Shown: positions 1 to 33,267 of the stretch, in pieces
Numbering within the stretch: the stretch's first letter is position 1
How the letters are laid out: each line of letters begins with the position of its first letter
Assembly (NCBI GenBank): GCA_945965395.1
Contig: CAMFND010000090.1
Coordinates: 1 to 33,267, forward strand
DNA length: 33,267 nt
Direction of reading: 5' to 3'
From: an uncultured Bacteroides sp.
GTDB taxonomy: Bacteria; Bacteroidota; Bacteroidia; Bacteroidales; Bacteroidaceae
Translations under genes and position numbers: made by a program
Notes under the pieces: model-generated
What the model was told of the DNA's origin: nothing
What the model saw: only the letters and a program-made list of their open reading frames with translations
The model's database searches: none

Positions 1-980
1 TCTTTTAATAAATTTCTAGTGGCATAACTTAATACCAACCACACAAACGGATACATTAACGGATAGGAAAAGGTAGCAAAAATACTTATTTCTAACCAAA
101 CTAATATGGCATATTTTTTCTTATCATTTGGATGTCGAATATAGGCATAGTACAAATAAATAAACCATAAGAGGAGAATTAATATTCCAATTATCCCAAA
201 AGAAACCAAGACATTTAAGTATTCATTAAAAGGATATTGTACAGAATCTGCTAAAAATGCATAATGGCTATTGGGATTTCGTTCGAAGTAAGAAGCTTGA
301 TAATCCATATAGTGCGCTTCAAAACCACCAATGCCCCAACCAAGTAACAGATTATCTTTTATCATATTCATTGAACAAATCCAAACTAACAGACGCCCAT
401 CTGCTGAATCCTTTTTCATCCAATAAAGGCTAACTATCAAGAAGGAAAAAAAGTAAAAGAAATACTTTCTTTCTTCTTTAGAGAAACGTAGATACTTCCA
501 TAACCAAATAGAAAAAACTATTGATAAACTCATAATTCCTGTACGTGAATGTGAAAAAATCATAGCAATTGTTATTATTATCCCAACTATGATTCCTAAA
601 AACTTGTGTCTTCTTTTCTTCGTTGCCAACTGGAGGCAATACGGAAAACCAGCACAAAGACAAACAGCAAATCCGGCAGTATTATCGAATGTACCTGTTA
701 ATGTGGAAAAACTATTTTTTTCAGAAGTAATGATACTTAATAATCCATAACAGGCCTCTAGTCCAACTATACTTACTATTACAACTTCAATTAAATAGGG
801 GAATTTTATCGAATAACGCTTAAACGGATATACATAATGTAAAGCTGTATCAATCCCCCAAAAAATGAATCCAATAGCTAATATCATCCATTTAGGAACT
901 AAATAAGAGTCCACAAAAAGTGAAGAGCAAAAAAATATGGTTCCCATAGCTGTTAGGCTAAATATCATCACACGCATCAT
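1..980 (-). CDS. O-antigen ligase/polymerase (Wzy_C-type) membrane protein, partial
   Basis: The frame opens at ATG 980 (a second ATG is at 977) and stays open to the left edge, giving 326 complete codons, so the C-terminus is missing. The product is almost entirely hydrophobic membrane segments. The signature part reads SADGRLLVW...LLLGWGIGGFEAHY...NEYLNVLVSFG, which resembles the periplasmic loop of the Wzy_C / O-antigen ligase superfamily (DGR, GWGxGxF, then NEYLN). Such proteins polymerise or ligate polysaccharide repeat units at the inner membrane. I infer a capsule or O-polysaccharide role; Wzy polymerase and WaaL-type ligase cannot be told apart here. No glycosyltransferase genes are visible on this side, so the rest of any such locus would lie off the left edge. 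The DNA is clearly more AT-rich than the genes to its right, as is common for polysaccharide genes. Confidence 0.75.
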   Translation of the reverse strand, partial: MMRVMIFSLTAMGTIFFCSSLFVDSYLVPKWMILAIGFIFWGIDTALHYVYPFKRYSIKFPYLIEVVIVSIVGLEACYGLLSIITSEKNSFSTLTGTFDNTAGFAVCLCAGFPYCLQLATKKRRHKFLGIIVGIIITIAMIFSHSRTGIMSLSIVFSIWLWKYLRFSKEERKYFFYFFSFLIVSLYWMKKDSADGRLLVWICSMNMIKDNLLLGWGIGGFEAHYMDYQASYFERNPNSHYAFLADSVQYPFNEYLNVLVSFGIIGILILLLWFIYLYYAYIRHPNDKKKYAILVWLEISIFATFSYPLMYPFVWLVLSYATRNLLK

Positions 981-1360
981 AAATGCAATGTTTTAAAAGG
1001 TTAACAAATAATTTATAATACAGAACTATTATATCTCAGTCTTTAAGAAAAGGTTAACTGGCTTGTATTTTATCTGTATCTAGTTTAGTCTTATTTCAAT
1101 ATCATTTTATCCCAAAGTCCTACATCCTTTATGGCGACAAATTGGTAGGTTACAATGGGAATCTTTATGCTATAGTGACTCAGCAAAAATAATTATTTAT
1201 TTGATATAAGAATTAGTATTCATGGTTTTTTATGTCATTTAATAACCTATAATACTTACAAAAGGTTTTTTCTCAGTACTGCCAAAGAAGTACTGGCATT
1301 GGAGGAGAATTGTAGCAGTTTTAGTTTTTAATAAGTACAGAATGTCTTGCCTGGAGTGCT
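981..1360. other. 380-base AT-rich intergenic region with possible coding remnants
   Basis: No intact gene was found. The stretch holds two copies of AAAAGGTTAAC (995-1005 and 1048-1058, 53 bases apart) and an inverted repeat CAGTACT...AGTACTG near 1274-1294. Two plus-strand open stretches end in stop codons and read like protein C-termini but have no credible starts: 1058-1192 and 1179-1331. They may be decay products of lost genes between the polysaccharide gene and the histidine kinase gene. No consensus TTTG/TAnnTTTG promoter was found for the gene at 980. Confidence 0.4.
1058..1192 (+). pseudogene. possible gene remnant (C-terminal fragment)
   Basis: After an in-frame stop at 1055-1057, 44 codons run to TAA at 1190-1192. 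They have a protein-like composition: a hydrophobic start (LACILSVSSLVLF) and then SYILYGDKLVGYNGNLYAI. There is no ATG in the fragment, so it cannot be a normal gene as it stands. I do not recognise the family. It could equally be chance reading of AT-rich DNA. Confidence 0.2.
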
Positions 1361-3148
1361 TTATCCTTGTATGTCCTTTTTCAGTGTGAAGACAAATTCC
1401 AGTCCTCCCTTCGGCATGTTCTTGGCGAAGATGGTTCCGCCATGGAACAATACGGCGTTTTTCACGATGGCTAGTCCCAAACCTGTACCTCCTAATTTCC
1501 GTGAACGTCCCTTATCTACCCGATAGAAGCGTTCGAACAGGCGGTTCAAGTGCTCTTCGGGTACTCCCACGCCGGTATCAGAGAAACTGAAATAGTAGAA
1601 TTTCTCATCCTCGCGGAAGCAGTTGATGGTAATCTGTATGTTATTACCCGCATAGGCTATGGCATTGTCGGTCAGGTTGCGGAAGATAGAGTAGAGCAGC
1701 GAACTGCTTCCTGTCAGTATGACTTCCGACGGGAGCTTGTTCACCACAGTGATATGCTTTTCTTCCAGTCCGAGCGCCACCTCGTTCAAAATGTTTTCTA
1801 CAATCTTGCTCAGGTTTACCTGCTCTTTCTCTACCAGTTCCGGTGCCTCGTCCATTCGGGTCAGCACAGAGATGTCGCGTAGCAGGAAGGTCAGGCGGTT
1901 GCTCTGGGCATAGCTTCTTTCCAAGAAGACACGGACATTTTCTTGCGGAATGTTCGGGTTGCTGATAATGGTTTCCAGGTATCCCTGAATACTGCTGACG
2001 GGCGTTTTCAGCTCATGAGCAATGTTCTGTGTCAGCTGGCGTTTCAGGCGGGCCTGCTCTTCTTCCTGAGTAATATCGTTGATGGATATTTCGAACGACA
2101 TATCTTGAAAGATAATGCATTCCACGGTAAACGAGCGAGCGTTCTTGTTGAGGTGCATGGCATACCGCTTTTCCTCTTTGCTGAAATTACCCTCGTTCCG
2201 GTTTAAGAACTCAATGATGGGTTGTAGTTCCGGAATGTCGAAAATTTCATTGGTAGAACGCAGGTTGCGGTCGGATATGTTGTTGATGTATTGCGTAAAC
2301 AGGTTGTTGACCAGGATTTCCTGCCGTTCTTTGGTAAAGACACCCAATCCCTCGTGTGAGGTTTGAAGGTGCGAAATCAGTTTCTCACGCTCAATGTAGA
2401 GAGCTTCTTTCGCCCGGTGCAGGCGTTTGTATATCTTAATGATATGTTGTGAAATCTCTCCTAATTCGTTCTTTGGGAAAGTTTGCAGGATGTCCATGTC
2501 AATCGGTTCGTTCCGGTCGGCCTTCATGGCAAACTGTTGCAGTTTGGTGATGGACTTGCCCAGCTTCCTAGTAAAACGGTAGAAGATGAAAATCAGTACC
2601 AAACAGATAATCAGCGCAAACCATAGGTAGCCTGAGTCAGCCTGCAAGTGTTCTGCCAGACTCAGGTTGTAGGGAAGGGCAGACCGTATGATGATGCGGT
2701 AGGGAGGATAATAGCGTGCGGAATAAAAATATTCCTCTCCCTGAATGCTTTCCGACTGGCGGCTGATGGAATAGCCGCTTCCATACATAAGTGCGTCTTG
2801 CACTTCCTTGCGTAAAGAGTGGTTGGCAAAGCTTTTCCAGTTGGCATTTGTATTGTCGTATACGACTTTCCCCGACGGCTCAATGAGCGTCACCCGCAGG
2901 TTGGGCATCATGTGAGTGGTCACATAGCTCTGCATGGAATCAGGATTGACCCCATGATGATCGGCCAGAAAGTCACACAGCTGGTTGTTATAGTTTTGCA
3001 ACTGCGTGTTCAGTAATTCTATTTTGTAAGCCTTTTCGCGTTTGTATTGAAACAGCATGAAGCATACTGCATATCCCAGGAAAAGGAATATGACAGAAAG
3101 AAACAGCCTCTGACTGAAAGGGAGGATGCGATAAGAAAATTTTGTCAT
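1361..3148 (-). CDS. Sensor histidine kinase (PhoR-like layout)
   Basis: A 595-residue inner-membrane histidine kinase. Transmembrane segments lie near residues 12-34 and 172-193 and enclose a periplasmic sensing region of about 140 residues. The cytoplasmic part carries a HisKA dimerisation/phosphoacceptor motif (NIAHELKTPVSS, phosphorylated His at residue 378) and a HATPase_c domain with N-box (RNLTDNAIAYA), G1 (DTGVGVP) and G2 (GGTGLGLAI). A PAS-like linker between TM2 and HisKA is plausible but not certain. The gene starts 17 bases after the stop of the response regulator gene, so the two are almost certainly co-transcribed and cognate. The domain order resembles PhoR-type kinases, but the stimulus cannot be read from sequence; assignment to phosphate sensing is only a hypothesis. 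Confidence 0.93.
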   Translation of the reverse strand: MTKFSYRILPFSQRLFLSVIFLFLGYAVCFMLFQYKREKAYKIELLNTQLQNYNNQLCDFLADHHGVNPDSMQSYVTTHMMPNLRVTLIEPSGKVVYDNTNANWKSFANHSLRKEVQDALMYGSGYSISRQSESIQGEEYFYSARYYPPYRIIIRSALPYNLSLAEHLQADSGYLWFALIICLVLIFIFYRFTRKLGKSITKLQQFAMKADRNEPIDMDILQTFPKNELGEISQHIIKIYKRLHRAKEALYIEREKLISHLQTSHEGLGVFTKERQEILVNNLFTQYINNISDRNLRSTNEIFDIPELQPIIEFLNRNEGNFSKEEKRYAMHLNKNARSFTVECIIFQDMSFEISINDITQEEEQARLKRQLTQNIAHELKTPVSSIQGYLETIISNPNIPQENVRVFLERSYAQSNRLTFLLRDISVLTRMDEAPELVEKEQVNLSKIVENILNEVALGLEEKHITVVNKLPSEVILTGSSSLLYSIFRNLTDNAIAYAGNNIQITINCFREDEKFYYFSFSDTGVGVPEEHLNRLFERFYRVDKGRSRKLGGTGLGLAIVKNAVLFHGGTIFAKNMPKGGLEFVFTLKKDIQG

Positions 3149-3165
3149 GATTGTGCCACCGTAAT

Positions 3166-3852
3166 TTATTCACATTCGAAACAGTATCCATAACCGAGAC
3201 GGGTTACGATACAAGCACCGTATTCACCGATTTTCTTGCGAAGGCGAGTGATATTCACATCAATCGTACGGTCGAGCACGTACACTTCATCGTGCCATAC
3301 TTTCGCCAGAATGTCTTCGCGGGAGAATACGCGTCCCTGGTTCTGCAACAGGAGCAGAAGTATTTCAAATTCCTTTTTCGTTAATGAAATTTCCTCGTTG
3401 TTGATGGTTACTTTCTTCTTCGGAATGTTGACCGACAGTCCTTTATAAATCAGCTGTTCGGGCACCTGAGTCTGTACGCCGGCTGTGCGTCGTAACACCG
3501 CTTTTACTCTCATGATGACTTCACGCAGAGAGAAAGGCTTTGAAATATAGTCGTCCGCTCCCAGGTTGAATCCGGTCAGCGTATCGTTCTCCGTATCCTT
3601 TGCAGTGATGAAAATGATAGGAATATTCTGTGTATCCTTGTTCTCTTTCATCATGCTGGCCATTTTGAATCCGGAAATTTCTCCCATCATCACGTCCAGC
3701 AGTATCAGGTTGTAACGTGGCAATTCAAGTTTCAAGGCTTCTTCGGCGGAATTGGCAGTATCTACCATGTATCCTTCCATTTCGAGATTGAACTTTAGAA
3801 TCTCGCACAAGTCTTCTTCATCGTCTACAACTAAAATCCGGTAATCGTTCAT
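3166..3852 (-). CDS. OmpR/PhoB-family response regulator
   Basis: A 228-residue DNA-binding response regulator. The receiver domain has the acidic pair D10/D11, the phosphoacceptor D53 in LILLDVMMGE, T83 in FITAKD and K105 in YISKPF. The C-terminal winged-helix domain follows the usual pattern (LTKKEFEILLLLLQNQGRVFSREDI, then DRTIDVNITRLRKKIG and a GYGY wing). Phosphorylation by the adjacent kinase should promote dimerisation and binding to direct repeats. The gene is first in the pair and its start lies 103 bases before the asparaginase stop codon. Three TGTAAC boxes stand in that gap, two of them 11 bp apart, which suits autoregulation by this protein family. PhoB-like in layout; the true regulon is unknown. 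Confidence 0.94.
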   Translation of the reverse strand: MNDYRILVVDDEEDLCEILKFNLEMEGYMVDTANSAEEALKLELPRYNLILLDVMMGEISGFKMASMMKENKDTQNIPIIFITAKDTENDTLTGFNLGADDYISKPFSLREVIMRVKAVLRRTAGVQTQVPEQLIYKGLSVNIPKKKVTINNEEISLTKKEFEILLLLLQNQGRVFSREDILAKVWHDEVYVLDRTIDVNITRLRKKIGEYGACIVTRLGYGYCFECE

Positions 3853-3899
3853 GCGTATTTTCTATTAATTAATACAAAATTCAATGTGATTTAGTTTTC

Positions 3900-3960
3900 G
3901 TTACAAAGATGACCCTTTCTTGTTTCGTCCTTATGAAATAGATGTTACATTTAGGTTACA
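3900..3960 (-). promoter_or_regulatory. TGTAAC direct repeats upstream of the response regulator gene
   Basis: On the minus strand TGTAAC occurs at 3960-3955, 3949-3944 and 3905-3900. The first two start exactly 11 bases apart and the third is 44 bases further on. Eleven-base direct repeats are the usual recognition form of OmpR/PhoB-family regulators. A -7-like CATCTTTG (3911-3904) overlaps the third box and lacks a good TTTG -33 element, as expected for an activator-dependent promoter. The first box overlaps the last codons of the asparaginase gene. The repeats are seen directly; binding is inferred. Confidence 0.45.
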
Positions 3961-5005
3961 ACACGGGCTTGGTAAACTCTCCGGCTATTGAACGGTTCAT
4001 TTCGCTGCGTATTTCCTTGGGAGTAAGCCCGTGGCCGAGCAGGAACATCAGCTTGGTGAGTACGCTTTCCACGGTGGCATCATATCCGCTGATGACACCC
4101 GCATCGAGCAGGTGCAGACCGGTTTCGTAACGTGCCATTTCTACCATACCCGTCTGGCATTGTGAAATGTTGACGATGACAATTCCCTTTGCCGTAGCTT
4201 CTGCCAGCAAGTGGATGAACCAGGGCTTCTGGGGCGCATTTCCGGAGCCGTACGTCTTGAGCACTACCGCTTTCAGACCGGGCGTATTGAGCACCGTGCG
4301 CACGATGTTTTCCTGAATACCCGGGAAAAGTGTCAGGATAATCACATTCGTATCGAAGACATAGTGTGCATGCATGGGCAGGTTGGGATCCACCTTCCGG
4401 ATACGGTCGTATTCGTACTTGATGTGGATACCGGCCGTGGCCAGTGCCGGATAATTGTAAGAACGGAACGCGTTGAAGTTTTCTGCATTAATTTTGGTCG
4501 TACGGTTTCCGCGCAACAGGTGGTTCTCGAAGAAAATGCAGACTTCCGGTACCACGGCAGTTCCGTCCGGATGTTTTGCAGCGGCTATTTCGATAGAAGT
4601 AATCAGATTTTCCTTTCCGTCTGTACGTAGCACACCAATGGGCAGCTGACTTCCGGTAAGAATGACCGGTTTGCTCAGGTTCTCCAGCATGAAGCTCAGT
4701 GCGGAAGCGGTATAAGCCATGGTGTCCGTGCCGTGCAGAATCACGAACCCGTCGAAGTTATCGTAGTTATACTGGATGATTTTGACCAGTTTGGCCCACA
4801 AGGCCGGCTCCATGTCCGAGGAGTCGATAGGAGGGTTAAACTGGTAAGAGGAAATGCGGTAGTTGAACCGTTTCAGTTCCGGCACGTTTTCCTGAAGTTG
4901 GTCGAAGTTAAATGCCTCCAGGGCACCGGTTTCCGGATTTTCAATCATACCGATTGTGCCTCCAGTGTAGATGAGTAATACGGAAGGATAATCTGGTTTT
5001 ATCAT
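3956..5005 (-). CDS. ansA: Type I (cytoplasmic) L-asparaginase
   Basis: A 349-residue asparaginase/glutaminase-family enzyme hydrolysing L-asparagine to aspartate and ammonia. The first catalytic motif is YTGGTIGM with the expected nucleophile Thr17; the second is HGTDTMAYTASALSF with Thr93 and Asp94. There is no signal peptide, and the length and YTGGTIGM form fit the AnsA (type I) class rather than the periplasmic type II enzyme. It ends 103 bases upstream of the response regulator start and begins 86 bases after the trpA stop. A perfect -7 box lies just upstream, so it probably has its own promoter. Confidence 0.95.
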   Translation of the reverse strand: MIKPDYPSVLLIYTGGTIGMIENPETGALEAFNFDQLQENVPELKRFNYRISSYQFNPPIDSSDMEPALWAKLVKIIQYNYDNFDGFVILHGTDTMAYTASALSFMLENLSKPVILTGSQLPIGVLRTDGKENLITSIEIAAAKHPDGTAVVPEVCIFFENHLLRGNRTTKINAENFNAFRSYNYPALATAGIHIKYEYDRIRKVDPNLPMHAHYVFDTNVIILTLFPGIQENIVRTVLNTPGLKAVVLKTYGSGNAPQKPWFIHLLAEATAKGIVIVNISQCQTGMVEMARYETGLHLLDAGVISGYDATVESVLTKLMFLLGHGLTPKEIRSEMNRSIAGEFTKPVL

Positions 5006-5028
5006 TTGACGCTTCGTTTAGTTTGGCA

Positions 5029-5036
5029 CAAAGATA
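5029..5036 (-). promoter_or_regulatory. Probable -7 box of the ansA promoter
   Basis: On the minus strand TATCTTTG matches the Bacteroidetes -7 consensus TAnnTTTG exactly and lies 23 bases before the ansA start. At the -33 position there is only CTTT/TTTT, so the promoter is half-consensus. It lies in the 86-base gap after trpA, where no convincing terminator hairpin was found. Confidence 0.4.
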
Positions 5037-5091
5037 GCAAAAATATGCTTTGACTAAAAGAATAAGCCGCTAAAAATAACAGAATGATTAA

Positions 5092-5871
5092 TTATCCTTC
5101 GTTTTTTAGCATTTCCAACAGTTTGTCGATAGCTTTTTCTGCATTTTCTTCTTCTTCGAGCAAGGTCACGAACTTGCTCCCGATGATGCATCCAGAGGCG
5201 TATGCCGCTGCCGATTCGTAAGTGGATTTATTGGAGATTCCGAACCCGATCATCCGTGGATTTCGCAACTGCATTTGCTTGATACGCTGGAAGTAAGCCT
5301 GCTTTTGTGCATTGAATTCCTTTTGTGCTCCCGTCACGGCCGCAGAAGATACCATATAGATGAATCCGTCGGTATGCGCATCGATTTGCCGGATGCGTTC
5401 TTCGCTGGTTTCCGGTGTGATGAGCATAATCACGTGGATGCCGTATTGTTGTGCAATGGGGCGATAGCTTTCCAGGTAATCCTTATAAGGAAGGTCGGGA
5501 ATAATCACGCCGTCGATGCCGCATGCCTGACATTGCCGGCAGAAATTCTCGAAACCATACTGCATGATGGGGTTCAGGTAGCCCATCAGCACCAGCGGGA
5601 TGCGGACATCTGTGCGGATTTGCTCCAGCTGGCCGAAGAGTCTGCGGAGCGTCATGCCGTTGCGCAGGGCCTGTGTGGCTGCGTGCTGAATGACAGGACC
5701 GTCGGCCATCGGGTCGCTGAACGGGATACCGATTTCAATCATCTGTACTCCTTTCCGCTCTAAGGTGCGGATGACTTCGGCGGTACCTTCCAAAGTTGGG
5801 GTACCTGCACAGAAATAAATGGAAAGCACGTGGTCTTTATGTGTCTGGAATAATTGGTCAATGCGATTCAT
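5092..5871 (-). CDS. trpA: Tryptophan synthase alpha chain
   Basis: A 259-residue TIM-barrel subunit that cleaves indole-3-glycerol phosphate to indole and glyceraldehyde 3-phosphate and passes indole to TrpB. The catalytic acids are visible as Glu46 and Asp57 in MIEIGIPFSDPMADGP, followed by the MGYLNP and GFGIS segments typical of TrpA. The frame is open further upstream, but the added residues are unlike TrpA and would overlap trpF, so ATG 5871 (MNRIDQLF) is chosen; this leaves 13 bases after the trpF stop. It is the last gene of the trp operon, far from trpB, which is first. Confidence 0.96.
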   Translation of the reverse strand: MNRIDQLFQTHKDHVLSIYFCAGTPTLEGTAEVIRTLERKGVQMIEIGIPFSDPMADGPVIQHAATQALRNGMTLRRLFGQLEQIRTDVRIPLVLMGYLNPIMQYGFENFCRQCQACGIDGVIIPDLPYKDYLESYRPIAQQYGIHVIMLITPETSEERIRQIDAHTDGFIYMVSSAAVTGAQKEFNAQKQAYFQRIKQMQLRNPRMIGFGISNKSTYESAAAYASGCIIGSKFVTLLEEEENAEKAIDKLLEMLKNEG

Positions 5872-5884
5872 ATCAGTAAGTTTT

Positions 5885-6508
5885 TTAGAGGTTGTACTTG
5901 TTTTGTTTGAAAGAGTCAATAAAGTCAGAGAGGGCAGCCGCATCTTTCAGGCCGGGAGCCTGTTCAAAGCCGCTGTTCAGGTCGATGCCGGCCCAGCGGG
6001 GATGGCTGAATTTCAGTAACGCATCCAGGCTTTCAGGCTTCAGCCCTCCGCTTAACAGGAAAGGCGTCTCGCCGTGGTAGTGCGTCAGCATTTCCCAGTC
6101 GAAGCTTTTGCCGGAGCCTCCGAATCCGTTGCAGGGAGTGTCGAACAGAAAATAGTCGCAGCAGGCGGCATAGCTTTCCGTTGCCAGCAGGTCGTCAGGC
6201 GTACGCAGGGCGAAGGCCTTGATGACGCGTAGGCCGGTCTGTTGCACTTCCCGGCAAAACTCCGGCGATTCCTTTCCGTGGAGCTGGACGAAATTCAGTT
6301 GCCATGCTGTCCTCCTTTCCCGGATTCGCGGAAGGGAAGCATTGACAAACACCCCCACTTTCTGCACCGACTCCGGCAGGTATTCCGGTACGCCCGGTAC
6401 ATAGCGGGGAGAACCTTCGTAGTCGATGAATCCCATCCAGTCGGCCCCTGTTTGCTCCACCTGACGGATGTTCTCCGCCTCCCTCATGCCGCACACTTTG
6501 ACAATCAT
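5885..6508 (-). CDS. trpF: Phosphoribosylanthranilate isomerase
   Basis: A 207-residue enzyme that converts N-(5-phosphoribosyl)anthranilate to the carboxyphenylamino-deoxyribulose phosphate (Amadori rearrangement). The N-terminal KVCGMR motif carries the conserved general-base Cys (residue 6). The C-terminal WAGIDLNSGFE holds the conserved acid, and LLSGGLKPE is part of the phosphate site. The start ATG overlaps the trpC stop as ATGA (6508-6505), which indicates translational coupling. trpF is a separate gene here, unlike the trpC-trpF fusion of E. coli. Confidence 0.96.
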   Translation of the reverse strand: MIVKVCGMREAENIRQVEQTGADWMGFIDYEGSPRYVPGVPEYLPESVQKVGVFVNASLPRIRERRTAWQLNFVQLHGKESPEFCREVQQTGLRVIKAFALRTPDDLLATESYAACCDYFLFDTPCNGFGGSGKSFDWEMLTHYHGETPFLLSGGLKPESLDALLKFSHPRWAGIDLNSGFEQAPGLKDAAALSDFIDSFKQNKYNL

Positions 6509-7293
6509 AAGGCAAGAGCTTGAAGAAAGTCCGACAAAGCCTTTTCCGGTGAAGGCGTTTTCATGAAAGTTTCTCCCATCAGGAATCCCCTGAAACCGGC
6601 TTCACGCAGTTGTATGAATGTGTCGGGTTGCGAGATGCCGCTTTCGGATACCCACAGCAGTTCTTTCGGCAACTTCCGGGCCAGGCGGAACGAATTCTCC
6701 ACATCCGTATGAAACGTGCCTAAGTTCCGGTTGTTGACTCCAATCAGGTCTACATGCTCGTGCAGGTAGTCGAGTTCCTTTTCTGTGTGTATCTCCAGCA
6801 GGACTTCCATCTCTAACTGGTGGGCCAATTTTCCCAAGGCTTTACATTCGTCCACGGTCAGGGCGGCTGCAATCAGAAGCACCACATCCGCACCGGCCAG
6901 CTTGGCTTGATATAACTGGTAGGGACTGACGATAAAATCTTTTCGCAGCACCGGAAGGTGTATCAGCGGGCGGACGGCCTGCAAATCTTTCAGGTTGCCG
7001 CCAAAGAATTTTGGGTCGGTCAGTACGGAGATGCCGGAGGCACCTGCACGCTCATAGCCGGGGACGATGACGGTCGGGTCTGCCTGTGGAGCAATCCATC
7101 CTTTCGATGGGGAGCGTCGTTTGAATTCCGCAATGATGCCCGAGGGCGATGCAGCCAGTGCCTGCTTCAGGCTTTTCGACGGACGGGGAGTACCCAACTG
7201 CTGGATGAGGAAGTCTTGAGATACAGCTTCTTCCTGAAGGGCAATTTCTGTGCGCTTATGAGCCACAATGGTTTGTAAGATATCAGTAGTCAT
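6505..7293 (-). CDS. trpC: Indole-3-glycerol phosphate synthase
   Basis: A 262-residue TIM-barrel enzyme forming indole-3-glycerol phosphate by decarboxylating ring closure. Family motifs are all present: IIAEFKRRSPSKG (Glu56, Lys58, residues 53-65), VLRKDFI, LEIHTEKEL, GVNNRNL, VSESGI and GFLMGE. The open frame extends upstream to 7380 within trpD, but the homologous protein starts at ATG 7293 (MTTDILQTIV), 7 bases after the trpD stop. It overlaps trpF by 4 bases. Confidence 0.96.
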   Translation of the reverse strand: MTTDILQTIVAHKRTEIALQEEAVSQDFLIQQLGTPRPSKSLKQALAASPSGIIAEFKRRSPSKGWIAPQADPTVIVPGYERAGASGISVLTDPKFFGGNLKDLQAVRPLIHLPVLRKDFIVSPYQLYQAKLAGADVVLLIAAALTVDECKALGKLAHQLEMEVLLEIHTEKELDYLHEHVDLIGVNNRNLGTFHTDVENSFRLARKLPKELLWVSESGISQPDTFIQLREAGFRGFLMGETFMKTPSPEKALSDFLQALAL

Positions 7294-7300
7294 CGTTCGT

Positions 7301-8296
7301 TTATTGGTTAAGGGTAAGGAACTTGCGTAGAGTGGCCAGGGCTTTTCCGCTTTCGAGCGATTCTTTGGCCAATGCCACACATTCTTCTATTTTCTTCTGA
7401 GGCTCCAGTGCCTGGATGGCAAACGAGGCATTGATCAGCACACAGTCGGTCTGTGCCTTGCTGCCTTCATTGTGCAGCACCCGGTCGAAAATGGCGGCTG
7501 CCTCTTCCGGGGTGTTTCCTCCGTAAAGCTCTTCCTGGTGTGCCATGGAAAAACCTAATTCCGAAGGACGATAGATGGTTTCGTAACGGTTGGTCATCAC
7601 CTTGAATTCGTCGGTCAGTGAGATTTCATCGTATCCGTCCAGGTTGTTGACCACGGCAAACTGGATGCCGAGCTGCTGGAGTGTGTTGGTGTAAAGCCGC
7701 ATCTGTGGGAGGTCGGCCACTCCTAACAACTGGCAGGCCGGATGGCAGGGATTGACCAGCGGACCTAATAAATTAAATAAGGTACGTACTCCTAATGCCT
7801 TCCGTACGGGAGCCACGGTTTTTAGGGCTGGATGGAAGAGGGGAGCGTGCAGATAAGCCATGCCGCATTGTTCGATGGAACGTTTCAACTTGTCCGCGTC
7901 GTTTGTGAATTTTACTCCGTAGCGTTCCATCACGTTGCTGGCCCCGCTCACCGAAGTAGCTCCGTAGTTTCCGTGCTTGGCTACCCGGTAACCGGCTCCG
8001 GCCACGACAAAGCAGGCACATGTGGAGATGTTGAAGGTGTTTTTCCCGTCTCCTCCGGTACCCACGATGTCAATGGGATGAAATTCATGCAAGTCGATGG
8101 GCACGCAAGCTTGAAGCAGGGCATCGCGGAAGCCGACCAGCTCGTCCACTTTGACCCCGCGCATCTGGAAGGCGGCAAGCAGGGCGGCTGTCTGTGCTTC
8201 ATTCATCTCACCACCGGTCATTCTCTGCATCAGCGTGCAGGCTTCTTCGCGTGTCAGCTCTTCGTGGTGGAATATCCGTTTCAGTATTTGTTTCAT
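7301..8296 (-). CDS. trpD: Anthranilate phosphoribosyltransferase
   Basis: A 331-residue enzyme transferring the phosphoribosyl group of PRPP to anthranilate. It shows the PRPP/Mg loop GTGGDG (residues 79-84), the NIST segment, and KHGN (107-110) followed by a SGASNV glycine/serine-rich loop, all diagnostic of TrpD. It stands alone and is not fused to TrpG as in E. coli. The 42-base gap before it (after trpG) is the longest inside the operon; no hairpin was seen there. Confidence 0.96.
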   Translation of the reverse strand: MKQILKRIFHHEELTREEACTLMQRMTGGEMNEAQTAALLAAFQMRGVKVDELVGFRDALLQACVPIDLHEFHPIDIVGTGGDGKNTFNISTCACFVVAGAGYRVAKHGNYGATSVSGASNVMERYGVKFTNDADKLKRSIEQCGMAYLHAPLFHPALKTVAPVRKALGVRTLFNLLGPLVNPCHPACQLLGVADLPQMRLYTNTLQQLGIQFAVVNNLDGYDEISLTDEFKVMTNRYETIYRPSELGFSMAHQEELYGGNTPEEAAAIFDRVLHNEGSKAQTDCVLINASFAIQALEPQKKIEECVALAKESLESGKALATLRKFLTLNQ

Positions 8297-8338
8297 ATTG
8301 TGTATCTAAGTTTTATGAGTGAGAAAATAGGGTTTTCT

Positions 8339-8905
8339 TTATTGATGGTGTATCCAGTTGCCCAGCATCTGTTTTCCTTCGGGAGTGAGAACAGATTCCG
8401 GATGAAACTGCACGCCTCGCACATCGAGTGTGCGGTGGCGGAGTGCCATGATGTATCCTTCTTCACTTACAGCGGTTACCTCCAGGCAATCCGGGAAATC
8501 TTTTTGGTCGACTACCCAGGAATGGTATCTTCCTACCTGTACGGTAGAGGGAAGTCCTTCGAACAGATAGTCCTTCACGGTCAGACTGACGGGACTTTGT
8601 ATGCCGTGGAACACCTCATCCAGGTTGGTCAGTTTTCCTCCGTACACTTCGCCGATGGCCTGTTCGCCCAGGCAGACTCCCAATATCGGTTTCTTTCCGG
8701 CATACCTGCGGATGACATCCAGCAGCAGGCCGGCTTCTTCCGGAACGCCGGGACCGGGCGACAGCAGAATCTTGTCGAATTCCTCCAGCTCCTCCAGCCG
8801 GAACTGGTTGTTGCGTTTCACGGTGACTTCTGCTCCTAACTCCTTGAGCAGGTGACTCAGGTTGTACACAAATGAGTCGTAGTTATCGATGATGACAATT
8901 TTCAT
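8339..8905 (-). CDS. trpG: Anthranilate synthase component II (glutamine amidotransferase)
   Basis: A 188-residue class I glutamine amidotransferase that supplies ammonia to TrpE. The catalytic triad is present: Cys78 in GVCLGEQ, and His168 and Glu170 in VQFHPES. The oxyanion motif LSPGPGVPEEAG and the HSWVV segment fit the TrpG/PabA group. The residue after CLG is Glu81, where many homologues have His (CLGHQ); this is not a catalytic position. It starts 6 bases after the trpE stop. A shared role with PabB in folate synthesis cannot be excluded, but the context is tryptophan. Confidence 0.95.
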   Translation of the reverse strand: MKIVIIDNYDSFVYNLSHLLKELGAEVTVKRNNQFRLEELEEFDKILLSPGPGVPEEAGLLLDVIRRYAGKKPILGVCLGEQAIGEVYGGKLTNLDEVFHGIQSPVSLTVKDYLFEGLPSTVQVGRYHSWVVDQKDFPDCLEVTAVSEEGYIMALRHRTLDVRGVQFHPESVLTPEGKQMLGNWIHHQ

Positions 8906-8911
8906 GGTGTG

Positions 8912-10312
8912 TTATATTTTTTCGGCCAGGAGAATGGCTTTTTTCAATGCTCCCAACTTGTTGTTTACTTCTTGCAGTTCATTGTTCTCGTCACTTTTGG
9001 CTACGATGCCCCCTCCGGCTTGAAACCAGAGCTCGTTGTTACGGCTTACGAAGGTGCGGATGGTGATGGCCTGGTTCAAATCGCCGTTCAGTCCGATGAA
9101 GCCGATGCAACCTCCGTAAGCCCCCCGGTTGTGCGGCTCGATTTCACTGATGAGCTGCATGGCTTTTACTTTGGGAGCTCCGCTGAGGGTACCGGCCGGA
9201 AAGGTGTCAATGAATGTTTTAATCGGGTCGGCTTCCTTGTCCAGTGTGCCGCTTACCCTGCTCACTAAGTGAATCACATGGCTGTAGTATTGCGGCTGTT
9301 TGTAGAACTCCACGTGTGTGTCGTGGCAATTCCGGCTCAAGTCATTCCGTGCCAGGTCCACCAGCATCACATGTTCGGCATTCTCCTTCGGGTCGGCCAG
9401 CAGGGCTTCGGTCAGTGCGGCATCCGTCTTTTTGTCTCCACTTCTGCGGGTGGTGCCGGCAATGGGGTCGATGGTGGCTTTTCCCGCTTCAATCTTGCAA
9501 TGCGTTTCGGGAGAGGAGCCGAAAATCCGGAAACCGCCGAAATCAAAATAGAACAGGTAGGGTGAAGGATTGATGCTTCTCAACGCCCGGTAGAGGGTGA
9601 AATCATCGCCTTCATAGCGCTGGATGAAACGGCGGGAAAGCACAATCTGAAACACGTCGCCTCTCTTGCAGTGGGCAATGCCCTTGCGGATATTGGCCTT
9701 GTGCTCCTCGTCGGTCAGCGTACTGGTGGTGTCGCCCGTCGTCCGAAAGGCGTAGGTGGTGTAGTTGCGGTTCAGTACCGCCTTCTCCACTTCGTCAATG
9801 TAGCTCGGCTCGTCGTTGCCCTGCAGCTCCACCAGCACCATCTCGCTCTGGAAGTCGTTGAACACAATCAGGTACTTGTAGAGAATGTAGAGAATCTCCG
9901 GCGCATCGTTCTTCGGGGCGCTGCTGTCTTTCACCGGAATCTGTTCGAAATAGCGGACGGCATTGAACGTGGTGTAGCCGTACACTCCTCCGTAGCGGGC
10001 ATATTCTCCTTCCACCTGAAACTGTCTCAGGAAATACTGAAAAGCATCTTCCACCTGGAAATCGGGAGTGAGCGGACGCTCTTCACGGCTTTTGTCCGGA
10101 AAGACCGTGGTCACGATTCCGTGGTTCACGGAGAAACTGGCAATGGGATTCAGTCCGATAAAAGAGCGGTTGTTTTCCACTCCGTGGTAATCGGAACTTT
10201 CCAGCAGAATACTTTGCGGAAACAGGTCGCGCACCTTCAGGTACGTGCTCACGGGCGTATGCAAGTCGCCGGGCAGCGTTTTGTAGCGGGTGGTATAAGC
10301 AAATTTCTTCAT
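8912..10312 (-). CDS. trpE: Anthranilate synthase component I
   Basis: A 466-residue chorismate-utilising enzyme that makes anthranilate from chorismate with TrpG-derived ammonia. The N-terminal domain keeps the LLES element (residues 36-39) and RSFIG, which form the tryptophan feedback site in characterised TrpE proteins, so allosteric inhibition by Trp is likely. The C-terminal catalytic domain has the IAGTTRRSGD variant of the IAGTRPRG motif, ENAEHVMLVDLARND, FPAGTLSGAPK, GGCIGFIG and GGGIVAKSD. It begins 12 bases after the trpB stop. Confidence 0.96.
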   Translation of the reverse strand: MKKFAYTTRYKTLPGDLHTPVSTYLKVRDLFPQSILLESSDYHGVENNRSFIGLNPIASFSVNHGIVTTVFPDKSREERPLTPDFQVEDAFQYFLRQFQVEGEYARYGGVYGYTTFNAVRYFEQIPVKDSSAPKNDAPEILYILYKYLIVFNDFQSEMVLVELQGNDEPSYIDEVEKAVLNRNYTTYAFRTTGDTTSTLTDEEHKANIRKGIAHCKRGDVFQIVLSRRFIQRYEGDDFTLYRALRSINPSPYLFYFDFGGFRIFGSSPETHCKIEAGKATIDPIAGTTRRSGDKKTDAALTEALLADPKENAEHVMLVDLARNDLSRNCHDTHVEFYKQPQYYSHVIHLVSRVSGTLDKEADPIKTFIDTFPAGTLSGAPKVKAMQLISEIEPHNRGAYGGCIGFIGLNGDLNQAITIRTFVSRNNELWFQAGGGIVAKSDENNELQEVNNKLGALKKAILLAEKI

Positions 10313-10324
10313 GTTTTTTCTCGT

Positions 10325-11521
10325 TTAAAAAATTTCAGGGTTGTTTTTGTATTTCAGATAAGTGTCAATGTCTTTGTCGCCTCTTCCCGACACGGTCAGC
10401 ACCACGATGTCCGAGGGCTGGAACTTCACTTTCTTCAGAGCCCCTAAGGCATGGGCCGATTCCAGTGCCGGAATGATGCCCTCCAGCCGTGTCAGTTCGA
10501 AGGCAGCCCGCAGGGCTTCGTCGTCGTTAACAGCCAGCACGGTGGCTCTTTTCTGTGCGGCTAAGTTGGCATGCATGGGACCGATGCCGGGGTAATCCAG
10601 TCCGGCCGAAACGGAGTACGGTTCCAGAATCTGTCCGTCTTCATCCTGCATGACCAGGGTTTTAGAACCATGAATGATGCCCAGCCGGCCCAGCTGGATG
10701 GTAGCGGCCGACAATCCCGTTTCCACTCCCTTTCCTCCGGCTTCCGCTAAGATGATTTTCACCCGTTCATCGTCCAGGTAGTGATAGATGGTTCCGGCGG
10801 CATTGCTTCCTCCTCCCACACAGGCCATCAGGTAGTCCGGATAGTCACGTCCTTCGTGTTCCATCAGTTGCTTTTTGATTTCCTTGCTGATGACCGACTG
10901 CAAGCGGGCTACCATGTCGGGGTAGGGATGAGGCCCCACCGTGGAACCAATCACATAGTACGTATCCGCCGGGTGGCAGCACCAGTCGCGTATGGCTTCG
11001 TTCGTGGCATCCTTCAGGGTCATGTTGCCCGAAGTCACGGCTTCCACCCTGGCCCCTAACATCTGCATGCGTTCCACGTTTACCCGCTGCCGTTCCACGT
11101 CGGTCTTTCCCATGTAGACCACACATTCCATTCCCATCAGGGCGCATACCGTAGCCGTGGCTACTCCGTGTTGTCCGGCTCCTGTTTCGGCGATGATGCG
11201 TTTCTTGCCCATTCTCCGGGCCAGAAGCACCTGGCCGATGGCGTTGTTGATTTTGTGCGCTCCCGTATGGTTCAGGTCCTCCCGTTTCAGGTAAATCTTG
11301 CATCCGTATTTTTCCGACAAGCGTGGGGCAAGGTAAAGTGGTGAAGGACGTCCTACGTAGTCCTTGAGCAACGCATCGTATTCTTTCTGGAATCCTTCGT
11401 CTGCCAGCACCTTGCGGTAGGCATTGCGTAATTCTTCCACACAGCGATGGAGAATTTCCGGTATGTAGGCTCCACCAAAATCTCCATAAAATCCTTCCTG
11501 GTTTACTTGATAAGTTTTCAT
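10325..11521 (-). CDS. trpB: Tryptophan synthase beta chain
   Basis: A 398-residue PLP enzyme condensing indole with L-serine. The PLP-binding lysine is Lys90 in TGAHKINNA, and the catalytic Glu lies in [10 protein letters not shown]. The phosphate-binding glycine-rich loop GGGSNA and the C-terminal [12 protein letters not shown] segment are intact. An upstream in-frame ATG at 11539 would add six residues, but MKTYQVNQ at 11521 fits the family start. It is the first structural gene of the operon, directly after the attenuator. Heading the operon with trpB, far from trpA, is the gene order typical of Bacteroidetes. Confidence 0.96.
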
Positions 11522-11545
11522 GAGTGTACTTGTTTGCATTAGGGT

Positions 11546-11586
11546 GAAAAAACAAAAAGGGCCGTCGTAAAGTTACGACAGCCCTT
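11546..11586 (-). terminator. trp attenuator terminator hairpin
   Basis: On the minus strand AAGGGCTGTCGTAA pairs with TTACGACGGCCCTT (positions 11586-11557, one T-G wobble, tight loop) and is followed by TTTTTGTTTTTT. This strong intrinsic terminator stands between the leader peptide gene and trpB, 25 bases before the trpB start. It is therefore a regulated terminator, not the end of a gene. Confidence 0.85.
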
Positions 11587-11631
11587 CTGTGATACTATTA
11601 CTATTGAGGTATATACATGCGACTGAGTTCC

Positions 11632-11654
11632 CTTACGACCTTTGGAGTTGTAAG
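11632..11654 (-). promoter_or_regulatory. trp leader hairpin competing with the terminator
   Basis: CTTACAAC (11654-11647) pairs with GTCGTAAG (11639-11632) around a 7-base loop with one mismatch. This overlaps the end of the leader ORF, whose stop TAA lies inside GTCGTAA. The same GTCGTAA sequence is the 5' arm of the terminator, so this copy can instead pair with the terminator 3' arm TTACGAC (GTCGTAAGG against CTTTACGAC). That gives mutually exclusive structures, as expected for ribosome-mediated attenuation. Confidence 0.6.
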
Positions 11655-11695
11655 CGGCGCCACCAGAAGAATGTATTTACCGTAGAAAGATTCAT
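11633..11695 (-). CDS. trpL: trp leader peptide (20 residues, tandem Trp)
   Basis: ATG 11695 opens 20 codons ending at TAA 11633, 112 bases upstream of trpB. The peptide contains FFWWRR: two consecutive TGG codons at residues 11-12, in a 20-residue ORF where Trp would be rare by chance. It lies between the consensus promoter and a terminator hairpin followed by trpB. The likely role is sensing charged tRNA-Trp: a ribosome stalled at the Trp codons would hold the CTTACAAC arm and free the competing arm. There is no visible Shine-Dalgarno sequence, as usual in this phylum. Confidence 0.85.
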   Translation of the reverse strand: MNLSTVNTFFWWRRLQLQRS

Positions 11696-11731
11696 AATGT
11701 TATTTTTCTTGTTTTTTTATTGTTTCACTCG

Positions 11732-11766
11732 CAAAGGTAACCATTAATATGAAAACGCCAAACAAA
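11732..11766 (-). promoter_or_regulatory. trp operon promoter (Bacteroidetes sigma-70 consensus)
   Basis: The minus strand has TTTG at 11762-11759 (a second TTTG at 11766-11763) and a perfect TACCTTTG -7 box at 11739-11732, separated by 19 bases. Transcription should start near 11725, giving a leader of about 30 bases before trpL. It faces away from the alkD-like gene across a short shared region. No obvious operator palindrome was seen, consistent with control by attenuation. Confidence 0.7.
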
Positions 11767-11791
11767 TGGGTGGAAATTTTTCAATTTTTCC

Positions 11792-11799
11792 TATCTTTG
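11792..11799 (+). promoter_or_regulatory. Probable -7 box for the AlkD-like gene
   Basis: TATCTTTG matches TAnnTTTG exactly and ends 33 bases before the ATG at 11833. No TTTG stands at the -33 position (the sequence there is GGGTGG), so the promoter may be weak or need an activator. Confidence 0.4.
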
Positions 11800-11832
11800 T
11801 TCCACATTTTAAATCTTGCTATATAATAAGGT

Positions 11833-12543
11833 ATGGAAGAGTTTCGACTGGACGGTCTGACCGTCAAAGAACATCTGCTGATACTGGCGGAAGAGGGAAA
11901 CCGCAAGTTTACCGAGGGGCTTCACCCGGGGGTGGAACATGTGTTGGGCATTCGTTTGCCGGCGTTGCGGAAACTGGCTGCAAGGATTGCCAAGGCAGAC
12001 TGGGAGCGCTACTTTGACACAGCCGACGGGTTCTACATGGAAGAACGTATGCTGCAAGGTATGGTGTTGGGATGTATCCGTCCTGACGAGGACGTGGAAG
12101 TCTATCTTCACCGTGTGACACGTTTTGTGTGGATTATCAACAGCTGGTCGGTGTGCGATACGTTTAAGTTTGGAGGAGGAAAAGCTTTTATCCGCCGTAA
12201 CGAGGTGCGGCTTTGGGAATACCTGAAAGAATGGATGAAGGCATCGGGCGAGTATGAGGTACGTTTCGGCGTGGTGATGGGAATGAGCTATTTCCTGGAT
12301 GAAGCCCACCTGGAGGAGTATCTTTCCCTGCTCGACGGGATTCGTCATGAGGGATATTATGTGCGCATGGCTGTGGCCTGGGCACTTTCATTCTGTTTTG
12401 TCAAGTTTCCGGAACAGACCATGGTTTTTCTGCGTCATTGTCATCTGGACGATTTTACTTTCCGTAAGACCATTCAGAAAATCGGTGAGTCCTACCGTGT
12501 GAGTGAAGACATGAAAAAGGCTGTCAGGGCATTGAAGCGCTGA
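11833..12543 (+). CDS. AlkD-like DNA alkylation repair protein
   Basis: A 236-residue all-helical protein of the DNA_alkylation (AlkD/AlkC HEAT-like repeat) family. These are DNA glycosylases that remove bulky or positively charged alkylated bases such as 3- and 7-methylpurines. The segment INSWSVCDTF places Trp105 and Asp109 where characterised AlkD has its key Trp and Asp, and the spacing agrees. The N-terminal PALRKLAARIAK region also fits. It is monocistronic, divergent from the trp operon and convergent with prmA copy 1. A terminator hairpin overlaps its last codons. Confidence 0.88.
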   Translation: MEEFRLDGLTVKEHLLILAEEGNRKFTEGLHPGVEHVLGIRLPALRKLAARIAKADWERYFDTADGFYMEERMLQGMVLGCIRPDEDVEVYLHRVTRFVWIINSWSVCDTFKFGGGKAFIRRNEVRLWEYLKEWMKASGEYEVRFGVVMGMSYFLDEAHLEEYLSLLDGIRHEGYYVRMAVAWALSFCFVKFPEQTMVFLRHCHLDDFTFRKTIQKIGESYRVSEDMKKAVRALKR

Positions 12544-12551
12544 CAGCCTTT
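12516..12551. terminator. Bidirectional terminator between the alkD-like gene and prmA copy 1
   Basis: AAAGGCTGTCA (12516-12526) and TGACAGCCTTT (12541-12551) form a perfect 11-bp stem with a 14-base loop. The hairpin lies mostly inside the last nine codons of the alkD-like gene, with the TGA stop at the base of the right arm. A and T runs flank both sides, so it can serve the convergent genes in both directions. Confidence 0.7.
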
Positions 12552-12572
12552 GCCGTTATTTAGGCAGCTTGC

Positions 12573-13418
12573 TTATTTCATGATAAATTTCACGGCAGCC
12601 CAGTTGTGCTTTTCGCGGTGATGCACGTATTCCATGCCCAGACTCTCCGCTTTTTCGCGCAGCACCGGAATGTCTTCCGTGTAGAATCCGCTGATGTATA
12701 GTTCCGAACCTTTCTTCATGCAGGCCGCATAAGCCGGCATGTCCTGCAGCAGAATGTTGCGGTTGATATTGGCTATCACCACATCAAAAGGTTCCCGTCC
12801 GTTCAGCAGGGAAGCATCTCCCAGTTCCACGGTGATATTGGAAATGCCGTTCAGGGCAATGTTGTCGCGCGAGTTGTTCACGCACCAGTCGTCAATGTCG
12901 ATGGCGGTCACCTTTCCGGCTCCTCTCATGCTGGCCAGGATGGCCAGGATAGATGTGCCGCATCCCATGTCGAGCACCGATTTGCCTTTCAGGTCAGCCT
13001 CTAACAGTTCTCCTAAGATAGAGCTGGTGGTTTCGTGGTGTCCGGTACCGAAAGCCATCTGCGGATTGATGACGATGTCGTATTCGGCCTTCGGGTAATC
13101 CTTGTGGAAGGTACTGTGAATCACGCAGCGGTTGTCGATGACGATGGGCTGGAAGAAATTCTTTTCCCATTCCTCGTTCCAGTTCTTGTCTTCCGGCTCC
13201 GTAATGGAGTAACTGATGCTTGCGCCGGGTATCGGAAAATCTTCCACCACTTGCTTAAGCGCGGCCTCGTCGAACTGGCTCTGCTGGATGTAGGCCTTCA
13301 TGCCGTTTTCACATTCCACGAAACTTTCAAAACCGATGTCGGCTGTCAGTCCCGATAATACATCTGTGATAGTTTCATTGCACGGCTGTGCGGTAAAGGT
13401 CACTTCAAAATATTTCAT
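12573..13418 (-). CDS. prmA: Ribosomal protein L11 methyltransferase, copy 1
   Basis: A 281-residue SAM-dependent methyltransferase. The N-terminal substrate-binding region is followed by DKNWNEEWEKNFFQP, the PrmA-specific INPQMAFGTGHHETT (residues 117-131), SAM motif I VLDMGCGTSILAI (148-160), acidic motif VTAIDIDDW, and VVIANINRNIL. It should methylate ribosomal protein L11. It is monocistronic, with a perfect -7 box (TACATTTG, 13454-13447) just upstream. The window holds a second intact copy at 29413-30258. By hand alignment they differ at about 61 of 281 positions, with all SAM and NPQMAFGTGHHETT residues shared. Confidence 0.93.
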   Translation of the reverse strand: MKYFEVTFTAQPCNETITDVLSGLTADIGFESFVECENGMKAYIQQSQFDEAALKQVVEDFPIPGASISYSITEPEDKNWNEEWEKNFFQPIVIDNRCVIHSTFHKDYPKAEYDIVINPQMAFGTGHHETTSSILGELLEADLKGKSVLDMGCGTSILAILASMRGAGKVTAIDIDDWCVNNSRDNIALNGISNITVELGDASLLNGREPFDVVIANINRNILLQDMPAYAACMKKGSELYISGFYTEDIPVLREKAESLGMEYVHHREKHNWAAVKFIMK

Positions 13419-13446
13419 ACGTATGCGAGTTTAATAGAATGTCAGA

Positions 13447-13454
13447 CAAATGTA
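13447..13454 (-). promoter_or_regulatory. Probable -7 box for prmA copy 1
   Basis: TACATTTG on the minus strand is an exact TAnnTTTG match 28 bases upstream of the start. No TTTG was found 19-20 bases further upstream. Confidence 0.35.
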
Positions 13455-13543
13455 CGTAAAATCATTGATATTATAATGCTTGTTAGCTAACTTCTTTTAC
13501 TGCTAAAAAATGTGTCAATGAAGGGCTTTTTTGCAGAAATATG

Positions 13544-13573
13544 TTTGCCATATTGAAAAACTGTCTAACTTTA
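13544..13573 (+). promoter_or_regulatory. Probable promoter for the lipoprotein/deacylase pair
   Basis: TTTG (13544-13547), 18 bases, then TAACTTTA (13566-13573), one base off TAnnTTTG. Transcription would start near 13580, about 37 bases before the ATG at 13617. Confidence 0.45.
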
Positions 13574-13616
13574 TGTTTTGAATCATAAACCTATGAACAA
13601 GTAAATGCATGTGATA

Positions 13617-14600
13617 ATGAAAAACACATTCCGTAGGCTGCAATGCGGTATTCTCGCTGTCGCGTGGCTTTTGGCCGGATGCAACAGCGATGTTTTTATT
13701 GACAGATTCCTGTCGGCAGAACCTTCCGTGTCTTTATCCGAAACAGAAAAAGAAGTAACTGTTTGCATTGAGGCAGACAACTGGGATATTTTAGGGGTAG
13801 AAAGTCTGAGGGAAGGGGTCGCAGTGTCGGCCACAGATCTGGAAGGGAAAAACTCCAAATATCTTCCTTTTGAGGAAGGAGAAACCGGCATTGTGTATTG
13901 CAAGAATGCGTTTCTGGATTTTCGTGTGGAAAAAAGAAACGGCAGTGAATTGCATTTTATTTCCGGCGAGAATCTCTATGACCAGCCGTTTGAAACATTT
14001 GTCAGGGTGGGCAACCGTTATGAAGAGAAGGTGATTCGCGTGTCTTTTTCTCCTACCCGTAAATATCAGATAGACAGTGTGGCATACGACTGGAGTCAGT
14101 TCTCTTCCTCCGATTACATGCTGGAACCCGTAGAACAGGTGGAAGTGAATACCCTGGATGCCAGTAGCCCTGCCACAGTGTATTTTTATCCTTATAAAAA
14201 TTCAGCCCGTATCGTGGAGTTTTACATGCAGTATGGCGGCTGGGGAGGAGATGAAAACGATTTACGGAAGTTGCTGGGCGATGCTGCTTCCCAGGTGGAG
14301 ATTCCGGATATAGTGAACGGCACACCGGGATTGTATGGCACGAGGGTCTCTTTCCGTCATCAGGCACAACGGCTGGATGCGGGGCTCGACAAGGAATTGA
14401 AGGTATCGAAAACGGTAGAGGCATGCAAGCACGTATGGCTGGAAGTGTATAATGGAATAGAGCAGTATAACGTACCTTATAAAGCCTATCTTTCCAACTC
14501 GCTGACCGGAAAGAAATTAGAAATCTCCGGTACGCTTTCCAGCAAGAAACCGTTTAATTATTTAATCATTCCTATTGCAATTACCGATGAAGATAAATAG
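13617..14600 (+). CDS. Outer-membrane-type lipoprotein of unknown function
   Basis: A 327-residue protein starting at ATG 13617 (an in-frame ATG at 13605 would add four residues). A basic n-region and hydrophobic stretch lead to the lipobox LLAGC, with the lipidated Cys at residue 22. The rest looks like beta-rich extracytoplasmic domains; repeated strand patterns (VSLSETEKEVTVCIEADNW, VRVSF-like) recall the Ig-like BACON-type folds common in Bacteroides lipoproteins, but this is only an impression. No catalytic motif was recognised. Its stop overlaps the start of the next gene by 14 bases, so the two are translated from one mRNA and probably act together at the outer membrane. Confidence 0.8.
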   Translation: MKNTFRRLQCGILAVAWLLAGCNSDVFIDRFLSAEPSVSLSETEKEVTVCIEADNWDILGVESLREGVAVSATDLEGKNSKYLPFEEGETGIVYCKNAFLDFRVEKRNGSELHFISGENLYDQPFETFVRVGNRYEEKVIRVSFSPTRKYQIDSVAYDWSQFSSSDYMLEPVEQVEVNTLDASSPATVYFYPYKNSARIVEFYMQYGGWGGDENDLRKLLGDAASQVEIPDIVNGTPGLYGTRVSFRHQAQRLDAGLDKELKVSKTVEACKHVWLEVYNGIEQYNVPYKAYLSNSLTGKKLEISGTLSSKKPFNYLIIPIAITDEDK

Positions 14601-15819
14601 ACTTGCAGTCAGACTGTGCATGTGTGCGCTTGTGTTGTTCCGTGCACTTTCTCTCTATGCCGATGGCAAGGACAGTCTTTCCCGGAAAATGATTCACATG
14701 GCAGGCATTGACGTCAAGCCGGCTTATGTTTTTCCCACGCATGAGTTCTTTGCCGGAAACAATGCCACGTTTTCTCCCATCCGGAAAAACCTGTCGGTTC
14801 ATTTGAAATACGGGTTCAAGTTTGCGCCGGATACTTATTTCGGCCGAATGTATCCTCATGCCGTACAAGGAATCGGGGTGGGGTATAACACGTTTTTCCA
14901 TTCTTCCGAACTGGGAAACCCCTGGTCAGTGTACGCCTTTCAGACCTCGCGCATAGCCAGTCTGACTCCCCGGTTGTCACTGGATTATGAATGGAACTTC
15001 GGAGCCTCTTTCGGATGGAAGAAGTATGATGCGGAATCGAACCCCTACAACAGGGTGGTAGGTTCCAAAATGAATGCGTACATTCACTTGAGTTTCCTGT
15101 TGAACTGGCAACTGGATGCGCAGACAAATCTTAGGGCAGGAATCGGTGCGACGCACTTTTCAAACGGGAATACCGCTTATCCCAATGCGGGAGTGAATAC
15201 CTTGGGAGCCAGTATCGGTTTGACACGTTATTTTGGAGGGACGTCGCGTGTTACGCTGGCAGATGGCTCTTCCGGCATTGTTCGGCGTCCGCCTTTCGAC
15301 CCCTATGTCAGTTACGACCTCATTGTGTATGGAGCCACCCGGAAGAAAGGCGTGTTTCCAGAAGGTGGAAATCCTGTGTTGGTGCCCGGTTCATTTGGTA
15401 TTCTCGGGCTGAATTTTACGCCGATGTACAACTTCAGCCGTTACTTCAGAGCCGGTGTATCAGTCGATGCACAGTACGATGAAAGTGCCAATATTTCCAG
15501 TTACATAGCCAATAGTGTGGGGCAGCCCGATGCGGAGACCATCAAGTTCTATCGTCCTCCTTTCCGCGAACAGTTTGCTGTAGGGCTTTCCGTGCGGGCA
15601 GAAGTTGTGATGCCGATATTCTCTATCAATTTAGGTATTGGTCGGAATGTTATCTGCAAAGGAGCCGACACCGATTCATTCTATCAGATACTGGCTTTGA
15701 AAACCGATATCACCAAGAACCTCTTTCTGTATGTGGGGTATCAGTTGCACGACTTCAAGGATCCCAACAACCTGATGTTAGGGGTGGGGTTCCGATTTAA
15801 TGCAAAAGGAAGGGAATGA
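14587..15819 (+). CDS. PagL-like lipid A deacylase / acyloxyacyl hydrolase family protein
   Basis: A 410-residue predicted outer-membrane beta-barrel with a signal peptide (cleavage probably after ALSLYA, near residue 26). The segment GIGATHFSNGNTAYPNAGVN resembles the active-site strand of PagL-family enzymes, which remove the 3-O acyl chain of lipid A; His190 and Ser192 would be the catalytic pair. The acidic third member of PagL would align with Asn204, so activity cannot be assumed. It is much longer than proteobacterial PagL (about 170-190 residues), with extra barrel-like strands after the motif. ATG 14587 is chosen over 14575. It overlaps the lipoprotein gene by 14 bases. Confidence 0.75.
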   Translation: MKINRLAVRLCMCALVLFRALSLYADGKDSLSRKMIHMAGIDVKPAYVFPTHEFFAGNNATFSPIRKNLSVHLKYGFKFAPDTYFGRMYPHAVQGIGVGYNTFFHSSELGNPWSVYAFQTSRIASLTPRLSLDYEWNFGASFGWKKYDAESNPYNRVVGSKMNAYIHLSFLLNWQLDAQTNLRAGIGATHFSNGNTAYPNAGVNTLGASIGLTRYFGGTSRVTLADGSSGIVRRPPFDPYVSYDLIVYGATRKKGVFPEGGNPVLVPGSFGILGLNFTPMYNFSRYFRAGVSVDAQYDESANISSYIANSVGQPDAETIKFYRPPFREQFAVGLSVRAEVVMPIFSINLGIGRNVICKGADTDSFYQILALKTDITKNLFLYVGYQLHDFKDPNNLMLGVGFRFNAKGRE

Positions 15820-15829
15820 GCATCCCTTC
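15809..15829. terminator. Hairpin between the convergent deacylase and tpx genes
   Basis: GAAGGGA (15809-15815) and TCCCTTC (15823-15829) form a 7-bp stem with a 7-base loop over the end of the deacylase gene. It lies between two convergent stop codons. There is no long T run, so termination is plausible but modest. Confidence 0.4.
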
Positions 15830-15838
15830 ACTTTCTGC

Positions 15839-16447
15839 TTATTGTACAGCTTTTAAAGCCGCTTCGTAGTCCGGTTCGTGGGAAATGTTTTCCACCAGCT
15901 GGGTGTAACTTACCTTTCCGCTCTCGTCCACTACAATGACGGCACGGGCCATTAAACCTTCCAAGGGTCCGTCGGCTAGCTGGAGACCGTAGTGTGCGAC
16001 AAAATCACGGCTGCGGAATACGGACAGCGGAATGACATTGTCCAGCCCTTCGGTAGAACAGAAACGTGACTGTGCGAAGGGCAGGTCCATGGATAAGCAT
16101 AACACGACCGTGTTTTCCAGCCCTGCGACCCGGGCATTGAATTGCCTTACGGATAAGGCACATGTTGGAGTGTCCAGACTGGGGAAAATGTTCAGTATCA
16201 CTTTCTTTCCCTTGAACTCGGATAAACTTACTTCTTCCATCTTTGCATTGACGGCGTGAAAATCGGGTGCTACCTGTCCCACCTGAAGCATTGGACCGGA
16301 TGTGTGTGCTTCTACTCCGCGGCAAATTACGGTTTCACCTTTTTCACTCTGCAGGTCACAGCTTGGTACTCCTGCGGCGGCACGAACCGGCATCAGTCCC
16401 ACCATCCATATTGCCACCATCCATAAAATTGTACTGATTTTTTTCAT
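15839..16447 (-). CDS. tpx: Thiol peroxidase with N-terminal export signal
   Basis: A 202-residue peroxiredoxin of the Tpx class, reducing hydroperoxides. The peroxidatic Cys is C96 in FPSLDTPTCALSVRQFN and the resolving Cys is C130 in DLPFAQSRFC; their 34-residue spacing equals that of E. coli Tpx (C61/C95). Unlike E. coli Tpx, it has a typical signal sequence (MKKISTILW, hydrophobic core, then PVRAAA), so it should act in the periplasm or outside. Two extra Cys (30, 42) lie in the N-terminal part. The start at 16447 is chosen because upstream residues are unlike the family and lie within the promoter. It probably needs an exported reductant. Confidence 0.9.
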   Translation of the reverse strand: MKKISTILWMVAIWMVGLMPVRAAAGVPSCDLQSEKGETVICRGVEAHTSGPMLQVGQVAPDFHAVNAKMEEVSLSEFKGKKVILNIFPSLDTPTCALSVRQFNARVAGLENTVVLCLSMDLPFAQSRFCSTEGLDNVIPLSVFRSRDFVAHYGLQLADGPLEGLMARAVIVVDESGKVSYTQLVENISHEPDYEAALKAVQ

Positions 16448-16473
16448 ATAAAAATAGTAAAGGGTTAGGGCGT

Positions 16474-16503
16474 TAAAGGTAAGGAGATTTTTTGAAAAAC
16501 AAA
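16474..16503 (-). promoter_or_regulatory. tpx promoter
   Basis: Minus-strand TTTG (16503-16500), 18 bases, then TACCTTTA (16481-16474), one base off the TAnnTTTG -7 consensus. It lies 27 bases upstream of the tpx start and supports choosing the ATG at 16447 rather than an upstream start. Confidence 0.5.
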
Positions 16504-16655
16504 TATAAGGGTTGTTATGAATGCTCAAGCAAAAAACGACGCTAGATAAATTGTGCATATTCGGCCTTTCATTTTAATAGGTTTATTTAAGTTTATAAAC
16601 TATGCTATCCGGTAGTATTTTTTTCTTATTTCTTTTATATAACCTTTTTTTCTTA

Positions 16656-16663
16656 TAAATTTG
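16656..16663 (+). promoter_or_regulatory. Probable -7 box for ileS
   Basis: TAAATTTG matches TAnnTTTG exactly, 61 bases before the ileS ATG. The -33 region is T-rich without a clear TTTG. No T-box-like structure was seen in the leader. Confidence 0.4.
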
Positions 16664-16724
16664 CAGCCTAAATTTGGGAGGTTACTTCCTGAATGATTAG
16701 AAATTAGATAAAAACCACATAATT

Positions 16725-19700
16725 ATGAGTAAGAAGTTTACTGAATATTCTCAGCTCAACTTGTCAGAAATAAACAAGGAGGTGCTGAAAAAATGGGATG
16801 AAAACGATGTGTTCTCTAAAAGTATGACAGAACGTGAGGGGTATCCTTCTTTCGTGTTCTACGAAGGTCCTCCCTCGGCTAACGGTATGCCGGGTATTCA
16901 TCACGTGATGGCACGTACAATTAAGGATACATTCTGTCGTTTCAAGACCATGAAAGGTTTCCAGGTGAAGCGTAAAGCTGGATGGGACACACACGGACTT
17001 CCAGTGGAACTGGGAGTAGAAAAAGCACTTGGAATCACCAAAGAGGATATCGGTAAAACGATTTCGGTGGCAGATTACAACAAGCATTGCCGCACGGATG
17101 TCATGAAGTTCACTAAAGAATGGACTGACCTTACCCATAAGATGGGTTACTGGGTAGATCTGGAAAATCCGTACATTACCTACGATAACCGTTACATTGA
17201 AACTTTGTGGTGGCTGTTGCAGCAGCTTTACAAGAAAGGTTTGCTGTACAAGGGATATACCATCCAGCCGTATTCTCCGGCAGCAGGTACAGGTTTGAGT
17301 TCGCATGAGTTGAACCAGCCGGGATGTTACCGCGACGTGAAAGATCTTACCGTGGTAGGTCAGTTCAAGATGAAGAATCCGAAGCCGGAAATGGCAGAGT
17401 GGGGTATACCTTATTTCATTGCATGGACTACTACTCCGTGGACATTGCCTTCAAATACGGCACTCTGTGTGGGTCCGAAGATTGACTACGTAGCAGTTCA
17501 GACTTACAATGCTTATAATGGAGAAAAGATGACGGTGGTACTTGCCAAACCTTTGCTCTATACGCATTTCAATAAAAAGGCAGAAGATATTGCGCTGGAA
17601 GACTACAAGCCGGGTGATAAACTGATTCCGTTCAAGGTGGTAGGCGAGTACAAGGGTACGGATCTGGTTGGCATGGAATACGAGCAGCTTATCCCATGGG
17701 TGAAACCAGTGGAAGCTGCAGAAGACGGTTCCTGGAAAGAAGCTTCGGCTAAAGCTTTCCGTGTAATTCCGGGTGATTATGTAACTACAGAAGACGGTAC
17801 GGGTATCGTACACATTGCACCGACATTTGGTGCGGACGATGCGAACGTGGCTCGTGCGGCAGGTATTCCTTCTTTGTTTATGATTAACAAGAAAGGCGAG
17901 ACTCGCCCGATGGTTGACCTGACCGGTAAGTTCTACCTGATGGAGGAACTGGATGAGGCTTTCGTAAAGGAATGTGTCGATGTAGAAAAATATAAGGAAT
18001 ATGAAGGCCGTTGGGTGAAGAATGCATACGACCCGCAGTTCACTGTAGATGGAAAATACGATGAAAAGGCTGCACAGGCTGCTGAATCGCTCGACGTATA
18101 TATCTGCATGATGCTGAAACAGCAGGGACTGGCATTCAAGACTGAAAAGCACGTGCACAACTATCCGCACTGCTGGCGTACCGACAAACCGGTGTTGTAC
18201 TATCCGCTGGATAGCTGGTTTATTCGCTCTACTGCTTGCAAGGACCGTATGATTGAGTTGAACAAGACCATCAACTGGAAACCTGAATCAACTGGCTCCG
18301 GACGTTTCGGCAAGTGGCTGGAAAACTTGAATGACTGGAACTTGAGCCGTTCGCGCTACTGGGGTACTCCGTTGCCTATCTGGAGAAGTGAGGATGGCGA
18401 AGAAATTTGCATCGGTTCAGTAGAAGAACTGTACAACGAGATTGAAAAGTCTGTTGCTGCTGGCTTCATGACTGAAAATCCGTATAAGAAATTAGGATTC
18501 CAGCCAGGTGTATATAACAAGGAAAATTACGATAAGATTGATTTGCACCGTCCGTATGTGGACGACATCATCCTGGTATCTGCTTCAGGCAAACCGATGA
18601 AGCGTGAATCAGATTTGATTGACGTATGGTTTGACTCAGGTGCCATGCCGTATGCACAGTTGCACTATCCGTTCGAAAACAAGGAACTGGTAGATTCACG
18701 CAGCTACTATCCGGCCGACTTCATCGCGGAAGGTGTGGACCAGACTCGTGGATGGTTCTTCACATTGCATGCCATTGCTACAATGGTGTTCGACAGTGTG
18801 GCTTACAAGAACGTGATTTCAAACGGTCTGGTACTCGACAAGAACGGAAACAAGATGTCTAAGCGTCTGGGTAATGCCGTAGATCCGTTCGGTGCAATCG
18901 AGAAGTTTGGTTCCGACCCGTTGCGCTGGTACATGATTACTAATTCTTCTCCATGGGACAACCTGAAGTTCGATACTGACGGAGTGGATGAAGTACGTCG
19001 TAAGTTCTTTGGAACATTGTATAATACTTACTCATTCTTTGCACTGTATGCCAATGTAGATGGCTTTACATACGCTGAAGAAGATGTGCCGATGAACGAG
19101 CGTCCGGAAATTGACCGTTGGATTCTTTCACTGTTGAATTCATTGATTAAGAATGTGGATGCTTGCTTTGCCGATTACGAACCGACAAAGGCTGGCCGTC
19201 TGATTACAGACTTTGTAAACGATAACTTGAGTAACTGGTACGTACGTCTGAACCGTAAACGTTTCTGGGGTAGTGCCATGTCAACTGATAAGTTGTCTGC
19301 TTACCAGACATTGTACACTTGTTTGGAAACGGTAGCTAAGCTGATGGCACCGATTGCTCCGTTCTATGCAGACCGTTTGTACATGGATTTGATTGCAGTG
19401 ACCGGACGTGACCAGGTAGTATCTGTTCACCTTGCCAAGTTCCCGGTAGCCGATGAAAACCTGATTAATGCAGAACTGGAAGCACGTATGCAGATGGCAC
19501 AGGATGTGACTTCTATGGTATTGGCTTTGCGTCGTAAGGTCAACATCAAGGTTCGTCAGCCGCTGCAGTGTATCATGATTCCGGTGGTAGATGAAGCGCA
19601 AAAGCAGCATATCGAAGCCGTGAAAGATCTGATCATGAATGAGGTGAATGTGAAAGAAATCAAGTTCGTGGATGGTGCGGCAGGCGTACTGGTGAAGAAA

Positions 19701-20213
19701 GTAAAATGTGACTTCAAGAAACTGGGCCCGAAATTCGGAAAACAGATGAAGGCTGTAGCTGCAGCTGTGGCAGGTATGTCGCAGGAAGCTATTGCTGAAC
19801 TGGAAAAGAACGGAAGTTACACCTTCCAGCTTGACGGAACAGATGCGGTGGTAGAAGCTGCCGACGTAGAAATCTTCAGCGAAGACATTCCGGGATGGCT
19901 GGTAGCCAACGAAGGTAAGCTGACTGTAGCGCTTGAAGTGACTGTAACCGATGAACTGAAGCGTGAAGGTATTGCTCGCGAACTGGTGAACCGTATTCAG
20001 AATATCCGTAAGAGCAGCGGTTTTGAAATTACTGACAAGATTGCTATCGTGCTGTCAAAAAATTCAAATACCGATGACGCGATAAATGAATATAATACTT
20101 ATATTTGCAACCAGGTGCTGGCTAACTCACTGACATTGGCTGATGAAGTGGTTGACGGTACCGAACTTAACTTTGATGACTTCTCGTTGTATGTAAATGT
20201 AACGAAGCTGTAA
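16725..20213 (+). CDS. ileS: Isoleucyl-tRNA synthetase
   Basis: A 1162-residue class I aminoacyl-tRNA synthetase charging tRNA-Ile. The HIGH signature appears as GIHH (residues 57-60) after YEGPPSANGMP. The CP1 editing domain shows TTPWTLPSN and GTGIVHIAPTFGADD, and KMSKR is at residues 710-714. The length, the N-terminal sequence (RKAGWDTHGLPVE) and the long C-terminal extension without an obvious zinc-binding Cys cluster resemble the eukaryote-like (type 2) IleRS class, which is often less sensitive to mupirocin; that is inference. Codons are strongly biased, suggesting high expression. It heads a group with the DksA-like gene and lspA. Confidence 0.97.
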   Translation: MSKKFTEYSQLNLSEINKEVLKKWDENDVFSKSMTEREGYPSFVFYEGPPSANGMPGIHHVMARTIKDTFCRFKTMKGFQVKRKAGWDTHGLPVELGVEKALGITKEDIGKTISVADYNKHCRTDVMKFTKEWTDLTHKMGYWVDLENPYITYDNRYIETLWWLLQQLYKKGLLYKGYTIQPYSPAAGTGLSSHELNQPGCYRDVKDLTVVGQFKMKNPKPEMAEWGIPYFIAWTTTPWTLPSNTALCVGPKIDYVAVQTYNAYNGEKMTVVLAKPLLYTHFNKKAEDIALEDYKPGDKLIPFKVVGEYKGTDLVGMEYEQLIPWVKPVEAAEDGSWKEASAKAFRVIPGDYVTTEDGTGIVHIAPTFGADDANVARAAGIPSLFMINKKGETRPMVDLTGKFYLMEELDEAFVKECVDVEKYKEYEGRWVKNAYDPQFTVDGKYDEKAAQAAESLDVYICMMLKQQGLAFKTEKHVHNYPHCWRTDKPVLYYPLDSWFIRSTACKDRMIELNKTINWKPESTGSGRFGKWLENLNDWNLSRSRYWGTPLPIWRSEDGEEICIGSVEELYNEIEKSVAAGFMTENPYKKLGFQPGVYNKENYDKIDLHRPYVDDIILVSASGKPMKRESDLIDVWFDSGAMPYAQLHYPFENKELVDSRSYYPADFIAEGVDQTRGWFFTLHAIATMVFDSVAYKNVISNGLVLDKNGNKMSKRLGNAVDPFGAIEKFGSDPLRWYMITNSSPWDNLKFDTDGVDEVRRKFFGTLYNTYSFFALYANVDGFTYAEEDVPMNERPEIDRWILSLLNSLIKNVDACFADYEPTKAGRLITDFVNDNLSNWYVRLNRKRFWGSAMSTDKLSAYQTLYTCLETVAKLMAPIAPFYADRLYMDLIAVTGRDQVVSVHLAKFPVADENLINAELEARMQMAQDVTSMVLALRRKVNIKVRQPLQCIMIPVVDEAQKQHIEAVKDLIMNEVNVKEIKFVDGAAGVLVKKVKCDFKKLGPKFGKQMKAVAAAVAGMSQEAIAELEKNGSYTFQLDGTDAVVEAADVEIFSEDIPGWLVANEGKLTVALEVTVTDELKREGIARELVNRIQNIRKSSGFEITDKIAIVLSKNSNTDDAINEYNTYICNQVLANSLTLADEVVDGTELNFDDFSLYVNVTKL

Positions 20214-20222
20214 TATGAACCC

Positions 20223-20248
20223 ATCCACCCGGCTTTAGTCGGGTGGAT
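20223..20248. terminator. Hairpin after ileS
   Basis: ATCCACCCG (20223-20231) and CGGGTGGAT (20240-20248) form a perfect 9-bp stem with an 8-base loop, 10 bases after the ileS stop. The following sequence (ACTATTATTAAC) is not a real T run, so it may attenuate or protect a 3' end rather than fully terminate. Confidence 0.5.
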
Positions 20249-20276
20249 ACTATTATTAACTTAAAACTTAAGCACT

Positions 20277-20657
20277 ATGGCTGAAAAAACAAGGTATTCT
20301 GACGCAGAACTTGAGGAATTCCGCGCCATTATCATGGAGAAACTTCAGCTCGCGGAACGCGACTATGAGAAACTGAAAAGTAGTATAATGAACACAGATG
20401 GTAACGATACTGACGATACATCTCCCACATATAAAGTGTTGGAAGAAGGTGCCAATACCTTATCGAAAGAAGAAACTACTCGTCTGGCTGCCCGTCAGCT
20501 GAAGTTCATTCAAAACTTGCGTGCGGCGCTTGTCCGTATTGAAAACAAAACTTACGGTATCTGTCGTGAAACAGGTAAATTGATTCCCGCTGAGCGCCTT
20601 CGTGCTGTTCCTCATGCTACATTGAGTATTGAGGCCAAGCAGCAGGGAAAGAAGTAA
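20277..20657 (+). CDS. DksA/TraR-family protein with a degenerate zinc finger
   Basis: A 126-residue protein with a helical, probably coiled-coil N-terminal half and an acidic loop (NTDGNDTDDTSP). It ends with the DksA/TraR C4-finger framework. In the finger, IENKTYGICRETGKLIPAERLRAVPHATLSIEAKQQ keeps the fold pattern but only one Cys (in GICRETG); the other three zinc-ligand positions are Thr, Leu/Ile-type or Ala-type residues. It may act on RNA polymerase through the secondary channel like DksA without zinc, but this is inference. It lies 63 bases after ileS and 120 before lspA, with a hairpin on each side. Confidence 0.85.
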   Translation: MAEKTRYSDAELEEFRAIIMEKLQLAERDYEKLKSSIMNTDGNDTDDTSPTYKVLEEGANTLSKEETTRLAARQLKFIQNLRAALVRIENKTYGICRETGKLIPAERLRAVPHATLSIEAKQQGKK

Positions 20658-20690
20658 CGAAATGAATTTTTAATTGAAGTTTGGGAATTG

Positions 20691-20752
20691 AAAATTGAGA
20701 AACGGGACTTTTCAAAGTGATCCATTTTCAATTTTCAGTTCTCAATTTTTTT
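20691..20752. terminator. AT-rich inverted repeat before lspA
   Basis: AAAATTGAGAA (20691-20701) pairs with TTCTCAATTTT (20739-20749). The loop itself contains the smaller inverted repeat ACTTT-TC-AAAGT. The right arm runs into a T tract. This is consistent with termination after the DksA-like gene, although lspA starts only about 25 bases later and could be reached by read-through. Confidence 0.45.
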
Positions 20753-20777
20753 GAATCCAATTTGCAAATTGAAGAAG

Positions 20778-21428
20778 ATGAAAAAATTTTTCACTCAGGG
20801 ACGTCTGGTTACTCTTGTGGTGGCAGGAGTGCTGATTATCGACCAGCTTATCAAGATTGCGGTGAAGACGAACATGTATTTGCATGAGAATATTCATGTG
20901 ACTGACTGGTTTTATATCTATTTTACGGAAAACAACGGTATGGCTTTTGGTCTGGAGATTTTTGCCAAACTGTTTCTGACGCTTTTCCGTATCGTGGCTG
21001 CCATATTGATTACAGTCTATCTGGTGAAACTGGTGAAACGGACGGACAAGGTGAAGAATGGTTACCTGGTTTGTCTTTCCTTGATTCTGGCCGGCGCAGT
21101 GGGTAACATCATCGACTGTGTGTTCTATGGAGAGATATTCAGCGAGAGTACGCATTCGCAGATCGCTTCGTGGGTTCCACTGGGGCAGGGATATTCCGAC
21201 TGGTTGCATGGCAAGGTGGTCGATATGTTCTATTTCCCGATTATCGATACCTACTGGCCTGACTGGATGCCTTTTGTAGGAGGTGATCACTTTATTTTCT
21301 TCAGCCCGATTTTTAACTTTGCCGATGCGGCTATCAGTTGTGGCATCATTGCCTTGCTTATTTTTTATTCGCATTACCTGAATACGGAAACACATGCGAA
21401 TTCTTCCCATAAAGAAGCCAAGAAATGA
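20778..21428 (+). CDS. lspA: Lipoprotein signal peptidase (signal peptidase II)
   Basis: A 216-residue inner-membrane aspartic protease that cleaves prolipoprotein signal peptides after lipidation. Membrane segments lie near residues 10-27, 67-92, 98-118 and at the C-terminal end. The conserved TENNGMAFG, GAVGNIIDCVFYG and FNFADAAIS blocks carry the two catalytic Asp residues (NIID and FADA). It is longer than the usual 160-170 residues because of a periplasmic insertion before VVDMFYF (STHSQIASWVPLGQGYSDWL). ATG 20778 (MKKFFTQGRL) is preferred to an upstream TTG. It overlaps the next gene, itself a lipoprotein, by 4 bases (ATGA). Confidence 0.94.
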   Translation: MKKFFTQGRLVTLVVAGVLIIDQLIKIAVKTNMYLHENIHVTDWFYIYFTENNGMAFGLEIFAKLFLTLFRIVAAILITVYLVKLVKRTDKVKNGYLVCLSLILAGAVGNIIDCVFYGEIFSESTHSQIASWVPLGQGYSDWLHGKVVDMFYFPIIDTYWPDWMPFVGGDHFIFFSPIFNFADAAISCGIIALLIFYSHYLNTETHANSSHKEAKK

Positions 21429-22285
21429 AACGAATATTGCTTATAGGAGTGTCCATGCTGGCGCTGTGCGGCATGTGGAGCTGTGGTAAGAAAGTGCCGG
21501 AAGAAATTATCCAGCCGCAAGCCATGGAGAACCTGCTTTATGATTACCATCTGGCAACTACGATGAGTGTAGATTTGCCTTACGATGAGAATTACAAGAA
21601 ACAGGCTTATCTGGCATACGTATTCCAGAAGCATGGAGTAACAGAGGCGGAGTTTGATTCGTCTATGGTATGGTATTCACGTCACAGCGACGAGATGAAT
21701 ACGATTTATCAGAATCTGCAGAAGCGCATGGAGACTACTGCTGAGCTTTTGAAAAAGCAGACTGTTCGCAGTAGTGGAGAAGTGGCGGTTTCATTGTCGG
21801 GTGATACGGTAGACCTCTGGCAGGACCGTACCATTTATTGGCTGACCTCTTCTACACTCACCAATAAGCTGACTTTTGATTTGAAGGCTGATACTTCGTT
21901 CCACGAGAGGGACAAGGTGGTGCTGGAAGCAAATTTCTCTTTCCTGCCAAAAGGTAAGCATGAAGGTAAGATAGTGATGGCCATGAACCTGGTATTTGAT
22001 AACGACAGTACACAGGGAATCAGTCGGGTGGTAAAGGCTTCGGGCATACAGCGCCTGATGCTTCGTCCGGATTCTGCATTTAAGTACAAGAGCGTGAGCG
22101 GATTCATGTATTACACCGGAAAAGAACATTCATCGGCCATAATCAGCGATATACGTCTGATGCGTTATCGAATGCATGAAAAGAACTTGCCGCAGCAGAA
22201 TGATTCTGTAGCCGTGAAAGCCGATACACTTGCGCAGAACGATACCCTTCGTAGGGTAAAACGGCAGGAAATTACCAAACGCTGA
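21425..22285 (+). CDS. DUF4296-type lipoprotein
   Basis: A 286-residue exported protein with a signal peptide and a likely lipidated Cys at residue 20 (MWSCGKK). The N-terminal part (VPEEIIQPQAMENLLYDYHLA...YLAYVFQKHGVTEAEFDSSMVWYSRH) has the helical pattern of the Bacteroidetes DUF4296 family. The C-terminal half is beta-rich and unknown. It overlaps lspA by four bases, so it is translationally coupled to the peptidase that matures it. The function is unknown; the fixed placement after lspA suggests envelope upkeep. Confidence 0.82.
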   Translation: MKRILLIGVSMLALCGMWSCGKKVPEEIIQPQAMENLLYDYHLATTMSVDLPYDENYKKQAYLAYVFQKHGVTEAEFDSSMVWYSRHSDEMNTIYQNLQKRMETTAELLKKQTVRSSGEVAVSLSGDTVDLWQDRTIYWLTSSTLTNKLTFDLKADTSFHERDKVVLEANFSFLPKGKHEGKIVMAMNLVFDNDSTQGISRVVKASGIQRLMLRPDSAFKYKSVSGFMYYTGKEHSSAIISDIRLMRYRMHEKNLPQQNDSVAVKADTLAQNDTLRRVKRQEITKR

Positions 22286-22290
22286 TATTT

Positions 22291-22617
22291 ATGCAGTATT
22301 ATGCATCTCATTATCTCTGGCATACGGGGCAGGACAAACTGTTCCGCATGCAGCGTATAGGGTTGGAAGTGTCTGGTCGTACGTGGGTGTTGATGGAGCC
22401 TTTGGAAGAAGAGGTCCGGAATACCCAGTGGTTGGGCGGACTGATTGTTCTGGCAGCTTCTGATTCGGAATTAAGAAAAGGCGAAACATTTCAGGAGTTT
22501 CGTGCGCGGACAGCTTCTGCGGTGACAGGAGATCAGCCGCTTTATGCTTTCCATGTGTCGTTTTTTGATTTGCAGAAGATGGAATTTACCGAACGGAGCC
22601 GTCTGGTACGTTTATGA
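22291..22617 (+). CDS. Small conserved-looking protein of unknown function
   Basis: A 108-residue soluble protein with no signal or membrane segment. It has a mixed alpha/beta composition (RTWVLMEPLEEEVRNTQWLGGLIVLAA; QPLYAFHVSFFDLQKMEFTERSRLVRL). The start is 5 bases after the DUF4296 lipoprotein stop, so it is probably the last gene of the ileS-lspA group. Its final codons overlap the stop of the convergent methyltransferase gene by 6 bases. The family was not recognised. Confidence 0.7.
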   Translation: MQYYASHYLWHTGQDKLFRMQRIGLEVSGRTWVLMEPLEEEVRNTQWLGGLIVLAASDSELRKGETFQEFRARTASAVTGDQPLYAFHVSFFDLQKMEFTERSRLVRL

Positions 22618-23370
22618 CAGACGGCGACGGAATTCCGCACACACGATGGCAGTGGCCACTGCTACGTTCAATGATTCACTGGTATCCTTTCCTTGCGGGT
22701 AGTTAGGAATCAGCAGTTTTTGAGAAACGAGTGCTTCAATTTCTTTGCACACTCCGTTCCCTTCATTTCCCATCACGATAACCCCTTGTGCGGATAACTC
22801 TTGCGAGTAGATGTTTTTCCCGTCCAGGAAAGTACCAAATACCGGCACGTTCCTTTCTGTCTGCACACGAATGAATTCTTTCAAATCGCAGTAATGCAGC
22901 TTGACGCGTGCCAAGGCTCCCATTGTAGCTTGTACGGTTTTCGGGTTGAAGGCATCGACAGTACCCTGTGAACAGAAAATATCTTCTATGCCAAACCAGT
23001 CGGCAATACGGATGATAGTGCCTAAGTTGCCCGGATCTTGCACGTCATCCAGTGCCAGACAGAGCGAATGGCCGGGTAATGAATCATCATAAGTATAAGA
23101 AGGTAGTTCGAATACAGCCAGCACATCTTGCGGGGTTTTCAGCAGACTGGCACGTGCCAGTTCCTCCACACTTACCTCAATGGTTTCCTGAGCGAGCAGA
23201 AGCGGATGAGCCTCCAGCCACTGGGCTGTAGCAATCAACAGTTTGCATGAAAAATGTCCCAGCAGGTCGTTGACCAGTTTGTTACCTTCGGCTAAGAAAG
23301 CTTTTTCTGCTTTCCGGTATTTTTTCATCTCCAATGACCGGATATATTTGATTCTGTTTTTGCTCAGCAT
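22612..23370 (-). CDS. TrmH/SpoU-family RNA 2'-O-methyltransferase
   Basis: A 252-residue SPOUT enzyme. The N-terminal L30e-like substrate domain (KNRIKYIRSLEMKKYRKAEKAFLAEGNKLV) is followed by the three SpoU motifs: LDDVQDPGNLGTIIRIADWFG, VIVMGNEGNGV, and IPNYPQGKDTSESLNVAVATAIV, which form the knotted SAM site. It should methylate a ribose in rRNA or tRNA; the target cannot be told from sequence. It is divergent from tamL with interlocking promoters, and convergent with the small gene at 22291. Confidence 0.9.
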   Translation of the reverse strand: MLSKNRIKYIRSLEMKKYRKAEKAFLAEGNKLVNDLLGHFSCKLLIATAQWLEAHPLLLAQETIEVSVEELARASLLKTPQDVLAVFELPSYTYDDSLPGHSLCLALDDVQDPGNLGTIIRIADWFGIEDIFCSQGTVDAFNPKTVQATMGALARVKLHYCDLKEFIRVQTERNVPVFGTFLDGKNIYSQELSAQGVIVMGNEGNGVCKEIEALVSQKLLIPNYPQGKDTSESLNVAVATAIVCAEFRRRLS

Positions 23371-23404
23371 AGTGTGACGGGGATTTTTAATTATATTTTA
23401 AGAA

Positions 23405-23443
23405 CAAAGCTAAGAAGATATTTTTAAATATTGCCTATCTTTG
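23405..23443. promoter_or_regulatory. Divergent -7 boxes for the TrmH-like gene and tamL
   Basis: Minus strand: TAGCTTTG at 23412-23405, 34 bases before the methyltransferase start. Plus strand: TATCTTTG at 23436-23443, 32 bases before the tamL start. Both match TAnnTTTG exactly. Neither has a clear TTTG -33 element, and each -33 region lies over the other promoter, so the two may compete. Confidence 0.45.
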
Positions 23444-23475
23444 CATATAAAATTTTGCATATAGTTTCAGTTTGT

Positions 23476-25785
23476 ATGAAGATAATCCCCCGTATCTATA
23501 TCGGCCTGCTTGTCCTGCTGCTTTTTCTGAGCGGATGTTCGGTCAGTAAATTCATTCCTGAGGGGCACTATCTTCTGGATAACGTAAAAGTAGAATCGGA
23601 TAACAAGGAAATCAAGCCTTCGCAGATGAATATGTATCTTCGCCAGACACCCAATGCCAAGTGGTTCAGTCTGGTGAAACTCCCTATGTACATTTACGGA
23701 GCAGCTGGAAAGGATTCTACAAAGTGGATTAACCGTTTCTTGTACCGCATGGGAGATGCTCCCCGTATTTATGATCCGAACCTGGCGGAAGAAACCCGCT
23801 TACAGATAGAACAAGCGGTGCGCAACATGGGATATATGAGCGGGCAGGTGAGTATGTACACTCAGGTGAAAGGGAAAAAAATCAAGGTCGGTTATCAGAT
23901 TCACTCCGGTGAGCCTTACCTGATTTCGCATGTGGCATACGATATTGCCGACTACCAGATACATGACTACCTGATGACTGATTCAGCCCGTTCTTATCTG
24001 AGGGCCGGTTCTCGTCTTGACGTAAACAAACTTGATCAGGAGCGTGATCGCATTACACAGTATCTTCAGAACCGGGGCTATTATCGTTTCAACAAAGATT
24101 TTATCACGTATCAGGTTGATACCATGCGTAACTCGCGTAATGTCGACTTGATTATGCAACTCCATCCTTATCAGCGGAAGAAGGAAGACCCTCCTTCGCA
24201 GCATCGTCAATATTATCTCCGCAACGTTGATTTTATGTTCGATGTGGACTTTACGGAACTGACTTCCGAGAGCTTGAAAGGAGTGGATTCTCTTCGTTCG
24301 GGTGGAGTGAATTTTTTCTATAAGGATAAGTTGTTCTTACGCCCACAGGTAATCAGTGATTATAACTATTTGCAATCCGGGAAATTGTATCGTAATAGCG
24401 ATGTGCAAAACACTTATTCTGCATTGGGTCGTCTTAACATCCTGAAATATTCTAATATTCGTTTCCGCGAAGAACTGAAAGCTGATTCGGCTTATCTGGA
24501 TGCATATGTTATGCTTACTCGCAATAAGAATAAGTCGCTTTCTTTTGAAATAGAAGGCACAAACTCGGCAGGTGACTTGGGAGCTGCTGCTTCCGTAGCT
24601 TATTCTCACCGAAACTTGTTCAAGGGTTCTGAAACCTTTACCATTAAGTTGCGTGGAGCATATGAAGCGGTTACAGGGCTGGAAGGGTATGCCAACAGCA
24701 ACTATCTGGAATATGGGGTAGAAACCAGTTTGAGCTTCCCTGAATTCATGTTCCCCTTCCTTTCGTCTGACTTCCGTCGTCGGAGTCGTGCTACGTCTGA
24801 GGTAACGGTAAAATACAACTGGCAGATTCGTCCGGAATTTGAGCGTACAGTGGCCTCTGCAGCCTGGAGTTACCGTTGGGGAAAACGTGGAGCGACCCAT
24901 CGTTTCGACGTGTTCGACTTGAACTACATTTATATGCCTTATCGTTCGGAAACTTTCCGTGAATACCTGAACTACATGGATGAAAGAAATCCCTTACTGC
25001 GTTATAGTTACGAAGACCTGTTTATCGTGCGTTTGGGATATACATACACTTACAACAGCTCAGGGGCTACTACGCTGAAGACTTCGCAACGCAATTCTTA
25101 CTCCATCCGTTTTAATATTGAAGAGTCGGGTAACCTGCTGTATCTGTTTTCGCGGATGATTAACGGCAGTCCGAAGAACGGGGAGGCGTATCAGATGGCC
25201 AATATCAGTTTTGCACAATATGTGAAGACGGATTTCGATTATGCCAAGAATTTCATGATTGACGACCGCAATGCTTTGGTATTTCATGTGGGGGTAGGAG
25301 TGGCCGTACCGTACGGAAACTCCAAGAGTCTTCCGTTTGAAAAACTCTATTTCTCCGGAGGTGCCAACAGTGTGCGCGGATGGAGCGTCCGTTCGCTGGG
25401 ACCGGGCGGTTACCGTGGTGACAGCAACAATCTGGATTATGTGAACCATACCGGTGACATCAAACTCGACCTGAATCTGGAGTATCGTACCCATTTGTTC
25501 TGGAAACTGAATGGTGCGGCATTTGTGGATGCTGGAAACGTGTGGACCATTCGTAATCGGGAAATGCAGCCCGAAGGACTTTTCAAGTTCAACCGTTTCT
25601 ATAAACAGCTGGCCGTGGCCTACGGATTAGGATTGCGTTTCGACCTGGACTTCCTGATTATCCGTTTCGACGGAGGTATGAAAGCTATCAATCCGATGTA
25701 TACAGGACGCGACCGTTATCCGATTATTTCTCCTGATTTTAAGCGCGACTTCGCGTTTCATTTTGCAGTAGGTTATCCCTTTTAA
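23476..25785 (+). CDS. tamL: TamL-type lipoprotein Omp85 (BamA/TamA family)
   Basis: A 769-residue outer-membrane assembly factor. ATG 23476 gives a type II signal peptide with lipobox LSGC (lipidated Cys21), the lipoprotein form of TamA found in Bacteroidetes. POTRA-like repeats follow (residues about 25-370). The C-terminal 16-strand barrel carries the Omp85 lid-loop signature VRGW in GGANSVRGWSVRSLGPGG and ends in an aromatic residue (AVGYPF), a typical barrel closing signal. It probably inserts outer-membrane proteins or supports lipid transport with a TamB-like partner, which is not in this window. A small gene follows 16 bases downstream. Confidence 0.9.
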   Translation: MKIIPRIYIGLLVLLLFLSGCSVSKFIPEGHYLLDNVKVESDNKEIKPSQMNMYLRQTPNAKWFSLVKLPMYIYGAAGKDSTKWINRFLYRMGDAPRIYDPNLAEETRLQIEQAVRNMGYMSGQVSMYTQVKGKKIKVGYQIHSGEPYLISHVAYDIADYQIHDYLMTDSARSYLRAGSRLDVNKLDQERDRITQYLQNRGYYRFNKDFITYQVDTMRNSRNVDLIMQLHPYQRKKEDPPSQHRQYYLRNVDFMFDVDFTELTSESLKGVDSLRSGGVNFFYKDKLFLRPQVISDYNYLQSGKLYRNSDVQNTYSALGRLNILKYSNIRFREELKADSAYLDAYVMLTRNKNKSLSFEIEGTNSAGDLGAAASVAYSHRNLFKGSETFTIKLRGAYEAVTGLEGYANSNYLEYGVETSLSFPEFMFPFLSSDFRRRSRATSEVTVKYNWQIRPEFERTVASAAWSYRWGKRGATHRFDVFDLNYIYMPYRSETFREYLNYMDERNPLLRYSYEDLFIVRLGYTYTYNSSGATTLKTSQRNSYSIRFNIEESGNLLYLFSRMINGSPKNGEAYQMANISFAQYVKTDFDYAKNFMIDDRNALVFHVGVGVAVPYGNSKSLPFEKLYFSGGANSVRGWSVRSLGPGGYRGDSNNLDYVNHTGDIKLDLNLEYRTHLFWKLNGAAFVDAGNVWTIRNREMQPEGLFKFNRFYKQLAVAYGLGLRFDLDFLIIRFDGGMKAINPMYTGRDRYPIISPDFKRDFAFHFAVGYPF

Positions 25786-25801
25786 TATTATCTGTTATTA
25801 T

Positions 25802-26038
25802 ATGGACAAGAATGTATATACCATTGAAGAAGTAGACGAGCTGAAAACCTGGGCAGAGCAGACCGAATTTCCGAAAGAAATACAACTGGACAGAGCTGTC
25901 TATATACCCGATGTCAAAGAAACCGTGCATCGGTTAATCATGCAGGCCTATGTGTGTCATGAGAATCCGCGCCTGCAGGGATGTCTGCGCTTGCTGGAGC
26001 GTATCAAGGCGAGGGTAGAAGAAGAGAAAAGAAGTTAG
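25802..26038 (+). CDS. Small conserved protein (possibly DUF6965 family)
   Basis: A 78-residue soluble, acidic, mostly helical protein: [41 protein letters not shown]. The pattern of a Leu/Trp helix, the LPxxIQLD turn and the IPDVxxTV helix resembles the DUF6965 family as I remember it; I am not sure. It starts 16 bases after tamL and so is probably co-transcribed. No function can be proposed. Confidence 0.65.
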
Positions 26039-26142
26039 ATGCGGCTAAAAATGCCGGCTTTCTTTCATATTTGCAAAAAAAATACGAAATTTGCACAGCA
26101 ACAATAAAGATTAATTCATACACCTTTATAAAAATAACAATT

Positions 26143-27786
26143 ATGACAAAAAGTGCATTACAAATCGCAAGAGCTGCTTACCAGCCGAAATTGCCGAAAG
26201 CGTTGACTGGTGCTGTAGTAGCTAAGGAAGGCGAACCAACTCAGTCTGTAGCCGATCAGGAAGAAATCAAGAAGCTGTTCCCGAACACATACGGTATGCC
26301 GTTGATTCAGTTCGTGGAAGGTGAAGCTAAAGAATTTGCTCCGATGAACGTCGGCGTAATCTTGTCTGGTGGACAGGCTCCTGGTGGCCACAACGTAATC
26401 TCAGGTTTGTTCGACGGTATCAAGAAGCTGAATCCGGCTAACAAACTGTACGGTTTTATCCTGGGTCCTGGCGGTTTGGTTGACCACAACTATATGGAAC
26501 TGACAGCTGATATCATCGACGAATACCGTAACACTGGTGGTTTCGATATTATCGGTTCAGGACGTACCAAACTGGAAAAAGAAGAACAGTTCGAAAAAGG
26601 ATACGAAATCTTGAAAGAACTGGGTATTAAAGCATTGGTTATTATCGGTGGTGACGACTCTAACACTAACGCTTGTGTTTTGGCTGAATACTATGCTGCT
26701 AAGAACTATGGCGTACAGGTAATCGGTTGTCCGAAGACTATCGACGGTGACTTGAAGAACGACATGATTGAAACTTCATTCGGTTTCGATACTGCCTGCA
26801 AGACTTACTCAGAAGTTATCGGTAACATCGAACGCGACTGTAACTCAGCTCGTAAATACTGGCACTTCATCAAGTTGATGGGACGTTCAGCTTCTCACAT
26901 CGCACTGGAATGTGCTTTGCAGACTCAGCCGAACATCTGTATCATCTCAGAAGAAGTAGAAGCTAAGAATATGTCTTTGGATGACATCGTTACTTACATC
27001 GCTCAGGTAGTTGCTGACCGTGCCGCTGCTGGCAACAACTTCGGTACTGTATTGATTCCGGAAGGTTTGATTGAATTCATCCCTGCTATGAAGCGTCTGA
27101 TTGCTGAATTGAACGACTTCCTGGCTGCTAACGGTGAAGAATTCAACAGTATCAAGCGTTCTAAACAGCGTGAATACATCATCAGCAAGTTGTCTCCTGA
27201 AAACGCTGCTATCTATGCTTCTCTGCCGGAAGGCGTAGCTCGTCAGTTGTCACTCGACCGTGACCCGCACGGAAACGTACAGGTTTCTTTGATTGAAACT
27301 GAAAAGCTGTTGTCTGAAATGGTAGCTATTAAGTTGGCTGCATGGAAAGAAGAAGGCAAGTTCGTAGGTAAGTTTGCTGCTCAGCACCACTTCTTCGGTT
27401 ACGAAGGACGTTGCGCTGCTCCTTCTAACTTCGATGCTGACTACTGCTACTCATTGGGTTACACTGCATCTATGTTGATTGCTAACGGTAAGACTGGTTA
27501 CATGTCTTCTGTACGTAACACTACAGCTCCTGCTGCAGAATGGATTGCAGGTGGTGTGCCTATCACTATGATGATGAACATGGAACGTCGTCACGGTGAA
27601 ATGAAGCCGGTTATCCAGAAAGCACTGGTGAAACTGGATGGTGCTCCGTTCAAGGCATTCGCTGCCGTACGTGACACTTGGGCTAAGGAAACTGCTTACG
27701 TTTATCCGGGTCCTATCCAGTACTTCGGTCCTACAGAAGTTTGTGACCAGGCAACCAAGACATTGCAGTTGGAACAAGGAAAATAA
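26143..27786 (+). CDS. pfp: Pyrophosphate-fructose 6-phosphate 1-phosphotransferase
   Basis: A 547-residue long-form PFP, reversible glycolytic enzyme phosphorylating fructose 6-phosphate with PPi. The motifs are [23 protein letters not shown] (the second Asp marks PPi rather than ATP use), [11 protein letters not shown] with the catalytic Asp, and [14 protein letters not shown]. The frame is open upstream to 25981, overlapping the small gene, but the family starts at ATG 26143 ([17 protein letters not shown]). Codon use is extremely biased (GCT, GAA, AAC, GGT), typical of a highly expressed gene and unlike its neighbours. A strong terminator follows. No full consensus promoter was found in the 104 bases upstream. 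Confidence 0.96.
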
Positions 27787-27815
27787 TTTTTTCTTATTTC
27801 TATAAAGCATAAAGG

Positions 27816-27862
27816 AAACCCATCGGGGCTGATTGTAAAACCATTCTCCCGATGGGTTTTAT
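27816..27862 (+). terminator. pfp terminator
   Basis: AAACCCATCGGG (27816-27827) pairs perfectly with CCCGATGGGTTT (27848-27859), with a 20-base loop and TTTT following. It lies 29 bases after the pfp stop. A convincing intrinsic terminator. Confidence 0.8.
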
Positions 27863-27911
27863 TGCATAGTATGTGGGAATAGGTAAGGTAAAAACAGCTA
27901 AATAGGATAAA

Positions 27912-28778
27912 ATGATAAGAGCGAAAAGCACACGTCCTGCCCCTGTTAAAAAAAAGGCAGTCGCGAAACCTGTCCGCCGGACCACACAGCGGAAGGCGAA
28001 AAAGAAACCGCAAAGAGAGATGCCGTCATGGCTTCGGTATGTCATTGCGGGGATTATTGCTTTTTTATTCCTTGCCGCTTTCTTTTATTTCTTTATCCGT
28101 CCTTACTCTTACCGTTGGAAGCCTTGCTATGGTTTTAAAGCATACGGTGTATGTATGCCCTCAGGTTTTCATGTGCATGGCATTGATGTTTCCCATTATC
28201 AAGGAAACATAGACTGGAAAATGCTGACCCAGACCCGACAGGGAAAATTTCCTATTCATTTTGTCTTTATGAAAGCTTCGGAAGGAGGCGATTATGGGGA
28301 CAAGGCTTTTAGCTCCAATTTTGATTCGGCGAAAACATATGGGTTTATCCGTGGGGCTTATCATTTTTACAATCCGAAGACAGATCCTGTCCGTCAGGCC
28401 GATTTTTTTATCAATTCCGTCAAGCTGGATTCAGGTGACCTTCCTCCTGTGCTCGATATTGAGAAGAGGGGAAAGGATGAGAATCAGCTCCGTCGTGACC
28501 TTAAACTGTGGCTTGACAAAATAGAACAGCACTACAAAGTGAAGCCTATTCTTTATACTTCTTATAAGTTTAAAACGCGTTATCTGAATGATTCGGTCTT
28601 CAATTCTTATCCTTACTGGATAGCTCATTATTATGTAGACTCGGTGGAATACAGGGGGGAGTGGAAATTCTGGCAGCATACGGATGTGGGTACGTTGCCG
28701 GGTATTCGTGAGAAGGTGGATTTGAATATTTTCAACGGTTCGTTGGAAGAATTGCAATTAATGACCATAAAGAAATAA
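27912..28778 (+). CDS. Membrane-anchored GH25 lysozyme-family muramidase
   Basis: A 288-residue protein with one transmembrane segment (about 42-62) behind a very basic cytoplasmic tail: 15 Lys/Arg in the first 36 residues. The periplasmic part is a glycoside hydrolase 25 domain cleaving the MurNAc-GlcNAc bond of peptidoglycan. Catalytic candidates are Asp92 in HGIDVSHYQG and Asp182/Glu184 in PPVLDIEK, with spacing as in characterised GH25 enzymes; FVFMKASEGG, ILYTSYKF and KFWQHTDVGTLPGI also fit. The missing cleavage site suggests a type II anchored enzyme rather than a secreted one. The yccF gene follows 45 bases later. Confidence 0.9.
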   Translation: MIRAKSTRPAPVKKKAVAKPVRRTTQRKAKKKPQREMPSWLRYVIAGIIAFLFLAAFFYFFIRPYSYRWKPCYGFKAYGVCMPSGFHVHGIDVSHYQGNIDWKMLTQTRQGKFPIHFVFMKASEGGDYGDKAFSSNFDSAKTYGFIRGAYHFYNPKTDPVRQADFFINSVKLDSGDLPPVLDIEKRGKDENQLRRDLKLWLDKIEQHYKVKPILYTSYKFKTRYLNDSVFNSYPYWIAHYYVDSVEYRGEWKFWQHTDVGTLPGIREKVDLNIFNGSLEELQLMTIKK

Positions 28779-28823
28779 GGGAACTGTGCCTGAGGTTCCG
28801 AAAACTTTGTTTATATTTGCTTT

Positions 28824-29192
28824 ATGAACTTACTGCTCAATATTATTTGGCTGATTTGCGGCGGATTTCTGATCTGCGTGGAATATATTGTTTCCAGCCT
28901 GTTGCTGATGATTACTATCGTCGGCATTCCTTTCGGTTTCCAGACTTTGAAGTTGTCTATGCTGGCTCTTTGTCCTTTTGGGCGGGAAATACGCAGTTGT
29001 CCCGGTGATGGTGGATGTCTCAGTGTGTTGATGAATATCATCTGGATACTTGTAGGTGGAATCTGGATCAGCCTCTCTCATCTGGCATTCGGGGTGTTGC
29101 TTTGCATCACTGTCATCGGCATTCCATTCGGACTGCAACATTTCAAGCTGGCGGGCTTGGCACTTACTCCTTTTGGAAAGGAGATTGTATAA
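28824..29192 (+). CDS. YccF-domain inner-membrane protein
   Basis: A 122-residue membrane protein with two YccF-type repeats. Each has a hydrophobic NIIWxxxGG segment, a second hydrophobic segment, and the signature TIVGIPFGFQTLKLSMLALCPFGREI or TVIGIPFGLQHFKLAGLALTPFGKEI. The halves (about residues 5-56 and 69-121) are clearly similar, showing an internal duplication. Function is unknown. A TATATTTG box at 28812-28819 is too close to the ATG to serve it normally, so transcription from the GH25 gene is more likely. Confidence 0.88.
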   Translation: MNLLLNIIWLICGGFLICVEYIVSSLLLMITIVGIPFGFQTLKLSMLALCPFGREIRSCPGDGGCLSVLMNIIWILVGGIWISLSHLAFGVLLCITVIGIPFGLQHFKLAGLALTPFGKEIV

Positions 29193-29301
29193 TAAATATA
29201 ATACCGTATGGTCGTTTGGTCACTTTGGATAAAATGCAGCGTCCTACGTGCGTTTGTCACCGCTTGATTCCGGTTCTAATTTTCAGGGAAGAAGAACAAA
29301 A

Positions 29302-29343
29302 GGACAAAAGAGAGAAAATCCGTTCTTTTGTCCTCGAATAAAT
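29302..29343. terminator. Hairpin between yccF and prmA copy 2
   Basis: GGACAAAAGA (29302-29311) and TCTTTTGTCC (29334-29343) form a perfect 10-bp stem with a 22-base loop in the 220-base gap between convergent stops. There is no T run directly after, so strength is uncertain. Nothing else was recognised in the gap. Confidence 0.5.
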
Positions 29344-29412
29344 CAATGCACATCCTGCGTGGTTGGTGGCAATTCCGTCTTTATCGCGTCTTTGCCATAC
29401 TTGAAAATGGTA

Positions 29413-30258
29413 TTATTTCATGATGAATTTCACAGCTGCCCAGTTGTTCTTTTCTCGATGATGTACGAACTCCATTCCCAGACTCTCCGCTTTTTCGCGG
29501 ATAAAAGGAATATCCTGTATATAGAATCCACTCATAAATATTTCCGAACCCGGATGCATACAGGCGGCATAATGGGGAAGGTCTGCCAGAAGAATATTCC
29601 GGTTAATGTTGGCAATAATCACATCAAACGCTTTGCGCCCTTTCAGCAGATTGGCGTCACCCAGTTCCACTGTAATGTTATGGATATGGTTCAGTGCAAT
29701 GTTGTCTTTTGAATTGTTGACGCACCAGTCGTCAATGTCGATGGCTGTCACAGGATTGGCTCCTCGCATGGAGGCAAGGATGGCAAGAATAGAAGTGCCG
29801 CATCCCATATCCAGGACTGATTTTCCTTTCAGGTCGGCTTCTAACAGCTCGCTGATTATAGAGCTGGTCGTTTCATGATGCCCTGTGCCGAAAGCCATTT
29901 GCGGGTTAATCAGAATTTCATACTCAGTTTTCGGAGTGTCTTTGTGGAACGTGCTGTGAATGCAGCAACGGTCACCTATGACGATGGGTTGAAAGAAGTT
30001 TTTCTCCCATTCTTCATTCCAGTTTTTGTCTTCGGCTTCCTTTATGGTGTATTCTATCCGGGTGTCAGGTAAAGGGAAGTTCACAACCATTTCTTTCAGT
30101 GCTTCCTCGTCAAAGAGAGTTTGCTGGATATAGGCCTGTATTCCCCCTTCACATTCTACAAAACTTTCAAATCCTATTTCTCCGGCCAATGCGGACACTA
30201 CATCATTCACTGTTTCATTACAGGGATGTGTTGTAAAGGTTACTTCTAAATATTTCAT
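29413..30258 (-). CDS. prmA: Ribosomal protein L11 methyltransferase, copy 2
   Basis: A 281-residue PrmA of the same length as copy 1 (12573-13418), with no gaps in the alignment. The signature blocks INPQMAFGTGHHETT, VLDMGCGTSILAI, VTAIDIDDW and IIANINRNIL are identical or nearly so. About 220 of 281 residues match by hand count (roughly 78%), with more changes in the N-terminal substrate-recognition part. It lies 10 bases after the glutaredoxin-like gene and is probably co-transcribed with it, whereas copy 1 stands alone. Both frames are intact, so either both act on L11 or one has shifted target or expression conditions. Confidence 0.92.
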   Translation of the reverse strand: MKYLEVTFTTHPCNETVNDVVSALAGEIGFESFVECEGGIQAYIQQTLFDEEALKEMVVNFPLPDTRIEYTIKEAEDKNWNEEWEKNFFQPIVIGDRCCIHSTFHKDTPKTEYEILINPQMAFGTGHHETTSSIISELLEADLKGKSVLDMGCGTSILAILASMRGANPVTAIDIDDWCVNNSKDNIALNHIHNITVELGDANLLKGRKAFDVIIANINRNILLADLPHYAACMHPGSEIFMSGFYIQDIPFIREKAESLGMEFVHHREKNNWAAVKFIMK

Positions 30259-30268
30259 ATCTTTTCGT

Positions 30269-30529
30269 TTATTCTATCACTTTACGGAGCAATGCCTCCA
30301 TCTCATTTTTGAAGATGCCCGCTTCATGCACTTTCACCCCGTCCACATAGAACGTGGGAACGTAATAATAGTCGTATTGGTCGGCTATATCAGGATGTTG
30401 GGTTTCTTCTATCATTTCTATTTCTATAGGTTGGAATTCAGGATATTCTGCTTTCAGTTCTTCAATATAGCGCAGTGCTTTTTTGCAGAACGGGCATCTT
30501 TCCTGATAAAATAATTTCACTGGTTTCAT
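30269..30529 (-). CDS. Glutaredoxin/thioredoxin-like small redox protein
   Basis: An 86-residue thioredoxin-fold protein: beta strand KLFYQE, then the redox motif CPFC (Cys12, Cys15), helix KKALRYIEELKAEY, and the cis-proline strand VPTFYVDG. CPFC and the short length fit glutaredoxin-like proteins, although the classical CPYC and a clear glutathione site are absent. It is first in a two-gene unit with prmA copy 2, behind a full consensus promoter. A natural role would be thiol repair or reduction; the substrate is unknown. Confidence 0.85.
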   Translation of the reverse strand: MKPVKLFYQERCPFCKKALRYIEELKAEYPEFQPIEIEMIEETQHPDIADQYDYYYVPTFYVDGVKVHEAGIFKNEMEALLRKVIE

Positions 30530-30554
30530 ACGATTGTTGGTTTAAGGATGATGA

Positions 30555-30586
30555 CAAAGATAATTTCTTTTCATTACTTTCACAAA
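30555..30586 (-). promoter_or_regulatory. Promoter of the glutaredoxin-like/prmA copy 2 unit
   Basis: Minus-strand TTTG (30586-30583; a second at 30590-30587), 20 bases, then a perfect TATCTTTG (30562-30555). Transcription would start near 30548, about 19 bases before the ATG at 30529. Confidence 0.6.
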
Positions 30587-30644
30587 CAAACCTTCCGTCT
30601 TTTTGTTTCAGACTTGTGCTCTCATTGCAATGTTAGATGCAATT

Positions 30645-30670
30645 ATGCCCTCATGCCCTCATTTGTGAGG
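30645..30670. repeat. TGCCCTCAT repeats and small inverted repeat
   Basis: ATGCCCTC occurs twice in tandem (30645-30660), followed by CCTCA-TTTG-TGAGG (30657-30670). The TGCCCTCAT core is shared with the right arm of the large hairpin 60-80 bases away (30730-30749). The meaning is unknown. Confidence 0.4.
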
Positions 30671-30708
30671 TAATTTGTTTATAATGAACAGGTTATTTGT
30701 GATGGTAG

Positions 30709-30749
30709 CATAGAAGAGTATGAGGGCATTGCCCTCATACTCTTCTATG
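30709..30749 (-). terminator. Perfect 20-bp-stem hairpin after the VirE-type gene
   Basis: The left arm 30709-30728 (starting CATAGAAGAG, ending GAGGGCA) is the exact reverse complement of the right arm 30730-30749, with a single central base; the real loop would be a few bases wider. It begins 11 bases after the VirE-type stop codon on the minus strand. There is no T run, so it may be a terminator, a 3' mRNA stabiliser or a DNA-level palindrome. Confidence 0.6.
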
Positions 30750-30759
30750 GTAAAATAAA

Positions 30760-32850
30760 TTATTTCAACTTTGTTACATGATATAGGGTACCTCTGGTAC
30801 TGGTCTTTTTAGGAATGTTCAGTTTGCGGAGAATACGTCCAAACCAATTTATTTTATTGATAGACAGTTTGTCGCGTGTGTTCTCTTGAAGATAATTAAA
30901 AATATCCATGGCAGTCATCCATTCTCCCTCCTTTTCGTTGGTTGCAGAAGAAAAGTTACAATGGAATAAATGCTCCAAAGGTGATATTTGCTCAAATTCG
31001 CTGTTGCTTTGTCGTAAAACGGCCTCATCTTCGTCATTCAGCCAATAACGTTCGTTCTTATAAAGTAAATGCATGGCTTGCGCATAGAGTTGGCGGTAGT
31101 CTATGGTGACATTGGTATCAATGGGATCGGTCACTTCGATACAGATAAAGCGACGGCTTCCCGTGGGGTCGGTGAGCAAATCCTTCTGATTGCTGGTGCC
31201 GATGAATGAGGCATAGCGGCGTAATTCGCGCACGCTGGTTCCGTAAGGCTTGCGCAGATTGGCTGTCGGTTTTTGTAGCAGATGTTTCAGAAAGCCTTGT
31301 TGATTTACGGTAATCTGGTCGAATTCGTCCAGGTTGATAAGGAAAAATCGTCCCAAGGCACGCTCCGCTTCCTGTTTGCTGCTGAAGTCCAGGCTGTCGG
31401 CATAGCCGAAACGGAGTTCGGGTGGCAGCAAGATACGGCAATAAGTGGATTTCCGGAATCCTTGCGAACCTACAAGTAAAGGTGAAGTGCTGTTTCCATG
31501 CTGGCGGTCCATCCCCCTCCAATGCGCCACCATGCCTAGAAACCAACGGTAAAAGAGCTCTTCCCAATGCGGATTGCCGCAAGGAACGAGCCGGGCAAGT
31601 GCGCGGATGCGGTCAGTACCGTCCCAGCGGGGAAGGTCACACAAGTATTCTTCTACAGGATTGTAAAGCGGAACGAAATCGGAGGTGAGAAAGCGGTCTA
31701 TATCCCGGTCCCACACTTGCAGCCCTTCTTTTAAGGCGCAGAGGGCGATACTGTTGCGGGTACGTTTATCTAAAGGCTTGAAATAGAAATGAACAGAGTC
31801 CCGTTGACGGTATTCCACCTCGTCCAGCACGGTGTTGAAGCGGAATTCATACCGTCTTTTCAAGAATTCCTCCAGCCGGAAGGTGGCTTCCTGCTCTTTA
31901 CTGAAACCGCTTTTTTTACCGAAACCTTTCATTTCCCGGTATCCGTTGCCAAAAGCTGTACGGATGGTTTCTGTGTCCGTTGCGTGAAAATAGTGCATCA
32001 GCGTGCGCTGTACGGCTTCCTCTTCGGGGATGCCTGTTTTGAAGCATTGTTCTACCAGATGGGGCAGTAAAGGTTCCAGCCCGTCATCACGTTTCCAGTT
32101 TTCCATCTCGGCCAATGCTCTTTTCCGTGCCGACTGGTACATCTGGGCAAAAATCTGCATACTTTCGCAGCCGGGTGTCATTCGTTCCGGTGCGCTTTCG
32201 CTGTTTTGTTTCCGTTGCCGGAAAGTTTCCTCATCGGGCAGGGCAAGCGGTTGCTCTATGCAGAAAGGAACGGACGAAGGGTTATAGTAAGGTTGTTCAT
32301 CCACGGTCATGCGACAGCTTTGCATCAGGTTCGGTTCCTTCAGTGTGATGCCGAAAGGAAGCATGGGCTGGTAGCATGTCACCGCCAGCCGATAGGCGTG
32401 GGCATGAAACAGGAGGACTTCTTGTGTGGCAGTGGGCAAGCTGCCGTCAGTGCGTGCGAAGCGTATCCATATCTTTACGCTCCGTCCGCTTGAACCGCAG
32501 AAAGCGGCAAAGGTTTGTGGCAGTTGCTCTACTTGGCGTTTCACATATTCCACCTCATACAGGTCGGCGAGCCGGTTCACTTCCAGCTGCACCAGTCCGT
32601 TGTAATGTTTCATACGTTTCTCACCCTTTTGTTTGCGGGTATATTCTACGGCAGGATAGACACGCGGCAGTTTGTCGATGTGGACGTAGCGGGCGGACGA
32701 TCCTGCCAGCCGGGGTAGTATTTCACGCAGTTCCGATATATGCCCTGCTTTGTTCTCTGTCTTTACTTTCTCGAAGAATGCGTCCGTATCGCATAGTGAC
32801 AAGGCTTCTGTCCCCTGTTCTTCATCTTTCCTGATGAGTGTAATTTTCAT
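30760..32850 (-). CDS. BT4734/VirE-type P-loop protein (VapE-like, DUF3874 C-terminus)
   Basis: A 696-residue protein with three parts. Residues about 45-205 (ARYVHIDKLPRVYPAVEYTRKQKG ... PYYNPSSVPFCIEQP) resemble the BT4734-like/VirE N-terminal primase-type domain. Residues about 390-590 form a VirE/VapE-type P-loop domain with Walker A GSQGFRKST (461-469), Walker B FFLINLDEFD (Asp508, Glu509) and a sensor-like FIGTSNQ. The C-terminus (EWMTAMDIFNYLQ...FGRILRKLNIPKK...YHV) resembles DUF3874. Relatives occur in many copies in Bacteroides, often near mobile or polysaccharide loci and small DNA-binding protein genes. Primase-helicase-like activity is plausible but unproved. Its promoter region is unusually rich in repeats. 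Confidence 0.88.
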   Translation of the reverse strand: MKITLIRKDEEQGTEALSLCDTDAFFEKVKTENKAGHISELREILPRLAGSSARYVHIDKLPRVYPAVEYTRKQKGEKRMKHYNGLVQLEVNRLADLYEVEYVKRQVEQLPQTFAAFCGSSGRSVKIWIRFARTDGSLPTATQEVLLFHAHAYRLAVTCYQPMLPFGITLKEPNLMQSCRMTVDEQPYYNPSSVPFCIEQPLALPDEETFRQRKQNSESAPERMTPGCESMQIFAQMYQSARKRALAEMENWKRDDGLEPLLPHLVEQCFKTGIPEEEAVQRTLMHYFHATDTETIRTAFGNGYREMKGFGKKSGFSKEQEATFRLEEFLKRRYEFRFNTVLDEVEYRQRDSVHFYFKPLDKRTRNSIALCALKEGLQVWDRDIDRFLTSDFVPLYNPVEEYLCDLPRWDGTDRIRALARLVPCGNPHWEELFYRWFLGMVAHWRGMDRQHGNSTSPLLVGSQGFRKSTYCRILLPPELRFGYADSLDFSSKQEAERALGRFFLINLDEFDQITVNQQGFLKHLLQKPTANLRKPYGTSVRELRRYASFIGTSNQKDLLTDPTGSRRFICIEVTDPIDTNVTIDYRQLYAQAMHLLYKNERYWLNDEDEAVLRQSNSEFEQISPLEHLFHCNFSSATNEKEGEWMTAMDIFNYLQENTRDKLSINKINWFGRILRKLNIPKKTSTRGTLYHVTKLK

Positions 32851-32965
32851 ATTTGTCTTTCGTTTGAATGTTTTTTTGGTTTTATGTACCTCCCATGGAA
32901 AAGATGATGTTCTGTCGTGTGGAGAAGACTGCGTATTGCGAGTGTCTATGTGTGCATATTTTTAG

Positions 32966-32997
32966 TAAAGATAAGGTTTCTTTCCGGATTCTGCAAA
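32966..32997 (-). promoter_or_regulatory. Promoter of the VirE-type gene
   Basis: Minus-strand TTTG (32997-32994), 20 bases, then TATCTTTA (32973-32966), one base off consensus. Transcription would start near 32959, giving a leader of about 108 bases before the ATG at 32850. Confidence 0.6.
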
Positions 32998-33010
32998 TGC
33001 TTTCCGGATT
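32980..33010 (-). promoter_or_regulatory. CTTTCCGGATT direct repeats straddling the virE promoter
   Basis: Identical 11-mers occur at 32980-32990 and 33000-33010, exactly 20 bases apart. One lies in the spacer between the -33 and -7 boxes, the other just upstream of -33. A protein bound here as a dimer on one DNA face would directly control RNA polymerase access. The repeats are seen directly; the operator role is inferred. Confidence 0.5.
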
Positions 33011-33086
33011 AAATGCCGTCTTTTTCTTTTTCCTTTCTTTTCTGTGTTTTTATTCTTAGTCTCAGTGCATATTCCCCTGTCTCTTA

Positions 33087-33118
33087 TTTGTTTTCTACCT
33101 TTTCTTTTCTTATTTTTG
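33087..33118 (+). promoter_or_regulatory. Consensus promoter pointing off the right edge
   Basis: TTTG (33087-33090), 20 bases, then TATTTTTG (33111-33118), an exact TAnnTTTG match. Transcription would start near 33125 and run into the 22-bp repeat array, so the array would lie in the transcript leader of a gene outside the window. Confidence 0.5.
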
Positions 33119-33145
33119 TATGTTTGTAATTAGTTATCTACCCTT

Positions 33146-33219
33146 GTGATTAAGTCTGATCATAAAGGTGATTAAAATTAATCACAAAGGTAGTTAAGCT
33201 TAATCACATCCGTGATTAA
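33146..33219. repeat. Four GTGATTAA elements at an exact 22-bp period
   Basis: GTGATTAA occurs at 33146, 33168 and 33212, with the variant GTAGTTAA at 33190: steps of exactly 22 bases. In the second and third units the element is followed, after two bases, by its reverse complement TTAATCAC, so the full unit is a near-palindrome GTGATTAA-nn-TTAATCAC plus a 4-base spacer (AAAG or ATCC). The first unit is degenerate in its right half, and the fourth keeps only the left half. Twenty-two bases is about two helical turns, so all copies face the same side of the DNA. This is iteron- or operator-like. Confidence 0.7.
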
Positions 33220-33267
33220 TAGATATTGAACTTTCATCAGTAAGCATTCGGCCTCGTGCGTGTTTCT

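Follow-up and report, generated by a model that had tools for sequence, protein, structure and literature searches.

The trp operon and its leader

The window, that is, the whole 33,267-nt stretch analysed, carries on its minus strand a tryptophan biosynthesis operon with the gene order trpB, trpE, trpG, trpD, trpC, trpF, trpA (trpBEGDCFA) downstream of a leader region (Table 1). The closest named TrpB was that of Phocaeicola plebeius (99%). The mechanical ORF call places the trpB start at 11539, which is doubtful because a related locus (L057) has no ATG at the matching position; this start is probably too early, and the gene probably begins with MKTYQVNQ at 11521. If so, the terminator lies exactly 25 bases before trpB, as had been stated in an initial annotation of this DNA. 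Divergent from the leader is a DNA_alkylation (PF08713) gene (11833-12543, plus strand), whose ORF starts less than 100 bases from the promoter boxes. Another protein encoded in the window (30760-32850, minus strand) combines BT4734-like N-terminal, VapE-like and DUF3874 domains.

Table 1. Features of the trp leader and operon in the window
Feature	Position	Strand	Basis or remark
trp leader, whole element	11762-11547	-	promoter, ORF, long imperfect hairpin, terminator, then trpB
Possible -33 box TTTG	11759..11762	-	sequence; 19 nt from -7 box
Bacteroides-type -7 box TACCTTTG (TAnnTTTG)	11732..11739	-	sequence and relatives
Leader ORF, 20 codons, MNLSTVNTFFWWRRLQLQRS	11633..11695	-	sequence
Tandem Trp codons TGG TGG	11660..11665	-	inside leader ORF
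Long protector hairpin, 5' arm GGTAAATACAT	11671..11681	-	Rfam alignment, fold
Strand 1 CTTACAAC, pairing partner of 2a	11647..11654	-	fold
Strand 2a GTCGTAAGG, with leader stop codon TAA (11635-11633) inside	11631..11639	-	sequence, covariation
Strand 2b CAGTC; partner, lower terminator 5' arm GGCTG (11583-11579)	11621..11625	-	
Long protector hairpin, 3' arm ATGTATATACC	11608..11618	-	Rfam alignment, fold
Terminator 5' arm (strand 3)	11574..11588	-	
Target of 2a, CTTTACGAC (terminator loop and top of 3' arm)	11564..11572	-	
Terminator 3' arm (strand 4)	11555..11569	-	
T tract TTTTTGTTTTTT	11547..11558	-	sequence
trpB, first gene of operon	10325..11521	-	TIGR00263, 584.9 bits
trpE	8912..10312	-	best model TIGR00564, score under its cut-off
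trpG	8339..8905	-	TIGR00566
trpD	7301..8296	-	TIGR01245
trpC, start uncertain	6505..7380	-	NF001377
trpF	5885..6508	-	best model NF002298, score under its cut-off
trpA, start uncertain	5092..5943	-	TIGR00262

The initial annotation had described a consensus promoter, a 20-codon ORF with two adjacent TGG codons, an imperfect hairpin over the end of this ORF and a terminator with a T tail. The ORF and its tandem Trp codons are present as described. As to the promoter, a Bacteroides-type -7 box was found, whereas a sigma-70 promoter scan of the leader gave no match. This box follows the Bacteroides-type consensus TAnnTTTG, and TTTG is a possible accompanying -33 box. Among 76 related leaders, 72 had TAnnTTTG no more than 75 nt 5' of the ATG, compared with 44 of 1580 mononucleotide shuffles. 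The hairpin corresponds to a long protector hairpin, whose 5' arm lies upstream of the Trp codons and whose 3' arm lies downstream of the stop codon; for the 186-nt leader, the predicted folding energy was -50.2 kcal/mol, whereas shuffles averaged -33.5 (z -4.5; 0/200 as good). The intrinsic terminator (11588-11555, minus strand) has 15 pairs and a 4-nt loop, with T's as far as 11547, and stands before the first gene of the operon. The sequence GTCGTAA, said to be common to an arm of the early hairpin and the terminator 5' arm, was located at both places on the minus strand: at 11639-11633, where it includes the stop codon TAA, and at 11579-11573.

The leader matched the Rfam family RF01692 (Bacteroid-trp) over the full model (1-131) with 52.4 bits (gathering cut-off, 49), directly upstream of a tryptophan biosynthesis gene (trpB) in a member of Bacteroidota; the family and the window are alike in leader, protector hairpin and position before trp genes. 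Thus, the element itself is already known, and the earlier reading, which had left it unnamed, is corrected in this respect. As aligned here, the RF01692 model has pairs for the protector hairpin only and stops inside the terminator 5' arm; it contains neither terminator nor antiterminator. Of 295 genomes of the order, 27 had a match, 16 of them above the cut-off; of 399 genomes of the family, 93 had one, 74 of them above the cut-off. RF01692 alone reached its cut-off in the window, where the T-box covariance model had no match; matches to L20_leader and ctRNA_p42d were far under their cut-offs, mainly reflected the terminator and were rejected. In T-box leaders, tRNA charging decides between terminator and antiterminator; the window leader differs in that its sensor is a translated peptide.

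Bacteroid-trp was listed by Weinberg et al. 2010 as 'RNA? y, cis-reg? y, switch? n' in Bacteroidetes, and in the main text of that paper it is named once, in a table row (PMC2864571). One later paper places it before the Flavobacterium psychrophilum trp operon and compares it with the E. coli leader. We found no description of a trp antiterminator in Bacteroidota that pairs strand 2 with strand 4 or captures the loop in the literature searched, which included the available parts of PMC2864571 (without supplements), PMC6414381 and PMC2965389 and extended to sources other than subscription journals.

Evidence for pairing of strand 2a with the terminator loop and 3' arm

Two sets of leaders were compared. 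The first was drawn from the window, 80 named trpB loci and 55 Rfam-hit loci (L002-L056). No row was obtained for L108 and L134, which have no leader, for L117, which has an N run, or for L013, whose contig ends inside the terminator. The remaining 132 leaders comprised 125 different ones. A TrpB tree was available for 120 of these leaders, with L016, L023, L025, L026 and L027 left off (no TrpB match), and it served for a phylogeny-aware null in which one strand was re-evolved with an equal number of changes on random branches; the row of L116 was re-anchored by hand for this purpose. An alignment (A1) held 68 of 90 listed leaders. L109, L123 and L131 were left out of the folding figures for the terminator, the thinning by identity, the duplex-side comparison and the loop/stem count.

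The later set was gathered after the hypothesis had been formed, by searching the class and the order with a model that was built from A1 and specifies terminator pairs only. Its 92 loci (L137-L228) gave 66 new leaders, 7 loci without a leader usable under the position rules applied (L167 being the L009 locus again) and, by subtraction, 19 repeats. The first downstream trp gene was trpE in 32, trpB in 30, trpD in 3 and trpC in 1 of the 66. Pairing in this set was assessed without anchoring, the leader from the Trp codons on being matched against the loop plus six 3'-arm bases. The search model includes the sequence of these regions and therefore favours similar leaders; such a bias alone cannot make own pairs beat exchanged ones. 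The class-wide search hit 278 of 395 genomes, which we rejected as a count of attenuators or a prevalence figure, as we did the order search, because four of 30 loci taken from it (L161, L163, L165 and L166) have no TGG-TGG close to the matched region. These four look like bare terminators.

Leaders of both sets were chosen for TGG TGG or close variants, so its presence there is no evidence of conservation. Among the 80 loci found by TrpB, however, 77 had a leader with Trp codons, and 73 had TGGTGG; two had no leader and one was an N run. Together with the arm complementarity and its compensatory changes described below, this count bears out the conservation that the initial annotation had proposed to look for in relatives. 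In L122, L124 and L125, Trp-Arg-Trp replaces the tandem Trp, and the frame is shifted at 2a, where GTCGTAAG is nonetheless retained. The strict 2a motif was present in 67 trpB-locus leaders and absent from nine others. It coincided with the stop codon in 51 of the 67, the frame being shifted in the remaining 16. Two of the nine lacking it (L074 and L075) combine a shifted frame with GUCGUAGA, a sequence in which all 8 positions remain paired. That the 2a sequence is so often preserved without serving as the stop codon suggests a constraint at the RNA level.

In the 125 distinct leaders, 2a is mostly GUCGURAG, and its partner, mostly CUYRCGRY, spans the terminator loop and the uppermost bases of the 3' arm. 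Pairing was complete (8 positions) in 74 leaders and extended to 7 positions in 31, to 6 in 18 and to fewer in 2, so that 51 fell short of full pairing. The clearest covariation was seen at position 6 of 2a, which is the central base of the stop triplet and formed A:U with its partner in 82 leaders, G:C in 26 and G.U in 6. An A.A mismatch was kept by 10 leaders, L016 and nine whose loop reads ACCAA, and T.C was seen once, in the mis-anchored row of L116. In 102 of 122 usable hairpins, including all 25 usable G:C cases, the partner of position 6 is an unpaired loop base. In the other 20, including the window, it is part of the upper terminator stem, and therefore strand 3 could explain the tracking there. 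In A1, 2a was paired with strand 4 in 95.1% of cells (91.8% in shuffles), with AU 38, GC 23, GU 6 and other 1 for the tracking pair, and strand-4 columns 157 and 156 paired with 2a in 68/68 and 68/68 leaders and with strand 3 in 63 and 61.

Duplex energies pointed in the same direction. For 2a with strand 4 in the first set, none of 500 shuffles was as good as the own pairs, and no re-evolved set was as good in either direction (0/200 both ways), a result equal to that of the positive control, the lower stem of the terminator (0/200). Among the other pairings, 2a with strand 3 (493/500 shuffles as good), strand 1 with strand 4 (214/500) and 2b with strand 4 (92/500) were unsupported; under the phylogeny-aware null, the corresponding figures were 161/200 for 2a with lower strand 3, 14/200 (borderline) for 2b with strand 4 and 31/200 for strand 1 with strand 4. 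On the TrpB tree, the tracking base and its partner changed 7 and 9 times, with about two independent pairs in the same direction, none in the opposite direction and about two without difference, and these changes are therefore too few for a sign test on the tracking base.

For the loop and 3' arm, the later set agreed with the first. Own pairs of leader with loop and 3' arm averaged -10.29 kcal/mol against -8.37 for exchanged ones (0/1000 shuffles as good, z -8.8), and the 17 leaders outside the order gave 0/1000 with z -3.7; the shuffles of this set make no correction for relatedness. In 46 of the 66 leaders, part of the duplex fell on the stop codon. When the 188 usable leaders of both sets were thinned to less than 75% leader identity, 70 remained and none of 2000 shuffles was as good; at less than 65% (12 leaders) the result was again 0/2000, and at less than 58% (5 leaders) it was 77/2000. 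Complementarity was also retained in leaders in which the letters have wholly changed, namely L224 (GUUGCCGCU:AGCGGCGAC), L159 (CGCUGUGA:UCACAGCG), L210 (UCGGGAG:CUCCCGA) and L200 (GUCGUGAAU:AUUCACGAC). Comparison of these sequences supports a pairing of strand 2 with strand 4 in which loop bases take part.

The terminator 5' arm and alternative readings

By the textbook rule, the antiterminator takes the 5' arm of the terminator because this arm is made first. We compared the two sides of the terminator by duplex energy. In the window, the leader paired with the 5' arm at -7.1, with the 5' arm plus loop at -8.6 and with the loop plus 3' arm at -11.6 kcal/mol. The E. coli trpL leader (NC_000913.3) resembles that of the window in its tandem Trp codons, its terminator and the similar size of its ORF, but there the 5' arm (-10.9) beats the loop plus 3' arm (-4.9 kcal/mol). 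The genome of the window also has leaders before hisG and leuA which, like the trp leader, combine a peptide rich in the respective amino acid with a terminator. The his leader (L235, 897-1034 of contig C82, with the His-codon peptide MILNTVHHRHHHYLTVHTVG) and the leu leader (L236, 2873-3018 of contig C48, with the Leu-rich peptide MNNLFLHILLCGLINLLESPVGSESCAY) had no Rfam hit. The corresponding energies were -13.8, -18.8 and -6.3 for his, a classical layout, and -8.4, -18.6 and -8.3 for leu, in which the sides are equal for the 5' arm alone and the layout is classical if the loop goes with the 5' arm. Thus, within one and the same cell, the layout of the trp leader is opposite to that of his and, if the loop is counted, to that of leu.

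The 5' arm is nevertheless the natural partner if this is an ordinary attenuator of the E. coli type, with strand 2 pairing with strand 3 and the complementarity of 2a to strand 4 a by-product of the likeness between 2a and strand 3. We regard this as unlikely, though it has points in its favour. Strand 2b is complementary to the lower 5' arm (CAGUC:GGCUG), and in the first set its own pairs beat shuffled (0/500 as good) and re-evolved ones (1/200 either way). Own pairs of the leader with the 5' arm plus loop are also weakly favoured over shuffled ones (5/1000 as good with n=188; 32/1000 with n=66), and in the window the tracking base sits in the terminator stem. The covarying bases are, however, unpaired in the terminator in most leaders, as noted above, and changes in strand 4 still pair with 2a where strand 3 fails. 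A test of the first set found no pairing between 2a and the terminator 5' arm, and the whole leader gave no own-pair signal with the 5' arm alone, either in the 66 later leaders (446/1000) or in the thinned 70 (1053/2000); a helix between 2b and lower strand 3 is therefore unsupported in the later set. Strand 1 with strand 3 was rejected as poorly paired (68% of cells). Strand 1 with 2a was paired in 80.7% of cells, and its own pairs exceeded shuffled ones (0/500 as good), with no significance under the phylogeny-aware null (38/200). A different reading leaves the terminator intact and adds a pseudoknot between 2a and the loop, which would tune termination or ribosome release and not prevent the terminator from forming. 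Most leaders outside the order fit this reading, their complementarity lying largely within a 4-6 nt loop (for example AAUCAC in L146, L148 and L155), so that pairing would leave the stem mostly intact. In Bacteroidales, however, the helix includes about five 3'-arm bases and so excludes the top of the stem, and the stop codon within 2a fits masking by the ribosome; we consider the pseudoknot improbable. Least probable of all, and very much so, is an old duplication of one hairpin, with strands 1 and 2 copied as 3 and 4 and no switch. It would account for the resemblance of strand 1 CUUACAAC to CUUUACGAC of the loop and strand 4, and for the identity of 2a with the top of strand 3, but the pairing survives wholly changed sequences in distant lineages, whereas relics would drift apart.

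The two sides of the terminator need not be exclusive. The signal for the 5' arm plus loop, together with a 2b helix supported in the first set only, leads us to read the antiterminator of the window's clade as two nested helices, with 2a and the loop and strand 4 outside and 2b and lower strand 3 inside. The loop plus 3' arm was the stronger side in 112 of 188 leaders and weaker or equal in 76. Of nine leaders considered individually, eight preferred the 5' arm plus loop (L153, L164, L205, L226, L228, L186, L160 and L016), with a large margin in L153, L164 and a few others, the window being the exception; some distant lineages look classical in layout. We think that lineages differ in how much the 2a and 2b helices each contribute. 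The initial annotation had proposed that strand 2 displaces strand 3 and pairs with strand 4. Its pairing agrees with the covariation, to which the loop bases have to be added; as to the displacement, the 2b helix supported in the first set means that strand 3 need not simply be displaced.

Folding, timing and the proposed switch

Equilibrium folding of truncated RNAs was carried out for 123 leaders (L016 and L116 left out). With a stalled ribosome and the transcript extended to the end of the ACGAC core, the predicted probability of 2a pairing with strand 4 averaged 0.89 and exceeded 0.5 in 114/123. On further lengthening it was 0.83 two bases on, then 0.35 and 0.05, and fell to 0.01; in the longest transcript it exceeded 0.5 in 1/123, and the terminator was predicted to win. 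For the window leader, the predicted change from the antiterminator to the terminator fell between 9 and 11 bases after the core begins. With 2a masked, the terminator was predicted at a mean probability of 0.90 at core+7, two bases beyond the end of the core, and 0.94 at full length (n=120). Since the terminator is predicted to prevail as soon as the lower 3' arm has emerged, the model depends on kinetics. The last dozen or so bases of a nascent RNA are hidden within RNA polymerase, so the lower 3' arm would still be inside while the T tract is being crossed, which in this model gives 2a its chance.

Sequence comparison establishes the parts of the leader, their conservation and the covariation of 2a with the loop and strand 4. 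The window has a leader ORF with Trp codons (WW in 20 codons) and an intrinsic terminator before the first gene, and an antiterminator that excludes the terminator is supported, computationally, by this covariation and the predicted folds. We therefore favour with some confidence, as the likely reading, a trp-operon attenuator of the RF01692 family that acts on transcription, depends on leader translation and forms its antiterminator with the terminator loop and 3' arm. From this arrangement we infer ribosome stalling, the direction of its effect, the timing and the response to tryptophan. When charged tRNA-Trp is ample, the ribosome would reach the stop codon and cover 2a, strands 3 and 4 would pair, and polymerase would stop before trpB. 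When it is scarce, the ribosome would stall on TGG TGG and open the long protector hairpin; the freed 2a would capture the loop of the terminator and the upper 3' arm on their exit from polymerase, 2b would, in the window's clade, occupy the lower 5' arm, and the terminator would be held open while polymerase passes across the T tract. If the leader is not translated, 2a would stay hidden by the protector hairpin, and termination would follow.

It also appears probable, with somewhat less assurance, that these leaders represent a mirror-image class of attenuators conserved in Bacteroidales and in further orders of Bacteroidia. In such a class, the antiterminator would capture the loop and the 3' arm as they leave polymerase, with the loop as a toehold and the stop codon usually in the capturing strand; it would coexist with classical his and leu attenuators, and some lineages would have switched layouts. 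If true, antitermination would have a second solution in conserved capture of the loop and 3' arm, with the contest being decided over the few bases that precede exit of the lower 3' arm from polymerase. It would supply a mechanism for an Rfam family whose model has none, in major human gut bacteria, and model builders who seek only 5'-arm antiterminators would overlook such switches.

One genome (G1101) has, on a single contig, separate Trp leaders before trpE, trpC and trpB (L191, L194 and L196), each with its own match between 2a and the loop.
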